Assembly (NCBI RefSeq): GCF_000429325.1
Contig: NZ_AUBQ01000003.1
Span: forward strand, 496,001 to 560,000
Length of the DNA stretch: 64,000 nucleotides
DNA from: Fundidesulfovibrio putealis DSM 16056
Lineage (GTDB): Bacteria; Desulfobacterota; Desulfovibrionia; Desulfovibrionales; Desulfovibrionaceae
Direction of reading: 5' to 3'
The position numbers and the translations under genes are program-made. The first letter of the stretch is position 1; each line of letters opens with the position of its first letter. The notes beneath the pieces were generated by a model. It saw nothing but the letters and a program-made list of their open reading frames with translations, did not search any database and was not told the origin of the DNA. Of this stretch, positions 1 to 64,000 are shown piece by piece.

Positions 1-633
1 CCGGTCTACAACGTGCTGTCCAACATCAAGACTTCGGTCATGATCTACCAGGGCAAGGGCGCGACGCCGTTCGTGTTCAAATGGATCGCCACTCCCGGCA
101 CGCTGATCATCCTGGCCACCATCGTCGGCGGCCTGATCCAGGGCGCGAAGTTCGGCGAGATCAGCATGGTGTTCGGGCGTACCGTGTTGAAACTGTCCAA
201 GTCGGCCCTGACGGTCCTGTGCATCGTGGCCATGTCCAAGGTCATGGCCTACAGCGGCATGATCTCCGCCATCGCGGTGGTCCTGGTGAAGGCTACGGGG
301 CAGTATTTTGCGGCGATCTCTCCGCTCATCGGGGCGCTCGGCACGTTCGTGACAGGCAGCGACACCTCGGCCAACGTGCTTTTCGGCAAGCTCCAGGTGG
401 AGGTCGCCTCGAAAACCGGAGTCGACCCCTACTGGCTGGCGGCCGCCAACACTGCCGGGGCCACGGGCGGCAAGATGATCTCGCCCCAGAGCATCGCCGT
501 TGCCACCGCAGCCACCGGACTCGTGGGGTCCGAGGGCAAGATCCTGAACCAGACGCTCAAGTACTGCATAGTCTATGTGGCCATACTGGGTGTGTTCGTC
601 TATGCGGGGAGCCTCTTCATCATCCCCAGGTAG
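1..633 (+). CDS. lctP: L-lactate permease, C-terminal part (cut by window start)
   Basis: Inner-membrane permease of the LctP/LldP family that imports lactate with protons. The reading frame is open from base 1, so only the last 210 residues are present. Visible features are four or five hydrophobic segments and the family stretch around GTFVTGSDTSANVLFG followed by AANTAGATGGKMISPQSIAVA, which is typical of the C-terminal third of lactate permeases. The stop is at 631-633. The lactate oxidation genes lie about 2.4 kb downstream on the same strand, which supports lactate as substrate, although two unrelated genes lie between. A weak GC hairpin lies just after the stop. Family assignment is firm; substrate is inferred from family and context. 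Confidence 0.93.
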   Translation, partial: PVYNVLSNIKTSVMIYQGKGATPFVFKWIATPGTLIILATIVGGLIQGAKFGEISMVFGRTVLKLSKSALTVLCIVAMSKVMAYSGMISAIAVVLVKATGQYFAAISPLIGALGTFVTGSDTSANVLFGKLQVEVASKTGVDPYWLAAANTAGATGGKMISPQSIAVATAATGLVGSEGKILNQTLKYCIVYVAILGVFVYAGSLFIIPR

Positions 634-821
634 TTGCATGGCGCGCCGCCTTGAACCGGCGCAATGAATCGAACCGGCGGCAGTCTTTCCAGGCCTCGAT
701 GGTCGCATGACCACTCGTGGGCGCAGGGTAGGCTGCCGTCTTCGTTTCGAGCGGGGCATGGCGTCCCTGCGCATGCTTGCTCCTGCCGCTCCACAAGAGT
801 AGATCACCCGCTGGAGACACC

Positions 822-1814
822 ATGCGCCGCATATTCACCGCTTCCTTGCTGATTTTCGTCCTGGGCCTGACGGGCTTTCTGCCTGTTCGCGCCTTTTCGG
901 CGAGCCTGTGGAGCCCGGCTGAGCTGGCCGCCACCCCGGAGGAACGCAAGGCCGGACGCCTCACCGCGCCGGACCTGACCCCTCCCGACCGTACAGCCCC
1001 CCTGGCGGCGTTGGCTCCTCTCCCGCCAGAGAGGCGCGGCTCCATCCGCCGCGTGGACACGGGCGGCGAGAAGCTGGTGGCCCTGACCTTCGACCTGTGC
1101 GAGCTCTCGGACCAGCGCGCAGGCTATGACGGCGCAATAGTCGACTACCTGCGCGCCGAGGGCGTTCCCGCCACGTTCTTCGCCAGCGGCAAGTGGCTGC
1201 GCTCGCATCCGGAGCGCTCCATGCAGCTTCTGGCTGACCCACTGTTCGAGGTGGGCAGCCACGCCTGGACCCACGGCAACTTCGGGGTGCTCTCTCCTGA
1301 GCGCATGCGCGAGCAGATCGCCTGGACCCAGGCGCAGTACGAGCTGACCCGCGAGGCCATGGTGCAGCTGGCCGCGAAACGCGGGTTGCCGGAATTGGCT
1401 GCGGCGTCGCCTGCCAGCATCCGGGTGTTCCGCTTCCCCTACGGGCGCTGCCGGGCCGAGGCCCTGGAACTGCTGGCCGGGATGGGCATCGCCGCCGTGC
1501 AATGGGATGTGAACATGATGGACGCCGCCAAGACGCGCACCGCCCAGACCGTGGCCAGGGACGTGGAGCGCGGCGTAAAGCCCGGCTCCATCGTGCTGGG
1601 GCATGCCAACGGATTCGGCTACGCCACGGCGGACGCTCTGCGGCTGATCGTCCCGGCCCTGCGCGCCAAGGGCTATCGGTTCGTCACCGTGAGCGCGCTG
1701 CTGGACGCAGGGCGCGCCGTGACCGCTGCACAGTGTTATGATTCGCGCCCCGGCGACACGGACGTGTACGACGTCCTGTTCGGGGACGGTACCGTGCATC
1801 GGCGAAACAAGTAA
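822..1814 (+). CDS. Secreted polysaccharide deacetylase family protein
   Basis: Predicted exported carbohydrate esterase of the NodB/CE4 fold, 330 residues. The start was set at the ATG at 822, which has GGAG 5 bases upstream and gives an N-terminal signal peptide (RRIFTASLLIFVLG, cleaved near ARAFSA-like residues 24-28); a longer frame opens at 777 with TTG but lacks a ribosome site. Motif 1 is TFD at residues 89-91, though the usual second Asp is replaced (TFDLCE). The metal-binding HxxxH is at 147-151 (SHAWTH) and the RFPYG motif follows near residue 204. The altered motif 1 is seen in some proteobacterial members. The substrate, probably a cell-wall or capsular N-acetyl sugar, cannot be told from sequence. 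Confidence 0.85.
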   Translation: MRRIFTASLLIFVLGLTGFLPVRAFSASLWSPAELAATPEERKAGRLTAPDLTPPDRTAPLAALAPLPPERRGSIRRVDTGGEKLVALTFDLCELSDQRAGYDGAIVDYLRAEGVPATFFASGKWLRSHPERSMQLLADPLFEVGSHAWTHGNFGVLSPERMREQIAWTQAQYELTREAMVQLAAKRGLPELAAASPASIRVFRFPYGRCRAEALELLAGMGIAAVQWDVNMMDAAKTRTAQTVARDVERGVKPGSIVLGHANGFGYATADALRLIVPALRAKGYRFVTVSALLDAGRAVTAAQCYDSRPGDTDVYDVLFGDGTVHRRNK

Positions 1815-1955
1815 GCGCGCGGGTGATGAGAAGGGCCGGAAATCCGTCCTGATTGTTGTCAGGTACGCATCCGCTTGGTATGGCATGCAGAAGTCGTCGG
1901 CAGGACGTTCCTTGCAGGCGGCTCGTGTTTATCCCGAATCGCTGGAGGTGCCGTC

Positions 1956-2588
1956 ATGCCGCGTCTGATCTATGTCCTGGCCGTTCTGGCCATGCTGTGC
2001 TTCTCAGGCGTTCAGGCCCGCGCCCAATCGGGGAGCCTGTCCCTGAGCGACGAATCAATCCAGGACGCGCTTGGCTTACTGGGTGGTATCTCCCTTGGCG
2101 GACTGAACAATGTCTCCGGCGTGTCCGCGCCCAGCATTGCCATCGGCAGCGGGGCGTCCTCCACATCCAGCAGCCTGTCCGGGTTCGTGTCCTCGCTGTT
2201 CAATCCGGGCTCCAGCACGCTGGACCTCTCTTCAACCCAGGCGAACACGGGATCGCTGGGCAGCCTGTTCGAGTCGCTCTTCGGCACGCTGGCCAGCGCC
2301 GTGTCCAGTGGCACGTCCGGCAGCACGCCGTCGCTGTCGCAGCTCTTTTCCCAGCAGAACCTGAACCTGGCCCCGAGCTTCTCCTCGTCCATCCAGAACA
2401 TCCTCTCGCCGCTTGCGTCCGGGACTTCCGGCCAGGATTGGGCGGGCCTCCAGACCAGCGTCCAGAACAACCTGAGCGCCCTGCAACCGGTCACGGCGCT
2501 TCAGGGCAGCGCGTCCTCGGTGAACACCACCACCAACAATGGCTTTACCTTGTCCATTTCAGGTTTCAGCTTCAACTTCGGCGATTGA
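1956..2588 (+). CDS. Secreted Ser/Gly/Asn-rich protein, function unknown
   Basis: A 210-residue protein with a clean signal peptide (residues 1-25, ending VQARAQ). The start at 1956 has GGAGG 7 bases upstream. The mature part is low in charge and rich in Ser, Gly, Leu, Asn and Thr, with repeated SSLF/GSLFESLFG-like segments, which suggests a surface or extracellular structural protein. I recognise no family. It follows the deacetylase by 141 bases and may share its transcript. It is followed by a hairpin at 2700-2728. Confidence 0.7.
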   Translation: MPRLIYVLAVLAMLCFSGVQARAQSGSLSLSDESIQDALGLLGGISLGGLNNVSGVSAPSIAIGSGASSTSSSLSGFVSSLFNPGSSTLDLSSTQANTGSLGSLFESLFGTLASAVSSGTSGSTPSLSQLFSQQNLNLAPSFSSSIQNILSPLASGTSGQDWAGLQTSVQNNLSALQPVTALQGSASSVNTTTNNGFTLSISGFSFNFGD

Positions 2589-2699
2589 TGCGGCCTTTGG
2601 AGCGTTTGGGAGACCAGGGCGGGCTCCATACGGCAAGCGTCCTGTTTCCTGTGTGAGACGATAGGGCGCTCCTGCTCCTTGCACGCGCAGGCCTCCCCG

Positions 2700-2728
2700 C
2701 CGGGTGCGGCTCATGGGCCGCACACCGG
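2700..2728 (+). terminator. Candidate hairpin terminator after the Ser-rich gene
   Basis: GTGCGGC and GCCGCAC pair around the 6-base loop TCATGG, with extra CCGG/CCGG pairing below a small bulge. There is no U-run directly after it, so intrinsic termination is uncertain. Confidence 0.35.
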
Positions 2729-3042
2729 AAAACGTGGCTGAAAGCCTCGCTCCAGTGCGCAAATAGCGGCGCGACGAGGTGCAAAATCGCGCCATTTGAC
2801 TTTGCGCGATAATTTAACGTGCTGGAATTAAAGTTTTATATTTGCTTTCTTGACCAGTGCGGTCCGCAATCGCGTTTCAACCGCGAAAACATGCCATTCA
2901 GGGCCGAATCCGGCTGGTTGAATTTTTTTTTCCTTTTTTTTGCCGGAAGGCGTAGCAGAGTCTGCAAGGCGGCGCGCCACCATTGGAGCCGCGCTGGAAA
3001 CGGGCGGACCGACCGGACGCCCCCCACCCTGGAGGACCGAAC
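2729..3042 (+). promoter_or_regulatory. AT-rich leader region upstream of the lactate oxidation genes
   Basis: The 454-base gap between 2588 and lutC becomes strongly AT-rich from about 2795 to 2945, in contrast to the rest of the window, including TTGACT at 2796-2801 and two long T runs near 2926-2940. This is where the lut promoter should lie. I could not pair the TTGACT with a good -10 box at normal spacing, nor find a convincing sigma-54 site, so no promoter is pinpointed. Confidence 0.35.
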
Positions 3043-3594
3043 ATGTTTGATCTCTTCAAAGCAAAGGCCGAGGCCGTCAGCGCCGAGGTTCACCGCTTCG
3101 CCACCAAGAGCGAAGGGCTGGCCTTCATCAAGGAAACCTTCCGTACCGAAGGCATCGCGGACGAGCCCAAGAAGTACGCCGTCTGGACCGACTGCCCCAT
3201 CCTGGAAGGCGTCGATAAGGACGAGATGGCCAAGGAATTTCCCGGCCTGAAGTTCAACGTCACCCGCGACCTGGCCGAGCAGTCCCACATCGGCGTCACC
3301 CAGATGCAGTGGGGCCTGGCCAACACGGGCACCGTGGCCCAGAACTCAACCGCCGCCGCCGAGCGCCTGGCGTCCTCGCTGTCCTGGATTCACGTGGCCA
3401 TCGTGGGCACGGCCAACATCCTGCCCGACATGCCCGCGCTTCTGGAGACCGTGCACCCCAAGGACTGCGCCTATCTGGCCCTCATCACCGGGCCGAGCCG
3501 CACCGCTGACATCGAGCGCGTGCTCACCATCGGCGTCCACGGCCCTGAGAGACTGATCATTGTCTGCATCGACGACCTGGGAGGGGCGAACTAA
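3043..3594 (+). CDS. lutC: LUD-domain lactate utilization protein (LutC/LldG type)
   Basis: Small subunit of the iron-sulfur lactate dehydrogenase system (LutABC/LldEFG), which oxidises lactate to pyruvate on the cytoplasmic side of the membrane. The 183-residue length fits LutC. The LUD fold is seen in the segment from GLAFIKETF through GVTQMQWGLANTGTVAQNSTAAAERLASSLSWIHVAIVG to the terminal ITGPSRTADIERVLTIGVHGPERLIIVCID. The ATG at 3043 has GGAGG 7 bases upstream; an upstream in-frame start is rejected. Its stop overlaps the ATG of the next gene (TAATG), so the two are translationally coupled. In Desulfovibrio the equivalent pair is the lactate-inducible enzyme of the organic acid oxidation region. 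Confidence 0.9.
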   Translation: MFDLFKAKAEAVSAEVHRFATKSEGLAFIKETFRTEGIADEPKKYAVWTDCPILEGVDKDEMAKEFPGLKFNVTRDLAEQSHIGVTQMQWGLANTGTVAQNSTAAAERLASSLSWIHVAIVGTANILPDMPALLETVHPKDCAYLALITGPSRTADIERVLTIGVHGPERLIIVCIDDLGGAN

Positions 3595-5729
3595 TGGCCA
3601 GCACTGAATTTAAGGAATCGGTAGACAAGGCGCTTAAAAACGCCAACCTGACCGGCGCGCTCGGCCGCTTCTCCGAAGCCTACGCCGTGGCCCGCAAGAA
3701 CGCCTACGCAGGCATCGACTTCGAACAGCTGCGCGGACGCGTCGCCGCCATCAAGGGCTACGCCGCCGAACACATGGACGAGCTGGCCGAGCAGTTCACC
3801 AAGGCCGCCACCGCGCGCGGCGCCAAGGTGTTCCGCGCCAACTCCCCCCAGCAGGTCAAGGAGTACATCGCCAATCTCTGCCGCGAGAAGGGCGTCAAGC
3901 GCATCGTGAAGTCCAAGTCCATGGCCACCGAGGAGATCCACCTGAACGACCACCTGATCAAGCAGGGCATTCAGGTGAACGAGACGGACCTTGGCGAATG
4001 GATCATCCAGCTGGCCGGACAGACCCCCTCGCACATGGTCATGCCCGCCATCCACATGACCCGCGACGAGGTGGCCGACCTGTTCAGCAAGGAAATTGAC
4101 GAGCGCCTGTCCAACGACATCCCCAAGCTGGTCAAGGTGGCCCGCAAGGAGTTGCGCACCAAGTTCCTCCAGGCCGACATGGGCATCACCGGCGGCAACA
4201 TGGCCATCGCCGAGACCGGCACCATCGCCCTGGTGACCAACGAGGGCAACGCCCGCCTGACCACCACCCTGCCCAAGATCCACGTGGCCGTGGTGGGCCT
4301 TGAGAAGCTGGTGCCCAACTGGGCCGACGCCGCCCCCATCCTGGTGGCCCTGCCCAAGAGCGCAACCAGCCAGCAGCTCACCAGCTACGTGAGCCTGATC
4401 ACCGGCCCCACCCCCAACGACGACGGCTCCATGAAGGAGATGCACATCATCCTCATGGACAACAAGCGCTCCGAGATGGCGGCCGACCCCATCTTCAAGC
4501 AGGCCCTGCAGTGCATCCGCTGCGCCTCCTGCCTGAACGTCTGCCCGGTCTACCGTCTGGTGGGCGGCCACGTGTTCGGCAAGGTCTACACCGGCGGCAT
4601 CGGCACCATCCTCACCGCCTGGTTCGACGAGCTCAAGCGCAGCGAGGAAATCCAGAGCCTGTGCATCCAGTGCGGCAACTGCAAGCAGGTCTGCCCCGGC
4701 CAGATCGACATCCCGGCCCTCATCCTGGAGATCCGCCGCAGGCTGACCCAGGAGCAGGGGCAGGGCGTGGTCCAGAAGACCATCTTCTCGGTGGTCAACA
4801 ACCGCAAGATCTTCCACGGCATGCTGCGCGCCGCCTCCAAGGTGCAGGGACTGGTGGCCAAGGACGGCTTCATCCGCCACCTGCCCATGTTCCTGTCCGA
4901 GCTCTCCGAGTTCAGGAGCCTGCCCGCCATCGCGGACAAGCCCTTCCGCGACGTGTTCGACACCATCCAGCAGCCCGTTCTCCAGAAGAAGATCGCCTTC
5001 TACGGCGGCTGCCTGATCGACTTCGCCTACCCCGAGATGGGCGTGAAGCTGGTCAAGATCCTGAACAAGGCCGGATACAACGTCACCTTCCCCAAGGATC
5101 AGACCTGCTGCGGCGCGCCTGCGCGCTACAACGGCGCCTATGAAGTGGCCGCCGACAACGCCACGGACAACATCAAGGCCCTGCTGTCGGAAGAGGTGGA
5201 CTACGTTGTCTCCGCCTGCCCCACCTGCACCTGCGCCCTGAAGCACGAGTTCATCGAGGTCTACGAGAGCGTGGGCAGGCGCGACATGCTGCCCAAGGCC
5301 CGCCGCCTGGCCACCAAGACCGTGGACTTCTCCACCCTGGTGAAGCAGCTGGTGGACGAGGGCAAGCTGAGCTTCAAGGAAGGCCAGAGCCTGGGCACCA
5401 TCACCTACCACGACTCCTGCCACCTGAAGCGCACCCTGCACGCCGAGAATGAGCCCAGGGAGCTGTTGACCCAGGCTGGCTACCAGATCGAAGAGATGTT
5501 CGAGTGCGACATGTGCTGCGGCATGGGCGGGTCCTACTCCCTGAAGTTCCCGGAGATCTCCAAGCCCATCCTCACCCGCAAGCTCGGCAACATCAAGGCT
5601 TCGGGCGCCCAGACCGTGGCCATGGACTGCCCCGGCTGCGTCATGCAGATCAAGGGCGGCTTCGACAAGGACGGCGCCAGGGTGAACGTGAAGCACACCG
5701 TGGAACTCCTGGCCGACCAGCTGAAATAA
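3594..5729 (+). CDS. lutB: LutB-LutA fusion: LUD, 2x[4Fe-4S] and CCG domains, lactate dehydrogenase subunit
   Basis: Catalytic/electron-transfer subunit of 711 residues for lactate oxidation. Residues about 1-290 are the LutB LUD domain (GNMAIAETGTIALVTNEGNAR; ending SYVSLITGPT). Two ferredoxin cysteine sets follow: C307, C310, C313, C317 and C357, C360, C363, C367. The C-terminal half, from about 465, carries two CCG (cysteine-rich) domains as in LutA/LldE, seen in FYGGCLIDFAYPEMG with TCCGAP, and YHDSCHLKR with CDMCCGMGG. In Bacillus and E. coli LutA and LutB are separate chains; the fused form is known from Desulfovibrio. It starts on the A of the lutC stop codon and is followed by a strong hairpin at 5741. 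Confidence 0.92.
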   Translation: MASTEFKESVDKALKNANLTGALGRFSEAYAVARKNAYAGIDFEQLRGRVAAIKGYAAEHMDELAEQFTKAATARGAKVFRANSPQQVKEYIANLCREKGVKRIVKSKSMATEEIHLNDHLIKQGIQVNETDLGEWIIQLAGQTPSHMVMPAIHMTRDEVADLFSKEIDERLSNDIPKLVKVARKELRTKFLQADMGITGGNMAIAETGTIALVTNEGNARLTTTLPKIHVAVVGLEKLVPNWADAAPILVALPKSATSQQLTSYVSLITGPTPNDDGSMKEMHIILMDNKRSEMAADPIFKQALQCIRCASCLNVCPVYRLVGGHVFGKVYTGGIGTILTAWFDELKRSEEIQSLCIQCGNCKQVCPGQIDIPALILEIRRRLTQEQGQGVVQKTIFSVVNNRKIFHGMLRAASKVQGLVAKDGFIRHLPMFLSELSEFRSLPAIADKPFRDVFDTIQQPVLQKKIAFYGGCLIDFAYPEMGVKLVKILNKAGYNVTFPKDQTCCGAPARYNGAYEVAADNATDNIKALLSEEVDYVVSACPTCTCALKHEFIEVYESVGRRDMLPKARRLATKTVDFSTLVKQLVDEGKLSFKEGQSLGTITYHDSCHLKRTLHAENEPRELLTQAGYQIEEMFECDMCCGMGGSYSLKFPEISKPILTRKLGNIKASGAQTVAMDCPGCVMQIKGGFDKDGARVNVKHTVELLADQLK

Positions 5730-5740
5730 CGAATGAATAA

Positions 5741-5773
5741 CCGGACGCTCCGCCATCGCGGCGGAGCGTCCGG
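5741..5773 (+). terminator. Strong hairpin terminator of the lutC-lutB unit
   Basis: A perfect 14-bp GC-rich stem (CCGGACGCTCCGCC and its complement) with a 5-base loop ATCGC begins 11 bases after the lutB stop. No U-run follows, so it may act as a stabiliser or a Rho-assisted stop. Confidence 0.6.
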
Positions 5774-5886
5774 CAAGATATCTCCCGGTCGAATGGCGGC
5801 CCTCGCAGGGAAATCGGTCGCCCTGCGGGGGCCGCCGTCTCTTTGAGGGCACGCCCGACTGCCTGTGAAGGCCGTCCAAATGAGAA

Positions 5887-5912
5887 GGCGGGAGCAATCC
5901 GATGCTCCCGCC
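5887..5912 (-). terminator. Terminator for the exported protein at 6013-6576
   Basis: The stem GGCGGGAGCA/TGCTCCCGCC (10 bp) has a 6-base loop and, read on the minus strand, is followed by TTCTCATTT. The same 10-base stem recurs in the terminator at 6708-6740. Confidence 0.55.
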
Positions 5913-6012
5913 CCAAAAGATCAGGCTCCGTGCAAACTTTCCCCGTCCTCCAGCCTTACGAACCACCCACCCACCGGCTCAGTCCGGGCAATAGGACTCG
6001 CATCCTGATCCC

Positions 6013-6576
6013 TTAAATGCCGCCGGGCTTGGGCGAGGTCAGGGGCTTGCCCTTGGCCACGTAGTCCTCCACGGGCAGGTTGGCCTTCTTGAAGATGTCG
6101 TTGTTCATGATGATGAAGGTGATGACCTTGTTGGTCTCGCGCATGATGATGGTGATCTTGTCGTCCTGCCAGGCGTTGCGCTGGCTCACCTGGTCCATGA
6201 ACACCGGCGCGCCGAACTGCTGGATGAAGAACGCGGTGAGGTCCTTGGCCTTGCTCTCGTCAGCGGGAACGATCACGATCCCGCCGAATTTCTTGTCGAT
6301 GAAGGTGAAGCTCATCTTAACGGGGATGTTGTTCACGTTCATGGCCGTTCCGCCCTGTACCGGGACATTGATGGCCGAGCCGGACGCTTCGAAGCCTCCG
6401 AACTGGATGCCCCTGCCCTGGATGTCGCTTATGCTCTGTCCCCAGTTAATGCCGCGAAACCCGGCGTGCATTTCCGACAGGTCGTTGGGTCTGCCTCCCT
6501 GGGCGAATGCCAGAGAACAGGAAAGCAAGGTTGCCATCAGGGCGAGGGCCGAAGCCAGGGGAAAGCGGCGCATCAT
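6013..6576 (-). CDS. Exported protein of unknown function
   Basis: A 187-residue protein with a signal peptide (MMRRFPLASALALMATLL, cleaved after AFAQ). The start was placed at 6576 because GGAGG sits 6 bases before the double ATG; the frame runs on upstream without a ribosome site. The mature part has a motif GFRGINWGQSISDIQG near its start, like proteins that monitor an FxGixwG-type repeat in delta-proteobacteria, and a C-terminal part predicted to be alpha/beta (FIDKKFGGIVIVP; ITIIMRETNKVITFIIMN). I do not recognise a named family. It is monocistronic, with its own terminator at 5887-5912. Confidence 0.7.
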   Translation of the reverse strand: MMRRFPLASALALMATLLSCSLAFAQGGRPNDLSEMHAGFRGINWGQSISDIQGRGIQFGGFEASGSAINVPVQGGTAMNVNNIPVKMSFTFIDKKFGGIVIVPADESKAKDLTAFFIQQFGAPVFMDQVSQRNAWQDDKITIIMRETNKVITFIIMNNDIFKKANLPVEDYVAKGKPLTSPKPGGI

Positions 6577-6707
6577 AGAGAGCCTCCATGGGGGTGATGA
6601 TTCCAGCGTAGTATGAAAATGCCTCTTTGCAGCGCCGGTGTCAACGAGAGGCGTGCCGCCGGGCGTAAGCCGCAACGAGGGATGCGCCGACCAAGCAAGG
6701 CCAAAAA

Positions 6708-6740
6708 AATCGGCGGGAGCACGGACTGCTCCCGCCGATT
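6708..6740 (-). terminator. Rho-independent terminator of the small exported protein
   Basis: A 14-bp stem (AATCGGCGGGAGCA and complement) with a 5-base loop is followed on the minus strand by a run of T residues (the A-run at 6703-6709). It ends the gene at 6762-6989. Confidence 0.85.
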
Positions 6741-6761
6741 CAAACAAACCGGAAGAAATAC

Positions 6762-6989
6762 TTATTTCTTCTTGGCGGCCTTGGGGGCTTCCTTGCCGGG
6801 AGCGGGGTAGTTCATGACGATTCCGCCCATCTTCATGCAGTCATTGGTGGTGGCGGTCATGACTTTCTTGTCGCCCACGGAGCATTCCCACTTGGGGGCA
6901 GCCTTGGGGGCTTTGGCCTTGGCGGCGAAAGCGGCTCCGGCGGAAAGGGACATGGCAAGGACCAGGGCGGTTGCAAGCAGCTTCTTCAT
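6762..6989 (-). CDS. Small exported Lys/Ala-rich protein
   Basis: A 75-residue protein with a typical signal peptide (MKKLLATALVLAMSLSAGAAFA) and a short mature part that contains two cysteines (WECSV and NDCMKMGG), which could form a disulfide, and a basic Lys-rich tail ending KAAKKK. GGAG is found 9 bases before the ATG. The family is unknown. It is flanked by a strong terminator and by the palindromic site at 7055-7085, which suggests regulated, single-gene transcription. Confidence 0.75.
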   Translation of the reverse strand: MKKLLATALVLAMSLSAGAAFAAKAKAPKAAPKWECSVGDKKVMTATTNDCMKMGGIVMNYPAPGKEAPKAAKKK

Positions 6990-7054
6990 GGCGATAGACT
7001 CCTATCGAAAGGTTTTCCGGCATCTTAGCCAAGCCGAAGCCTAGCGGCAAGAAG

Positions 7055-7085
7055 TTTCATGAACGAATGTTCATGTTTCATGAAA
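7055..7085. promoter_or_regulatory. Nested palindromes, candidate operator
   Basis: The sequence holds TTTCATGAA twice (7055-7063 and 7076-7084) and a perfect inverted repeat CATGAAC-GAAT-GTTCATG (7058-7075). It lies 66 bases upstream of the small exported gene at 6989 on the minus strand. The arrangement looks like a binding site for a dimeric repressor of the TetR sort; the regulator is not identified. Confidence 0.45.
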
Positions 7086-7209
7086 GTAATCCTTACCGCC
7101 CGTTCTGTGTCTGGAGCCGCCACGTTCCCTTCACCTCATGTGCCAGACAACATTGGAATGTTACGCATGTTGCCGGCATTATCAGTGGACAGCCGCCCCG
7201 CCCCCGGCC

Positions 7210-8472
7210 TTACGCCAGAAGCGTGCTCGCCTCGCGCATCAGCTGCGCGATTGCCAGCCCCTGCGGGCAGGCTTTCTCCGCCTGGGAGTAGTCCACGTCC
7301 AGAAGCCTCAAGCGGGTTTCCTCGGGCAGCGCGGCGAACACCTCGCGGGCCAGCTCCGGCTCGGCGTAGTCGCGGTAGTACATCAGGCAGCGCATCACGT
7401 CGTTCACCGGCACCAGCCCGCCCACCGCGCCCTGGCAGATGCTGCCGCATCCGGCGCAGTAGTCGCCCTTGGTGCACTCGGCCAGCCGGGTGAACACGTC
7501 CACGTCCTCGCGGGCAAGCGTTGTCTTGTCGCGGGCGCAGGCCACGTTGGCCGAGAGGATGGTCAGGTTGGGCATCTGGGAGCAGATGCTGGCGATTTCA
7601 GGATTGTCCCACACGGCCTTGAGCTTGGCCTGCTTGTCGGTGAAGCCCCGCTCCAGGAAGCGTCCGGCCAGGGTCAGCTCCTCCGGGGTGTCGGTCTTCA
7701 CCGGACCGCCGCCCTGGGTCTTCATGGCCACCACGCCGATGCCCGCCTTGACGCAGTCGGCCAGGGCCTGCTTCATCTTGGGGGTCTGCATCAGCCGGTA
7801 GTTGTAGGTGACCATGACGGCGTCGATCCAGTCCAGCTTGGCCGCAGCCAGCATGCAGTCTTCCATGTTGGTGTGGGTGCTGAAGCCGAAGAATTTGATC
7901 TTTCCGGCCTTCTTCATCTCGGCGGCCCACTCTTTGTAGGGCTTCATCTCGTCCACGCTGCCGATGGCGTGGATGAAGAACAGGTCAAGGTAGCTGGTTT
8001 GCAGGCGCTTAAGCGCTGCGTCGAGCTTGGCGGTGTTGTCTACGGAACCGGCTTTGCCGCCGGAGAAGTTGTCGCCGGAGCCTTGCCTGTGGGTGAACTT
8101 GGACACCAGGAAGATGTCCTTGCGCGCCTCGGGGTTGCGGCCGAAGTAGCGGCCGTAGCCCTCCTCGGACAAGCCGTTGCCGTAGGCCTCGGCGGTGTCC
8201 CAGTAGGTGACGCCCCAGGCGTGGGCTTGCTTGAGCAGCAGCTGGTTGTTGATGGTGTCGAACATGCCGCCAAGGCCCAGCACGGAGACGTCCACGCCGG
8301 TCTTGCCGAGCTTGCGCTTGGGGATGGCGGTCAGGCCGGATGCCTGGCTTGCAGTCGGCTGCGTGGCGGCCAGGGCCGCTGCCGGGGCGACGGTGGCCGC
8401 AAGTCCGGTGAGGCTCGCGGTCTTGAGAAAATCCCTGCGGGAGAGTCCTGACTCGGTATTTTTGTCTTTCAT
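7210..8472 (-). CDS. Tat-exported aldo/keto reductase with cysteine-rich tail
   Basis: A 420-residue aldo/keto reductase fold protein with a twin-arginine signal (SRRDFLK at residues 11-17, then a hydrophobic Ala/Leu segment). The AKR tetrad appears intact: Asp and Tyr in DTAEAYGNG, Lys in LVSKF and His in FFIHAIG. After the barrel there is a Cys cluster, YCAGCGSICQGAVGG, plus C in MRCLMYY and ACPQG, resembling the iron-sulfur-linked COG1453-type AKRs. Export is odd because NAD(P)H is cytoplasmic, so electrons may instead come from the adjacent polyferredoxin. The start at 8472 has GGAGG upstream and overlaps the previous stop by ATGA. It is the last gene of the DUF6599/DUF362/polyferredoxin operon. 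Confidence 0.85.
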   Translation of the reverse strand: MKDKNTESGLSRRDFLKTASLTGLAATVAPAAALAATQPTASQASGLTAIPKRKLGKTGVDVSVLGLGGMFDTINNQLLLKQAHAWGVTYWDTAEAYGNGLSEEGYGRYFGRNPEARKDIFLVSKFTHRQGSGDNFSGGKAGSVDNTAKLDAALKRLQTSYLDLFFIHAIGSVDEMKPYKEWAAEMKKAGKIKFFGFSTHTNMEDCMLAAAKLDWIDAVMVTYNYRLMQTPKMKQALADCVKAGIGVVAMKTQGGGPVKTDTPEELTLAGRFLERGFTDKQAKLKAVWDNPEIASICSQMPNLTILSANVACARDKTTLAREDVDVFTRLAECTKGDYCAGCGSICQGAVGGLVPVNDVMRCLMYYRDYAEPELAREVFAALPEETRLRLLDVDYSQAEKACPQGLAIAQLMREASTLLA

Positions 8473-10229
8473 GCCTCGGTCCTCCGTTGCTCGATGAGCA
8501 TCCGTCCTTTGGTGGATCGGGATTCGTTCTCGCTGTATACGCGTATGGCCCGAAGCCCGGACACCGGGCATTCGTGTTCGCACATGCCGCAGCCGATGCA
8601 GCGGGCCGGGTCCACGTAGGGCCGCTGCAGGCGCACCACGATCTCCGCCCGTTCTCCGCGCGTTAGCCCCGGCCAGTTCTGCGGCGGCCTGTCCAGCGTC
8701 AGGCGCGAGCCCGCCTGGGCCAGGATGCGCCGGGGGATGGCGTCCGGCCTGGAAAGAGGCCGCACCGCGTAGTCCCCGCTGCCAAGGTTCAGGCCCACGG
8801 GCGGCTGCGTGGCCAGATCAAGCGCGTCCCCCTGGAGACGGGCAACCGAGGCCGTGCCGCCGCGCACCGGCTCGAACACGGTGCGGGTGTGGATGGCCTT
8901 GGGGCTCACGGGGCAGAGCTCCTGGCAGACGATGCAGGGGCGGTCCATGACCCAGGGCAGGCAGCGAGAGCGGTCCACGAAGGCCGTGCCCAGGCGCACC
9001 GGGCCGAGCTTGGCGTATTCGCCCGCGCCATGCTTCTCCTCCAGGCTCAAGGGGCGGATGGCCGCCGTGGGGCAGGCCTGCCCGCAGGCGATGCAGTTCA
9101 CCTGGCAGCCGGAGCGCCCGGTGCGGAAGTTGAGCGAGGGCGTCCACAGCCCCTGCACGCCGGACTCGAAGAGCGAGGGCTGGATGATGTTGGAAGGGCA
9201 CACCCGCATGCACTGGCCGCAGCGGATGCATCGGCTCAGGAAACGCTCCTCGTCCAATGATCCGGGGGGCCGTATCAGCAGCGCGCTGCGCCCGGTGTCG
9301 GCCAGCGCCCCCACCCGCCACAAGGGAACGGTGAGCGCCCCGGCTGCCACGGCCACGATGGCTCCGCGCCGGGAGATGTCCGTGACCGGCTGCTCCCCGG
9401 CGGCGGACGGGCGGGCCGCGAAGCCCATGCGTCCGCTGGGGCACTGGCTCAGGCAGTTCATGCACATGACGCACTCGCTGTGCACCAGCTCCCCCGAGGG
9501 GCGGCAGGCTCCCTCGCAGTACTGCTCGCACAGGCGGCAGTCGCCGCAGCGGCCTTGATCGGCCTTGACCACGCGCCAGGGCGCGAAGCGTCCCACCAGG
9601 CCAAGCATCGCCCCCAACGGGCAGAGAAAGCGGCAGAAGAAGCGCGGGCGGACGAGATTCAGCCCGATCACCGCCAGCAGCACCGCGCCCAGGGTCCAGG
9701 CGGACTCGTAGGCGCGCGGCTCGTCGCTCAGCACCGTGGTCCGGGCGTCCAGCACGGGCAGGATGGTCAGGTTCACGGAGCGGTGCAGGAGCGGCAGCGG
9801 GTCCAGAAGCCCGGTCTGCACCGAGCCCAGCGCGGCGCAGGCCAGGAAGAAGGCCAGGATGACGTATTTCAGGCCCTGGAGCCGATGATGGGCGTTGTCG
9901 CGGGCGCGCTCCAGGGGTTTTGCCCCGCGTCGGGACAGCCAGCCCGTCAGCTGGTTCAGCGCTCCCAGCGGGCAGACGAAGCCGCAGAAGGCCCGACCCA
10001 AAAGCGCCGTGAGGGCCACCGTGGCCAGCGCCCAGGCCAGCGGCGCATAGAGCGTCCCGGTGGCCAGAAGGGTGGTCAGGGCGGTGAGCGGGTCCAGGCC
10101 GAGAAACCAGTTGATGGGCCAGCCGCGCAGCTGCCACCACTGAGGCCCCACGGTGGCCGCCACGCACAACCAGAGGAACAGCGCCAGGAAGAAGCCCTGG
10201 CTTATGCGCCGGACAGTGACGATGCGCAT
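8469..10229 (-). CDS. Membrane polyferredoxin, NapH/NosR-like with multiple [4Fe-4S] motifs
   Basis: A 586-residue membrane electron carrier. The first half has about five membrane segments with two NapH-type signatures (CGFVCPLGA and CRFLCPLGA). Next come CGDCRLCEQYC and CVMCMNCLSQCPSG, a further hydrophobic stretch after DISRRGAIVAVAAGAL that resembles a Tat-like NapG start, and then four more cysteine sets (CIRCGQCMRVCP, CIACGQACP, CIVCQELCP, CIGCGMCEHECP). It therefore looks like a NapH-NapG fusion able to carry electrons between the quinone pool and envelope proteins. It lies between the DUF362 gene and the exported aldo/keto reductase and overlaps the latter by 4 bases. Its redox partner is inferred from this context only. 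Confidence 0.85.
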   Translation of the reverse strand: MRIVTVRRISQGFFLALFLWLCVAATVGPQWWQLRGWPINWFLGLDPLTALTTLLATGTLYAPLAWALATVALTALLGRAFCGFVCPLGALNQLTGWLSRRGAKPLERARDNAHHRLQGLKYVILAFFLACAALGSVQTGLLDPLPLLHRSVNLTILPVLDARTTVLSDEPRAYESAWTLGAVLLAVIGLNLVRPRFFCRFLCPLGAMLGLVGRFAPWRVVKADQGRCGDCRLCEQYCEGACRPSGELVHSECVMCMNCLSQCPSGRMGFAARPSAAGEQPVTDISRRGAIVAVAAGALTVPLWRVGALADTGRSALLIRPPGSLDEERFLSRCIRCGQCMRVCPSNIIQPSLFESGVQGLWTPSLNFRTGRSGCQVNCIACGQACPTAAIRPLSLEEKHGAGEYAKLGPVRLGTAFVDRSRCLPWVMDRPCIVCQELCPVSPKAIHTRTVFEPVRGGTASVARLQGDALDLATQPPVGLNLGSGDYAVRPLSRPDAIPRRILAQAGSRLTLDRPPQNWPGLTRGERAEIVVRLQRPYVDPARCIGCGMCEHECPVSGLRAIRVYSENESRSTKGRMLIEQRRTEA

Positions 10230-10246
10230 GGCGGGTGAGGCCCCTC

Positions 10247-11275
10247 TCAGGCTCCCGCGTCCAGATACGCGGGGTTGAGGGATTTGTAGTCGGCGGTTCC
10301 CGCCCCGGCGGCCTGGGCCATGCGGATGTAGGGGATGTCGTCCAGGGTGCGGCCCAGAAGCTCGGCCCCCAGCGCGTCGGCGGCCACGGGGTCGGTGGTG
10401 ACGATCATGGTGGCCGTGGCCTTGAGGTCCGAGAGGGAGCCGCCCGTGGGGCCGTTGGACATCATGGCCATGGTGCCGTCCAGCACCGAGAGCGTGGGGC
10501 GGGTCAGCACGGAGAGCTCGGTGATGATGGCGCTGATGTCCTGGTGAAACACGTTTCGCCTGCCGCCAAGCAGCCCGTACATGTTTTTCAGCAGCATCGA
10601 GGCCCCGGCGCGGGCATGGTCCTTGACCGGGGCCAGGGCGATCAATTTGGTGACCCCGGTGAAGGCTCCGGCCAGCACGGGCCAGTCGCGCAGGAGGTGC
10701 GCGCCTGGGAGCGTCACCGGAGCGAACAGCCCGGCGCGCGGGAGGATGAGCGAGGCTCCGGCGCTCCGGGCGGCCTCGGACAGCCCGGAGATGGCGAAGC
10801 AGCTCTCCGGGTTGTTGATGGGGTTGTCGGTCACGGAGACTTTGGCCGCTCCGGCCTTCATGCAGGCGGCGGCAACGGCGGCCAGCAGGTCCGGGTGGGT
10901 GGTGGCCCCCAGCGCGGCGGGCGAGGAGAATGCGGCATTGACCTTTATGAGCACGTGGTCGCCCTTCCTGATGAAGGCCTCCATGCCGCCCAGCGCCCGC
11001 ACGCCCTGCCCGAACATGGCGGCGCGGTCGTTGCCGCGCACCACGGCCATGCGGGGTGTGCCCGCCGGGAGGTCCTTGATGGAGAAGTCCCCCAGGCCGG
11101 GCAGCACTTTACTCTCCGGCACGGGCGGCGGTCCGGCCCGGTCCAGGAAGGCAAGCCCCAGCCCGCCTGTGCCCACGGCGATGGCCGAGGCGGCGGCTAC
11201 GCGCTTGAGGAAGTCGCGGCGGTCCATTTCGGAGTTGCGGTCAGGGGTATGGTCTGGCTTGGTCTCGCTGCTCAC
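10247..11275 (-). CDS. Tat-exported DUF362 protein
   Basis: A 342-residue DUF362 protein. A twin-arginine signal (MDRRDFLKRVAAASAIAVG) begins at residue 17. The DUF362 core is visible in GDHVLIKVNAAF, the following THPDLLAAVAAACMKAGAAKVSVTDNP region, and VLDGTMAMMSNGPTGG with TTDPVAADALGAELLG. Some DUF362 proteins carry extra [4Fe-4S] clusters; this one has only isolated cysteines, so it probably does not. Its start overlaps the stop of the DUF6599 gene (ATGA) and its stop is 17 bases before the polyferredoxin start. The biochemical role of exported DUF362 proteins is not known. Confidence 0.85.
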   Translation of the reverse strand: MSSETKPDHTPDRNSEMDRRDFLKRVAAASAIAVGTGGLGLAFLDRAGPPPVPESKVLPGLGDFSIKDLPAGTPRMAVVRGNDRAAMFGQGVRALGGMEAFIRKGDHVLIKVNAAFSSPAALGATTHPDLLAAVAAACMKAGAAKVSVTDNPINNPESCFAISGLSEAARSAGASLILPRAGLFAPVTLPGAHLLRDWPVLAGAFTGVTKLIALAPVKDHARAGASMLLKNMYGLLGGRRNVFHQDISAIITELSVLTRPTLSVLDGTMAMMSNGPTGGSLSDLKATATMIVTTDPVAADALGAELLGRTLDDIPYIRMAQAAGAGTADYKSLNPAYLDAGA

Positions 11276-12531
11276 GGCTTGGACGCCTCCTGGGCGGAAT
11301 CAAGGGAACGCGACATCGCCGCAGCCAAGGCCAGCGCCGCTTCCGTGTTTGCCGCGTCGTGCACCCCGGCCAGCGCGCGGCCCTTGGACATGACCACCTG
11401 CACCAGGGTGTCCATGGCCATGATGGTCACTCCGGGCAGGCTTTGCACAGGCGCGGGCTTGAACCCGTTGGCGGCCAGGAAATCGATATACGCCTTGGCC
11501 TGGGCGGCAGCCTCTTCAGGAGTGGCGCGCACGGCCAGGAAGGCTGCGGCCTCGCCCTGGGGCAGGACGTATTCGGCGGTGTACACGTTCTGGAATCCTT
11601 CCAGCCCCAGCGCGTCGGACACTGCCAAGCGCACGGCGTCCTTCTTCAACCCTTCGGGTGGGAAGAGGTCCGTGTCTGCGCCGGAACCCTGGCTGTCCTC
11701 CGATGGCAGGGCAGCCAGCAGGGCCTTGGCCATGGATTCCAGGGCCGGGCGCAGCTGGGGCGAGGCCTGGTCCCCGATAAACTCCAGGTAGAAGCGGTCC
11801 TTGGTGAGGAAAATGGCGTTGTCGGTGGCGTAGGCGTTGGCCGTGAGCGACAGCTGGTCCGCCCCCTGGCGGCGCTGGCCGCTGAACACGGCGAAGGCGT
11901 CCTTGGGGGACTCCATGGCGTAGAGGTACACGTCCACGCGCGCCCCGGCTGCGTCGCCAGCCGAGAACGCCCGGTTGGACATCTCCTGGAAGCCCGAAGC
12001 CAGATACAGCTCGGCCTTGCCGTCGATTTTGTCCGAGAGCGTCTCGGCGTTGTAGCTCTCCACCGGTGAAAGCGCGGCGGCGTCGCCCAGCGCCTCCAGG
12101 AAGGTCGCTGTCAGCGAGGCCACGTCGCCCTGCTGCCGGGAGACAAGCTTGGCCGCACCCTTGGGGTGGTTCATGGCCACGACCACCGCCGGATTGAACT
12201 GGGCCTGGCGCACAAACAGCCAGACCGTCAGCACGGCCAGCACGGAAAGCACGGCGTACCCGGCCAGACGCTCGCCCGGCCCCGGTCGCCTGCCGGAGCG
12301 TTTCGGACGTCCAGGCCGCTCCGGCTGCCCCTGATGCCCCTGCTGCAACGAGGCAGGCCGTCCGGCGCTGGTATTCCCCAGCTCCCCGGCGTGAGCCGCG
12401 AGACTGCCCGACGTTTGGCCCCAGTCTTGGCCCAGGGTCTGGCTCGGGCTTTGGCCGGGGGGCTGGCCCAAGTTCTGGCCCAAAGGCTGGACCAGGGTCT
12501 GGCCCTGGATCTGACGTGTCGTCTGGCTCAT
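11272..12531 (-). CDS. DUF6599-like membrane-anchored protein with Gln/Gly-rich N-terminus
   Basis: A 419-residue protein. Residues about 1-40 form a degenerate Gln-rich repeat (GQTLVQPLGQNLGQPPGQ), followed by a Pro/Arg/Gly-rich linker, one membrane segment (LAGYAVLSVLAVLTVWLFV) and a large extracytoplasmic part. The stretch KIDGKAELYLASGFQEM matches the INGxAELYLxYGF hallmark of DUF6599. The ATG at 12531 was chosen: the frame also opens at a TTG at 12573, but no ribosome site precedes that. GGAGAGG lies 14 bases upstream of the ATG, a long spacing, so the start is uncertain. It is the first gene of the four-gene overlapping operon and is likely its membrane anchor or assembly factor. Confidence 0.7.
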   Translation of the reverse strand: MSQTTRQIQGQTLVQPLGQNLGQPPGQSPSQTLGQDWGQTSGSLAAHAGELGNTSAGRPASLQQGHQGQPERPGRPKRSGRRPGPGERLAGYAVLSVLAVLTVWLFVRQAQFNPAVVVAMNHPKGAAKLVSRQQGDVASLTATFLEALGDAAALSPVESYNAETLSDKIDGKAELYLASGFQEMSNRAFSAGDAAGARVDVYLYAMESPKDAFAVFSGQRRQGADQLSLTANAYATDNAIFLTKDRFYLEFIGDQASPQLRPALESMAKALLAALPSEDSQGSGADTDLFPPEGLKKDAVRLAVSDALGLEGFQNVYTAEYVLPQGEAAAFLAVRATPEEAAAQAKAYIDFLAANGFKPAPVQSLPGVTIMAMDTLVQVVMSKGRALAGVHDAANTEAALALAAAMSRSLDSAQEASKP

Positions 12532-12652
12532 GGAAAGTACGGCATCCTCTCCGGGTATTCGCTCGTTTTCCAAACTATGGCGGAATCGCTCCTGAAGCCT
12601 GCATGCAAATCGGCCTACGCTGCCCGTCCTGCGCGCAAGGCCGAGCGCTTCG

Positions 12653-13282
12653 CTACTTGGATATCTTCGCGCCCTGCTTCAGGTCATAACACGGCGCAAA
12701 GGCCATGTCCTGGCGCAGGACCTCTTCGGGGGGTTTTCCGCCTGTGAGTTCGCCGTTCTTCATGATGAAGCGCAGCTCGCCGCCGACCTTCATTCCCTCG
12801 GTGACGGCCTTTTCCAGGCGGTCGCGGGTGGCTCCGTATTCGCCCTCGGCCTTGTTCTTGTGGAACTGCTTGCGCCACTCGATCCACTGCTTTGGGGTCA
12901 TGGCGGACTGGTCCACGAACACGTAATAGGCCACCCCGCCCGGGGCGTCCGGGCAGTCGACTTCAAGATAGAGCGTGTATTCCAGGGGTGTGTCCGGCTT
13001 CTGGGGCTTGGCGATGCGGGCTTTTTCGCCCTCCTCGATGAGCCAGGCCGTGGGGCACTTGAGGGAGGCGGCGAAGTCCTTCACGGAGCCGAACAGGAAA
13101 CAGGGTTCCATCTCGTCCGCCAGGAAGAACCCGGCCAGGAAGGCGTCGGGAGGCGTGTAGGGAGTGAGGCCGCTTGCGGTTCGAAGTTCCTGGGCGCGAG
13201 GGCTGATCGCGCTGGCCGGGGTCGGCGCAAAAAGACATGTGAGGACCAACAGGCTCAGGCAGCAGAGCGTGGCGCGGGGCAT
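12653..13282 (-). CDS. Exported protein of unknown function
   Basis: A 209-residue protein with a signal peptide (cleaved near PASAIS, residue 25). GGAGG lies 5 bases before the ATG. The mature domain has four cysteines (EPCFLFG, LKCPTAW, VDCPDAPGG, FAPCYDL) that could form two disulfides, and a basic helix WIEWRKQFHKNK. I do not recognise the family. It lies 121 bases upstream of the DUF6599 gene and could be read into that operon. Its promoter carries an operator-like palindrome at 13320-13337. Confidence 0.7.
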   Translation of the reverse strand: MPRATLCCLSLLVLTCLFAPTPASAISPRAQELRTASGLTPYTPPDAFLAGFFLADEMEPCFLFGSVKDFAASLKCPTAWLIEEGEKARIAKPQKPDTPLEYTLYLEVDCPDAPGGVAYYVFVDQSAMTPKQWIEWRKQFHKNKAEGEYGATRDRLEKAVTEGMKVGGELRFIMKNGELTGGKPPEEVLRQDMAFAPCYDLKQGAKISK

Positions 13283-13319
13283 ACGACCCTCCTCAACGGG
13301 ATGCGGTGGATGGAGTACT

Positions 13320-13359
13320 CTTAAACAAGTGTTTAAGAAACCTCACGGAAGATGGTCAA
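13320..13359 (-). promoter_or_regulatory. Promoter with overlapping palindromic operator
   Basis: On the minus strand TTGACC (13354-13359) and TTAAAC (13331-13336) are separated by 17 bases. The -10 box lies inside a perfect palindrome of 8-bp arms, CTTAAACA-AG-TGTTTAAG (plus strand, 13320-13337). A dimer bound there would block the polymerase. It would control the exported protein that starts at 13282 and perhaps the operon beyond. Confidence 0.5.
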
Positions 13360-13403
13360 GTGACTTTTTTGTTAGTCGATGCAGCGGCTCACCAGACATA
13401 GAA

Positions 13404-13428
13404 AAAGAGGCTGACGGTCAGCCTCTTT
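13404..13428 (-). terminator. Rho-independent terminator after the DUF4911 gene
   Basis: The stem AAAGAGGCTG/CAGCCTCTTT (10 bp, 5-base loop) is followed on the minus strand by TTC after a T-run (the A-run at 13402-13406). It ends the minus-strand unit that runs from about 16449. Confidence 0.75.
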
Positions 13429-13559
13429 CTTGAATCGAAACGGTTCGGATACCTGCCCTGTGAGCGCCAGGGCGACACGGCTGCGAGCCAGCAGAACCCA
13501 TAAGGGATTCCACAAGGGCGAAGCCCTTTGGCTGCCGGAGGCTTTCTTACCCCGATACG

Positions 13560-13829
13560 CTAGGGCAGGGCCACCACTTCCAGGGGCAGGGCCTCGCGGG
13601 CCTCGTCCAGGAATTCGCGCATCTCGCGTTGGCAGTCGGGCGAATAGCTCACTTTCAGGATGGCGGCGTGACGGTCCGCCACGCTCATGAGCCCCAGATG
13701 CCCGTGGGCCTCCAGCAGGAACTTGAAGAGCGCGATGTGGCGCTGCTCGAGCTTCACGTAGACCCGCGACGACCATCGGGGGGCGCGGTAGGGGGTCTTG
13801 CGTTTGCGCGGGCGGGGTTCGCAGGGCAT
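13560..13829 (-). CDS. DUF4911 family protein
   Basis: An 89-residue cytoplasmic protein. After a basic N-terminus (CEPRPRKRKTPYRAP) comes the DUF4911 body: a strand VYVKLEQRHIALFKFLLEAHG, then LGLMSVADRHAAILKVSYSPDCQREMREFLDEA. The fold resembles a small regulatory ferredoxin-like domain. The ATG at 13829 has AAGGA 11 bases upstream; the much longer frame upstream overlaps the M24 peptidase gene and is rejected. It is the last gene before the terminator at 13404-13428. The function is unknown. Confidence 0.75.
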   Translation of the reverse strand: MPCEPRPRKRKTPYRAPRWSSRVYVKLEQRHIALFKFLLEAHGHLGLMSVADRHAAILKVSYSPDCQREMREFLDEAREALPLEVVALP

Positions 13830-13960
13830 TTCGCTTCGTGTCCTTGTACTGTGGTTACCGGCAGTAAACCTGTCCGGCTGGAATGAAGTCAGGGCCGCGG
13901 CTTGAGCGCACGCCCAAGCCACGGCCCCGTGTTGGTTCAAATCCGTGCCTGCGCGCGGAG

Positions 13961-15061
13961 CTAGGCTCCGTCCTGCCCCAGAATCCGGCAGCCGTCTTCG
14001 GTGACCACCACCATGTGCTCCCAGCGGATGCCGCCCCACTCGGGGTAGTACAGGCCGGGCTCCACGGTGATGACCATGCCCGGCTCGAGCACCCCCTCGG
14101 CGATGGGGGAGAGGCTGGGGGCCTCGTGGGTTTCCAGGCCGATGCCGTGGCCCAGGGCGTGGGTGAAGGCCTTCTCCACGCCGAACTCCTCAAAATAGCC
14201 CCGCGCGGTGCGGTAGGTCTCGGAGATGGGCAGACCCGGCCGGATGGCGGCGATGGCCTTGGCCTGGGCCATCTGGGTCAATTCCAGGGCCTTGCGGAAG
14301 TGGTCGGGGGGGCGGTTGCCCACCCAGAAGGTGCGGGTCTGGTCGGAGTTGTAATCCCCCAGGCGCGCGCCCATGTCCACCAGCACCATGCACTCCTCGG
14401 TGATCTGGTCGCGGCCGGGCTCGGCGTGGGGCAGCGCGGCGTTGGAGTTCACGGCCACGATGGGCGAGAAGGCCAGCTCCGAGGCTCCCAGGTCGCGGAA
14501 GAGCTGCTCCAGCCGCCAGGCGGCCTCGCCCTCGCTGCGTCCTGGGAGCAGGATGTCCGGCGCGGCCAGCATCACCTTCTCGTTCAGGGCGCAGGAGCGG
14601 TCCATGCGGGCGATCTCTTCGGGCTCCTTGATGCGTCGAAGCCCTTCAACCAGACCGTGGGAGGCGTTCAGCGTGAGCGTCTCGCGAAGCTGCTCGCAGG
14701 TGTCCACGCTCATGGCGCGGCTCTCGAAGGCCAGGGGGCCGGGATGGATCTTGGCCAGATATTCTCGCACCTGGGCGTTCTTCTGGCCGGAATAGATGAA
14801 GATGTCCTCTTCCGGCCACAGCCTGCGGGCGGCGTCCAGGAAGCGGGGGTCGGTGAGCAGCTTGTCGCGTCCGGTGGTGCTGATGAGCAGCATCCCGGAG
14901 GACTCGTTGCATTGGGAGTCGTGCAGTTCAAAGCCGCTCAGGTAGTAGCGGTTGGCCGCATGGGATACCAGAAGTGCGGTGCGTCCCGCCTCGCGCAGGC
15001 GCGCGCGCAGCTTTTCGCGCCGCTCGGCGTACACGTCGGCGGTGAAGGGTGCGTCGGTCAC
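13961..15061 (-). CDS. M24 family Xaa-Pro aminopeptidase
   Basis: A 366-residue cytoplasmic metallopeptidase that removes the N-terminal residue before proline. An N-terminal creatinase-like domain (residues 1-130) precedes the pita-bread catalytic domain. Metal ligands are visible: Asp in LVDMGARLGDYNSDQTRTF, His in ALGHGIGLETHEAP, Glu in ITVEPGLYYPEWGGIRWEH. The GTG start has AGGA upstream and lies 8 bases after the stop of the FAD protein gene, so the two are co-transcribed. Confidence 0.9.
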   Translation of the reverse strand: MTDAPFTADVYAERREKLRARLREAGRTALLVSHAANRYYLSGFELHDSQCNESSGMLLISTTGRDKLLTDPRFLDAARRLWPEEDIFIYSGQKNAQVREYLAKIHPGPLAFESRAMSVDTCEQLRETLTLNASHGLVEGLRRIKEPEEIARMDRSCALNEKVMLAAPDILLPGRSEGEAAWRLEQLFRDLGASELAFSPIVAVNSNAALPHAEPGRDQITEECMVLVDMGARLGDYNSDQTRTFWVGNRPPDHFRKALELTQMAQAKAIAAIRPGLPISETYRTARGYFEEFGVEKAFTHALGHGIGLETHEAPSLSPIAEGVLEPGMVITVEPGLYYPEWGGIRWEHMVVVTEDGCRILGQDGA

Positions 15062-15069
15062 GTGAATCC

Positions 15070-16449
15070 TTAAAGGGCGTACGTTGTTTCAGCCTTGCCG
15101 GTGACCATGCGCTCGGCCCACTCCACGCCCTGCATGACGGAGTGGTCCATGTTGCTCACCTCGTACTTCCAGCCCCCGAAGCGCCCCCGGCTGAAGATGC
15201 CCTGTGATTCCAGCCAGGGCTGGATCGCCCCGAGCGCCGCGTCGCGGCCCAGGGTGGGGATGGGGTAGGAGTAGTCGAGGCGCATCTCCCAGGTGGAGAC
15301 GACGGCGTCCCGGTCCTTTTCGGACATGAGCGACACGTTTACAAGACCGTCGACCACGCTGTCCAGGTGCGATTCGGGTTCCGGCTTGTGCTCCGAGAAG
15401 CTGACCTCGGTCATGTAGGCGCGCTTGCGCACCGTCATGCCGTCTGGGTCCGGGGTGTTGTTGGGCGAATAGTGATGGAAGTTGGTGACCCGGTAAAAGG
15501 GATTGTCCGACTCCGGGAAGTACATCCAGCAGCGCGAATCCGTCTTGGCCCCTTCCACGCCCACGCCGCCGATGTAGCCGCCGCTGTGCTCCAGGCCGCC
15601 TGCGCCCTGGCGCACCGAATCTGGCGCGTCTGTGAGCAGCTTGGTGGCCAGGATGTCCAGCGGGCCGGTGAACAGGAGCTTCTGGTAGCCGAAGCGCTCG
15701 CCGGTGTCGCAGGTGACTTCCTTCTTCTGCGGTTCAATGGACACCACGCTGCGCTTGTAGCGAACGCGGTCGCCTAGCTTTGCGGCCACGCGGCGGTAAA
15801 TCTCGCCGGTTCCGCCGGTCAGGGGGAATTTGAACAAGTTGTTGGGCCCCCAGGACACGTCGTCCAGGCCCAGGAGGATGTTCTTGAGCACCTTCTCCAG
15901 GTCGACCACGCTGACGCGCTCGCCGATCCACTTGTAGCTCATGCGCTCGGGCGGGGTGGCCCAGACCTTGAAATTGTAGGGCAGCATGAAGTGCCTGGCG
16001 ATGCCGGCGCCGAAGATATGCTCGATCCACTCGCGGAAATGGGCGGGCGTGAAGCCCTCCGTGCCGATGCCGCCCTCGGGGCGCGCGCCGGGCAGGAGCC
16101 CCCGGACGCAGTCCCAGGCCATCTCGCGCGGGAGGTAGCGGATGTTGTTCTGGAAGGGGTAGGGCGTCCAGGATTTGGCGATGCGCACCCAGGCCTCGCG
16201 CTGATGCTCCAGATACTCGCCGCCCAGGGCCTCTTCCAGCATGCGGTCGAAGTAGTCGTAATGGGAGAAGACCACGTGGCCGCCCACGTCCCAGGTGAAG
16301 CCCTGCGCGTCCTTGAAGCTGGCGGCCAGGCCGCCCGGATAGTCGTTGGCTTCCAGCACCGCGAAGTCGTGGATGCCGAGTTCCGTCAGGCGGCGGGCTG
16401 CGCCAAGGCCGGTGGGTCCGGCCCCGATGATCAGGTAGGTGTACTGCAC
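15070..16449 (-). CDS. FAD-dependent amine oxidase/protoporphyrinogen-oxidase-like protein
   Basis: A 459-residue flavoprotein. The N-terminal Rossmann motif is GAGPTGLGAARRL (residues 8-20), with the ribose-binding acid in VLEANDYPGG. A GGHVVFSH segment and WATPPERMSYKWIGERV follow, giving the layout seen in UDP-galactopyranose mutase-like and protoporphyrinogen-oxidase-like proteins. The GTG start has GGAGGAA 4-9 bases upstream. This group is often linked with sugar or polyprenyl metabolism, so it may act on a nucleotide sugar, but no assignment can be made. The next gene downstream is the M24 peptidase, and a NUDIX protein lies upstream. Confidence 0.8.
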   Translation of the reverse strand: MQYTYLIIGAGPTGLGAARRLTELGIHDFAVLEANDYPGGLAASFKDAQGFTWDVGGHVVFSHYDYFDRMLEEALGGEYLEHQREAWVRIAKSWTPYPFQNNIRYLPREMAWDCVRGLLPGARPEGGIGTEGFTPAHFREWIEHIFGAGIARHFMLPYNFKVWATPPERMSYKWIGERVSVVDLEKVLKNILLGLDDVSWGPNNLFKFPLTGGTGEIYRRVAAKLGDRVRYKRSVVSIEPQKKEVTCDTGERFGYQKLLFTGPLDILATKLLTDAPDSVRQGAGGLEHSGGYIGGVGVEGAKTDSRCWMYFPESDNPFYRVTNFHHYSPNNTPDPDGMTVRKRAYMTEVSFSEHKPEPESHLDSVVDGLVNVSLMSEKDRDAVVSTWEMRLDYSYPIPTLGRDAALGAIQPWLESQGIFSRGRFGGWKYEVSNMDHSVMQGVEWAERMVTGKAETTYAL

Positions 16450-16509
16450 GATTCTTCCTCCATGAAGATTCGCGCGATTTTAAGCAAAAAGCAGACCAGG
16501 GCGTGCGGT

Positions 16510-17256
16510 TCAGGGCTCGGGGATGACTCCGTATTGCGCCAGGAGCATGCCGCACACGCCGACCAGGTCGTTGTCGGCCAGCCGTTCCTTGTAGAAACGC
16601 GGCACGTCCTCCAGCGGCACGGCGGCCATCTCGTTGTGCTCCGGCGCGGGAGTGGCGGCCCAGGCGCCCAGCACCTCGCGGTGGTCCAGGTCCATCTCCA
16701 GGGCCACGCCCAGCTCCCAGATGTTGGTGGCGGTGTTCTCGATGAGCGCGAAGGGGCGCAGCAGCCGAGACGCGCCAGCCGTGTTCAGGTCGCAGCCCAG
16801 GTTCAGGCCCAGTTCCCCACGCAGCTCATCCAGGAAGACCTTGCGCCAGGAGAGCGACCCGTCCGGCTCGCGCAGCTCGCCCGGGATGGTTCCGGAGGGG
16901 GCCGGTTCCCACAGGCCGCCCTCGATGGCCAGCGACGCCTTGCGCCGCCCGAAGAGCATGTGCCCGCCTGCCACCACCAGCCCGCTCACGGCCAGGGAGC
17001 GCACGCGAAGCTCCGCGAAAAGTTCCGGGCGGCGCTGCTGGGCCACGTACCAGGAATAGTCGGCCAGAAATCCGTGAGCCTCGCCGGATTCGATGCGGTC
17101 CAGGCTGAAAATTGTGCCGTTGAAGAGGTTCGGGCGCGCGAGTTTTTCGCTCTCCCAGGTGGCGTGGACCGTGTCCAGCGCGGCAGCCGAGGGCGTCGGC
17201 GCGGGGGCGGCGTCCAGGATGCGCAGCTCCAGCGGGACCGGATGGGCGACGTACAT
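16510..17256 (-). CDS. NUDIX-like hydrolase family protein
   Basis: A 248-residue protein similar to NUDIX phosphohydrolases of the type with an N-terminal domain (TWESEKLARPNLFNGTIFSLDRIESG). A degenerate NUDIX box is visible in GGLWEPAPSGTIPGELREPDGSLSWRKVFLDELRGELGLNLG, with REL..EL placed as expected but with substitutions, so catalysis is uncertain. The start at 17256 has AAGGAGG 8 bases upstream; a long extension in the same frame overlaps the EamA gene and is rejected. It follows the EamA gene by 20 bases. Confidence 0.75.
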   Translation of the reverse strand: MYVAHPVPLELRILDAAPAPTPSAAALDTVHATWESEKLARPNLFNGTIFSLDRIESGEAHGFLADYSWYVAQQRRPELFAELRVRSLAVSGLVVAGGHMLFGRRKASLAIEGGLWEPAPSGTIPGELREPDGSLSWRKVFLDELRGELGLNLGCDLNTAGASRLLRPFALIENTATNIWELGVALEMDLDHREVLGAWAATPAPEHNEMAAVPLEDVPRFYKERLADNDLVGVCGMLLAQYGVIPEP

Positions 17257-17276
17257 GGACTGGACCTCCTTGTGTC

Positions 17277-18143
17277 TCAGCGCCTGGCCGCGACGATGGT
17301 CATGATGACGGCGGTCAGGATCAGGGCGGAACCGGCGTACCCGAGCGCCGTGAAGCGCTCTCCGAAGAACGAAAAAGCCAGCAGGGCGGACACCACCGGC
17401 TCGAGCGTGGCGATCACGGCGGCGCGGCTGGCCTCGATGCGCCTCAAGCCCGCGTAGTAAAGCGAGTATGCCCCGTATGTGCAGCACACCGCAAGAGCCA
17501 CGCAGGCCGCCCAGGCCGAAAGCGGATGCGGTTCGAAGCTGAAGAAGGGCAGCATGCAGGCCCCGCCCACGGGCAAGGCGTACAGGAACACCGTGGGCGT
17601 GGCGTAGCGGTTCAGGAAGGCTTTGCCGAAGATGTAATAGAGCGCGTAGGTGATGCCGGACAGAAGTCCAAGTGCGATGGCCGCGAGGTTCATGGAGCCG
17701 CCAGCCCCGGCTGCCCCGTTCGCACCGTCTCCCAGGCTGACCCCGGCCACGCCGAGGATGGTCACGGCCACGGCGGCGACGGTCACGGGAGTCAGGCGCT
17801 CCTTGAGGATCTTCCAGGCCAGAAGCGCCACCCAGGCCGGAGCCGTGTACAGGAGCACCGAGGCCAGGGCGGCCCCGCCTGCGCGCACGGCCAGCACGTA
17901 GCTGGCGAACAGGCCGAAGATGCACACCACGCCGAAACCGGCCACCCAGGGCAGGTCGCAGGCGTCCACCTTCATCCTGCTAAGCCGCCAGGCGTGGACC
18001 GCGTAGAGCACCCAGGCCATCATGGCGCGCCAGAAAGCCACCTCCAGCGGGGACATCCCGGCCTGGAAGGCGAATTTGGAGAGCGGACCGATGAACCCCC
18101 AGAGCAGGGCGGCAGCGGCCACGAGGGCGTAACCTGCGAACAT
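17277..18143 (-). CDS. EamA/DMT family transporter
   Basis: A 288-residue ten-helix membrane protein with two EamA repeats (GYALVAAAALLWGFIGPLSKFAF and IALGLLSGITYALYYIFGKAFLNRY). Members export amino acids or other metabolites; the substrate is unknown. The ATG at 18143 begins just before the first helix; an N-terminal extension of 57 residues in the same frame is charged and unlike the family, so it is dropped. No strong ribosome site is seen. The NUDIX gene follows 20 bases downstream. Confidence 0.85.
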   Translation of the reverse strand: MFAGYALVAAAALLWGFIGPLSKFAFQAGMSPLEVAFWRAMMAWVLYAVHAWRLSRMKVDACDLPWVAGFGVVCIFGLFASYVLAVRAGGAALASVLLYTAPAWVALLAWKILKERLTPVTVAAVAVTILGVAGVSLGDGANGAAGAGGSMNLAAIALGLLSGITYALYYIFGKAFLNRYATPTVFLYALPVGGACMLPFFSFEPHPLSAWAACVALAVCCTYGAYSLYYAGLRRIEASRAAVIATLEPVVSALLAFSFFGERFTALGYAGSALILTAVIMTIVAARR

Positions 18144-18404
18144 GACGGGACGTTCTAGCGTCAACACGCGGCGAAAGAAAGCACAATCGGCAGGAACCTT
18201 TGCAGTTGGGATGGCGTGACGCCTGAGACCTCCGCGCCCCGCAGGGATCGGGAAGTGCCGGGACATACGCTGGAGCGGTGCAGCAGGAAGCAGCGTCGAG
18301 GCGCGCCGGGACAAGGCCTCGCACGTTTACGGCGAAGCGCTGTGGCTTTGCGAAGCGTGCTGTCGGACATGGCCCGTGCGGGCCGGGGCCATGCGAGGGG
18401 CGCG

Positions 18405-18884
18405 TCAGAAGCTGCGCTTGAGCAGTACCCCGGCGGACGGGGCGGGCGTGTTGTTGTGGCCGCCGGACTGGCTGTAGGGCCTCACGGAGCCGCCTTGCGA
18501 ACCGGGCATGTTGAAGACGCCGGTGATTTCGGTGTCCTTGCCGGGGTACAGCGTGGCGGCCAGCCCGGGAGAGGAGCGCTCGAAGGTCTTGGGCTCGCGC
18601 CCGATGGAATCCTGGGGCGTGACGGCCTCCACTGCGGGCCGGACCTCGGGCTTCAGGTTGATCTTCTCGGATTTGCCCGGCGTCTGGTTCTTTTGTGCGG
18701 GCTGCAAACCCTTCACTCCGGCAGCGGAGGAGCCGGGCTTCTGGGTGATGATCTCGCGTGCGCTGGAATCGGGTACGGTGATCTTCTGGGCGAGGGCAGG
18801 AGTCGCGAACACGACAACCAGGACCAGGCTCAACGCCATGGGCCGCGCAGACCACCGGGAAATTAAGGCCTGGGGAGGGATCAT
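18405..18884 (-). CDS. Exported Pro/Ser-rich protein, function unknown
   Basis: A 159-residue protein with a signal peptide ending ATPALAQ. AGGAG lies 5 bases before the ATG at 18884. The mature part is low-complexity and disordered, rich in Pro, Ser, Gly and Lys (ITQKPGSSAAGVKG; GGSVRPYSQSGGHNN), with no cysteines. No family is recognised. It lies 70 bases downstream of the EamA gene at 18955, separated from it by a hairpin. Confidence 0.65.
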   Translation of the reverse strand: MIPPQALISRWSARPMALSLVLVVVFATPALAQKITVPDSSAREIITQKPGSSAAGVKGLQPAQKNQTPGKSEKINLKPEVRPAVEAVTPQDSIGREPKTFERSSPGLAATLYPGKDTEITGVFNMPGSQGGSVRPYSQSGGHNNTPAPSAGVLLKRSF

Positions 18885-18903
18885 GCCTGCTCCTGATTCG
18901 TGC

Positions 18904-18933
18904 CGTCTGGATGTGTAGCTAACCATCCGGACG
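18904..18933 (-). terminator. Hairpin after the EamA pair
   Basis: CGTCTGGATG and CATCCGGACG pair (one G-U) around a 10-base loop, just past the stop of the EamA gene at 18955. There is no U-run, so the confidence is modest. It also lies directly upstream of the start at 18884. Confidence 0.35.
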
Positions 18934-18954
18934 CCGTCAGGCAAGTGGGGCTGA

Positions 18955-19851
18955 TTACTTCGCCGGGCGGACCGGCCTGCCAAGGTTGTTGGTCAACGCC
19001 ACGCCGCACAGCACCAGCGCGCCGCCAGCCAGCAGCGAGGCGTCCACCTGCTCGCCCAGGAACAGCACCCCCATCGTGGCGGCGGAAACCGGCACGAAAT
19101 TGATGAACACCGCCGCCCTGGACGCGCCGATCTCCCGGATGCCCTGGTAGAACCACACGAAGCCCACGCCCGTGCCAAGCACTCCCAGATAGGCGATGGC
19201 CGCCCAGCCAGTGGCGGACAAACGCGCCGCCTGCTGCATCAGCCCCTCGTTCAACGCGGGCGGCAACAGCATGAACATGCCCACCACGCAGGAGCAGGTC
19301 ACTGCTGCCAGCGGCGTGAGCTTGCCCATCACCTGCTTGCCCAGGAGCGAATAGGACACCCAGGAGAACATGGCCCCCACAATGGCCAGATCGCCAAGGC
19401 TCACAGCGCCCGTGAACAGCCCCAGCGGGTTGCCGTGCCCGATGACCAGGGCCGCGCCCGTGAGGCACAGCACTACTCCCGCCATCTTGTTGCGCGTGAG
19501 CGGTTCCCGGAAGAACACGAAGGACAGAAGCGCGATGAACACCGGGTTCCCGGCCACGATGATGGCCGCGCGTCCGGCAGGAACGTAGGTCAGGCCCCAC
19601 AGGAAGAACACGTTGTACAGAAACACGCCCGTGGCCCCCAGGCCGCACAGGAGCAGGAGCATCCTGGCGTCCAGGCGGGGCAGTGTGCCTTCTTTCCACA
19701 GGAAAAAGCCCACCAGAAAGATGTTGGCTGCCACGAAGCGCAGGAACGAGGCCGAAAAGGGCGCGATCTCGCCGCCCAGCATGCGCCCCGCGATGAACGT
19801 GCCGCCCCAGATGACCGCCGTGACGAACAGCTTGATGGTAGTCAGGCTCAT
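18955..19851 (-). CDS. EamA/DMT family transporter
   Basis: A 298-residue membrane protein with ten helices and two EamA repeats (KLFVTAVIWGGTFIAGRMLGG and LGDLAIVGAMFSWVSYSLLGKQVMGK). The start ATG overlaps the stop of the upstream EamA gene (ATGA). The two neighbouring EamA proteins are only distantly alike, so they may be separate exporters or a pair. The substrate is unknown. Confidence 0.87.
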   Translation of the reverse strand: MSLTTIKLFVTAVIWGGTFIAGRMLGGEIAPFSASFLRFVAANIFLVGFFLWKEGTLPRLDARMLLLLCGLGATGVFLYNVFFLWGLTYVPAGRAAIIVAGNPVFIALLSFVFFREPLTRNKMAGVVLCLTGAALVIGHGNPLGLFTGAVSLGDLAIVGAMFSWVSYSLLGKQVMGKLTPLAAVTCSCVVGMFMLLPPALNEGLMQQAARLSATGWAAIAYLGVLGTGVGFVWFYQGIREIGASRAAVFINFVPVSAATMGVLFLGEQVDASLLAGGALVLCGVALTNNLGRPVRPAK

Positions 19852-20678
19852 CTGCCCCTCGCGGCCAGCACGCCCTGCATGGTGGCTGCCCCCAGCACGA
19901 TGATGCCGCCAATCATGGCCATGCCAGAGGGCTTCTCGCCGATGAACAAAAACACCCACACCGGGTTGAAGATGGGCTCGATCACCGGGATGAGCATGCC
20001 CTCCAGGGCGCGCACGTGGCGGATGGCCTTGGTGTAGATGAAGTAGGCAAGGCCCGTCTGCACGATGCCCAGGGCCAAGAGGCCGCCTACGCCCGCCATG
20101 TTGGGGAACGGCCCCTGGAAGTAGAAGGGCAGGCAGCCCACGGCCAGAATCGCGTTTCCCAGCAGCACCGCCTCGGTCTGGCCGCCCCGGTCGCCGAGGC
20201 GGCGCAGGCACAGGGGGATGCCCGCGAAGGTGACGCTCGAGGCCAGGGCCAGCAGGATGCCCAATTGGCCGTCCGGAGACACGTCGTCCCAGAAGAACAG
20301 CGTCATGCCCACCACGGCCAGGGCCAGCGCGGCCCAGTCGCTGCGGCGCGTGGGTTCGCCCAGGAACCGGGGAGCCAGCAGCGCCACATGGATGGGGGCC
20401 AGGTACTGGAGCACCACGGCGTTGGCTGCCGTTGTCAGGCGCGTGGCGGACACGAACAGCAGCATGGTGGCGGCGGTGGCAACGGCAGCGCCGATCAAGG
20501 GCCAGCTGAAGTGGATTTTGGGTTTGCCGAGCGCCAGGGCCAGGAACACGGCGGCAATGGCAGAGCGCGCCCCGGCGATGGCCAGGGGGTTCCAGTCCAC
20601 GCTCTTTATGAACACGCCGCCCAGCGACCAGAGCGTAGCCGTGAAGACGAGGGCCAGGGTGGCGCTTTTGCGGGTCAT
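19848..20678 (-). CDS. EamA/DMT family transporter
   Basis: A 276-residue, ten-helix EamA protein (LVFTATLWSLGGVFIKSVDWNPLAIAGAR; second repeat from LGILLALASSVTFAGIPLCLRRLG). AGGAC is 7 bases upstream of the ATG. It is the first gene of a two-gene unit with the EamA gene at 18955. The hairpin repeat 20709-21115 lies directly upstream, so its promoter must be inside or beyond that element. Confidence 0.87.
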   Translation of the reverse strand: MTRKSATLALVFTATLWSLGGVFIKSVDWNPLAIAGARSAIAAVFLALALGKPKIHFSWPLIGAAVATAATMLLFVSATRLTTAANAVVLQYLAPIHVALLAPRFLGEPTRRSDWAALALAVVGMTLFFWDDVSPDGQLGILLALASSVTFAGIPLCLRRLGDRGGQTEAVLLGNAILAVGCLPFYFQGPFPNMAGVGGLLALGIVQTGLAYFIYTKAIRHVRALEGMLIPVIEPIFNPVWVFLFIGEKPSGMAMIGGIIVLGAATMQGVLAARGR

Positions 20679-20708
20679 GCGTACGTCCTGTGGCTAAAGA
20701 GAAGAAGG

Positions 20709-21115
20709 GGGATGCCTCCGGCGGCCAGAGAGGAAACTTTTTTCCAAAAAGTTTCCTCTCTGGACTCTCCTTCAAAAACTTTTAAGTAGCTTCGCGGGGT
20801 GGCGCGATAAGCCGTCGTGTCGTGGGCTGAAGGCAGGGGGCTGGGGGTTGTTCCGTCCACGCCATGCGCGGCGGGCTCGAACCGATGTGAAGACGATTCG
20901 TCGCCCGCCGCGCATGGCGCGTCCGTGACAACCCCCAGCCCCCTGCCGGAGTCACCAGACAGGTATGCGAATTCCACATGGGACGCGGCAACGTGCTTGG
21001 CCCGGAACACAGCCCCGCGCAGGTATGCGAAGCTAACTGAGGGTCCAGGGGGATCATCCCCCTGGCGGGAGAGTGCAGAGAGGGCGGAGCCCTCTTTGCC
21101 CGCCGGAGGCATCCC
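20709..21115. repeat. Hairpin-rich dispersed element, copy 1, with 16-bp terminal inverted repeats
   Basis: The 407-base element is bounded by perfect 16-bp inverted repeats (20709-20724 GGGATGCCTCCGGCGG; complement at 21100-21115). Inside it are: hairpin A, an 18-bp stem with loop TCC (20725-20763); a shared spacer 20764-20796; hairpin B, with a 20-bp outer stem (20832-20851/20928-20947), a 9-nt internal loop on each side, a 16-bp inner stem (20861-20876/20903-20918) and a 26-nt loop (20877-20902); a direct repeat AGGTATGCGAA at 20961 and 21021; a 9-bp hairpin at 21045-21065; and a 7-bp hairpin at 21079-21095. No coding sequence and no clear target duplication were seen. A second copy is at 61888-62105. 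Confidence 0.85.
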
Positions 21116-21175
21116 AAATGACAATACGCATTCTACTCGTGACGAGTTCATGGAAGTGATCGGAGCGTTCCGGGG

Positions 21176-21895
21176 CTATTCGCCCAGGTACGCTTTGCGA
21201 ATCTCGGGATTGTCCAGCAGGCTTGCTGCCGTGTCGGTCATGGCGATACGGCCGGTCTCCATGACGTAGCCGCGCTGCGCGAGCTTCAGCGCCAGGTTGG
21301 CGTTCTGCTCCACCAGCAGCACGGTCATGCCTTCTTCCTCGCTTACGCGGCGGATGATGGAGAAGATGTGCTCCACGATGAGCGGTGCGAGCCCCAGCGA
21401 GGGTTCATCCAGCAGCAGGAGCTTCGGTCTGCCCATGAGGGCGCGTCCGATGGCCAGCATCTGCTGCTCGCCGCCGGAGAGCGTGCCGCCTTTTTGCGCG
21501 GCGCGCTCCTGGAGGCGCGGGAACAGCTCGAACACGTGGGCCATGTCGCGGCGCACGGCGTCGTGGTCGGTGCGGAAATACGCGCCCATGTCCAGGTTCT
21601 CGGCCACGGTGAGGCGAGGGAAGATACGCCTGCCCTCGGGCACTTGGCACAGCCCCATGGCCGGGAGCTGCTCGGCGGGGATGCTGGCGGTGTCCTGGCC
21701 GTTGTAGAAGATCTGGCCGCCCATGGGTTTTAGTATCGAGCTTATGGCCATGAGTGTGGTGGACTTGCCCGCGCCGTTGGCCCCGATGATGGTGACGATC
21801 TCGCCCTGCTCGATGCGCAGGTCGATCTCGCGGATGGCCGGGGCGCGGCCCCAGCCAGCACTTAGGGACTTGAGTTCAAGGATGGGGGCGTTCAT
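21176..21895 (-). CDS. livF: Branched-chain amino acid ABC transporter ATP-binding protein LivF
   Basis: One of two ATPases of the Liv/HAAT importer, 239 residues. Walker A is GANGAGKST, the signature is LSGGEQQ, and Walker B is LLLLDEPSLGLAP, with the LivF-typical short C-terminus ending IRKAYLGE. The ATG at 21895 overlaps the livM stop (ATGA). It is the last gene of livHMF. Confidence 0.95.
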   Translation of the reverse strand: MNAPILELKSLSAGWGRAPAIREIDLRIEQGEIVTIIGANGAGKSTTLMAISSILKPMGGQIFYNGQDTASIPAEQLPAMGLCQVPEGRRIFPRLTVAENLDMGAYFRTDHDAVRRDMAHVFELFPRLQERAAQKGGTLSGGEQQMLAIGRALMGRPKLLLLDEPSLGLAPLIVEHIFSIIRRVSEEEGMTVLLVEQNANLALKLAQRGYVMETGRIAMTDTAASLLDNPEIRKAYLGE

Positions 21896-23100
21896 GCGTG
21901 GTCCTCCTCGGAGCGGCGTCCCACGCGCTTGGCCGGGATGAGCCCTGCCGGGCGCACCAGCATCATGATTGCCATGGCCGCGCCGAAGACCAGCATGCGG
22001 TAGTTCTCGAAATCGCGGAAGACTTCCGGCAGCACGATAAGCGCCAGCGCCCCCAGCACGATGCCCGGAATGGACCCCATGCCGCCAAGCACCACCATGG
22101 CCAGCACCATGGCCGACTCGATGAAGGTGAACGACCCCGGCGACACGAAGCGCATCTTGGCCGAGAAGAACGCCCCGGCCAGCCCGGCGAACACCGCGCC
22201 CATGGCGTAGGCCAGAAGCTTCAGGGTGAAGGTGTTCACGCCCATGATGCCAGCGGCGGTCTCGTCCTCGCGGATGGCCTCCCAGGCGCGGCCTATGCGC
22301 GAATCGGCGAGGCGGCGCACGGCGACCACCGTGAACAATGCGATGGCCAGGATCAGGTAATACTGCGACTGCGGGCTTCTGATGAGAAAACGCGTCATTT
22401 CCCATCCCTGTTCGGGGTCGGGATAATAGATGGCGGCGGGCTTCACGCCCAGGATGCCGTTGGGGCCGCCGGTGAGCTTCATCCAGTTGTTGAGCACAAG
22501 GCGCAGGATTTCGCCAAAGCCCAAGGTGACGATGGCCAGATAGTCGCCGCGCATGCGCAGCGTCGGGTAGCCGATCATGCACCCGGCCAGCGCGGCCAGG
22601 GCCACGCACAGGGGCAGGGCCAGCCAGAAGGACAGCTGGTAGTGCACGGAGAGCAGCGCGTAGGTGTAGGCCCCGACGCCGTAGAAGGCGATGTAGCCAA
22701 GATCCAGAAGGCCCGCGAGGCCCACCACCACGTTGAGCCCCAGGCCCAGGGTGACGTACACCAGTACGTTGATGGCCACGTCCTGCCCGTAGCGCGACGA
22801 CAGGATCGGGAAGGCCAGAAGCGCCAGCAGCCCGGCGGACTTCCACAGCCAGCCCGGCGTGCGAGACAGGCTGGAGGCAGCCCTGCCGACCGAACGCCCG
22901 AAGCCGACGTCCACGCTCTCGTTCAGGCGCTTGAGGCCAAGCCAGACCACCACGGCCAGCATGACCGCGCCCACGATGCGCGCCGCCTTGCCGAACTCCA
23001 GGCCAGCGGGCGTGATGCCGGTCATGGGCCAGACCAAAAGGAACAGCCAGACGGCTCCCAGGAGCAGCTTGCCTAAAAGGGCCTTAGACGCGGGTGTCAT
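21892..23100 (-). CDS. livM: Branched-chain amino acid ABC transporter permease LivM
   Basis: A 402-residue permease, longer than the usual 300-330 because of an N-terminal extension with two extra hydrophobic segments and a linker (residues 1-90). The core has LGLGLNVVVGLAGLLDLGYIAFYGVGAYT and the conserved loop SRIGRAWEAIREDETAAGIMGVNTFTLKLLAYAMGA. It overlaps livH by 17 bases and livF by 4 bases. Confidence 0.94.
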   Translation of the reverse strand: MTPASKALLGKLLLGAVWLFLLVWPMTGITPAGLEFGKAARIVGAVMLAVVVWLGLKRLNESVDVGFGRSVGRAASSLSRTPGWLWKSAGLLALLAFPILSSRYGQDVAINVLVYVTLGLGLNVVVGLAGLLDLGYIAFYGVGAYTYALLSVHYQLSFWLALPLCVALAALAGCMIGYPTLRMRGDYLAIVTLGFGEILRLVLNNWMKLTGGPNGILGVKPAAIYYPDPEQGWEMTRFLIRSPQSQYYLILAIALFTVVAVRRLADSRIGRAWEAIREDETAAGIMGVNTFTLKLLAYAMGAVFAGLAGAFFSAKMRFVSPGSFTFIESAMVLAMVVLGGMGSIPGIVLGALALIVLPEVFRDFENYRMLVFGAAMAIMMLVRPAGLIPAKRVGRRSEEDHA

Positions 23101-23995
23101 TGATGTTCTCGCCCAGAAGGCCGGTTGGCCGGAAATACAGCACCGCGATCAGGATGATGAAGGCGAACACGTCTTTGTACTCGCCCGAAATGTAGGCAGC
23201 GGTGAAGATCTCGGTGATGCCGATGATGAGCCCGCCGAGCATGGCCCCGGTGATGGAGCCGACCCCGCCCAGAACAGCCGCAGCGAAGGCCTTGATGCCG
23301 GGCACGAAGCCCATGTCGTAGCGCACGGAGCCGTAATAAAGCCCCACCAGGATGCCCGAGGCGGCGGCCAGGGCCGCGCCGATGGCGAAGGTGACGGAGA
23401 TGATGCGGTCTGAGCTAATGCCCACAAGCGTCGCCATCACGCGGTCCTGGGCGGTGGCGCGCATGGCCTTGCCCAGGCGGGTCTTGAACACGAGGCGGTT
23501 CAGGCCCACCATCAGGAGCGCCGTGATGGAAAGCGCGATGAGCTGCAAGTAGGTGAAGTTGAATTCGCCCACGCCCACCGCGCCCTTGGCGAACACGCCG
23601 GGGTAGGTCTTGTCGTAGACGCCCTGGGTGAGCATCAGGCCGTTCTGCAGGAAGATGGACATGCCGAGCGCCGACAGCAGCACCGAGAGTTTCGACGCCT
23701 TGCGCAGCGGCCTGTAGGCCACTTTCTCCACGCCCATGGCAAGAACGGCGCAGTAGGCCATGGCCAGCAGGAAGGCCAGGGTCAGGCACAGCCAGGGGTG
23801 GGTCTGCATGTAGCCCTGGGAGTCCATCCAGGCCAGCAGGATGACGCCCATGTAGCCGCCGGCGGCGAAGAACTCACCGTGGGCGAAGTTGATGAGCTGG
23901 ATGATGCCGTAAACCATGGTGTAGCCCAGGGCGATCAGGGCGTAGAAACCACCAAGGGTTATGGCGTTAATGAGCTGCTGAAGAAAAAAGTCCAT
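23084..23995 (-). CDS. livH: Branched-chain amino acid ABC transporter permease LivH
   Basis: A 303-residue permease with eight or more membrane segments. Family motifs are QLINAITLGGFYALIALGYTMVYGIIQLINFAHGE near the start and RATAQDRVMATLVGISSDRIISVTFAIGAALAAASGIL. It begins a tightly overlapping livHMF unit. The 281 bases upstream contain TTGACG and a GAAAC-GG-GTTTC palindrome on the minus strand but no convincing full promoter. The ribosome site is weak (CTCTGGA). Confidence 0.95.
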   Translation of the reverse strand: MDFFLQQLINAITLGGFYALIALGYTMVYGIIQLINFAHGEFFAAGGYMGVILLAWMDSQGYMQTHPWLCLTLAFLLAMAYCAVLAMGVEKVAYRPLRKASKLSVLLSALGMSIFLQNGLMLTQGVYDKTYPGVFAKGAVGVGEFNFTYLQLIALSITALLMVGLNRLVFKTRLGKAMRATAQDRVMATLVGISSDRIISVTFAIGAALAAASGILVGLYYGSVRYDMGFVPGIKAFAAAVLGGVGSITGAMLGGLIIGITEIFTAAYISGEYKDVFAFIILIAVLYFRPTGLLGENINDTRV

Positions 23996-24276
23996 AATCC
24001 AGAGGTTTTCCGTGTCGTATGTTCTATGTTTGGGAAACGGTCTCCCTGAGTGGTCGGGGGCCTGTTGTTTGAGCAGACGAAACCCGTTTCCGTCAAGGCT
24101 GGGAAGCCTTTGGAGCGCGATTTATTTTCAAATTGGTGGTTCCGGCGGACATGGGGGCGTGCGCCCTCATGACTTGCCTCGCAGGAAGGCCGGAGTGTCA
24201 GGACTGGACAGAGGCTGGCCGGGGCAGGCCGGGAAAAGGGGTGCGGCCGGGTTGGCGGGAGAGGTCGGAGGCGCCT

Positions 24277-24624
24277 TCAGGAACGGAAGATGAAATACAC
24301 GGCCCCCACGAGGCACAGAGCGGCCCACAGATGGTCGAGCTTCAGGGGCTGGTTCATGTACCAGATGGAAAACGGCGCGAACACCGACAGGGTGATGACC
24401 TCCTGCATGATTTTGAGCTGCGGCAGGGTGAGCGTGCCGTAGCCTATGCGGTTGGCAGGAACCTGAAGCAGGTACTCGAACAGGGCGATGCCCCAGGAGA
24501 ACACCGCCGCGATCCACCAGGGGCGGGCGTGCATCTCCTTCAGGTGGGCGTACCACGCGAAGGTCATGAACACGTTGGAGGCGATGAGCAGGCCGACAGT
24601 GGTGAGGATGGTCGTGTTGAACAT
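24277..24624 (-). CDS. DUF486 family membrane protein
   Basis: A 115-residue protein with four membrane segments, fitting DUF486/small DMT proteins (SNVFMTFAWYAHLKEM; FEYLLQVPANRIGYGTLTLPQLKIMQEVITL). Substrate and function are unknown. It sits between livK and livH on the same strand, 281 bases before livH and after the livK terminator, so it is probably not part of the transporter. Confidence 0.85.
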   Translation of the reverse strand: MFNTTILTTVGLLIASNVFMTFAWYAHLKEMHARPWWIAAVFSWGIALFEYLLQVPANRIGYGTLTLPQLKIMQEVITLSVFAPFSIWYMNQPLKLDHLWAALCLVGAVYFIFRS

Positions 24625-24780
24625 GGAGTTGTCCGGCTGTCCGTCCGGTGGGGCGGGCTATGATGTGCATCGGTCGCGCCAGCGCCCGACTGCCGGGAGA
24701 GCTCCTAGTGCCTTTCACGGCCTGACGCAAGGCTTGGCCGAAGTGCTGAGCGTCCCTTCTTTTCCGCAAAACCTTGGCCA

Positions 24781-24814
24781 TAAAAAAGCCGGGCCGCGCT
24801 AGGCGCGGCCCGGC
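24781..24814 (-). terminator. Rho-independent terminator after livK
   Basis: A perfect 12-bp GC stem (GCCGGGCCGCGC and complement) with loop TAG is followed on the minus strand by TTTTTTA (24781-24787). It separates livG-livK from the genes downstream. Confidence 0.9.
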
Positions 24815-24838
24815 AGGGACTCGAAAGCGGGAGGCAGG

Positions 24839-25966
24839 CTAGAACAGCTTGCCGGTCTCGGGGTTCCAGAACTCTTTGTACTTGTCGCCCTCGACCTTGT
24901 AGATCACGTAGTTGGAGCCGGAATCGCCGTTCTCCTGGAACTTGATGACCTTGGACGCGCCCGGCAGGTTAAGCTTCATCATCTCGGCGCGGATCTTATC
25001 GGCGTCGGTGGACTTGGCGGCCTTGATGGCGGTCAACAGGGCGTAGGCCGAGTCGAAGGAGTAGGCCGAGTACGCGCCGGGCTCGCCGTGCATGGCGGTG
25101 TATTTGTCCAGGAACTTCTTGTACACGGGGGAGTTCTTGTCCGCGTAGCCGAAGGTGAAGAACACGCCCTGGGACTGCTCGGGGGCTTCCTTGATGAAGT
25201 TGGGGTGGTACACGGCGTCCTGCGACAGCACCGGAGCCTTGATGCCCATCTGGCGGTACTGCTTGATCATGCGGATGCCCGAGGAGGAGCTCTGCAGGCT
25301 CATGTAGAACACGTCGGGGTTGGCGGCCTTCACCTTGGTGAGCACGGCGGAGTAGTCCATGTCGCCGTCGTTGACGTGCTCATGGGCGATCACGGTGATC
25401 CCGGCGGCCTTGGCGGCCTCGGCCACGTACTCGGCCAGGTGCTGGGAGTAGGTGGTCTTGTCGTCCACGATGTAGATGGTCTTGGCCTTGAGCTGGTCCT
25501 TCAGGAAGGCGGTGGCCGCCTTGGCCTGATGGATGTCCAGGCCGCACATGCGGTACATGTACTTGAAGCCGCGCTCGGTGACCTTGGGGTTGGTGGAGGC
25601 GGGAGTGATCATGGTGATCTTCTCTTCGTTCAGCACCTCGGAGGCCGGGATGGTGGCGGAAGAGCAGTACTCGCCGACAACGCCGACGACCTTGGAGTTG
25701 GCCAGCTTGTTGGCTCCGGCTACGGCCTGGCGGGGATCGCAGGCGCCGTCCTGGACTTCGACCTCGATGGAATCGAAGCCGGGGATGCCGCCCTCGGACT
25801 TCATGACTTCGACGGCGGTCTTCACGCCCTTGACGATGTCGTTGCCGTCTGCGGCGGAAGAGCCGGAGATGGGGGCCAGCACGCCGATCTTGAGCGGGGC
25901 TGCGTGGGCAAATCCCGCTCCCAGGGTGAGGGCCAGGGCCACAAGCCAGATGATCCGTTTCGCCAT
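24839..25966 (-). CDS. livK: Branched-chain amino acid ABC transporter substrate-binding protein
   Basis: Periplasmic LivJ/LivK-type binding protein of 375 residues. The signal peptide is MAKRIIWLVALALTLGAGFAHA. The mature start LKIGVLAPISGSSAADGNDIVKGVKTAVE is typical, as is VVGEYCSSATIPASEVLNEEKITMITPAS. AGGAGG lies 5-10 bases before the ATG. It lies 52 bases downstream of livG and is followed by a strong terminator. Confidence 0.94.
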   Translation of the reverse strand: MAKRIIWLVALALTLGAGFAHAAPLKIGVLAPISGSSAADGNDIVKGVKTAVEVMKSEGGIPGFDSIEVEVQDGACDPRQAVAGANKLANSKVVGVVGEYCSSATIPASEVLNEEKITMITPASTNPKVTERGFKYMYRMCGLDIHQAKAATAFLKDQLKAKTIYIVDDKTTYSQHLAEYVAEAAKAAGITVIAHEHVNDGDMDYSAVLTKVKAANPDVFYMSLQSSSSGIRMIKQYRQMGIKAPVLSQDAVYHPNFIKEAPEQSQGVFFTFGYADKNSPVYKKFLDKYTAMHGEPGAYSAYSFDSAYALLTAIKAAKSTDADKIRAEMMKLNLPGASKVIKFQENGDSGSNYVIYKVEGDKYKEFWNPETGKLF

Positions 25967-26018
25967 GTCGTCCTCCTGCGTCCAGATGGTTGATGTCGTG
26001 GGGAAAATCTCGAAATAT

Positions 26019-26780
26019 TTAGTGGGACGTGCCCAGATAGGCCTCGATCACCCGCTGGTTGCCGCGAATCTCGGCAGGCGCGCCCTCGGCGATCTTCTCG
26101 CCGTGCTCCAGCACCACGATGCGCGAACACAGCCCCATGACCACCTTCATGTCGTGCTCCACCATGAGCACGTTCACGCCAAGCTCCAGAATGCGCGAGA
26201 TGTCCTCCATCAGGGCCGAGGACTCCGTGGGGTTCAGCCCCGCAGCCGGTTCGTCCAGAAGGATGGTCTGGGGGACGCTTGCCAGCGCGCGCGAGATCTC
26301 CAGGCGGCGCTGCAACCCGTAGGGCAGGTTGCGCGCCTCCTCGTCGGCCAGGTCGCCAAGTCCCATGAAATCAAGCGCCCAGCGGGCCTTGTCGCGGATG
26401 CGGGCCTCTTCGGCCTTTTGCGAGGGCAGGCGCAAAACCGCGCCCGCCACGCCGGATTTCGTCCGGGCGTGTTGGGCGATCATGACGTTTTCAAGCGCCG
26501 TCATGTTCTGGAAGAGGCGGATGTTCTGGAAGGTGCGGGCGAGCCCCATGCCCAGGATGCGATGCGGCGGGGTCCCGGCCAGGGGCGCGCCGTCGTACGT
26601 GGCCTTGCCGGAGCTTATGGAATAGACCCCGGTGATGACGTTGAACACGGTGGTCTTGCCAGCGCCGTTGGGGCCGATGAGGCCTAATATCTCGCCCTGG
26701 CGCAGCTCGAAGCTCACGTCGCACAGGGCCAAAAGACCGCCGAAGCGGACGGAAACGTCCTCGAATACAAGATGGGGCAT
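26019..26780 (-). CDS. livG: Branched-chain amino acid ABC transporter ATP-binding protein LivG
   Basis: A 253-residue ATPase of the Liv importer. Walker A is GPNGAGKTT, the family segment is GMGLARTFQNIRLFQNMTALENVMIAQH, the signature is LPYGLQRRLEI (LSGGQ replaced by LPYGLQ, normal for LivG), and Walker B is ILLDEPAAGLNP. It is the first gene of the livG-livK unit. Confidence 0.94.
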   Translation of the reverse strand: MPHLVFEDVSVRFGGLLALCDVSFELRQGEILGLIGPNGAGKTTVFNVITGVYSISSGKATYDGAPLAGTPPHRILGMGLARTFQNIRLFQNMTALENVMIAQHARTKSGVAGAVLRLPSQKAEEARIRDKARWALDFMGLGDLADEEARNLPYGLQRRLEISRALASVPQTILLDEPAAGLNPTESSALMEDISRILELGVNVLMVEHDMKVVMGLCSRIVVLEHGEKIAEGAPAEIRGNQRVIEAYLGTSH

Positions 26781-26867
26781 GCCGTGAAGTCCGCTCCTGT
26801 CATGGATGGTGAGCGGCCATGATTACCCGCATGCCCGTGAATTGGCAAGATTGTTAAGACTACGCAA

Positions 26868-28337
26868 TCAGGAGCAGGTCCCGCCGCCCACGGTGCGGGC
26901 CAGCTCGTACAGATCGGCTGAAAGCTTCACCAGCCGTTGCGCCTCCTGGGCCTGGTTCTCGGACGCGTCCACGAAGCCGGAAGCGATGCGGTCCACATCC
27001 TCGACGTTCAGGGCGATCTCCGTGGCCGTGGTCGACTGCTGCCCGGCAGCGGTGGCGATCTCGGCGGTGCGCTCCACCATGCCGGTCACGTCGTCGCGGA
27101 TGCGCTCCAGTGCCTGGGCCGTGCGCGTGGACAGGCCGCTGGTCTCTTCCACGAGCCGTGAGGTGTCGGTCATGGAGTCAACGGCGTTGGTGGCGGCGCG
27201 CTGGATGGTCTCGATGGCTAGGCGTACGTCCTTGGTGGCTCCCAGGGTCTTTTCGGCGAGTTTGCGCACCTCGTCCGCCACCACGGCAAAGCCTCTTCCA
27301 GCCTCGCCCGCGCGGGCGGCCTCGATGGCGGCGTTCAGGGCCAGCAGGTTGGTCTGGTCCGCGATGTCGTTGATGACGCCGATGATGCGCCCGATCTCCG
27401 CCGCCTCGGTGGACAGAGCCGAAAGGTCGCGCGAAAGGCCCCCGGCCGCAGAACTGATTTTATCTATGCCCTGCGTCGTTCCGCTGACCAGCTCCGCCCC
27501 GTCCTTGGCGGCCTGGCTGGCCTGTTGCGCAGCCGAGGACGTGGCCTGCGCGTTGCGGGCGACCTCGGCCACGCTGGCGGCCATCTCCTCCATGGCGGCG
27601 GCCACGGAGTCGGTGTTGCGCTTCTGCTGCCTGGCCTGATCCGTCTGGCGGCCTCCCTCCTGCTCGAAGCCCTTGGCGGCCTCCTCCAGGCTGGCGGCCA
27701 GGGTGCACAGGCTCTTTGAGGTCTCCACGATCACGGCCCGCTGGCGCTCGGCAGCCTCCAGGGCGCGACGCTGCTGGGCCAGGGGCACAAGGTGCAAAAG
27801 CGCGCCGGAAGCGGTGCGCGTGAACATGGCCCTGGCTTTGAGCGCTTCGGCGCTTGCGGCGGGGATGGCGGTGGTGTGCCCTTCGGGGAACACGGCATTG
27901 TCCAGGTTGGCCCACAGCTCCTCGCCAGCCAGGGCGCGCAGGGTGGGGGCCTCGGCAGACGTCTGGGCGGGATCGGGGGTGAGCCCGGTGAGGCCGGTGA
28001 AGGTGCGGCTGGCCAGCAGCAGGCGGTCCTCGGCGTCGAACACCAGGAGCGGCACGGGGCTTTCGCGCAGGGCGTCTTCGAGCCGGGACGCGCGCTGCCG
28101 CGATTCGTCCAGCTGGTTGTTCACATCGTCAAGCTGCGCCAGCTGGCGGTTGTTTCGGCGCATGAGCAGCACCGCGAAGGCGATGCTTGCGGCAAGGGCG
28201 ACCTGCGCAGCCGCGATGCGCACGGAAGCGGGAAGCAGCGAGGGGGGCAGGGCGACAAGGACCGCCGTCAGCGCAAGGGCGGCGGCCTGGACATAAATGA
28301 GACGGTTGTCGGCGGATGCCGATTGCCGGGTATGCAT
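26868..28337 (-). CDS. Methyl-accepting chemotaxis protein with PAS-like sensor
   Basis: A 489-residue chemoreceptor. Two membrane segments ([18 protein letters not shown] and [19 protein letters not shown]) have only a very short loop between them, so it has no periplasmic domain. Next come a PAS-like domain ([30 protein letters not shown]) and the MCP signalling tail with hairpin tip [36 protein letters not shown]. It senses an internal signal or the membrane energy state. There is no CheR-binding pentapeptide at the C-terminus (ends GGGTCS). AGGAG lies 7 bases before the ATG at 28337. Confidence 0.9.
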
Positions 28338-28471
28338 GGGGGACTCCTGATGGAACTTCCCTCGCCTATATGGAGATGTGGTTACTGCGACTATCGTCTG
28401 GGCGATAGACGTTGGCCAGGGCCGTTCGCCCGGCCGCCCGAAGGCCCCGTGGGGGAGCAATAAACGCAAAA

Positions 28472-28495
28472 CGGCCGGGGCTTTCGCCCCGGCCG
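28472..28495 (-). terminator. Rho-independent terminator of the porin gene
   Basis: A 10-bp stem CGGCCGGGGC and complement with loop TTTC is followed on the minus strand by TTTTGCGTTTA. It lies 26 bases after the porin stop. Confidence 0.8.
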
Positions 28496-28521
28496 CGCCA
28501 AATATCCGGTTCGGAACCGGG

Positions 28522-29955
28522 TTAGAACTTGTACTGCAAGCCCACGGCGACCTTGTAGGAGTCGCCGTTTTCGGCCTGGTTCACCATGCGGCGTCCCCAC
28601 ACGGAGCTCTGGAAGTCGCCGTGGGCCCAACCGGCCTCCACGATGGCGGCCAGGTTCTCATAGATGTTGTACTGGTGATCCAGGTTGATGGCGATCACGT
28701 ATTCCTTCTCGGTCAGGTCGCGGCCCATCTGCACGTAGTTGCCCACGCCCCACAGGGTGTTGGCGACGCGCAGGGCGCTCGAGGAGTTGGTGCCGCGAGC
28801 GTAGGTGAAGGTCAGGCGATGGGTCAGGTCCTGGATGAAGGAGATCTTGTTGAGCGAGAACACCGCGCCCCAGGAGCCGATGGGGTTCACGCCCATGTAG
28901 CCGCGGGTGAAGGACTGCGAGGAGTCGAACAGGAACGAGGTGGAGGGTCCCCAGTAGCCCATGACCGTGGGCATGCGCTCGGAGCCGTTGTTGATGGAGT
29001 TGTCTTCGCCGCTGGAGTACCAGAAGGTCAGCTGCGGGGTGAGCAGGTCAAGGCCGGTGTACTCGGCGGCCACGTCGAAGAAGTAGCCCGCGCGGCGGTT
29101 GGCCTTGTGGTCGGAGGCGTTGCCCTCGCCGTACATGACGTCGGCGTAGAACTTGAACGGGTCGAGCGCGGTGACGGCGAAGGCCGCGCCGGTCCACCAG
29201 TAGATGTTCTGGGCGTTGCTGGTGCCGCTGTACAGGGAACCGGCGGAGGCCAGGTTGGTGGTCAGGGTGGCGCCGGCGTTGCCGGAGCTGACGCTGTAGT
29301 TGGCGTTCTTTCCGGCCACGGCGATCATGCCCCAGGGAGTGGCCTTGAAGCCGTCCAGGGTGACGGGCAGGGCCAGCACGTAGGCGTCGAACTCGTCGGC
29401 CACCTGGGTCGTGGTGGTGTCGAAGTCGCGGTTGGTGTCCAGCAGACGGGTGTAGGCGGCCACGATCTTGAACTGGTCGATCACCGGGATCTCCACCACG
29501 GCGGCGGCGGAGCGGGAACCGCCGAACACCGGGTTGGCGTTCAGCAGGGTGTCGGAGGACACGGGAAGGCCCCAGTCCTGCATGCCGATGGTGAATTCCA
29601 CGTCGGTGTTGGGCCACTTGAACTGGAGGTAGGCCTGGTAGACGTCGATGGATACGGTCGGGTTGTCCACGGTGTAGGTGCCGTTGCCCCAGGGGGTGTT
29701 GTTGACGCGGATGCCCAGGCGGAACTTCAGGTTCTCGTTGGCGATGAAGTCCGTGCGCAGGCGGAAGCGCTGCCAGATGGTGAAGGCGTCGTTGGTCTTG
29801 GTTCCGGTGCCGTTCCAGCCGGTGAAGTTCTGATTCTCGAAGAAGGTGGCGTGGATGCGCGCGTCGCCGGTCATTTTGACCTCGGTGGCGGCGGATGCGA
29901 CCGCCGCGCAGGCCAGCAGCATGGCGGCGGCGAGAGCCAGGGTGGTACGTCTCAT
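28522..29955 (-). CDS. Outer-membrane homotrimeric porin
   Basis: A 477-residue beta-barrel. The signal peptide is [23 protein letters not shown], and the last residue is Phe, as required for insertion by the BAM complex. The alternating aromatic strands ([39 protein letters not shown]) match the Desulfovibrio homotrimeric porin family. It forms a general diffusion pore. TTTAGGAG lies 7 bases upstream of the ATG, and its own terminator follows, so it is a single-gene unit that is probably highly expressed. Confidence 0.9.
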
Positions 29956-30291
29956 GATTCTTACTCCTAAATGATGCTCGTTTGGTCGGTACGTTCCGGG
30001 GCCTGGATCCAGGACAGTGCGCGCGTTGCTCCGGTCGGTACAAATTATTGGACGGGTTTTTGGGGGGCAGGGTTACCGGACGGAGCAAGAAAGCGAAAAA
30101 GAATCAGCGGACAGTGAGATGCCCGGCCATGCCGGGAGAGGACGAAACGGCGCGGATAGGCGCTTGCCGGTCGAATGAGCTGCGGGGCGTAGCCCGGGTC
30201 TGGCGGTGTTGGCGGGGGAGGGCGTCTGCCCCGTGGGCGCCCCGTGACCACTCTGAGGGCGTCGGGTTGATGACGCAGCCCGCAGGGTGGG
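29956..30291 (-). promoter_or_regulatory. Upstream region of the porin gene
   Basis: This 336-base gap holds the ribosome site and presumably the promoter of the porin gene. Visible structure includes a 9-base direct repeat GGTCGGTAC at 29984-29992 and 30033-30041, with a palindrome CCTGGATCCAGG (30002-30013) between them, and an AT-rich patch at 30041-30060. No complete promoter could be placed with confidence. The half near 30291 shows nothing else. Confidence 0.35.
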
Positions 30292-31404
30292 CTACTCTCC
30301 CCGGTGCACCTGCTCGAACACGTCCAGGGTCTTTTGGGCGGTGTCGCGCCAGGAGAAGCGGCGCGCGTTGGCGCGGCCCTTTTGCGTCAAACTTTCGCGC
30401 AGTGCTGGGCCGGTCTGGGCGTCGGCCACATCGGCCAGGGCCTTGGAGATTCCGGGGATGTCCAGTGGGTCGATCATAAGCGCGCTGTCGCCCGCCACTT
30501 CCGGCAGGCTTGTGGCCGTGGAGCAGATCACCGGCGCGCCCACGGCTTGGGCCTCCAGCACGGGCAGGCCGAAGCCCTCGAAAAGCGACGGGAACACGTA
30601 GGCCAGACAGGCCGCGTACAGCGCGGGCATGTCCTGGCGTTCCACGTAGCCCAGGCGGTGCACCCGGTCCGCCACGCCGAGCGAGGCCACCCAGTCCTTC
30701 CAGCCGTCACCCCAGGACAATCCCCCGGTGACCACCAGGTCGGCGTCCACGCGGTCCTTCACGGCGGCAAAGGCCTCCAGCAGGGCCTTCAGGTTCTTTC
30801 GCGGCGAGATGTTGCCCGTGTACAGGAAGAAGGGGCGCGTCAGGCCGTGACGCCTGGCAAGGCGCATCACTTCGTCTTCGGCCACAGGCTGGTGGTACAG
30901 GTCGTCGGCGGCCAGATGCGTGACCGTGATCTTCTGGTCCGGCACGCCCAGGATGTCCACCAGATCGCGCCGGGTGTGGTCCGAGATGGCCAGCAGCCGC
31001 TCGGCCCGGCGGGCGGTGTAGGCCATGGCCCGCTTCATGTAGAGGGTGTCCGCGAAGCGGTACATGCGTTGGTCGCCGTGGAAGTAGCCCAGGTCCATCA
31101 TGGCGGCCACGGCCTTGCAGGGCACGCGCGGCGGCATGTTGGAGGACGGGAAGAAGGCCAGGTCGATGTCGTGCTTCTTGAGTGCGGCGGGCAGCTTCAG
31201 CCAGTCGAAGAGCAGACGGTTGGAGCAGTAAAGCGACACCTCTTCAGCACCGGGGAAGGAGCCGAAGTACTGCACCTGGGAATGCATGAGCACGTAGGTG
31301 TTGCGGGTGTCGATGGCCAGCAGCTCGTTCAGGAGGCTGACCAGGTATTCCTTCACGCCTCCGGAGGCGTACTCCAGGCTTCGGCAGCTGATGGCTATGC
31401 GCAT
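30292..31404 (-). CDS. Glycosyltransferase family 1/4
   Basis: A 370-residue GT-B enzyme. The N-terminal half opens MRIAISCRSLEYASGGVKEYL; the C-terminal donor-binding half shows FFLYTGNISPRKNLKALLEAF and the motif [26 protein letters not shown], with the acidic pair in EGFGLPVLE. The start at 31404 leaves no obvious ribosome site; an upstream in-frame start adds 20 residues. It follows the reactivation-domain gene by 56 bases and may be the last gene of that operon by read-through, but functionally it resembles the polysaccharide enzymes further on. Confidence 0.85.
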   Translation of the reverse strand: MRIAISCRSLEYASGGVKEYLVSLLNELLAIDTRNTYVLMHSQVQYFGSFPGAEEVSLYCSNRLLFDWLKLPAALKKHDIDLAFFPSSNMPPRVPCKAVAAMMDLGYFHGDQRMYRFADTLYMKRAMAYTARRAERLLAISDHTRRDLVDILGVPDQKITVTHLAADDLYHQPVAEDEVMRLARRHGLTRPFFLYTGNISPRKNLKALLEAFAAVKDRVDADLVVTGGLSWGDGWKDWVASLGVADRVHRLGYVERQDMPALYAACLAYVFPSLFEGFGLPVLEAQAVGAPVICSTATSLPEVAGDSALMIDPLDIPGISKALADVADAQTGPALRESLTQKGRANARRFSWRDTAQKTLDVFEQVHRGE

Positions 31405-31460
31405 GGGCGGGGTTATAGCCACGCCGTGCCCCGGAGGGAAGGGGCGGCGTGGCGTAGAAT

Positions 31461-32036
31461 TCAATCGGGAGTCTTGATCCCGCAGACCGCCGTGACGCTC
31501 TTGTCAGGCGTGAGCATGAACGCGGACGAGAGGGAAAGCCCCGGCAGGGCGCCTGCAATCAGACGCATGAAGTGAGCCTGCGCTTCCAGGGAAAAATCCT
31601 TGTAGCCCGGGCTATAACGGCGCGAGGTGACCAGGCCCGAGGCCGCGTTCCCGGCGCGTACTGCGGCGTGCAGGCCGCGCATTTCGGCCTCCACAAGATA
31701 GCTGCCCATGCGGTCCAGCATGAAGCCCGCGAACGGCCTGCCCTGGCTGAAGTACTCGCGCCCGCGCGTCTCCAGGGCGCTGCCGATGGTCACGGCCATG
31801 AGCACCACCTCGTGGCAGCCCGCCAGCGTGCGCGAGAGGTCGACGCTTCCTGCGGCATGGGGCGCGAAGGCATCCAGGAACTCGTCCAAACTCAGGTTCT
31901 TTTGCCAGGTGCGCGGCTGCGACAAGGCCTGCGCTTCCAGCCACAGGGGCTGGGCCTCGGCGCAGGCGTGGGTGCCGGGCTGAATGCGCAGGTAGCGCAG
32001 CACGCTCTGGGGGATGGCGGGCACGGCATTGGGCAT
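31461..32036 (-). CDS. Stand-alone vitamin B12-dependent methionine synthase activation domain protein
   Basis: A 191-residue protein that matches the C-terminal AdoMet-binding reactivation domain of MetH on its own. The motif RxxxGY is present in SRRYSPGYKDFSLEAQ, and the usual C-terminal strand is KSVTAVCGI. In MetH this domain uses AdoMet and an electron to remethylate inactive cob(II)alamin. Here it is separate and begins 10 bases after the stop of a methyltransferase-corrinoid fusion gene, so it is likely the repair partner of that protein. It has no canonical ribosome site (GACCCTCCCC upstream) and is probably coupled. Confidence 0.8.
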   Translation of the reverse strand: MPNAVPAIPQSVLRYLRIQPGTHACAEAQPLWLEAQALSQPRTWQKNLSLDEFLDAFAPHAAGSVDLSRTLAGCHEVVLMAVTIGSALETRGREYFSQGRPFAGFMLDRMGSYLVEAEMRGLHAAVRAGNAASGLVTSRRYSPGYKDFSLEAQAHFMRLIAGALPGLSLSSAFMLTPDKSVTAVCGIKTPD

Positions 32037-32046
32037 GGGGAGGGTC

Positions 32047-33642
32047 TTAGTCGCGTCCGGGAAATTTCTCCAGCAGGGACTTGACCACGCGGGCGGCGGC
32101 GGCAGCGTCCTTGGCAAAGGCGTCCGCGCCGATCTCAGCCGCGAAGCCCTGGCTGGTGGCGGCCCCGCCCACCAGGATGCCCACGGGCCTGCCCGCCTTT
32201 TCCCGAATGGCGGGCACCATGGCGCGCAGGGCTGCCCTGGCCTGGCTGGTGAAGGCCGATATCCCGGCCAAGGGCGCTCCGGTTTCGGCCAGGGCCTTGG
32301 CGAAGGCGTCGGCTCCGGCATCCACTCCCAGGTCCAGAACCTTGATGCCCTGCGCTTCGAGCACCGCGCCCACCACGTCCTTGCCGATGGCGTGATGGTC
32401 CCCCGCAGCGGTTCCCAAGACCATGCGCACGGCGTCGCTGGTCTTGGGCAGATGGGGCGAAAGGCGCTTCATGCCCGCGTTCAGGGCGTCGGTCATGAGC
32501 AGGATGTCCGCCAGATGGCTCTTCCTGGCTTCGTACAGGGCGCTCTGCTTGCGCACCGCCCGCATGAGCCCGCCGCCAAGCACCAGGAGGGGATCGAATC
32601 CCGAACACAGGCACACGTCCACGATGCCCGCCGCGCTCTCCAGGTCTCCGGCCTCCACCGAGGCGGACAGGCCGTAGAGCAGGCTCGCGCCGGGAGCCAC
32701 GGCCCGCATGGCCGCGTGCCCGGCGTCCACGAAGGCGGCGGCGTTCTCCACCGGGGTCGAGGGCGGCAGGGCGCAGCCCGTGGACAGGCTGAACGCGGGA
32801 TGCGTCCCCATGGTCTGGGCCAGGGCGTCCACCTCCTGGGCAAGAGCGCCCGCGCTCTGCGCATCGGCCACGGCCAGGGGGTCCATGTTGCCGATGATGA
32901 TCCGGCCTGCGGGCATGGCGTCCTCCACGGCCAGGAGGTCCATGACCTGATCGAAGCTCACGGCCTGGACCCCGGTGTCCAGCACGTTGGCCAGAAGCTG
33001 CCCGATGTCCCCGCAGATGTGCACCGCGTTGGGCACGTCCGGGTGCGCGTCAAACAGGCGGGCCAGCGGGTCTCCTGCGAACTGCCCGAAGAGCGCTGGC
33101 GGCAGGAGTCCGGCGAACGGGTCCGACACCCACAGCACGTCGGCCCCGGCGTCCAGCAGAAGCCGTGCGTAGCCGAGCGCCCCTTCCAGGGCCTTGGCCA
33201 CGGCGGCGCGGGCCTCCTCCGGGGAGGTCAGACAGGCCCGCATCAGGGCTTCCTCACCCATGGCCTGCCCGGCCACGGTGAACGGCCCGTATACCATGCC
33301 CGCCACGGGCTTGCTGGGAAACGCGCGCTTGAGCCCGGAGGTCACTGCGGCGTTGACCTCCATGCGCGCGGAGGTGCGCGCCGGACCCGCAGGGATGGCG
33401 GTCTTGGCCGCCACGCGGGGCATGCCTGCCGGGCTGTATGCCAGGGAGGCTCCCAGGGCTTCGGCCTGGATGACGATGTCGCTGAAGAAGAACAGCAGGT
33501 CTGCGTCGACCTGCTCGTAGTAGCGGGCCACGGCGTCGAGCTTGGCGTCGGCGTCGTGGCAGAGCACGTCGATGCCCCGGCCGCTCAGACGAGCGGCCGG
33601 GAGCGAGTTGATGGGGTAGACCAGTCCGGCGAGGAGGCTCAT
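32047..33642 (-). CDS. Methylcobamide:thiol methyltransferase (UroD/MtaA-like) fused to corrinoid-binding domain
   Basis: A 531-residue fusion. Residues about 1-330 form the uroporphyrinogen-decarboxylase-like fold of MtaA/MtbA, with the zinc ligands His208 and Cys210 in VHICGD and Cys290 in STGCALPPSTPVENA, the pattern of the methyltransferases rather than of true UroD. Residues about 335-410 form the helical cap, and 411-531 form the cobalamin-binding domain with DHHAIG at 415-420 (DxHxxG, cobalt ligand His417), followed by LGVDAGADAF and GILVGGAATSQGF. It should move a methyl group between a corrinoid and a zinc-bound thiol. Its ATG overlaps the stop of the ABC binding protein gene (TAATG). 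The substrate is unknown. Confidence 0.85.
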   Translation of the reverse strand: MSLLAGLVYPINSLPAARLSGRGIDVLCHDADAKLDAVARYYEQVDADLLFFFSDIVIQAEALGASLAYSPAGMPRVAAKTAIPAGPARTSARMEVNAAVTSGLKRAFPSKPVAGMVYGPFTVAGQAMGEEALMRACLTSPEEARAAVAKALEGALGYARLLLDAGADVLWVSDPFAGLLPPALFGQFAGDPLARLFDAHPDVPNAVHICGDIGQLLANVLDTGVQAVSFDQVMDLLAVEDAMPAGRIIIGNMDPLAVADAQSAGALAQEVDALAQTMGTHPAFSLSTGCALPPSTPVENAAAFVDAGHAAMRAVAPGASLLYGLSASVEAGDLESAAGIVDVCLCSGFDPLLVLGGGLMRAVRKQSALYEARKSHLADILLMTDALNAGMKRLSPHLPKTSDAVRMVLGTAAGDHHAIGKDVVGAVLEAQGIKVLDLGVDAGADAFAKALAETGAPLAGISAFTSQARAALRAMVPAIREKAGRPVGILVGGAATSQGFAAEIGADAFAKDAAAAARVVKSLLEKFPGRD

Positions 33643-34649
33643 TACTTCTTGAGCGCCTTGGCGGCCTCGGTGAAGCTGTTGTCCACGAGGTCCTCGAAGG
33701 CCACGGGCTTGGTGAGGATCTTGGCGTCCTGGAAGATGCGCAGGGCGGTGTCGTGCCCCGGGCGGCTGACGATGCCCGAGGCGGAGAAGGCCTGGCGGTC
33801 GCGGTCCACGGACATGGCGATGTCGGCCTCGCTCATGCCCTCGAAGTAGGGGGCGGCGAGCTTGGCCACTTCGGCGGCGGAGTGCTCGCGCAGCCAGGTC
33901 TGGGCTTCGAGCACGGCGGCCACGAAGCGCTTCAGGGTCTCGGGCTTGGCCTTGGCGTACTCGGGCGTCACCTGGAGCACCGAGAAGGAGTAGTCCGGCG
34001 AGCCGAAGTAGCGCGCGCTGTCCTCGGCGGTGTTCAGCGTGGCCAGGACCTTGGCCTTTCCGGCCTGTTCGAGCTTGCCCACCATGGGCTGCCAGGCCAG
34101 GGCGGCCTGCACACGGTCGGCCTCCAGGGCGGCGGCCATGGTGCCCATGCCGCCTGTCTCGATCATGTTGATGCCGGTCTCGGGGTCGAACCCGGCCCAG
34201 GCGGCCAGGGCGCGGCCAACGCCATGGGTCTCGGAGCCGAACTTGGTGACGCCCATGTTCTTGCCGCCCAGGTCCTTGAGGGAGGCCACGCCGGGCTTGC
34301 CCACCAGGTAGAAGGTGCACTTGTCCTGCATCTCGAAGATGATGCGCGTGGGCTTACCCTGGGCGTAGAGGTTGGCCACCTGCCCGTGCCCGATGGCGCA
34401 CACTTCCACGTCGCCGTTTATGAGGGCCTGCATGGCCAGCGGGCCGCCCTGGGTGGGCACGAACTCGACTTCGATGCCCTGTTTCTCGAAGGTCTTGAGG
34501 GCTTGGCCGAGGTAGAGCGGCAGGAAGAAGAAGCCGCGTACGGCCTCGGAGCAGCGCACCTTCTCAAGCTGTGCCGCCCAGGCCTGCGCAGCGGGCAGAG
34601 CCAGGCCGAGAACCATCACCATCGCCAGAACGAAGCGCGCACAACGCAT
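33642..34649 (-). CDS. ABC transporter substrate-binding protein, NMT1/SsuA-like
   Basis: A 335-residue periplasmic binding protein with a signal peptide (MRCARFVLAMVMVLGLALPAAQAWAA). It has the fold of the nitrate/sulfonate/taurine/thiamine-precursor group: FFLPLYLGQALKTFEKQGIEVEFVPTQGGPLAMQALINGDVEVCAIGHGQ. AGGAG lies 9 bases before the ATG. It is followed directly by the corrinoid methyltransferase fusion gene, which suggests that the imported compound is its methyl donor or acceptor. Confidence 0.9.
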   Translation of the reverse strand: MRCARFVLAMVMVLGLALPAAQAWAAQLEKVRCSEAVRGFFFLPLYLGQALKTFEKQGIEVEFVPTQGGPLAMQALINGDVEVCAIGHGQVANLYAQGKPTRIIFEMQDKCTFYLVGKPGVASLKDLGGKNMGVTKFGSETHGVGRALAAWAGFDPETGINMIETGGMGTMAAALEADRVQAALAWQPMVGKLEQAGKAKVLATLNTAEDSARYFGSPDYSFSVLQVTPEYAKAKPETLKRFVAAVLEAQTWLREHSAAEVAKLAAPYFEGMSEADIAMSVDRDRQAFSASGIVSRPGHDTALRIFQDAKILTKPVAFEDLVDNSFTEAAKALKK

Positions 34650-34667
34650 GCTTGATACTCCTTGTTT

Positions 34668-35438
34668 TTACAAAGCGTGGCTGCCCACGCGCCAACGCGT
34701 GAGCCACCGTTCCAAACGCCCCAGCAGGGCGTGCATGACCAGGACGACGACGGCCAGGGCGGCCAGCGCGGCGAACACGCGCGAAGTCTGGAACAGCCCG
34801 GCAGAGGTGTTGATCACCCAGCCGAGACCGGCGGTGCTGCCCACGTACTCGCCCAGAACCGCGCCCAGGAGCGCCAGCCCCGCCGCGCTTTTCAAGGACG
34901 AGGCCACCCACGGGGCCAGCGAGGGCAGCACCACATGGACGAGGATCTGCCTGCGGCTGGCCCCCATGACCCGCACCGAATTGACCAGCGAGGCGTCCAG
35001 GGCCCGAAGCCCGGCGTGGCAGCTGTAGAAGACCACGAAAAACACCAGGGACAAGGCGAACACGATCTTGGACAAGGCCCCCAGGCCGAACCACATGACG
35101 AAGAGCGGGGCGAAGGCCACGCGGGGCATGCCGTAGAGGACCATCAGGAACGGGTCGAGCACCTTGGACCAGAAGGGCGTGAGCGCCAGCCACAGGGCCG
35201 CGCCCAGGCCCAGCATCGCGCCCAGGGCGAATCCGGCCAGGGTCTCCTTGAGGGTCATCCACAGGTGGTTGTAGAATGTGGCCTCGTGCAGCATCCGCCA
35301 CAGTTCCGCGCCCACGGCGGAGGGGCTGCTCACGAAGAACGGATCGGCCAGCCCCGTCACCGTTGCCGCCTCCCACAAACCCAGGAGCGCGCCCGCCAGC
35401 ATGAGCCGGGCCAGGAAGGTTCTAGCAGGCAGGGGCAT
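34668..35438 (-). CDS. ABC transporter permease, SsuC/TauC-like
   Basis: A 256-residue inner-membrane permease with six helices. The cytoplasmic EAA loop is seen as SLVNSVRVMGASRRQILVHVVLPSLAPWVASSLKSAAGLALLGAVLGEYVGSTAGLGWVI. The ATG at 35438 lies 17 bases inside the upstream ATPase gene, so the two overlap. It partners the ATPase at 35422 and the binding protein at 33642. Confidence 0.9.
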   Translation of the reverse strand: MPLPARTFLARLMLAGALLGLWEAATVTGLADPFFVSSPSAVGAELWRMLHEATFYNHLWMTLKETLAGFALGAMLGLGAALWLALTPFWSKVLDPFLMVLYGMPRVAFAPLFVMWFGLGALSKIVFALSLVFFVVFYSCHAGLRALDASLVNSVRVMGASRRQILVHVVLPSLAPWVASSLKSAAGLALLGAVLGEYVGSTAGLGWVINTSAGLFQTSRVFAALAALAVVVLVMHALLGRLERWLTRWRVGSHAL

Positions 35439-36267
35439 GGCTGGCGGCGCTTGCGGTGGGGGAATCGGGCGGGACCATCTGGGCATTCGGGCACTGCCCG
35501 GTCTGACGCGGGTCGTCCGTGCCCAGCGCGCGGCGCACCCGGTGGACCGCATCGGCCAGGGCGCAGGCGCTGCGCGGATCGAAAATGGCGCGCGGGTAGG
35601 GCGCGTCCACCCGCACGGTGTCCACGATGCGGCCCGGGCGCGGTCCAAGCACCTCGATGCGCCCGGAGAGCAGCACGGCCTCGGTGATGTCGTGCGTGAC
35701 CAGCACCACGGTCTTTTTCGAGTCGCGCCACAGGTCCAGCAGGTCGGCCTGGAGCGTCTCGCGGGTCTGGGCGTCCAGGGGGGCGAAGGGTTCGTCCAGG
35801 AGCAGCACTTCGGGGTCGTAGGCCAGCACGCGGGCCAGGGAGGCGCGCTTGAGCATGCCGCCGGACAGCTCGCCCGGATAGGCCCGCTCGAACCCTTCCA
35901 GGCCGAAGCGCTCAAGGATCGGGCGCACGTGGCGCTCGCGCTCGGCGCGGGAGCGCCCCCGCAGCGTGAGGCCCAGGCAGGCGTTGTCCAGCACGGTGCG
36001 CCAGGGCAGGAGCGAATCGGCCTGGGTCAGGTATCCGGCCCAGCCGAAATCGCGCCCGGCGGTCCTGCCGGTGATCTCCACCGAGCCGCCCGAAGGCTTC
36101 TTGAGCCCGGCCATGATTTCCAGCAGCGTGGACTTGCCGCAGCCGCTCTTGCCCACCACGCTGACGAACTCCCCGCGCTCGACCTCGAAATCGACCCCGG
36201 CCAGGGACTCCACCACGGCGCCGGAGGCTGTGGCGTAGCTGTGGCCCACGCCGCGAAGCCGGATCAC
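35422..36267 (-). CDS. ABC transporter ATP-binding protein, SsuB/TauB-like
   Basis: A 281-residue ATPase. Walker A is GKSGCGKST, the Q-loop is LTQADSLLPWRTV, and Walker B is VLLLDEPFAPLD. The signature reads LSGGM instead of LSGGQ, a change found in this subgroup. The last 40 residues (after ALADAVHRVRRALG) are an extra tail. The start overlaps the tautomerase stop (ATGA). Confidence 0.92.
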   Translation of the reverse strand: MIRLRGVGHSYATASGAVVESLAGVDFEVERGEFVSVVGKSGCGKSTLLEIMAGLKKPSGGSVEITGRTAGRDFGWAGYLTQADSLLPWRTVLDNACLGLTLRGRSRAERERHVRPILERFGLEGFERAYPGELSGGMLKRASLARVLAYDPEVLLLDEPFAPLDAQTRETLQADLLDLWRDSKKTVVLVTHDITEAVLLSGRIEVLGPRPGRIVDTVRVDAPYPRAIFDPRSACALADAVHRVRRALGTDDPRQTGQCPNAQMVPPDSPTASAASHAPAC

Positions 36268-36458
36268 TTCGAGACCTGCTCCCCGCCGCGTCCCCAGTTG
36301 TCGTCGGGGACTTCTTCCAGAATGACGGTGGCCCTGCCCGCAAAGGCGGCATCGCCTGCGGCGTCGGCAAAGGCCTTGGCCATGCCCGAGATGAGCTTGG
36401 CCTTGGCGGCCTGGTCCTTGATGACGCCCTGGCGGGCTTTGACGATGATGACCGGCAT
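36264..36458 (-). CDS. 4-oxalocrotonate tautomerase-like small protein
   Basis: A 64-residue protein of the tautomerase fold. The N-terminal MPVIIVKARQG keeps the catalytic Pro that becomes residue 1 after Met removal, and the length is right for the 62-residue class. GGAG lies 8 bases before the ATG. It is the first gene of the importer/corrinoid operon, overlapping the ATPase gene by 4 bases. It may act on an enol or dienol form of the imported compound; the actual substrate is unknown. Confidence 0.8.
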   Translation of the reverse strand: MPVIIVKARQGVIKDQAAKAKLISGMAKAFADAAGDAAFAGRATVILEEVPDDNWGRGGEQVSK

Positions 36459-36745
36459 GATGACTTCTCCCTATGGCGAGTATCGGAAAAGTCGATATGC
36501 TACCGTTGAAGGGCGGATGGCAAATTCAAAAATCCAATCGGAATAGGGAGCAGGGGAGAGGGGGCGTGATGGATGCGCTCGGCAGTGACTGCCCGGAGAA
36601 GGATGGCTGAAGGCTCTGGAACCTGGGGCATTTCAGGAGCAGGACGGGGCAAGAGGTCCTAACGCATTCAGCCGCAACCCTGTCCACCGGTGGCGGTCGC
36701 CTCTGGAGTGATGGTTGGACGGAACGCCGGGCACACCGGGCAGCG

Positions 36746-38653
36746 TTATTTAAGAGGAAATTCCAATTGAAACCGTGACCCGCCTGAGGAGGCGATTGTG
36801 GTCAGGGTTCCGCCAAGCTGATTGGCTAACAGGGCGCTCATCTTCAGTCCGAGAGTGGCGGGCGAGTCTATGGGCAGATCATTTGAAAATCCGACGCCGT
36901 TGTCTTCAATCGAGAAGGTGAACATGTCGCCTGAGGCATTCACACTCACGGCAATGAACCCCTCACGCCTTCCCTCAAAGGCATGCTTGAAAGCGTTTGT
37001 GACAAGCTCGTTCGTTATCAGGCCGAAGGGTATGGCCTGATCGAGCGACAAGGTGACGGGCTGCGCATCCAGCCTGATTTCAACGGCGCAACCGCCCCTG
37101 TATGCGGTGTGCAGCCGGGGAAGCAGTTCATTCAGGTAGCTGCGGACATCAATTCTGGAAAACACCTGGGAGTTATAAAGCTGTTCATGGATGAGCGCCA
37201 TGGACATAACCCGGCCCCGGCTGTCGCTCAAAATACGTCGCGCGTCAGGGCTCATCTCGCCCTGCTCCTGGAGGCTTAAGAGGCTCATGATTATTTGCAG
37301 GTTGTTTTTTACCCGGTGGTGGATCTCCATGAGAAGCACCTCCTTTTCCTTGAGCGCCAAGGCCATGTCGGCCTCTCTCTGCTTTCTCTCGCTGATGTCC
37401 AGGATGGATATTGACGCTCCATTGTAGTGATCGTCGGCATCGAAAATACCTCGAACCAACACGAGCGCATCCTTCGTTCTCCCATCATCCACAACGTAGC
37501 GCTTCTCTTGAATGAAGTAGCTGATGTCGCCTTGCATCAGCTTTTCCATCAACTGCCTGCTCTGCGGCAGGTCGTCCGGATGGACGAACTCCTGGATCGT
37601 CATTTTGTCGATCAGCGCGGTCCGGCCGATCCCGCAGAATTCCTCAAAAGACTGGTTCACCTTTTGGAATTGCGCATGCATGTCGATCTCGACCATGGGG
37701 ACAAGGGATTTTTCAAAGAGGAACCTGTACCGGGCCTCGCTGGCCCGGAGTGCTTCAGACGCGTGTTTGCGTTCCTCTGCTGCAGCGGCAAGACCGGTCA
37801 ATGTCGCCAACAGCGACCCGTAGAAAAAATTCAGGCCCAGAAGCTGAACCGTCAAGGGAACGTCGATGAGGCTGGACGAGTTCAGGCCGAGCGATACCCA
37901 GCACACGGAAAGTGCGGCAGCCCACAGGCCAGCGCCGGTGATCCCTTTTCTGCCGAAGCGCAGGGTAGCCCACGCCAGGCAGAGTATCAGCGGATAGCGA
38001 AAGACATAAGCCTGGTCCATTGGCCTGCCGAACGTCATGTGTATGAACATCGTAAGCAGGACCATGAGTCCAACAAGCTCCGCTTTTCGGGAAAATTTCC
38101 GCAGTGACGCAATGCGGAAGTCCTGTTTCTGCCAGGACAGGAGAAGCGGAGGGAAAAGCACGACACTGAGAAAGTCCGCACTCCACCAAAGAAGCCAGTC
38201 TCTAAACGTGATGCTCCAGTCCAGGGCTTCCGCGAGGAGGAGGCAGCACAGGGAGGTTGCCACTGCTGTTGCAAGCAGTCCAACGCAGACAAGGACGATG
38301 GACTCTTTCAAGCCTAGCCGTTTGACGTTGCTGCCGAGAATCCTGGTTGCCAGATGGACAGCGAGGAAAGCTCCGCCGATGTTGCAGCCGAAGTTGACGA
38401 CGCTGAGAAATATTGATTGCTCAAGGACCAGCCCGAAGAGAATATTCACCGTCAACGCAGCAAACACAATGGGCAGACGATGTTTGATGTCGGCAAGAAG
38501 GAGCGCGGCCAGGATCAGGCCGCTAGACGGGGAAAAGACATCAGCATCAGACGTTGCGCCGATCCAAAGTGAACTCAGCAGCAGGGCGAACGAATAGAAA
38601 ACGAAAAATGCAGGGAGCCCTAACCACCGTCTTTCTTTACTTCCTGATAGCAC
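36746..38653 (-). CDS. MASE1-PAS sensor histidine kinase of the LytS/HWE-like (HisKA_2) class
   Basis: A membrane sensor of about 635 residues. Residues 1-290 form a MASE1 region with eight or so helices (ATSDADVFSPSSGLILAALLL). Next come a PAS domain (ARYRFLFEKSLVPMVEIDMHAQFQKVNQSFEEFCG, 300-430) and a HisKA_2 box EIHHRVKNNLQIIMSLLSLQ whose first His is the phosphate site. The HATPase domain has NELVTNAFKHAF, EDNGVGF and GLKMSALLANQLGG. The preferred start is the GTG at 38653, as GGAG is 5 bases upstream; a GTG at 38659 is also open. No response regulator is adjacent, so the partner is elsewhere. Confidence 0.87.
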   Translation of the reverse strand: MLSGSKERRWLGLPAFFVFYSFALLLSSLWIGATSDADVFSPSSGLILAALLLADIKHRLPIVFAALTVNILFGLVLEQSIFLSVVNFGCNIGGAFLAVHLATRILGSNVKRLGLKESIVLVCVGLLATAVATSLCCLLLAEALDWSITFRDWLLWWSADFLSVVLFPPLLLSWQKQDFRIASLRKFSRKAELVGLMVLLTMFIHMTFGRPMDQAYVFRYPLILCLAWATLRFGRKGITGAGLWAAALSVCWVSLGLNSSSLIDVPLTVQLLGLNFFYGSLLATLTGLAAAAEERKHASEALRASEARYRFLFEKSLVPMVEIDMHAQFQKVNQSFEEFCGIGRTALIDKMTIQEFVHPDDLPQSRQLMEKLMQGDISYFIQEKRYVVDDGRTKDALVLVRGIFDADDHYNGASISILDISERKQREADMALALKEKEVLLMEIHHRVKNNLQIIMSLLSLQEQGEMSPDARRILSDSRGRVMSMALIHEQLYNSQVFSRIDVRSYLNELLPRLHTAYRGGCAVEIRLDAQPVTLSLDQAIPFGLITNELVTNAFKHAFEGRREGFIAVSVNASGDMFTFSIEDNGVGFSNDLPIDSPATLGLKMSALLANQLGGTLTTIASSGGSRFQLEFPLK

Positions 38654-38831
38654 TGGCACTCCAAAAAGGAAGCATGACTGTACGCCATGTTTGTCGATTG
38701 ACGCTTAAATAGTATAGTAAGGGGTGCTCCTCGTCCAGATCGTTCCGGACTGGGCCGGATACAGGCTATGGATCGCCTTCGTGGACGAGTGATCAGGATG
38801 CGAAGTAGTCGGGATAAGGGGGGAGAACTCT

Positions 38832-39686
38832 CTAGAACTGTAGCCCGAATTTCTTCCTGGCATACGCCCGGCAGGGCTCCCAGCGGGCGTTGGCCAGGCA
38901 GGGCAGTTCGCGCCCGGAGAGCATGGCCTGCATCTGGGCCAGCGCAGCCCCCAGCCTGATCTCCATGGTCACGGCCTTCACGGCCAGCTTATGCGCTAGC
39001 CCCTTCCCGTATCTGTTCTGGCAGATTGCCACCTGCTCGCGGAACACGTCGCCCCAAGTGGCCGTCTTGGACGCGGGCTGGAGCCTGAAGGCCGCCAGGA
39101 TGTGCGGGATGCGCACGATGCCGCGCCCCTGGCTCATGCGTTGGAACAGGTCGAAGTCCATGCAGTAGCTGAAGGCCGGATCGATGCCGCCAACAGCGCG
39201 GTAGGCCTCGGCTCGCCAGAAGGTGGACTGCTGCGGCACGGCCATGTTGTAGCGCATCTGCCGGGCGCTTGGCCGCCAGACCATGTCCATCATCACCGGG
39301 GTCTCGTCGTCGGCCACCAGCACGGTGTCGCCCGTGACCATGGCCGCGCCCGGATTGTCCGCGAAGGCCCTAGCCACGCGAGACAGGGCGAGATCGTCCC
39401 AGAAGTAGTCGTCGGAATTGAGCCAGCAGAGCACCTGCCCGGTGGCGCGCTCGAAGCCCTCGATGAGCGCCGCTGTCTGCCCGGCGTCTTTCTCGCTGCG
39501 CCAGAAGGCCAGATGCGCGCCGCGCTCGCGGATCACGTCCACGGTGTTGTCGCTGGAGCCGCCGTCCAGCAGGATGTGCTCCACGTCCACGCCTTTCTGG
39601 CAGGAGACGCTGTCCAGGTTGCGGGCCAGATACCGCGCCTGATTGTAGGACGGCGTGACGACAGTGATTCTGGGTAGGGCTGGCAT
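38832..39686 (-). CDS. Glycosyltransferase family 2
   Basis: A 284-residue GT-A enzyme for polysaccharide assembly. The N-terminal ITVVTPSYNQARYLARNLDSV and the acidic motifs LLDGGSSDNT and CWLNSDDYFWDD (DxD-like) bind the nucleotide sugar. It begins 3 bases after the stop of the GT1 gene at 39690. It is closely related in style to the GT2 at 44807. Confidence 0.9.
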   Translation of the reverse strand: MPALPRITVVTPSYNQARYLARNLDSVSCQKGVDVEHILLDGGSSDNTVDVIRERGAHLAFWRSEKDAGQTAALIEGFERATGQVLCWLNSDDYFWDDLALSRVARAFADNPGAAMVTGDTVLVADDETPVMMDMVWRPSARQMRYNMAVPQQSTFWRAEAYRAVGGIDPAFSYCMDFDLFQRMSQGRGIVRIPHILAAFRLQPASKTATWGDVFREQVAICQNRYGKGLAHKLAVKAVTMEIRLGAALAQMQAMLSGRELPCLANARWEPCRAYARKKFGLQF

Positions 39687-39689
39687 GTC

Positions 39690-40838
39690 CTACTTCCCCG
39701 CCGCCTCGCGCAGCACGCGCCACAGGGTTTCGCCCGCGCGGTCCCAGCGGTACTTGGAGGACTGCACGAACCCCTTGGCCACCATCTGCTTGCGCAGGTC
39801 CGGTTCGTCCAGGATGCTGGCGATCTTCACGGCCAGATCTTCGGGCGACTGCGGATCGAAGGGCAAGCCCGCGTCGCCGGAGACCTCGGGCAGGCTTGTG
39901 GCCTGGGCGTAGATCACGGGCGCGCCGCTGGACTGGGCCTCCACCACGGGAAGGCCGAAGCCTTCATAAAGCGACGGGAAAACGTAGGCCAGGGCCAGCC
40001 GGTAGGCCTGGCAGAGGTCGGCCTCGGGCAGGTAGCCCAGGCAGCGGACCTTGTCCTCGGGGAAGCCTTCGGGCAGCGACGCCTTCAGGGCCTCCTGGTC
40101 GCCGAAACCGGCCACGGCCAGCACCGGGATGTCGCGCCCGAGCTTGCGCAAGATATCCAGGGCCTGGGGCACCACGCGCAGGTTCTTGTGGGGCTGGAGG
40201 TTCCCGGCGGTCAGCAGGAACGGCGTGCGCAGGTTCATGCGCTCGCGGAAATCGTCGGCCAGATGGGCCTCGTCCTCGCGCGGGGGGCGAAAATGCGCCA
40301 TGTCCACGCCGTAGCTTGGCAGCACTTCCAGCTTGTTCGCCACCTTGCCGAACACGCGCAGCATCTCGTTCCTGGAGGCGTGGGTGCCGGTGATGGCCCG
40401 GTCGGCGCGCTTCAAGCCCGCCTTGTGGCGCAGGGTGAACACGGTGCGGATGTGCCACGCGAGAGTTTCCGGGTGGGCGTGCCAGAGCACGTCGTGGTAC
40501 ATGCCCACGGCCTTGCCGGGCAGGAGCGGCGGAAAAAGACCGTCTGGCGAGAAAAAAACATCCTGGGGATTCATCAGGCGTTGCAGGAGCATGCCCGTCT
40601 GCTGCCAGGCGTAAAGAGACGGCACGTTGGCGGTGACGGCGCGGGCCTTGCCCTGGGCCACCAGATCAAGCGCGACCGGGTTCACCAGCGGCTTCCCGGC
40701 GAAAAGGGTGAAGCGCGCAGAGTCGCCCGCAGCCTCCGCCAGATGCGGCAGGATGCACTCCAGGTAACGGCCTATGCCGGTGCGGTAGGGATAGGCCAGG
40801 GGGCTAGCGTCGATGCCGACGCGCAAAACCTGTGGCAT
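39690..40838 (-). CDS. Glycosyltransferase family 1/4
   Basis: A 382-residue GT-B enzyme. N-terminal VLRVGIDASPLAYPYRTGIGRYL; C-terminal TPFLLTAGNLQPHKNLRVVPQALDIL and AYVFPSLYEGFGLPVVEAQSSGAPVI. It is transcribed divergently from the Wzm permease, with 57 bases between the two starts, and is followed by the GT2 gene. Confidence 0.9.
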   Translation of the reverse strand: MPQVLRVGIDASPLAYPYRTGIGRYLECILPHLAEAAGDSARFTLFAGKPLVNPVALDLVAQGKARAVTANVPSLYAWQQTGMLLQRLMNPQDVFFSPDGLFPPLLPGKAVGMYHDVLWHAHPETLAWHIRTVFTLRHKAGLKRADRAITGTHASRNEMLRVFGKVANKLEVLPSYGVDMAHFRPPREDEAHLADDFRERMNLRTPFLLTAGNLQPHKNLRVVPQALDILRKLGRDIPVLAVAGFGDQEALKASLPEGFPEDKVRCLGYLPEADLCQAYRLALAYVFPSLYEGFGLPVVEAQSSGAPVIYAQATSLPEVSGDAGLPFDPQSPEDLAVKIASILDEPDLRKQMVAKGFVQSSKYRWDRAGETLWRVLREAAGK

Positions 40839-40856
40839 GAAGGTGGCTCCGGCGCG

Positions 40857-40886
40857 TTGACATGCGCCAAATTTGTGGAATAGGCA
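40857..40886 (+). promoter_or_regulatory. Candidate -35/-10 for the polysaccharide export unit
   Basis: A perfect TTGACA at 40857-40862 is followed 17-18 bases later by a poor -10 (ATAGGC or TAGGCA) in the short gap between divergent genes. The only strong point is the -35 match. Confidence 0.3.
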
Positions 40887-40895
40887 AGTCTGTTC

Positions 40896-41771
40896 ATGCG
40901 CAAGATCATACTGGCCCAGCCCCCTGCGGGGTTGGCCTCCACCATCCGCCAGAGCCTGGCCCTGGCCTCTCCCATCGGAGTATTCGCCCATTTCGGGCGT
41001 TGTCGCGAACTTCTGCGCGAATTCACCCGCCTGGAGTTCTCCGGGCGCTACCAGGGCACGCAGCTCGGCATGCTCTGGAGCCTGATCACGCCGCTGGTGA
41101 CGCTCGGGGTGTACACCTTCGTCTTTTCGGCGGTGTTCAAGACCAGCTGGAGCGGCTCCGGCCAGGGCGGTGTCATGGAGTTCGCCTTGTCGCTGCTCAC
41201 CGGGCTGGCCTGCTTCGAGGTGGTCTCCGGCGCTGCGGCGCGCGGCGCCACGGTGATGGCCGAGAACGTGAACTTCGTCAAAAAGGTGGTCTTCCCACTG
41301 GAGGTGCTGCCGGTAAGCGTGGCCCTGGCCTTGTCCGTGCAGTCGCTTTTGTCGCTTGGGCTGGTGTGCGCCGCGCGGGTGCTCACCGGTGCGGGCCTGC
41401 CGGAGACGGTGCTTCTGGCTCCGCTCGGCTACGTGCCGCTGGTGCTGCTGGCCGCGGGGCTTGGCTTGTGGCTGGCTCCCGTCGGGGTCGCCGCCAAGGA
41501 CGTGGGCCATATGATCACGGCCTTCATGCAGCTTTTTTTCTTCATGACGCCCATCGTCTATCCGCTGTCAGCAGTGCCGGAGCGCTACCAGCCGATCCTG
41601 GCGCTGAACCCCTTGCACGTGGTGATCGAGCACTTCCGGCGCACGCTGCTGCTCGGTCAGCAGCCCGACTGGACGGCCCTGGCGCTGGTGACGGGGTTCG
41701 CAGTCGTCTTTCTGCTTCTCGGTTTCGCGTGGTTCATGCAGCTGAAAAAGGTGTTCGCGGATGTCCTGTAG
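40896..41771 (+). CDS. wzm: ABC-2 type polysaccharide export permease (Wzm-like)
   Basis: A 291-residue inner-membrane permease with six helices. It moves an undecaprenyl-linked O-antigen or similar polymer outward. Family features are EFTRLEFSGRYQGTQLGMLWSLITPLVTLGVYTFVFS and FFFMTPIVYPLSAVPERYQPILALNPL. It overlaps the Wzt gene by 11 bases. No clear ribosome site precedes its ATG. Confidence 0.9.
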   Translation: MRKIILAQPPAGLASTIRQSLALASPIGVFAHFGRCRELLREFTRLEFSGRYQGTQLGMLWSLITPLVTLGVYTFVFSAVFKTSWSGSGQGGVMEFALSLLTGLACFEVVSGAAARGATVMAENVNFVKKVVFPLEVLPVSVALALSVQSLLSLGLVCAARVLTGAGLPETVLLAPLGYVPLVLLAAGLGLWLAPVGVAAKDVGHMITAFMQLFFFMTPIVYPLSAVPERYQPILALNPLHVVIEHFRRTLLLGQQPDWTALALVTGFAVVFLLLGFAWFMQLKKVFADVL

Positions 41772-43158
41772 CGATCTGGTCTGCGTGGAAGGCCTGAGCA
41801 AGGTCTACCACCTGTACAAGCGCCCGCAGGACCGCCTGCGACAGCTCCTGGCCGTGGGCGGGCGCACCTATTACAAGGAGCATTGGGCGCTCAAAGACGT
41901 GTCCTTCACCATTGCGCCCGGCGAGGCCTTCGGCATTATCGGGCGAAACGGCGCGGGCAAGTCCACGCTCCTGCAGGTGCTGGCCGGGGTGCTCTCGCCG
42001 ACTGCGGGGCGCGTGGAGACTCCGGGCCGGGTGGCCGCGCTCCTGGAGCTTGGCAGCGGCTTCAAGCCGGACTTCACGGGCCGCCAGAACGTGTTCATCA
42101 ACGCCGCCGTGCTTGGCGTGCCCCGCGCCGTGGCAGAATCGCGCCTGGACGAGATCCTGGCCTTCGCGGACATCGGCGCGCACATCGACCAGCCCGTTCG
42201 CACTTACTCTTCCGGCATGTTCCTGCGTCTGGCCTTCGCCGTGACCATCTGCCTGGAGCCCGAGGTGCTCATCGTGGACGAGGCCCTGGCCGTGGGCGAC
42301 GTGTTTTTCCGCCAGAAGTGCTACGCCCGCCTGCAAAGCCTCATGGAGAAGGGCGTGGCCGTGGTGCTGGTGTCTCACGCCATGAACGACGTGGCCCAGT
42401 TCTGCACGCGCGCGCTGTACCTGGAGCGCGGACAGGTGAAGTTTTTGGGGCCGTCCATGGACGCGGTGAAGCTCTATATGCTCTCGGCTGCGGCCACTCC
42501 GGCCACCTCCTGCACATTTGACGCCCTCCCGGCAGACGTGGAAGGCTTCGGCGGCGAGGACTTCTGGCCCAGCGACGCCTCCTTCCTGGATATCTCCGCA
42601 GCGGGCCGTGCCGAATCAGGCTTCGCCCAGTGCCTGCGCGTGGCCGTGCTGGACTGCACCGGCCAACCGGCGAGTGCTTTCGAGCAGGGCGACACCGCCC
42701 ACTTCTACGTGGAGTACCGCATCGACGCGCCCCTGGAAGTGCCTGTGGCCGGGGTGGAGCTCATCAGCGACAAGGGCGTCATCGTGTTCGGCAAGAACAC
42801 CCTCCAGTACGACTGCCGCGTGCCGGAACTCGTCCCCGCCGGGAGCATCCTGCGCTTCGTCTACGAGGTGAAGCTCGATCTGGCCGTGGCCGAGTACACC
42901 TTCGGCGTGGGGCTTACCGCCATGAGCGCGGCGGATTTCGCGCGGCGCGCCGAGATGACCCACCCGGAGTTGGACGGGCGCAACACCGTGCTCTCAAGTC
43001 TCTCCAACGTGGGCAGTCTGGCCGTGACCTTTCGCACCACGGACACGGCCCCGGTGCAGCTGACGCATCACGGCGTGGCCAACCTGCCGGGCACGGCGCG
43101 TGCGGCCTTCCTGCCCGGCTGCCTCGATCTGGACGACCAGCCCGCCTCCAACGGATAA
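41761..43158 (+). CDS. wzt: Polysaccharide ABC exporter ATP-binding protein with C-terminal Wzt domain
   Basis: A 465-residue protein. Residues 1-240 are the ATPase: Walker A GRNGAGKST, signature YSSGMFLRLAFA, and Walker B VLIVDEALAVGD. Residues about 280-450 are a beta-sandwich Wzt_C domain (FYVEYRIDAPLEVPVAGVELISDKGVIVFGKNT), which in known systems binds the polymer end cap and sets specificity. It partners the overlapping Wzm permease. Confidence 0.92.
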   Translation: MSCSDLVCVEGLSKVYHLYKRPQDRLRQLLAVGGRTYYKEHWALKDVSFTIAPGEAFGIIGRNGAGKSTLLQVLAGVLSPTAGRVETPGRVAALLELGSGFKPDFTGRQNVFINAAVLGVPRAVAESRLDEILAFADIGAHIDQPVRTYSSGMFLRLAFAVTICLEPEVLIVDEALAVGDVFFRQKCYARLQSLMEKGVAVVLVSHAMNDVAQFCTRALYLERGQVKFLGPSMDAVKLYMLSAAATPATSCTFDALPADVEGFGGEDFWPSDASFLDISAAGRAESGFAQCLRVAVLDCTGQPASAFEQGDTAHFYVEYRIDAPLEVPVAGVELISDKGVIVFGKNTLQYDCRVPELVPAGSILRFVYEVKLDLAVAEYTFGVGLTAMSAADFARRAEMTHPELDGRNTVLSSLSNVGSLAVTFRTTDTAPVQLTHHGVANLPGTARAAFLPGCLDLDDQPASNG

Positions 43159-43163
43159 TCCAC

Positions 43164-44813
43164 ATGAATAACGACGACTTCAAGGCGGTCATCCGCGATA
43201 TTTCCTCTGGCTTTCGGGCCGAAGCGCCGCTCCCGGCCCTGTTCGACCGGATGCTCATGATGAACCGCACCCTGTGGCGCTGGTGGGACCTGGGCTGGCG
43301 GGCGCTGCGCCGTCTGGTTCCGGGTCTGGCCGTGGACCGCCGCCCGGGCGAGAAGCCGCTCGTCGCCGTTGATCTTCTGCCGCTTCTGCCCGGCGGAGCC
43401 AACGGCGGGGCCAAGGTCTTCACGCTGAACCTGCTGGAGACCATGGCGGCCATGGCCCCGGACTGGACCTTCGTGCTGGTGGCCAGCCCGGACGTGCTGC
43501 CGGAGCTGCGCGAGATCGAGAGCGCCAACCTCACAGCCATCGCCGTGGACCGCACATGGCAGGCCAAGCCGCCAAAGAAGCTCCTGAAGCGGCCCATCGA
43601 CGTCTGGTTCTGCCCGTTCACCCGGCCCTATTTCCAGCATGAGGACATCCCGCTGGTGTCCATCATCTACGACCTGCAATACCATTACTATCCGCAGTTC
43701 TTCTCCGACGCCGAGGCGCGCGGGCGCGACCAGACCTTCCAGCTGGCGGCCAAGCGCAGCGCCCGGCTGGCCTGCATCTCGGACTACGTGCGCCAGACCG
43801 TGCTGGAGTACGGCAACCTGCCGCCCGAGAAGGTCCGGACCGTGCACATCTGCCTGCCGGAGCGCCTGTGCCTGCCGCCCGACGCCGAGATTATGGCCGC
43901 CCTTGCCCGCTTCGGCCTCACGCGCGGCAAATACCTGATTTTCCCGGCCAACTTCTGGCCCCACAAGAACCACGCCGTGCTGCTCACGGCCTTCGGGCTG
44001 CACGCGGCCGCGCACCAGGACTCCCAGCTCAAGCTGGTTTTGACCGGCGCGGACACCGGGCTGGCCGCCGAGCTCAAGCAGGCCGTGGCCGCCATGGGCC
44101 TTTCCGGGCGCGTGCTGTTCACCGGGTACGTGTCCGACGACGACCTGGGGGCGCTGACCGGCGGGGCGTTGGCGCTCATCTTCCCGTCGCTGTTCGAGGG
44201 CTACGGCATGCCCGTGGCCGAGGCCATGTCGCTTGGCGTGCCGGTGCTGTGTTCCAACGTCACCAGCCTGCCCGAAGTTGGCGGCGACGCCGTACTTTAC
44301 TTCGACCCCCGCAAGCCCGAAGACGTGGCCGCGGCCATCGCCCGCATCGAGTTCGAGCCCGGCCTTGCCGCAGACCTCGCCGCCAGGGGGCGCGCCCGCG
44401 CGGCAGAGCTTGGCGGGCCGCAACACATGGCCCAGGCCTACATCGACCTGCTGGACGAGGCCATGCGCGGCCTGGGCGGACAGAGCGCGGTGTGCGAGGG
44501 CGTCTGTCCGGACGGCGCGGTGTCGCCCCGCGTGTTCGCGGCTTTCGGCCCGGCGTCGGGCAGGCAGTTCATCGAGGCCCGGTTCGCAAACCACGGCTCG
44601 ACCGCCGTCACCTGCGAGGCCTTCCTCAACGGCAAGCTCCTGGCACCGCGCCGCACCCTGGCCCCCGGCCAGACCTTCGACATCAGGCAGCTGGCCAGCC
44701 CCTACGGCGGCTGCCTGGAGGTTGCCTTCGATTCCGCGTCCGGCATACGCTGCCTGAAGCTCGCGCTCACGGGCTCGCGCCACCACGATTTCCTCGGGAG
44801 CTCCACATGCTAA
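43164..44813 (+). CDS. Glycosyltransferase family 1/4 with C-terminal extension
   Basis: A 549-residue GT-B enzyme, about 150 residues longer than usual. The catalytic part covers residues about 60-435 (VAVDLLPLLPGGANGGAKVFTLNLL; KYLIFPANFWPHKNHAVLL; ALIFPSLFEGYGMPVAEAMSLGVPVL). The last 100 residues form a beta-rich domain (RVFAAFGPASGRQFIEARF; LKLALTGSRHHDF) that may bind carbohydrate. It starts 5 bases after the wzt stop and overlaps the next gene by 7 bases. Confidence 0.88.
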   Translation: MNNDDFKAVIRDISSGFRAEAPLPALFDRMLMMNRTLWRWWDLGWRALRRLVPGLAVDRRPGEKPLVAVDLLPLLPGGANGGAKVFTLNLLETMAAMAPDWTFVLVASPDVLPELREIESANLTAIAVDRTWQAKPPKKLLKRPIDVWFCPFTRPYFQHEDIPLVSIIYDLQYHYYPQFFSDAEARGRDQTFQLAAKRSARLACISDYVRQTVLEYGNLPPEKVRTVHICLPERLCLPPDAEIMAALARFGLTRGKYLIFPANFWPHKNHAVLLTAFGLHAAAHQDSQLKLVLTGADTGLAAELKQAVAAMGLSGRVLFTGYVSDDDLGALTGGALALIFPSLFEGYGMPVAEAMSLGVPVLCSNVTSLPEVGGDAVLYFDPRKPEDVAAAIARIEFEPGLAADLAARGRARAAELGGPQHMAQAYIDLLDEAMRGLGGQSAVCEGVCPDGAVSPRVFAAFGPASGRQFIEARFANHGSTAVTCEAFLNGKLLAPRRTLAPGQTFDIRQLASPYGGCLEVAFDSASGIRCLKLALTGSRHHDFLGSSTC

Positions 44814-45658
44814 CGCTTTCCGTCATCACCCCGTCGTTCAACCAGGGGCGCTTCATCCGCCGCACCATCGAGTCCGTCCTGTCCCAGGACGTCGTGCTCC
44901 AATACGTCATCATGGACGGCGGCAGCTGCGACGAGACCGCCGACGTGGCCAAGGCCTTCGAGGGACGCCTGCACTTCGTGTCCGAGAAGGACAAGGGCCA
45001 GACCGACGCCCTGAACAAGGGGCTCGTGGTCACCACCGGCGACGTGATCGGCTGGCTCAACTCCGACGACGTGTACTACCCCGGCGCGCTGAAAGCCGTG
45101 ATGGACCACTTCGAGGCGCATCCCGAGTGCGACGTGGTGTACGGCATGGCCGACCACATCGACGTGGACGACTCCTTCATCGAGGACTATCCCACCGAGC
45201 CCTTTGATCTGACGCGCCTGGAAGAGGTCTGCTTCATCTGCCAGCCCGCGCTGTTTTTCCGCCGCCGCGTCATCGAGCGGTGCGGGTTGCCGGACGTGAA
45301 CCTGCGCTACTGCATGGACTACGAGTTCTGGCTGCGCATGGGGCTTGCCGGGATGCGCTTCGACTACATCGGGCGAAAGCTCGCCGGGTCGCGCTTCTAT
45401 CCCGACAACAAGACGCTCGGGCAGCGCCGTCAGGTGCACACCGAGATAAATCACATGATGCGCGACTCGCTCGGCTACGTACCCGACAAGTGGCTGTGCA
45501 ACTGGGCGCACACGCTGCTGCGAGACACCATGGGGTTCGATCCCGCCAAGAAGTACACCACCGTGCTGATCGCGGCGGCCACCCTGGGGGCCAGCGTCTG
45601 GTGGAACAGGGGCGTTTCCGGGTCGCTGTGGCGCGTCGTCAAGTCGTGGCTCAGGTAG
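44807..45658 (+). CDS. Glycosyltransferase family 2
   Basis: A 283-residue GT-A enzyme: LSVITPSFNQGRFIRRTIESVLSQ, VIMDGGSCDETADVA, and GWLNSDDVYYPGAL with the acidic metal site. It is similar to the GT2 at 38832. The ATG overlaps the end of the preceding GT gene (ATGCTAA). Confidence 0.92.
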   Translation: MLTLSVITPSFNQGRFIRRTIESVLSQDVVLQYVIMDGGSCDETADVAKAFEGRLHFVSEKDKGQTDALNKGLVVTTGDVIGWLNSDDVYYPGALKAVMDHFEAHPECDVVYGMADHIDVDDSFIEDYPTEPFDLTRLEEVCFICQPALFFRRRVIERCGLPDVNLRYCMDYEFWLRMGLAGMRFDYIGRKLAGSRFYPDNKTLGQRRQVHTEINHMMRDSLGYVPDKWLCNWAHTLLRDTMGFDPAKKYTTVLIAAATLGASVWWNRGVSGSLWRVVKSWLR

Positions 45659-45680
45659 TGGGGCGGATGGCGGCCACATC

Positions 45681-46820
45681 ATGCGCGTAGGCTTCGACGT
45701 CAGCCAGACGGGCGCGGGCAAGGCGGGCTGCGGCTACCTGGCCTACGGGCTGGTGAACGCGCTGGCGTCGCGCGACACGCAGTTCGTGTTCTATCCGCAC
45801 TTCGGCGACCTGTACTGGGAGCCGAACCCCAAGGCCTGCGCGTGTCCGGGGAACGCCTGTACGATGGGGCCGACGTTCCGCTGGTTCGAAAAGAGCAAGA
45901 CCTTCTGGCGCAACCCCCCGGCGGACTTCGAGGCGCGCCTCGGCAACCCGGACATCGTGCATTCCAACAATTTTTTCTGCCCCACGGGCCTCAGCAAAGC
46001 CAAGCTGGTCTATACGCTTTACGACCTGTCATTCTTGGAAAACCCGCAGTGGACCACGGAGCAGAACCGCGTGGGCTGCCTGGAGGGCGTGTTCGGCGCG
46101 AGCCTGCGCGCGGACTTCATTCTCAGCATCTCGAAGGCCAGCCTGGACCACTTCCTGCGCATCTACCCGCACTACCCGCGCGAGCGCACCGCCATCATGC
46201 ACCTGGCCAGCCGCTTTACGGCGGACAGCCCCATGCGCGCGCCCAAGCGTTTGCGGGGCGTGACGCCGGGCGGGTTCTGGCTGTGCGTTGGCACCATCGA
46301 GCCGCGCAAGAACCAGAAGGCCCTGTTCGAGGCGCTGGCCCAAATGCCGGGCAAGACGCCGCTGGTGCTGGCTGGCGGGCGCGGCTGGCTCATGGAGGAC
46401 ATGGCCCGCACGGTGAACGAGTTGGGCTTGAGCTCCCGGGTGAAGCTGACCGGCTACGTGGACGACGCCGAGCTGGCCTGGCTGTACGCCAACTGCCTGG
46501 GCTTCGTGTACCCGTCGCTGTTCGAGGGCTTCGGCCTGCCGGTGCTGGAGGCCATGAGCCTGGGCGCGCCGGTGATAACGTCCAACGTGTCCAGCCTGCC
46601 GGAAGTGGCCGGGGACGCGGCGCTGCTGGTCGATCCGCTGGATACCCGGGCCATCGCCGAGGCCATGGCGCGGCTTGAGGGAGACGCGACGCTGCGCGGG
46701 GAACTCAAGGCCAAAGGCGTCAAGCGGGCCATGGAGTTCAGCTGGGACGCGGCTGCGCAGGTGGCGCTCACAGCATATGAGACGGTGTGTCGATTAAATA
46801 AGGTCGTTTCTTGTCTGTAA
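45681..46820 (+). CDS. Glycosyltransferase family 1/4
   Basis: A 379-residue GT-B enzyme with [26 protein letters not shown] at the start and [21 protein letters not shown] and [40 protein letters not shown] in the donor half. It starts 22 bases after the GT2 stop. The last few codons (from about 46785) switch abruptly to AT-rich sequence, at the edge of the insertion that holds the next gene, so its original C-terminus may have been replaced. Confidence 0.9.
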
Positions 46821-46861
46821 ATGTGCCGTTATGTCGTGTCTTTTTGTATTGATGTGGGATG

Positions 46862-49015
46862 TTAGCGCTTTATTTTTAAAGATAGATAGTGTCTGACAAA
46901 TATATCAAGTCTTTTTGTTAGAAAGTCTTCTGTGTAATCAAATCGTTCTGTGCTTTTTCTGAGTTTGCTAATACATCGTCCAAGTGCATCAGATGGAATA
47001 GTAAATATCATTTTCTTGTGCTGATCCCACATTTCTTTTATCCAACTCTTCTCAGATTCTGTGAGTCCCTCGTTCTTGCCTCTTGTCACAATTATTATAA
47101 AATTACCATATGGTCCAGATAGGTAGCTTGTGGCCTGTCGTGCTTCGTCAGGGCCAATCTTTTCATAGTTTTTCACTTCAAATGTTACTTGTCTAGTGCT
47201 GTAGTCTTCAAGGATTCTTCTCCAAAAACCTTTGTCACCGTTGTTTGTGGCAACGATATCCCTTCTTTGCACGGAATTGCTGTTCGGCTTGAGTTGAAAA
47301 TTGTTAAGTTTCCCGGAAAATAGAATACGAACTGCACGAAATACCCAGTCTTCAAATTGTGCAGCGCCCTCGTTTCCAGGTGGTGTCTTTGGTAGTTCCG
47401 ATATGAGTTGGCCAATGAGCTTCATTCGAAAGTCTTGAACAGCAGGGTTTCTCTCTGTTTTTAAATCATCATGTATTTGGTCGAGAGGAATGTCTTGTAG
47501 GTCTGAAACTTCGAGGTTTAAGGCTTTCCAGTGGCATGGGTGAATGCAAACTTTCTGGTCGTGTTGTGTTACATCAATTGTTGCAGGTGATCCGTCATGG
47601 CAGAATATATAGTTGTTAGTTGCCACGTCATGCATACCTACGAAGCCAATGCTGAACAATGCGTAGAACGCTTGCTTCGCGTTGCTCAAAATTGCGAAGT
47701 CGCTTTCTTTTTGGTCTGAAAAGGTGCTTTCAGATATAATTGTTTCAAGTTCCATTGTGAACTTTTCGTAGTCAAGTACAGCGCTGTGCCCCTTGAAGTG
47801 GAGTATGAGAAGTTCGAGGCCAGGGAATACGGTTTCGTATTCTTTGAGGAGGTCTTGCATTCTGTCTTGGGATATTTGTCTAGACGCCTCGTCGAGGTCA
47901 GATTCGATAACTTCTTTTCTTCCTGACCGTGATGCTATTGAGTATGTGCAGTTTAAAAGGACGAGTATGTCGCGCGGCCTGTATAAGGTGTGTTGAAGGC
48001 ATTTTTCAAATCCTGTTTTGTATGAGATGTCATTCTTTGCAAATCTATTCCATATTTTAGTGTCGTTTTCGATGTCATGGATGTCAAAAAACTTCCTGAG
48101 TCGCAGGGCGACGAGATGGAATAGGCCGTCCTTGTTCCATCTAAGTCGGAGGGTATTCCCCTCTATATGTCGAGAAAAGTCTTGGTCGAATACGGACAAT
48201 GCCCTAAAGGTATTGTCCCGGATGAAAAGCAAAACATGAATAGGGCTTTGACTGTCCCTAAATTCCGCTGCTGTCGCGGCTAATCCTCCAAGGACAGCTG
48301 AGTCAGTGCGCCGTGGTTGCCAGCCTTCATCAAGGTTGTCGAAAAGAAAAATTATCCGTTTCTTAATGTGCACAAGAGCTGCGCTGATGTTCTTCTGGAG
48401 GTGTTCAACCTCAAACGCAGAAGCAATAACACTTGGGATGAGCGCTATGCTTTCTGATGGTTTGATGCATGTTTGAATTATCTGGGTGCATCGTTTGAAC
48501 GTCGAAGATTTTAATAGGGAAGAGTGGTTGGTTTTAAATTTGTTCAAGTAGTCATAGCTTTCGCTTTTGCAAAACTTGTAGTGTTTTTCTGCTTCGCAAA
48601 GTATAGTGATTAGAGCGCTTACCCTCCAAGCTATTCGAACAATGGCGCGTGCTTGACGATAGTCGTCTGTTATTTTCTCAATGGTAGCATGCAGTTCGAG
48701 GGCTTCATATTCTTTGGGTGCATCTTTGATAACCCAGAGTCTGTTGTCTCGGAAAAATTTTTGTAACCTGATAAAAAGGGCTGACTTGCCGGTGCCACGT
48801 CTGCCGACAACAAAATTAAAATCATTCGTAGTCGAGAGCGCTAAAAAGTCTGGAGTCTCAACAAACGAATCAGACAGTAGTTTGTCCGTTTCAGCTCGGG
48901 CATCGCCTAAAACGTTTCCGATAGTTCCAGTGGGATTTATCATATTGGTTGGGTAAGGTGTTGTTCGGAATTGTCCGGCAAGCCATGGTTTGTATATGCT
49001 TGAGCTGTAACACAT
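46862..49015 (-). CDS. P-loop ATPase (Sll1717-like) fused to a PD-(D/E)XK nuclease-like domain
   Basis: A 717-residue protein in markedly AT-rich DNA. Walker A is GRRGTGKS at 71-78 and Walker B is FLFDNLDE at 223-230; the lead-in (AETDKLLSDSFVETPDFLAL) fits the Sll1717-like P-loop family. A helical middle part (residues about 240-530) follows. The C-terminal part has a restriction-endonuclease-like pattern: Glu555 in QFEDWVF, Asp586 in RRDIV, and Glu613-x-Lys615 in FEVKN, followed by an alpha/beta segment (GNFIIIVTRG). This suggests an ATP-driven DNA-cutting or defence protein. The start is uncertain: the ATG at 49015 has a weak AGGA, and a second ATG at 48943 is also possible. It stands alone, convergent with the glycosyltransferase gene. 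Confidence 0.8.
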   Translation of the reverse strand: MCYSSSIYKPWLAGQFRTTPYPTNMINPTGTIGNVLGDARAETDKLLSDSFVETPDFLALSTTNDFNFVVGRRGTGKSALFIRLQKFFRDNRLWVIKDAPKEYEALELHATIEKITDDYRQARAIVRIAWRVSALITILCEAEKHYKFCKSESYDYLNKFKTNHSSLLKSSTFKRCTQIIQTCIKPSESIALIPSVIASAFEVEHLQKNISAALVHIKKRIIFLFDNLDEGWQPRRTDSAVLGGLAATAAEFRDSQSPIHVLLFIRDNTFRALSVFDQDFSRHIEGNTLRLRWNKDGLFHLVALRLRKFFDIHDIENDTKIWNRFAKNDISYKTGFEKCLQHTLYRPRDILVLLNCTYSIASRSGRKEVIESDLDEASRQISQDRMQDLLKEYETVFPGLELLILHFKGHSAVLDYEKFTMELETIISESTFSDQKESDFAILSNAKQAFYALFSIGFVGMHDVATNNYIFCHDGSPATIDVTQHDQKVCIHPCHWKALNLEVSDLQDIPLDQIHDDLKTERNPAVQDFRMKLIGQLISELPKTPPGNEGAAQFEDWVFRAVRILFSGKLNNFQLKPNSNSVQRRDIVATNNGDKGFWRRILEDYSTRQVTFEVKNYEKIGPDEARQATSYLSGPYGNFIIIVTRGKNEGLTESEKSWIKEMWDQHKKMIFTIPSDALGRCISKLRKSTERFDYTEDFLTKRLDIFVRHYLSLKIKR

Positions 49016-49100
49016 TGTCCAGCTTTATCCTGTTTTAAGCGATTACATATGTGCTGCCCTGCCATTTGACGGTCTTCATGCCCCGTTACGCCGCCGCGCC

Positions 49101-49129
49101 TTGACACCTGCCGCCAGCGAACATAACTA
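49101..49129 (+). promoter_or_regulatory. Candidate promoter of the 116-residue protein gene
   Basis: TTGACA (49101-49106) is followed after 17 bases by TAACTA (49124-49129) in a short AT-richer stretch, about 50 bases upstream of the start at 49179. The -10 is weak. Confidence 0.35.
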
Positions 49130-49178
49130 AAGCCGTCTTGCCTTCCTCTTACGAATTCATCCTCCAAGGAGTCCCGAT

Positions 49179-49529
49179 ATGCCTTACGATATCCGCCTGG
49201 TGAAGATCATCAACGGGGAGACCGTCCTCGGCAAGTTCGACGAGGAGACCCAGGGCCTGAAAGAAGTGGCCATCCTCCAGACCGTCCCCACTCAGCAGGG
49301 CGTGCAGATGGTGCTCCTGCCCTTCGGCTATCCGTTCGAGACCGAAATCAGCGGCGCGATCAAGCCCGAGCACATCCTGTACACCTTCAAGAGCTTCCCC
49401 GAGGAACTCAAGAACAAGTACCTCGAGGCCACCTCGAACCTGACCATCTCTTCCGCTCGCGACCTGAGCATGCTGAACAAGATGGCTCCCGCCGCCGGCA
49501 AGGGCGGCTCGGGCCTCATCCTGAAATAA
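49179..49529 (+). CDS. Conserved small protein, function unknown
   Basis: A 116-residue cytoplasmic protein. The N-terminal part (DIRLVKIINGETVLGKFDEETQGLKEVAILQTV) looks like a small beta-barrel of the Sm/Lsm sort, which hints at RNA binding, but this is only a resemblance. The C-terminal helix FPEELKNKYLEATSNL is followed by a Gly-rich tail. AAGGAG lies 8 bases before the ATG. It is followed by a strong terminator. Confidence 0.75.
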   Translation: MPYDIRLVKIINGETVLGKFDEETQGLKEVAILQTVPTQQGVQMVLLPFGYPFETEISGAIKPEHILYTFKSFPEELKNKYLEATSNLTISSARDLSMLNKMAPAAGKGGSGLILK

Positions 49530-49542
49530 CGTAGAACTTCTC

Positions 49543-49580
49543 AAGGCCGGATGCGACCAGCGCGCGTCCGGCCTTTTTTT
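49543..49580 (+). terminator. Rho-independent terminator, abutting the radical SAM start codon
   Basis: A 13-bp stem (AAGGCCGGATGCG with one G-U pair) and a 7-base loop are followed by a run of seven T residues (49574-49580). It is 14 bases after the stop at 49529 and ends 3 bases before the ATG at 49584. Confidence 0.9.
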
Positions 49581-49583
49581 ATC

Positions 49584-52124
49584 ATGCGCCATATCCTGCG
49601 CCTTCTTCCCAGACCCAGCCACTACGCCGGGGCCGAATGGGGCGCGGTCCGTAAAGACCCCAAGCAGGTCTCGGTCCGCGTCGCGCTCGCATTCCCCGAC
49701 CTCTACGAGGTCGGCATGAGCTACCTGGGCCAGAAAATCCTGGCCGAGGCCGTGAACCGTCGCGAGGAGTTCTGGGCCGAACGGGTGTACGCCCCGGCCA
49801 AGGACGCCGCCGACATCATGCGAGAGCACGGCGCGCCCCTGTGCACCCTGGAGTCCGACACGCCCTTGGCGCAGATGGACGCCGTGGCCTTCCACCTGAC
49901 GCACGAGCTCTGCTACACCAACGTCCTCTTCATGCTGGACCTCGCCGGGCTGCCGATCAGGGCAGAGCATCGCGACGCCTCGCATCCGCTGATTTTGGCG
50001 GGCGGCGGCTGCACCTTCAACGCCGAACCGCTGGCCCCGTTCATCGACGCCATGGTGCTGGGCGATGGTGAAGAGTCCTTGCCGCGCATCCTGGAGATCA
50101 TCGGGGAGATGCGCGGGAAGGGCCTCGACAGGCGCGGGCAGCTGATGATCCTGAAGGATGTGCCGGGCGTGTACGTGCCCGCATTTTTCGAAGACGCGAC
50201 GACTCCGCTCGTTCCCGGCTACGACCACGTGGAGAAGGCCGTGGTGGCCAACCTGGACGACGCCCCGTTCCCGCTGCTGCCTGCGGTCAGCTGCGGTCAG
50301 GCCGTGCATGATCGCCTGAGCCTGGAGATCGCGCGCGGCTGCACGCGCGGCTGTCGTTTCTGCCAGGCGGGCATGATCTACCGCCCGGTGCGCGAGCGCA
50401 GCCTGCCCAAGCTGGCGGAGCTGGCCGACGCGGGCCTGACGGCATCCGGGTACGAGGAGATGTCCTTCCTGTCGCTCTCCAGCGGCGATTTCTCGGCACT
50501 TGAGAGCCTGTTCGAGCAGTCGGCCACGCGCTGCCTGTCGGACCAGGTGGCCATCAGCCTGCCCTCGCTTCGCGCCGGGACGCTCACCCCGCGCATGCTG
50601 GCGCTCATGAACAAGCTGCGTCGCACCGGGGCCACCGTGGCGCCCGAGGCGGGCAGCGACCGCCTGCGCGCGGTCATCAACAAGGGCATCACCGAAGAGG
50701 ACATCCTGGGCCACGCCACGCGGCTGTTCGCCGCCGGCTGGCAGTCCATCAAGCTCTATTTCATGATCGGGCTGCCCACCGAGACCGACGAGGACCTGGA
50801 AGCCATCGCCGAACTGGCCCAGAAGGTGCTGCGCTGCGCCCCGCCGGGCGCGAAACGCCTTCAGGTGACGGTGTCCGTGTCCACCTTCGTGCCCAAGCCC
50901 CAGACGCCGTTCCAGTGGGACGCGCAGATCGGGCGCGAGGAGACCGAGCGCCGCCTGGGGCTCATCCGTTCGCGCCTGTACCACCTCAAGAAGGTCACGG
51001 TGCGCTGGCACGAGCCGGGCATGAGCTGGCTGGAAGGCGTGTTCTCGCGCGGCGACCGGGCTCTGGCTCCGGTGATCGAGCGGGCCTACGAGCTGGGCGC
51101 GCTGTTCGCCAGCTGGGTGGACATGCTTGAGCTGGCCCCCTGGGAGCAGGCCTTCGAGGACTGCGGCGTGGAGCCGCACGCGTACCTGAATGCGCGCGAT
51201 ACCGCCGCGCCCCTGCCCTGGGACCACCTGCGCTGCGGCGTGTCCAAGGCTTATCTGCTTACCGAGCGCGAGCGGGCCTTGTCCGGCAAGTACACCCCGG
51301 ACTGCCGCTTCGGCGACTGCCGCCAGTGCGGCGCCTGCTCCGAATTGTGCGCAAAGCCCGAGCTGCATGCGCCCGGCGTGCGCCCCCGCCTGAACCTAGA
51401 GGAGCCGGAGTGGAAGACCTCCGTGCTGGACGAATCGCGCCAGGGGCCGCTGAATACGCCGCCCGCGGCCCGCGAGGAGCTCACCCGCAAGGCCGGGCAT
51501 TACCGGGTGTGGTTCTCCAAGACCGGGCCTGCCGCGTACTTGAGTCAGCTTGAGCTGAGCAACGTCCTGGAGCGGGCGCTCAGGCGTTCCGGCCTCAAGC
51601 CGTCGTTTTCGGCTGGGTTCCATCCCATGCCCATGATCTCCTTCGGCTGGGCCTTGCCGGTCGGCGTGGAGAGCCTTCAGGAGTGGTTCGGCCTGTTCCT
51701 GCGCGAGCCCCGGGACAGAAAGACCATTGCCGAACGCCTGGACGCCTCGCTGCCCGAAGGGTTGCGGGTCTTGTCCGTGGATGAGCTTGGCATGGGCAAG
51801 AAGGTGTCGCAGCCCGTGGCCGAGGAGTTTCTGCTCACGTACCTGCTGCCCGAGGACGAGGCGGCGGCCCGTCTGGCCCAGTGGCGCGCGTTCATCGCCC
51901 AGGACCACTTCCCCTGGTACAGCGTCACCAAGCGCGGCGCGCGCACCGTGGACATCCGCCCGCTCCTGGTGTCGCTCTCGGAGCGCACGCCCACCCAGGT
52001 GGTACTGACCTTCACCTGGGCGGACAACCGCTACGCCAGCCCCTTGAAGCTGGTGGGCGCGGTGAACGAGGGGCTGTCGCTCAAGGACTTCACCCTGACC
52101 AAGGTGCGCCAGATCTTCGAGTAA
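49584..52124 (+). CDS. Radical SAM protein fused to DUF2344 (TIGR03960/TIGR03936 type)
   Basis: An 846-residue protein. Residues about 1-230 are the B12-binding-like N-terminal part (VRVALAFPDLYEVGMSYLGQKIL; TNVLFMLDLAGLPIRAEHR). The radical SAM core has Cys253, Cys257 and Cys260 (CTRGCRFCQAG) for [4Fe-4S]/AdoMet. A middle segment has a cysteine patch CRFGDCRQCGACSELC. The last 220 residues, from HYRVWFSKTGPAAYLSQLELSNVLERALRRSG, are DUF2344. The fusion is common in anaerobes, but the reaction is not established. No ribosome site precedes the ATG, because the T-run of a terminator lies there; family alignment still favours this start. Confidence 0.88.
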   Translation: MRHILRLLPRPSHYAGAEWGAVRKDPKQVSVRVALAFPDLYEVGMSYLGQKILAEAVNRREEFWAERVYAPAKDAADIMREHGAPLCTLESDTPLAQMDAVAFHLTHELCYTNVLFMLDLAGLPIRAEHRDASHPLILAGGGCTFNAEPLAPFIDAMVLGDGEESLPRILEIIGEMRGKGLDRRGQLMILKDVPGVYVPAFFEDATTPLVPGYDHVEKAVVANLDDAPFPLLPAVSCGQAVHDRLSLEIARGCTRGCRFCQAGMIYRPVRERSLPKLAELADAGLTASGYEEMSFLSLSSGDFSALESLFEQSATRCLSDQVAISLPSLRAGTLTPRMLALMNKLRRTGATVAPEAGSDRLRAVINKGITEEDILGHATRLFAAGWQSIKLYFMIGLPTETDEDLEAIAELAQKVLRCAPPGAKRLQVTVSVSTFVPKPQTPFQWDAQIGREETERRLGLIRSRLYHLKKVTVRWHEPGMSWLEGVFSRGDRALAPVIERAYELGALFASWVDMLELAPWEQAFEDCGVEPHAYLNARDTAAPLPWDHLRCGVSKAYLLTERERALSGKYTPDCRFGDCRQCGACSELCAKPELHAPGVRPRLNLEEPEWKTSVLDESRQGPLNTPPAAREELTRKAGHYRVWFSKTGPAAYLSQLELSNVLERALRRSGLKPSFSAGFHPMPMISFGWALPVGVESLQEWFGLFLREPRDRKTIAERLDASLPEGLRVLSVDELGMGKKVSQPVAEEFLLTYLLPEDEAAARLAQWRAFIAQDHFPWYSVTKRGARTVDIRPLLVSLSERTPTQVVLTFTWADNRYASPLKLVGAVNEGLSLKDFTLTKVRQIFE

Positions 52125-52147
52125 GCGCCCCCCCGGACTGATCGTAT

Positions 52148-52183
52148 AAGCCCCCGTTGCCGTCAGGCGGCGGGGGCTTTTTT
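52148..52183 (+). terminator. Rho-independent terminator after the radical SAM gene
   Basis: The stem AAGCCCCCG(TTGCC)/(GGCGG)CGGGGGCTT has loop GTCA, two G-U pairs and a following T-run. It begins 24 bases after the stop. Confidence 0.88.
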
Positions 52184-52288
52184 GTATAGGGCGCTGTCGA
52201 GGGGAAAGCCGGAAAACCAGGGCGGTTGTTGTCACGGTCACCCCGGCGTGCTAGAAAGGGCCAATTTCATCCATAATGGAGGCCAGCC

Positions 52289-52552
52289 ATGTCCATTGAC
52301 GCCAACGAACTTGCCGCGAAGATCAGGTCTTTTTATCCTGAGATCGCAAAGCACAACCTGCCCATGAAGGTGACGCAGGACCCTGAAAAGAAGGCCTGGG
52401 TGGTGGAACTTGAGAAAGGCGATCACAAGCTCAAAACGTATGTCGAGTACCCTGACGCCCAGGGCTGCCTGGAGGGCAGGGAGTGCGTGCACCTCTCCAC
52501 CCAGATCGGGCAGTTCGTGAAGAACTACTGCGGCGGAGCCTGCCCGGCCTAG
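52289..52552 (+). CDS. Small cysteine-containing protein, function unknown
   Basis: An 87-residue soluble protein with no signal peptide. The central part is a charged alpha/beta segment (KVTQDPEKKAWVVELEKGDHKLKTYVEYPDA). Four cysteines lie in the C-terminal half (GCLEGRECVHL and NYCGGACPA), the last two as CGGAC, suggesting metal binding or a redox pair. GGAGG lies 6 bases before the ATG. Single gene between two hairpins; the family is not recognised. Confidence 0.75.
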   Translation: MSIDANELAAKIRSFYPEIAKHNLPMKVTQDPEKKAWVVELEKGDHKLKTYVEYPDAQGCLEGRECVHLSTQIGQFVKNYCGGACPA

Positions 52553-52562
52553 TGTCGCGATT

Positions 52563-52588
52563 TTGAAATACACGAATATGTATTTCAA
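52563..52588 (+). terminator. AT-rich hairpin after the small cysteine protein
   Basis: TTGAAATACA and TGTATTTCAA form a perfect 10-bp stem with loop CGAATA, 10 bases after the stop. The surrounding DNA is AT-rich but there is no T-run. Confidence 0.45.
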
Positions 52589-52781
52589 GATTTAAATAAA
52601 TGGTTTCAGCTGTTTGTTCTGAAAATCCGTGCGGACGGATTTCCAGGACGCAACACGAGAGAGGCGTCCGAGTCGGCCTCGAACCCGGAGGTGGTGTTGC
52701 AGCGTTGCGGGCCAGCCCCCTGTTGTGAGGTTGGGGGCCGTTCCGCCCGGCCTTGAGGGACGTGCTCCCGCCGCACGGCGG

Positions 52782-53543
52782 TCAGCGCAGGTAGCTCTCG
52801 ATGATCTCCTGCACCTTGCCGGACTCCTTCAGCGCGTCCAGGGCCTTCTGAAGCTTCTCCACGGTCTCGTCCGGCGTGTTCTTGTTCACGGCGAAATAGA
52901 CGTGGCCCTCATGGAGCACGAACACGGTCTCGTAGTCGTCCACGTTCCTGCGGTTTTGGGCCACCAGCCACTTGAAGACCGTCTCCGGGTAGGCAAACAG
53001 GTCTATGCGGCCATTCTCCAGCTTCAAGAGGTTGGAGCGCGCATCCGAGGTGAGGTCGATCAACTTCAGCGGGTAGCCCCTGGCCACCAGGAGCTGCTCC
53101 CCCGCGTCGTCTCGTATCGCGCCCACCCGCAGGCGCAGGGTCTGCAAAAAGTCGCTGATGACCAGATGTCTGTCTTTCCTGGCCAGGAGCACGTTGCGGT
53201 TGGGGGCGATGGGGCCGATCCACTTGAACAGCCCTTCGCGCTCCTTGGTGCGCGTAGCGGAGAAGAGCAGGGTGTTCGGGTGGGACAGCGCGTCCTTGTA
53301 GGCCCTGGACCAGGGGAGAACCTGGAAGGATTCCGCCGGGACGTCCATTCCCGCCTCCGCAAGCATCAGGCGCAGGACGTCCGTGGAGATGCCCCGGACA
53401 CGACCGTCCTCGGTGTAGTTGTACGGGGGGAACTCCTCGGTCAGGATGGTCAGCGGCGCCGCAAAAGCGGCGGCGTGGGGGGACGACAGGTGCTGAAGCG
53501 CCCAGAAGAACAGTGCAAGAATGAGGAACGCAATTCGCTGCAT
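52782..53543 (-). CDS. Periplasmic substrate-binding protein, family 3
   Basis: A 253-residue periplasmic binding protein of the amino acid type. The signal peptide covers about residues 1-28 and the mature part starts PLTILTEEFPPYNYTEDGRVRGISTDVLRLMLAEAG. No transporter genes are adjacent. It lies 42 bases downstream of the histidine kinase gene on the same strand, so it may serve as an input sensor for that kinase rather than in import. Confidence 0.87.
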   Translation of the reverse strand: MQRIAFLILALFFWALQHLSSPHAAAFAAPLTILTEEFPPYNYTEDGRVRGISTDVLRLMLAEAGMDVPAESFQVLPWSRAYKDALSHPNTLLFSATRTKEREGLFKWIGPIAPNRNVLLARKDRHLVISDFLQTLRLRVGAIRDDAGEQLLVARGYPLKLIDLTSDARSNLLKLENGRIDLFAYPETVFKWLVAQNRRNVDDYETVFVLHEGHVYFAVNKNTPDETVEKLQKALDALKESGKVQEIIESYLR

Positions 53544-53585
53544 GTGATCGGTCGCTCCGGGTATGTTGGCTGGGTGTGATGGATC

Positions 53586-55844
53586 TCAGGCCCGAAGGGG
53601 GAGCTGGATGATGAACTTCGCTCCCTTTCCGGGCTCGGACTCCACCCTGATGGTGCCGCCGTGGTTTCGGGTTATGATGAAGTAGGACACGGACAGGCCG
53701 AGCCCCGTGCCTTCGCCGGGCTTCTTCGTGGTGTAGAAGGGTTCGAACACCTTGCGCCGGTTTTTCTCCTTGATGCCAGGCCCGTTGTCCTCCACCTCGA
53801 TCTCGGCCATGTCGCCGGACTGGCGAAGGCGCAGCACGATGCGCGGCTGGGCGCCCTCCTTGGGGTGGGAGGCCATGGCCTGGGCGGCGTTGCGGAGCAG
53901 GTTGATGATCACCTGTTCGATCTCCATGGGCGCGCAGGGCACGGGCGGCATGTCCGGCTGGAATTCCCGGACGATCTCCACCTGCTTGAAGTCGAACTTC
54001 TTTTTCAGGTCATAGTCCGTGGAGGCCAGCTCGACGCTGCGTTCGATGAGCTGGTCCAGGCGGTTGGGCGAGGGGGATGTCTGGGCGCGCCGGGTGAAGC
54101 TCAGCATGTTGGCCACTATCTTGGCCGCGCGTTCGCCGGATGAGCGGATGCCCGCCAGGAATTCGAATATTTCTCGTTTTTCCAGGTAGGCGCGTACGGA
54201 GTCCAGGGTGCACCCGGCCTCGTTGGCAGCGTCGATGTTGGGTTTGAGCTCCGGCGAGGTGCGCCGCATGATGTTCTGCACCCCCTGGAGAATCCCGGCC
54301 AGGGGGTTGTTGATCTCGTGGGCCATGCCAGCGGCCAGCCCGCCAAGCGACATCATCTTCTCGCTCTGGAGGATGAGCTCCTCCATCTTGGCGTGGTCTG
54401 TCACGTCGTCCAGGCGTATGACCGCCCCGCGAGCCCCGCCGCGCGTGACCGGGAAGATGAGGATGTTCTCCTGGCGGAGGTGGCCCTCGGACATGTGCGG
54501 CTGGTTGACCAGCGATACGGGCTTTCCTTCGCGCAGGGCCTCGCGGATGTGCTCCATGTGGGCGGCGAGTCTGGGGAAGGCCTGGATCAGCGGGTGGCCC
54601 ACCATGAAGTTGGTGGGCGCGACCGAGGCGGCTGCCGCTGCGGTGTTGTAGTGGGTGATGAGCCCGTCCTCGTCGATGCCGATGACCTGCGAGGGCATGG
54701 AGTCCAGGATGTTCTGGATGAACTGGTGCGCCTCCATGAGCTGCTGCTCGGCGCGGGTGCGGTCGGTGATGTCGTCCAGGATGGCGTCGTAGGCAACCAT
54801 CTGGCCGGTCTCGTCGAAGATTCCCCGCGCGTGCAGGGTGCCGATGCGGATGTCGCCGTCGGCGCGCCTGAAGCGCATCCTGATGTCCGAAATTTCGTCG
54901 CGGGCCCGCAGGGTGGCCAGCACTTCCTGCACGCTCGCTCCTTCCTGGCCGGTCATGCGGTCCATGTCGGGCACGGTGTCGATGAGCGTGTCGCGGCTCT
55001 CATGGCCCAGTATCCGGGCCATGGCCTCGTTGGCGGACACGATGCGTCCCCCGGCGGTGGCCCGGTAGATGCCTGCGGGCGCGTTCTCGTAGAGGTCGCG
55101 GTAGCTTCGTTCCGCCTCGGCCAGTTCGCGCTGGGAGGTCTCCAGGGCCTGGTAGCGGTCCCGCAGTTTTTCGACCATGATCACGATGGAGTCGCGCAGG
55201 TTCTCGATTTCCGCCAGCAGGAAGCCGCCCGGAACCTGGACCGAGTCCTTCTCCCGCGTGCTGACAGCCAGGGCGTAGGTCTCCACCGCCTTGAGGGGGC
55301 GCACCACGGTCTTGTTGAGGATGAGCGACAGGAGGGCCACCAGCGCGGCGTTGACCAGGGCTATGCTGAAGGCTTGGCGTATCAGGCTCTGGCGCAAGGC
55401 GGCCTGCACGTGCCGGGGGGTCCCCCAGACGGTCAGTTCGCCGATGTCGCGGGAATTGAAGGAGATGGTGCTGGTGTAGGAGAGCGGGTCCACGTAGAGG
55501 GGGGGCGAATCCGTTGGCTGCAACACGCCGTCCGCGTCCAGGATTCTGCCCGCCACCACGCGCTGGGTGATGGTGTCGCGGACCAGGACGGCCACCACGG
55601 CTCTCTCGCGGAAGGCGTTCTCGATGATCTTGACGGCCTGGTCGTCCTGGAAGTTCCACAGGGGCAGGGCAAGGCTGGAGGCGAGCTGGTCGGCCTGGGA
55701 GGCGATGCCTGCGTGCAGTTCCTGGTAGCGGCTGGTGCGCTGTTGCAGGTAGTCCACTGCGCCGAACGCGACCAGAACGGTCGTGATGACCGCAATCAGG
55801 GCCATGTTGATGGTCCCGGGGACTGAGGGCCGAGCTTTCGCCAT
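53586..55844 (-). CDS. Sensor histidine kinase with periplasmic region and PAS domains
   Basis: A membrane kinase of 752 residues. The first membrane segment (MALIAVITTVLVAFGAVDYL) is followed by a periplasmic region of about 130 residues and the second segment (IALVNAALVALLSLIL), then a HAMP-like linker and two PAS domains (SYRDLYENAPAGIYRATAGGRIVSANEAM; IQNILDSMPSQVIGIDEDGLITHYN). The HisKA box is LAAGMAHEINNPLAGILQGV. The HATPase shows NLLRNAAQAM, EDNGPGIKEKNRRKVFEPFYTTKKPGEGTGLGLSVSY. The ATG at 55844 has AAGGA 5 bases upstream; a GTG at 55856 is also open. No regulator is adjacent. Confidence 0.9.
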   Translation of the reverse strand: MAKARPSVPGTINMALIAVITTVLVAFGAVDYLQQRTSRYQELHAGIASQADQLASSLALPLWNFQDDQAVKIIENAFRERAVVAVLVRDTITQRVVAGRILDADGVLQPTDSPPLYVDPLSYTSTISFNSRDIGELTVWGTPRHVQAALRQSLIRQAFSIALVNAALVALLSLILNKTVVRPLKAVETYALAVSTREKDSVQVPGGFLLAEIENLRDSIVIMVEKLRDRYQALETSQRELAEAERSYRDLYENAPAGIYRATAGGRIVSANEAMARILGHESRDTLIDTVPDMDRMTGQEGASVQEVLATLRARDEISDIRMRFRRADGDIRIGTLHARGIFDETGQMVAYDAILDDITDRTRAEQQLMEAHQFIQNILDSMPSQVIGIDEDGLITHYNTAAAAASVAPTNFMVGHPLIQAFPRLAAHMEHIREALREGKPVSLVNQPHMSEGHLRQENILIFPVTRGGARGAVIRLDDVTDHAKMEELILQSEKMMSLGGLAAGMAHEINNPLAGILQGVQNIMRRTSPELKPNIDAANEAGCTLDSVRAYLEKREIFEFLAGIRSSGERAAKIVANMLSFTRRAQTSPSPNRLDQLIERSVELASTDYDLKKKFDFKQVEIVREFQPDMPPVPCAPMEIEQVIINLLRNAAQAMASHPKEGAQPRIVLRLRQSGDMAEIEVEDNGPGIKEKNRRKVFEPFYTTKKPGEGTGLGLSVSYFIITRNHGGTIRVESEPGKGAKFIIQLPLRA

Positions 55845-56169
55845 GGCTTCCTTCACAGAGTTCTTCCGGGAGTTGGAATACTACCGGATTCCTTCATCCC
55901 ACTGTTGTCCCTATCCTTATGGGGTGGATAAATCAAGTTGGCAACGCCGGGAGCCGCTCGTCCATGTTGAAATTCGAGGCGCGCCTTCAGAAGGGGGCGC
56001 GTTAGCATTGCGCACCGCACCGGGAAAGACAGCCTGAGGCTTGCTTGCTTTCAAATAATCCTCTGGTAAAGTGCAAGCCAAACTGCCCTTCGGGTGTCTA
56101 CCGGGAGTTGCTCCGGCCGGACGTCGCGCCTTGGGCATTCCCTGCAACCCGGAATCAACAGGACAGTTC
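55845..56169. other. Divergent gap with no recognised gene
   Basis: The 325 bases between the divergent kinase and binding protein genes should hold both promoters. A GC-rich imperfect hairpin (CGCGCC/GGCGCG) lies near 55979-56001 and an AT-rich patch near 56045-56070. I could not place either promoter with confidence. Confidence 0.4.
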
Positions 56170-57477
56170 ATGGGAATGAATACCGTCGCCTGCCGTGCCG
56201 CCAACAGATCCGGCCTGCTTCTGGGCACAGCCCTGGCCGTCTGCATCCTGCTGTGTTGCGCGCGCGACGTCCCGGCCTCGCCGGGCGGATCCTCCGTGCA
56301 GTTCCTGCACTACTGGACGGGCGCGCTCAGCGGCGGCGTGGGCGAGCTGGTGGACGCCTACAACCGCCAGCACCCGCCCGTAGGGCTGTCGGTCTCCGGG
56401 ATGGAGCACGAAACCTTCAAAAGCGGCATCAAGGGGCTCTTGATAAGCGGCAGGGCTCCCGGCATATTCTCATACTGGGCCGGAGCGAGGACGCAGGCCA
56501 TGGTGGACGCCGGGCATCTGGTCCCCATCGACGACATCTGGGCGCAGTCCGGACTGGACGAAGCCTTCTCGCATGCCGTGGCCGACGCCTGCACCTACGA
56601 CGGAAAGAAGTACGCCATCCCGGTCACCCAGCACCTCGTGGCCTTCTTCTATGACGTCCGCCTCTTCAAGCGCCTGGGTCTGGCTCCGCCGAAGGATTGG
56701 GCGCAGTTCCTGGACGTCTGCGAGGCAATCAGGCAGGCGGGCGTCACCCCGCTGGCCCTGGGCTCACGCGAGGCGTGGCCCGCCCAGTTCTGGTTCGACT
56801 ACCTGCTTTTGCGCACAGCCGGTCCTGCGTACCGCCAGCGCCTCATGGAGGGGAGCGCCTCCTACGGCGACCCTGAAGTGAGGGCCGCCTTCGCCATGTG
56901 GCGCGAACTGCTGGAGCGCAGGTTCTTCAACCCCTCTCCCGAATCCCTGGACTGGGCGCAGGCCGCCGCGCTGGTGCGCCAGGGAAAGGCAGGCATGACC
57001 CTCATGGGCACCTGGGCCATCGGCCTCTTCAACGAGAAGCTGGAGTGGGAGGAGGAGTCAGGCTACGATTTCTTCGTTTTTCCGGTAGTGGACCCGGCTG
57101 CCCAGCCCGTGGCGCTGGGGCCTATCGACGTGCTGGTGGCCTCCAGGGTGAGCGACCCGGCGGGAGCCAAGGCCGCGCTGTCCTATTTCGCCATGGCGGA
57201 ACCCCAGATGGAGATGAGCCGGGGGTCGGGCGCGCTGGCCCCCAACCTGCGGGTGCCCGAGTCCTTCTACAGCCCGCTCAAGCAGCGCATCCTCAAGGCC
57301 GTCCGGGAGACGCCCAACTGGGCCTTCGCCATGGACCTCTCGACCCCTCCCCCGGCGGCGGACGTGGTGCTTGGCACGTTCTCCGCTTTCCTGCGCAACC
57401 CCGAACAGATGGACCGCATCCTGGCCGCGACGCAGAGAAAGCTCGAGAGTTCCTTCAAGGCGACCGGGAGTCCCTGA
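56170..57477 (+). CDS. Family 1 extracellular solute-binding protein
   Basis: A 435-residue periplasmic protein of the sugar-type ABC binding family. A signal region (SGLLLGTALAVCILLCCARDVPAS) with a Cys pair could fit a lipoprotein or Sec signal. The mature part shows VQFLHYWTGALSGGVGELVDAYNRQHP and GTWAIGLFNEKLEWEE. AGGA lies about 6 bases before the ATG at 56170; a second ATG at 56176 is equally likely. No permease or ATPase genes lie nearby, so it is an orphan. A terminator follows at 57543. Confidence 0.85.
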   Translation: MGMNTVACRAANRSGLLLGTALAVCILLCCARDVPASPGGSSVQFLHYWTGALSGGVGELVDAYNRQHPPVGLSVSGMEHETFKSGIKGLLISGRAPGIFSYWAGARTQAMVDAGHLVPIDDIWAQSGLDEAFSHAVADACTYDGKKYAIPVTQHLVAFFYDVRLFKRLGLAPPKDWAQFLDVCEAIRQAGVTPLALGSREAWPAQFWFDYLLLRTAGPAYRQRLMEGSASYGDPEVRAAFAMWRELLERRFFNPSPESLDWAQAAALVRQGKAGMTLMGTWAIGLFNEKLEWEEESGYDFFVFPVVDPAAQPVALGPIDVLVASRVSDPAGAKAALSYFAMAEPQMEMSRGSGALAPNLRVPESFYSPLKQRILKAVRETPNWAFAMDLSTPPPAADVVLGTFSAFLRNPEQMDRILAATQRKLESSFKATGSP

Positions 57478-57542
57478 CAATTTCAAGGATGACAAGGATT
57501 TCATCCGGTCCGGCCTAGCCGGAACACGCATCATGCGTTATG

Positions 57543-57566
57543 AAGGCGGGGCGTTGTCCCCGCCTT
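57543..57566 (+). terminator. Terminator after the binding protein gene
   Basis: The stem AAGGCGGGG/CCCCGCCTT with loop CGTTGT is followed by TCGTCTTC. It lies 65 bases after the stop. Confidence 0.65.
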
Positions 57567-57629
57567 TCGTCTTCAGATCCGGCGCCCTGCCGGGGCGGGC
57601 GCGCAATCGTTTACGAGGTGACGACACTG

Positions 57630-60458
57630 ATGACCCGCAGGCTTCTCGGATATTTGCTCGTGGCTGTGGCCCTGATCGCCGGATACGTCTATCACATCAA
57701 AATCCAGCCGGAACCGGCGGCCCAGGCTCCGGCAGTACAGGCCGTGCAGGCCCCTGCCGCGCCCAGCCCCGCGCCCAGCCCCGTGACAGACTCGGCGTCA
57801 GGCGCGGCTGCCCCCACCGCAGCCGTGAAACAGGCCGTTTCCGCGCAGGCCCCGGCCCCGGCCCCGGCCCCGGACGTCCCCGTGAAGGACGGACGCCTCC
57901 TGGCCAAACTGCCCAACGGCCTCACCGTGCTGGTGCAGGAGGACAAGCGCTTCCCCCTGGTGGCCGAGCGCCTCTACGTACGGGCCGGGTCCGCCTACGA
58001 GGCCAAGGGCCAGGAGGGCATAAGCCACCTCCTGGAGCACATGGTCTTCAACTCCACGGCCAAGCGCCCCAAGGGCGGCGTGGCCGCAGCCATCGAGGGC
58101 GCGGGCGGAGACACCAACGCGGCCACCAGCTTCGACTACACCCAGTACATGGCCGACCTGCCCAGCGCCCAGTGGAAGCTGGGCCTGGACGTGATCCAGG
58201 ACATGATCTTCGGCGCGAAGTTCGACCCCGAGGAGCTGGAAAAGGAAAAGAAGGTGGTCATCTCGGAGCTTGAGCGCGGCCTGGACGAACCGGGACAGCG
58301 CCTCTTCCAGATGAGCCAGTCCCAGGTATGGCGGGGGATACCCTACCGCCACCCCATCATCGGCTTCAAGGACACGGTGAACGCCGTCACCAGCGAGAGC
58401 CTGCGCGCCTACGTGAAGCGCCTGTACCAGCCTCAGTCCATGCTGCTGGTTGTGGTGGGCGACGTGGACGCGGGGGAAGTCTACCGCGAGGCCAAGACCG
58501 TGTTCGGCTCGCTCGAGAACGACCGCCCCGTGCTGCCCGCCGACATGGCCGACCTGCCCGCCAACACCGGCGGACCCGAGGCCAAGGCCGCCAGCGGCAA
58601 CTGGAGCAAGACCTCCCTGCGCCTGGACTTCGCAGTTCCCGGCATGCACTCGGCCAAGGACGTCCCCCTGGAGATCCTGGCCGACCTGCTGGGCGGCGGC
58701 AGGACCTCGAAATTCTATCGCAAGTTCGTCTACGAACTCCAGCTGGCCGACGACGTGGACGTGTCGGCCATCACCCTGGAGCGCGGAGGCATGCTCTCCG
58801 TGGAGGCCACCCTGGACCCGGACAAGCTCCCGGCCTTCTGGGAGGCCCTGGTGAAGGAAATGGCCGCGCTCAAGGCCGAGGACTTCACCCAGGAGGAGCT
58901 GGACCGCGCCAAGCTGAACATCGAGGACCACCTCTACCGCGCCAAGGAGACCCTGCGCGGCCTGGCCAACAAAGTCGCCTACTACCAGTTCTTCGGCTTC
59001 GGCCAGGACGGCGAGTCCAACGCCATCTACAACGTGCGCAGCACGGACAAGGCCCAGTTGCAGGGACTGATCGGGGCGTATCTCCAGCCCGGAAACGCCA
59101 GCCTGTCGCTCCTGACTCCCGGCTCCGACCAGGCTGCGGCGGACGCCTCGGCCCAGGCCATGCTGGCCGGGCTTAAGAGCGGCTGGCCGTCCACTGCCCA
59201 GGCCGAGGCCGTCCCCCAGGCCGTCGGCGCTGCCCAGGAGCCCGAGGTCGTGGAACTCGGCGGCGGGCGCACCGTGGTGCTGCTGCCAGACCCCACCATG
59301 CCTTACGCCTCGGTCACCCTGACCTGGCGCGGCGGCGACGCGCTTTTGACCCCGGCCCAGCAGGGCCTGGGGGAGCTAGCCGCCAAGGCGCTCACCCGGT
59401 CCACGCACAAGCGCAACGCCCATCAGCTGGAGGACTATCTGGCCGGGCGGGCCTCCTCCGTGGCCGCCAGCACCGGGCGCGACACCTTCACCCTGAGCGC
59501 GCGCTATCCCGCCCGCTTCGCCCATGACGTCATCGGCGTGAACGGCGTGCTGGCCGAGATCGTGCGCGAACCGGCCTTCGCCGCCCCTGAAGTTGAGCGC
59601 GCCAAGAAGATCCAGCTGGCCCAGATCGCCGAAGCCAGCGACCGCCCCACCAGCCTGGCCTTCCGCCATCTGTTCCCCTTCCTGTATCCGCAGGGGCACT
59701 ACGGCTACTTCCGGGCCGGTCAGCCCGCCGAGGTGGCGGCCTTCACCCCCGACGACGCCGTCGCCTTCTGGAATAAGCAGCGCGCCATGCCCTGGGTGAT
59801 GGCCGTGTGCGGCGTGTTCGACCGAAAGGCCGTGCTGGAGCTGGCCGCGTCCCTGGCGTCGGGGGAAACCCTGGCAGCCCCGGCCATCCCGGACCCGCAG
59901 TGGTCCGCCGTGCGCGACATGACCCTCACCCTGCCGGAGCGCAACCAGACGCATCTGTTCTGGATCTTCCCCGTGCCCGGCAAGCTGAGCGAGGACACCC
60001 CGGCCCTGGAGGCGCTGAACACCGCGCTGGCAGGGCAGGGCGGGCTTCTGTTCCAGGACCTGCGCGACCAGCAGGGCCTGGGCTATTCCGTGTCCTCCTT
60101 CCTGTGGCAGGCGCCCCACACGGGCTTCTTGGCCTTCTACATCGGCACCAGCCCCGAGAAGGAGCAGCAGGCCATGGACGGCTTCAAGGCCGTGGCCGCC
60201 GAACTGGCCGCCAAGGGCCTGGACGAGGGGCGCATCTCGCGCGCCAAGAACTCGCTGGAAGGCGAATACTACCAGGAGCGCCAGAGCCTGGGCAGCCGCA
60301 GCCAGGAGGCCGCCTCCAACCTGACCATGGGCTACCCGCTGAACTTCGACCGCGAACTGCTGGGCAAGATACGCACCCTTGGCGGGGCGCAGATCGAGGC
60401 GGCGGCCAGGAAGTACCTGGACCCGTCCAAGGCGTACCTGCTCAAGATCGTGCCGTAA
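57630..60458 (+). CDS. M16 family zinc metallopeptidase, two-domain
   Basis: A 942-residue pitrilysin-like peptidase. An N-terminal membrane segment (LLGYLLVAVALIAGYVYHI) and a Pro/Ala-rich linker (residues 30-80) place it in the envelope. The inverted zinc motif HxxEH is His133-Glu136-His137 (HLLEHMVFNSTAKRPKGG), and a distal Glu lies about 75 residues on. The second M16 half (from about residue 540) lacks the zinc motif, as is normal for the inactive half, and holds the substrate-binding R/Y region (DQQGLGYSVSSFLW). GAGGTG lies 9 bases before the ATG. It may degrade peptides or misfolded proteins in the periplasm. Confidence 0.9.
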   Translation: MTRRLLGYLLVAVALIAGYVYHIKIQPEPAAQAPAVQAVQAPAAPSPAPSPVTDSASGAAAPTAAVKQAVSAQAPAPAPAPDVPVKDGRLLAKLPNGLTVLVQEDKRFPLVAERLYVRAGSAYEAKGQEGISHLLEHMVFNSTAKRPKGGVAAAIEGAGGDTNAATSFDYTQYMADLPSAQWKLGLDVIQDMIFGAKFDPEELEKEKKVVISELERGLDEPGQRLFQMSQSQVWRGIPYRHPIIGFKDTVNAVTSESLRAYVKRLYQPQSMLLVVVGDVDAGEVYREAKTVFGSLENDRPVLPADMADLPANTGGPEAKAASGNWSKTSLRLDFAVPGMHSAKDVPLEILADLLGGGRTSKFYRKFVYELQLADDVDVSAITLERGGMLSVEATLDPDKLPAFWEALVKEMAALKAEDFTQEELDRAKLNIEDHLYRAKETLRGLANKVAYYQFFGFGQDGESNAIYNVRSTDKAQLQGLIGAYLQPGNASLSLLTPGSDQAAADASAQAMLAGLKSGWPSTAQAEAVPQAVGAAQEPEVVELGGGRTVVLLPDPTMPYASVTLTWRGGDALLTPAQQGLGELAAKALTRSTHKRNAHQLEDYLAGRASSVAASTGRDTFTLSARYPARFAHDVIGVNGVLAEIVREPAFAAPEVERAKKIQLAQIAEASDRPTSLAFRHLFPFLYPQGHYGYFRAGQPAEVAAFTPDDAVAFWNKQRAMPWVMAVCGVFDRKAVLELAASLASGETLAAPAIPDPQWSAVRDMTLTLPERNQTHLFWIFPVPGKLSEDTPALEALNTALAGQGGLLFQDLRDQQGLGYSVSSFLWQAPHTGFLAFYIGTSPEKEQQAMDGFKAVAAELAAKGLDEGRISRAKNSLEGEYYQERQSLGSRSQEAASNLTMGYPLNFDRELLGKIRTLGGAQIEAAARKYLDPSKAYLLKIVP

Positions 60459-60483
60459 CTTCCGGCCAATCCCGACCTCAAGG

Positions 60484-60517
60484 CAGCCCCGGATGTTCCT
60501 CGTGAACGCCGGGGCTG
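60484..60517 (+). terminator. Hairpin after the M16 gene
   Basis: CAGCCCCGG and CCGGGGCTG pair as 9 bp around a 16-base loop, 25 bases after the stop. Only a short T-containing tail follows (TCTCGC), so efficiency is uncertain. Confidence 0.45.
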
Positions 60518-60623
60518 TCTCGCATGGCGCGGATGCCTCTTGCCGGGGGGCGCGCCAAGGTGCATAGGGTGATTCCAGGGCCTCCGTCCGTTCCAGCGGC
60601 TGGTTGGCCCTGGAGAAACACCC

Positions 60624-61874
60624 ATGGCGCACGCCGCTTCGCCCTGTCGTGCCGTGTCGTTCCTCTTCTTGGCCCTCGCCCTGGCATTCATGGGGCGGGT
60701 CGAACACGTTCGTGCCGAAGGCAAGGTCGTGGTCCATCTCTTCTGGGCCGAGGGCTGCCCCCACTGCGTCAAGGAAAAAGCCTTCCTCGCCTCGCTTGCG
60801 GCGCGCAGCCCCTGGATGGAGGTCCGCGCCTACGAGGTGGTCTACGACCAGCCCAACATGGAGCTGTTCCAGGCCGTGGCCAGCGAACTCGGAGAGACCA
60901 CCTCCGGCGTGCCTTTCGCCGTCATCTGCGACAAGTCCGTTGTCGGCTGGCTCGGTGAGGAATCCACGGGCCATGCCATCGAGACCCTGGTCGGGCAGGC
61001 CCGCTCGCCCGATTGCCGCGACCTGGTCGGGGTGCTCGCTGGTCGCCAGGCTTCCGGGACGCTTGCGCGGCCCGTCCCTTCTCCGGGCGACCCCCAGGCG
61101 TCTGGCCCCGGAGTGGCGGGTGCGCCGGGGACCCTTCAAGTGCCCATTTTCGGCGAGATCCGGACCAAAGATCTCTCGCTGCCCCTGCTCACCATGCTTT
61201 TCGCCGCCGTGGACGGCTTCAACCCCTGCGCCATGTGGGTGCTGGTCTTTCTCATCGGTCTGTTGCTCGGTATGGAGGACCGCGCCCGCATGTGGATTCT
61301 GGGCGGCGTGTTCCTGCTTGCCTCCGCCGGGATGTACTACGCGGTGCTGGCCGCCTGGATGAACGTCCTGTTCGCGCTGGGCTACGTGCGCTGGCTGCGG
61401 ACGGCGGTGGGGCTGCTGGCCCTGGCCGGGGGCGCGTTCTCCCTGCGCGAATATTTCATCACGCCTGCGGGCGTCTGCCGGGTGACCGAGGGCGAAGGGC
61501 GCAGGCGCGTGCTGGACCGGCTGCGGGCGCTCTCGCGCGAGCGCAGGCTGTGGCTGGCGGCTGCGGGCGTGGCCGTGCTGGCCGTGGTGGTGAACTTCAT
61601 CGAGTTGGTCTGCTCGGCGGGCCTCCCGGCGGTCTACACCCAGATACTGGCCCTGAACGACCTGCCGGGCTGGCAGTATCACGCCTTCCTGGCGCTCTAT
61701 ATCGCGGTTTTCCTGCTGGACGACGCCGCGATCTTTATCGCGGCCATGGTCACGCTCAAGGTGGCGGGCCTGTCCGGACGCTACAGTCGGGCGTCCCATC
61801 TGGTGGGGGGAGTCGTGCTTCTGGCCGTGGGGGTGCTGCTCATCTTCAAGCCGGAGTGGCTCATGTTCGGCTGA
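60624..61874 (+). CDS. Thioredoxin-like protein fused to a DsbD/CcdA-like membrane domain
   Basis: A 416-residue protein. A signal peptide (SFLFLALALAFMGRVEHVRA) leads to a thioredoxin/glutaredoxin-like domain with active site Cys45-Pro-His-Cys48 (WAEGCPHC). After a Pro/Gly linker comes a membrane part of six helices (LLTMLFAAVDGFNPCAMWVLVFLIGLLLG; LAVVVNFIELVCSAGLPAVYTQILAL) with Cys in FNPCAMW and LVCSAGLP, the likely relay pair of the CcdA/DsbD fold. The domain order is the reverse of E. coli DsbD, where the thioredoxin domain is C-terminal. It should carry reducing equivalents to the periplasm. Confidence 0.82.
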   Translation: MAHAASPCRAVSFLFLALALAFMGRVEHVRAEGKVVVHLFWAEGCPHCVKEKAFLASLAARSPWMEVRAYEVVYDQPNMELFQAVASELGETTSGVPFAVICDKSVVGWLGEESTGHAIETLVGQARSPDCRDLVGVLAGRQASGTLARPVPSPGDPQASGPGVAGAPGTLQVPIFGEIRTKDLSLPLLTMLFAAVDGFNPCAMWVLVFLIGLLLGMEDRARMWILGGVFLLASAGMYYAVLAAWMNVLFALGYVRWLRTAVGLLALAGGAFSLREYFITPAGVCRVTEGEGRRRVLDRLRALSRERRLWLAAAGVAVLAVVVNFIELVCSAGLPAVYTQILALNDLPGWQYHAFLALYIAVFLLDDAAIFIAAMVTLKVAGLSGRYSRASHLVGGVVLLAVGVLLIFKPEWLMFG

Positions 61875-61887
61875 GAGTTTGAAGAGT

Positions 61888-62105
61888 GCCTCCGGCGGCC
61901 AGAGAGGAAACTTTTTGGAAAAAAGTTTCCTCTCTGGACTCTCCTTCAAAAACTTTTAAGTAGCTTCGCGTCCCAGCGCGGCAGACTGAAGTTTCAGCGG
62001 GGGCTGGGTGCTGTCCCGAACGGGTTCTGGCGGGCGGGCGACGAATCGTCTTCAAATCGGTTCTAGCCCGCCCGCCAGGACACGGACGGGACAGCACCCA
62101 GCCCC
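61888..62105. repeat. Hairpin-rich dispersed element, copy 2
   Basis: It shares with copy 1 (20709-21115) the left end TGCCTCCGGCGG, hairpin A (18-bp stem, 61899-61916/61920-61937) and the spacer 61938-61970, which is identical to 20764-20796. Loop A reads GGA, the complement of TCC in copy 1. Hairpin B has outer arms 62000-62018/62087-62105 (19 bp), inner arms 62027-62039/62066-62078 (13 bp) and a 26-nt loop at 62040-62065 that matches the reverse complement of the copy 1 loop at 24 of 26 positions. The right part (direct repeats, 21045 and 21079 hairpins, right terminal repeat) is absent. It sits between the thioredoxin-like gene and the acetolactate synthase leader. Confidence 0.85.
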
Positions 62106-62148
62106 GTGCCCTGCCGGGTCCGTGCAGAGCCCGGTTCTCTTGAAATTA

Positions 62149-62177
62149 TTGACAGGTTTTCAGGCCAGGCGTAAGTC
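62149..62177 (+). promoter_or_regulatory. Candidate promoter of the ilv leader
   Basis: A perfect TTGACA (62149-62154) is followed after 17 bases by a weak -10, TAAGTC (62172-62177). If used, transcription would start close to the leader ATG at 62184, which would leave no room for a ribosome site, so the real start may lie elsewhere. Confidence 0.35.
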
Positions 62178-62183
62178 CCACCC

Positions 62184-62279
62184 ATGCAGACCACCATGAC
62201 CCGCAGCGCCTTCGCATCCTCCAGCGTCCTAGTAGTAGTACGCCAGGTAGTTCTTGCGGCCGCTCCATGCGGGTTGTGA
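62184..62279 (+). CDS. Leader peptide of the acetolactate synthase attenuator
   Basis: A 31-codon open frame ending in TGA, 125 bases before the synthase start. Its second half is SSVLVVVRQVVLAAA: five Val and two Leu in ten codons, with the codons CTA and GTA (rare in this high-GC genome) used four times in a row. This is the layout of ilv leader peptides, in which stalling on Val/Leu codons when charged tRNA is low prevents formation of the terminator at 62303. A second in-frame ATG lies at 62196. No clear ribosome site is seen, which lowers confidence a little. Confidence 0.75.
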   Translation: MQTTMTRSAFASSSVLVVVRQVVLAAAPCGL

Positions 62280-62302
62280 TCAGTACGTGACATCGTAAAC
62301 TC

Positions 62303-62345
62303 AACCCCCGCCGGCGCGGTTCGCCGGCGGGGGTTTTTCTTTTTC
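62303..62345 (+). terminator. Attenuator terminator upstream of acetolactate synthase
   Basis: A 14-bp stem AACCCCCGCCGGCG and complement with loop CGGTT is followed by TTTTTCTTTTT. The end of the leader peptide (GGGTTG at 62271-62276) can pair with CAACCC in the 5-prime arm of this stem, giving a possible antiterminator. Confidence 0.85.
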
Positions 62346-62403
62346 AGGCAAGCGCCAGACCTCCCGCCGGACCCACCCGGCCACACAGGAGAGGAGGTCG
62401 ACC

Positions 62404-64000
62404 ATGAGCATCACCGGCGCGCGCTACATCGTGAAATTCCTTGAGAAACAGGGTGTGCGGACCGTCACGGGCATTCCCGGCGGCTCCATCCTTCCCCTCT
62501 ACGACGCCCTGGCCGAGAGCAGGGCCGTGCGCCACGTGCTGGCCCGCCACGAGCAGGGCGCGGCCTTCATGGCCCAGGGCATGGCCCGGCTCACCGGGCG
62601 TCCCGGCGTGTGTCTGGCCACCTCAGGCCCCGGCGCGACCAACCTGGTCACGGCCATTGCCGACGCCCGGCGCGACGGCGTGCCCCTGGTGTGCATCACC
62701 GGGCAGGTCCCCCTGGCCCAGATCGGCACCGAGGCCTTCCAGGAGGTGGACATCGTGGCCGTGACCCGCCCCATCGCCAAGGCCGGGCGCATGGTGCAAG
62801 ACGCCTCCGAGCTGCCCGAGGCCCTGCGCTGGGCCTTCCAGACGGCCGCCGAGGGCAGGCCCGGCCCGGTGGTGCTGGACATCCCCAAGGATGTGCAGAG
62901 CCAGGAGTTTGTGGAAGAGCCTGAAGGAAAGGACGACTGGCGGAGCGGTGGCGCGTGGTCGCCGGAGCTGCCTTCGCGCCTGGAGGCCTCCCGCGCTGCG
63001 GCCATGATCAACGCGGCCTCGCGCCCGGTGCTGCTCCTGGGGGGCGGGGCCGCCAAGGGCGACGCGCCCGCCCTGGCTTTGGCCCTGGCCGGGCGGTCCA
63101 ACATCCCCGTGACCATGACCCTCATGGGCTTGGGCACCGTTCCCGCAGCGCACCGTCTGAGCCTGGGCATGCACGGCATGCACGGCCACCACGCCGCCAA
63201 CGCCGCACTGGCCGAGTGCGACCTGCTCATCGCAGTGGGCAGCCGCTTCGACGACCGGGCCACGGGCAAGCCAGGCAGCTTCTGCCACAAGGCCCGGATC
63301 ATCCATATCAACCTGGACGCGGCCGAGCTGGGGCGCATCCAGCGCGCCGACCTTGGCATCGCCCGCGACGCGGCCCAGGCCCTGGCGGCCATCCTGCCGC
63401 TGGTGGAACGCCGTGCCCGCCGCGAGTGGCTTGCGCGCGTGGACCGGTTCAGGGCCGAGGCGCCCACGGCGAAAGCCGCTCCGTCCGAAGCTGCCAACTG
63501 CTCCGGCTGCGCCAGGGGGCTTATCGGGGAGGTGGCTTCCAGATTGCGCGACGACGCGGTCATCGTCACCGACGTGGGACAGCACCAGATGTTCGTGGCC
63601 CAGGGTTTCCCCTTCAAGACGCCTGGACGCTGGCTGACATCAGGAGGGCTCGGGGTCATGGGGTTCGGGCTTCCTGCGGCAATCGGCGCGTCGCTGGCCG
63701 ACCCGGAGGCCCAGGTGGTCTGTTTCTCCGGCGATGGCAGCTTGAAAATGAACATCCAGGAGCTGGCCACCCTGGCCGAGACCGGGGCCAATGTGAAAAT
63801 CGTGGTCCTGGACAACCAGAGCCTGGGGCTGGTGGTGCAGCAGCAGAAGCTGTTCTTCGGGCGCAGGAGCGCATCGCGCTACGGGCGCGGCACAGATTTC
63901 GCTGCCCTGGCCGAGGCTTTCGGCGTGGCCGGCGTGGACCTGGACGCCTGCCAGGACCCGGCTGCCGCCCTGGATGAGGCCCTGAACGCGTGCGGCCCGG
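62404..64000 (+). CDS. ilvB: Acetolactate synthase large subunit, 5-prime part (cut by window end)
   Basis: A thiamine diphosphate enzyme that makes 2-acetolactate or 2-aceto-2-hydroxybutyrate, the first common step to valine, leucine and isoleucine. The first 532 codons are present and open to the end of the window. Catalytic Glu50 is in RHEQGAAFMAQGMARLTG; GPGATNLVTAIADAR and GTEAFQEVDIV follow. The ThDP motif is GDGS at 443-446 with the downstream Asn in KMNIQEL and VVLDNQ. GAGGAGG lies 8 bases before the ATG. Its attenuated leader suggests control by branched-chain amino acid supply. A partner small subunit would lie beyond the window. ilvG is an alternative name. Confidence 0.93.
   Translation, partial: MSITGARYIVKFLEKQGVRTVTGIPGGSILPLYDALAESRAVRHVLARHEQGAAFMAQGMARLTGRPGVCLATSGPGATNLVTAIADARRDGVPLVCITGQVPLAQIGTEAFQEVDIVAVTRPIAKAGRMVQDASELPEALRWAFQTAAEGRPGPVVLDIPKDVQSQEFVEEPEGKDDWRSGGAWSPELPSRLEASRAAAMINAASRPVLLLGGGAAKGDAPALALALAGRSNIPVTMTLMGLGTVPAAHRLSLGMHGMHGHHAANAALAECDLLIAVGSRFDDRATGKPGSFCHKARIIHINLDAAELGRIQRADLGIARDAAQALAAILPLVERRARREWLARVDRFRAEAPTAKAAPSEAANCSGCARGLIGEVASRLRDDAVIVTDVGQHQMFVAQGFPFKTPGRWLTSGGLGVMGFGLPAAIGASLADPEAQVVCFSGDGSLKMNIQELATLAETGANVKIVVLDNQSLGLVVQQQKLFFGRRSASRYGRGTDFAALAEAFGVAGVDLDACQDPAAALDEALNACGP

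Follow-up and report, generated by a model that had tools for sequence, protein, structure and literature searches.

A composite palindromic repeat at gene ends in Fundidesulfovibrio putealis, with inverting hairpins and end units of possible intrastrand-triplex type

What kind of intergenic element has perfect inverted repeats at its ends and hairpins that lie the opposite way round in a second copy? This question was raised by positions 20709-21115 of the window (the whole stretch of 64,000 nucleotides of Fundidesulfovibrio putealis that was analysed). This first copy begins with the left terminal inverted repeat GGGATGCCTCCGGCGG (20709-20724, plus strand), whose core GCCTCCGGCGG is, by sequence and family counts, a family-wide end motif, and it finishes with the right terminal inverted repeat (21100-21115, minus strand), the two being perfect 16-nt inverted repeats when checked on the sequence. 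Between them on the plus strand lie a hairpin, H1 (20725-20763), with 18-bp arms and the loop TCC, which is inverted relative to the GG/GA loops elsewhere among the copies examined; a 33-nt spacer (20764-20796); a forward compound hairpin, H2 (20832-20947), whose arms (20832-20876 and 20903-20947) are 89% complementary around a 26-nt apical loop (20877-20902); and a genome-repeated hairpin of the right module, CCAGGGGGATCATCCCCCTGG (21045-21065). The right end unit (21067-21099) is read on the minus strand as a hairpin (21099-21075) followed by ACTCTCCC (21074-21067). Copy 2 consists of the left end unit motif TGCCTCCGGCGG (61887-61898), H1 with the loop GGA (61899-61937) and the spacer (61938-61970), all on the plus strand, followed by a reversed H2 (62000-62105, minus strand) with 90% complementary arms (62000-62039 and 62066-62105) and its loop at 62040-62065; no right end unit follows this H2. 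A preliminary description had reported the shared left end, H1, spacer and compound H2 at the two loci, the perfect 16-bp ends of copy 1, and loops reverse-complemented between copies around a spacer of constant orientation, and all of this was confirmed on the sequence: the 33-nt spacers are identical and unchanged in orientation, the two H1 hairpins are exact 39-nt reverse complements (arms kept, loop inverted) and the H2 loops agree at 24 of 26 positions after inversion only. On folding, both loci were far below their shuffles (z of -15.8 for copy 1 and -11.2 for copy 2, no shuffle being equally low). The string GTAG is present in the spacer of both copies. The window also holds further direct or inverted repeats (30434-30667, 39873-39992, 44176-44351 and 46436-46679; 120-234 nt, 70-83% similar), which by eye are unrelated to the H1/H2 element.

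A search with the 26-nt H2 loop (up to 3 mismatches), which the preliminary description had proposed for the genome and its relatives, found 56 occurrences in the window's own genome (G000; 4.7 Mb, 29 contigs, 99.99% complete) and 24 in a close relative with an incomplete genome (G006; 66% complete), and a backward-read control pattern gave 0 matches. Related loci in G000 number dozens as a lower bound, 40 of 210 and 40 of 225 candidates having been scored for the copy lists. Among the 84,980 species of a contig database, from which records of the window's own genome were possibly excluded, the exact H2 loop form was found only in 16 stretches of the MAG "Desulfovibrionaceae bacterium isolate X3_MetaBAT.36". 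A query with the left half of copy 1 (252 nt; E 1e-10, 59 genomes searched) gave matches, mostly to the left end alone, in 4 of the 6 genus mates and in 2 other genomes of the family, and the end motif GGCCGCCGGAGGC is present in 223 of 288 family genomes, with few occurrences in many of them (184 + 179 in genome G285 against 2 + 3 for the backward control, and 80 + 78 in G000 against 0 + 0). H2 is so far known from F. putealis and its close relative, and the end unit is Desulfovibrionaceae-wide. The motif is most abundant in one genus group, g25, for example in G285 with its 363 exact copies; the first 50 on contig C1 of this genome, among the matches listed, are all on the plus strand and the strand totals are balanced, a run which hints at a replichore-linked strand bias. 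In the portions of the literature covered by our search, no publication describing this repeat was found, and the exact end sequence occurs there in 4 papers, all with unrelated titles.

The copies are mosaics, built of an end unit with a hairpin (H1 or other types), a spacer, an interior and often an inverted end unit, and the interior may be a short stretch, H2 either way round, more hairpins or a gene. Where orthologous loci could be aligned between G000 and G006 (7 pairs, an eighth being unmappable), the outer flanks match closely and all 7 pairs differ in at least one module; H1 and spacer switched type jointly in 3 of these (L004/L080, L006/L070 and L021/L073), and H2 is present in G006 and absent from G000 at two loci (L082/L017 and L076/L023). 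Gaps of at least 10 nt were counted in 16 of the 18 same-orientation pairs (L083 and L089 end at contig ends) together with 3 pairs with known interior differences, giving 25 gaps in 8.9 kb of element versus 9 in 34.8 kb of flank, which is largely coding and hence a rough control. Such a gap lay inside the element in 15 of the 19 pairs, and leaving aside the 3 pairs already known to differ gave 16 gaps in 7.7 kb of element versus 9 in 28.6 kb of flank. Genes were also seen beside or between modules: in G006 a nucleotidyltransferase/HepT-like gene pair, of toxin-antitoxin type by family, lies between two elements (L077:1825-2578) and is missing at the orthologous locus L003 of G000, a left and a right module enclose a small lipoprotein-like gene with no Pfam match (L015:1053-1391) and a methyltransferase gene starts just behind a left module (L030:1740-2465). 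At the latter two loci the repeats may be sites at which genes are exchanged.

The two genes bordering copy 1 are adjacent in all of G001 to G005, with no element and almost no gap in G001 and G003, a single short end unit in G004 and G005, and other sequence in G002. For neither window copy was a comparison with the close relative possible: the right-hand gene of copy 1 (present in G001 to G005) has no more than weaker paralogs in the incomplete G006, and the left flank of copy 2 has no match among the six genus mates. The junctions lacking an element, the loci that differ in the presence of H2 (L017/L082 and L023/L076), the many dispersed copies and the perfect ends of copy 1 are what might be expected of a non-autonomous transposable element (MITE) that an unrecognised transposase had moved and into which H2, as a separate hairpin element, had been inserted either way. 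Taking the general properties of MITEs and BIMEs as background, copy 1 is MITE-like in its 16-bp perfect terminal repeats and the usual copy in being without coding capacity, but copy 2 has no right end, the end units are family-wide and also occur alone, as at the junction of copy 1 in G004 and G005, and no match to the Y1/RAYT transposase family (PF01797) was found in G000 by a search whose control was positive in 5 of 14 genomes. This leaves the transposable-element reading of the preliminary description unproven, and we consider it unlikely, also in view of the orientation of H2.

Beside the same left flank (SL2), H2 is forward in 9 copies and reversed in 12, a set of 21 out of 30 rows from which 9 forward rows with 7-8 flank errors (SL1-like) had been dropped and in which the reversed row L090 was kept despite 8 errors, as the ortholog of L105. 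H2 cores of opposite orientation agreed at 0.668 directly and at 0.822 after inversion (same-orientation pairs, 0.845), and the SL2 flank agreed between orientations at 0.77 versus 0.57 when shuffled. In three pairs (L004/L021, L026/L021 and L084/L088) the flanks match on both sides and H2 is inverted with its asymmetric internal loop included, which places the breakpoints within the outer stem or immediately outside it; independent insertions of a separate element would not readily give flanks that match on both sides in either orientation. The preliminary description had envisaged that only the loops invert, each between the arms of its own hairpin. Inversion was indeed seen, but in H2 it takes in the whole hairpin, beyond the 26-nt loop, and inversion of a hairpin between its own arms holds for H2 and not for H1, as the H1 loop is flipped in copy 1 alone (1 of 22 distinct H1 at loci of G000, none of 11 at those of G006, short-loop H1 only being matched). 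Loops in one fixed orientation and arms that do not covary, which it had named as the contrary outcome, were thus found in part: H1 is fixed in the other copies examined, but H2 is not fixed and its arms covary, as described below.

A tree of the 21 H2 cores, which is weakly resolved and includes near-identical orthologs, needs 4 orientation changes, at least 2 of them forced by well-supported branches, and cores of like orientation group together on it (8-9 of 500 shuffles being as low). Among the 24 H2 copies of G006, 18 have kept their orientation relative to the flanks, 2 lie within larger inversions and isolated flips number 0 (the calls at L083, L089, L096, L098 and L135 being made mainly on one flank); the others are 2 without H2 in G000, L077, which is not a homologous copy, and L136, which is without an ortholog among the loci compared. 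H2 inversion is slow. Larger units are inverted as well, one of about 0.5 kb between hairpin ends (L087/L104) and one of about 1.3 kb between the two species (L012:566-1872 and L079:718-2073), which is bounded by the same hairpin ends and carries a family-2 glycosyltransferase gene and an H2 element. Both H2 orientations between matching flanks could also be produced by a programmed inversion switch (phase variation) in which a recombinase acts on the hairpin arms. This is very improbable given that orientation is conserved at 18 of 20 orthologous H2, the other two having moved with a larger unit, and that neither window copy has sigma-70 promoter-like sites above shuffles.

By a simple ORF-based count in G000, 23 H2 junctions are convergent, 24 same-strand and 3 divergent (50 determined, with no call at 4 more), and therefore copies avoid divergent junctions; one of the 3 divergent junctions, L001, has both neighbours on the minus strand in a separate reading. 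The gene names livF and liv operon are taken from general background. The sequence flanking the element ends on the outside is purine-rich for about 20 nt (58 ends). The inner stem of H2 was found to covary, with 450 of 520 cells Watson-Crick across 40 distinct arm pairs compared to a mean of 370 and a maximum of 399 for re-dealt right arms, and with changes on both sides at 5 of 13 positions (77 of 80 H2 were used in the arm analyses and 68 in one mispair count), in agreement with the paired arm changes reported earlier. Selection that maintains pairing would give this result, and so would one arm being copied again and again from its partner. Because the fixed internal loop obscured an arm-identity measure (0.78 within versus 0.75 between elements), the Watson-Crick cell count was used in its place. 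Mispairs of the G.T and A.C kinds numbered 9 versus 43 in the inner stem and 30 versus 59 in the outer, but as many copies share inherited changes these counts were not used to decide between RNA and DNA.

The rarity of divergent neighbours, the purine-rich flanks and the arm covariation would all be compatible with a structured RNA or a bidirectional transcription terminator at gene ends, in which hairpins are conserved for pairing in the transcript. Terminator-like sites were not above shuffles in the two window copies scanned, however (1 versus 0.7, and 1 versus 0.6, the latter site lying outside the element), and against the structured RNA that the preliminary description had suggested, no Rfam family reached its gathering threshold in the window or in the 20 loci tried, and both H2 orientations persist. 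The last point suggests a strand-symmetric constraint acting at the DNA level. We think an RNA or terminator function quite unlikely, a shade more so than the MITE. Among the models tried, the Clostridiales-2 RNA (RF02937) aligned over its full length to 21031-21113, but at 29.1 bits against a gathering score of 58.6 and with agreement mainly in one GC-rich hairpin, and the matches to several microRNA models were dismissed as likeness between hairpins. Roles for the element in transposition, switching or termination are unsupported here.

The end units have a further regularity. In the commonest H1, the purine tract GAGAGGAA of the 5' arm (20728-20735 in copy 1) is followed after the hairpin by a spacer that starts with A-CTCTCCTT (20765-20772 for CTCTCCTT), and CTCTCCTT is the parallel Hoogsteen complement of the tract, so that by sequence match the two are proposed as the duplex purine strand and the third strand of an intrastrand triplex. 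A second H1 type has GAGGAGAA with CTCCTCTC (7 of 8 match) and a third has GGAGGAAA with CCTCCTTT; the ACTCTCCC of the right end unit is the parallel Hoogsteen complement of its arm save for one mutated position, and end units of other genera show the same relation of tract and tail. Both window copies thus have what would be an intrastrand-triplex (PIT-type) order, with purine tract, pyrimidine partner and third-strand tract on one strand. A third strand that must stay beside its arm would explain why the spacer keeps its orientation when the loops flip.

Tract and tail vary together. Across 44 distinct pairs, 257 of 320 positions match, compared to a mean of 167 and a maximum of 196 for letter-permuted tails and to 165 for a direct copy of the pyrimidine arm; across 30 distinct purine tracts, 178 of 220 positions match, compared to a mean of 114 and a maximum of 138 for swapped tails (both sets include the pairs that prompted the third-strand idea). 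Genomes fetched after the idea and before the register was fixed gave 85 of 100, with diagnostic letters of 34 mirror, 2 direct and 7 other. In two held-out genomes (G285 and G235), with the rule fixed beforehand, 127 of 189 positions matched, compared to 110 on average and 126 at most for permuted tails, and the diagnostic letters were 36 mirror, 25 direct copy and 11 other; taken singly, 181 of 5000 permutations were equally good for G285 and 8 of 5000 for G235. In this scoring of the later genomes, 46 of 132 end motifs, having no hairpin, were left out. This weaker result is partly due to the register of G285 being displaced by one base, which the rule had not provided for. Once three registers were permitted, the swap control was passed by the genus loci (169 of 237; swap maximum 157, direct copy 137), by the genomes fetched before the register was fixed (92 of 120; swaps at most 85, direct copy 81) and by G285 (201 of 254; swaps at most 191), where direct copy gave 193 and the tracts are too symmetric, so that G285 cannot separate mirror from direct. 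G235 failed it (38 of 79, with 374 of 2000 swaps as good). Judged by these counts, third-strand covariation is strong in the window's genus and in the genomes fetched before the register was fixed, ambiguous in G285 and unsupported in G235.

Taken as a whole, the data are best explained, with a probability which we put at roughly 0.55, by a composite REP/BIME-like mosaic of intrastrand-triplex-type units that sit at gene ends and are reshaped by template switching or recombination. Its building blocks would be the family-wide hairpin end units, H2 and exchangeable interior pieces, sometimes a whole gene. The tract behind the hairpin of an end unit could occupy the groove of that hairpin as a third strand, and the end units probably stall polymerases or expose single strands where genes end. 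Template switching or recombination between inverted arms would then invert the hairpins and keep the arms alike, and the same processes would swap modules between copies and invert whole units, replication trouble at the hairpins being what might drive both inversion and module exchange. Plain recombination, with no triplex, could also give the inversions and the exchange. A more specific proposal is that selection maintains the end units for the sake of an intramolecular DNA triple helix, which would form in the cell and be of some benefit to it, and that the large hairpins are fork-stalling, self-inverting modules that remodel junctions; we offer this tentatively, as a possibility on the doubtful side. 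It is a long-standing question whether living cells form DNA triplexes and whether selection acts on them. The matched changes across many copies suggest, as far as sequence can, that evolution may preserve a three-stranded fold, and should selection for a triplex be true, the co-change of arm and third strand across genera would be comparative-genomic evidence of triplex in living bacteria. With many natural variants, each allowing the third strand to be compared with its arm, the triplex question can be addressed by comparative genomics and by tail-swap mutants. Whatever the mechanism, the loci show gene junctions remodelled at repeats.

Among known systems, the mosaic resembles REP/BIME and REPIN sequences, as far as these are covered by the available parts of PMC3733652, PMC3116915 and PMC2817692, in being made of short multi-copy intergenic palindromes, in inverted pairs and in mosaic assembly, but here no Y1/RAYT transposase was found and the units are larger; the available main text of PMC3733652 does not contain "desulfo". 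The end units resemble the BoxC/TM-ECO and PIT elements in the available parts of PMC4666352 in having a hairpin and a tethered third-strand tract on one DNA strand, in their many intergenic copies and possibly in their variable loci; the same text associates triplex motifs with variable loci in E. coli. BoxC/TM-ECO is of class II in that account, whereas the order here of purine arm, pyrimidine arm and pyrimidine third strand is class III (class I on the other strand); the sequences are also different, and here the units form the ends of composite palindromic elements, with tract and tail varying jointly. The same source, in the parts available, states that BoxC and PIT elements block polymerase in vitro, cites earlier work without an in vivo effect and calls in vivo triplex evidence sparse, and "desulfo" and "deltaproteobacteria" are absent from its available main text. 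Template switching at inverted repeats, according to the available parts of PMC8794818 and PMC8604942, inverts loops or spacers and homogenises arms, and the hairpins described here are similar in having an inverted loop between arms that are still paired and homogenised. In the published cases in those parts the loops measure 4 to 8 nt and the spacer inversions comprise 2 to 5 substitutions, whereas here the whole H2 hairpin, about 110 nt long, is inverted, as are units of 0.5 and 1.3 kb, so that the hairpin inversions found here exceed these cases in size, with their flanks preserved.
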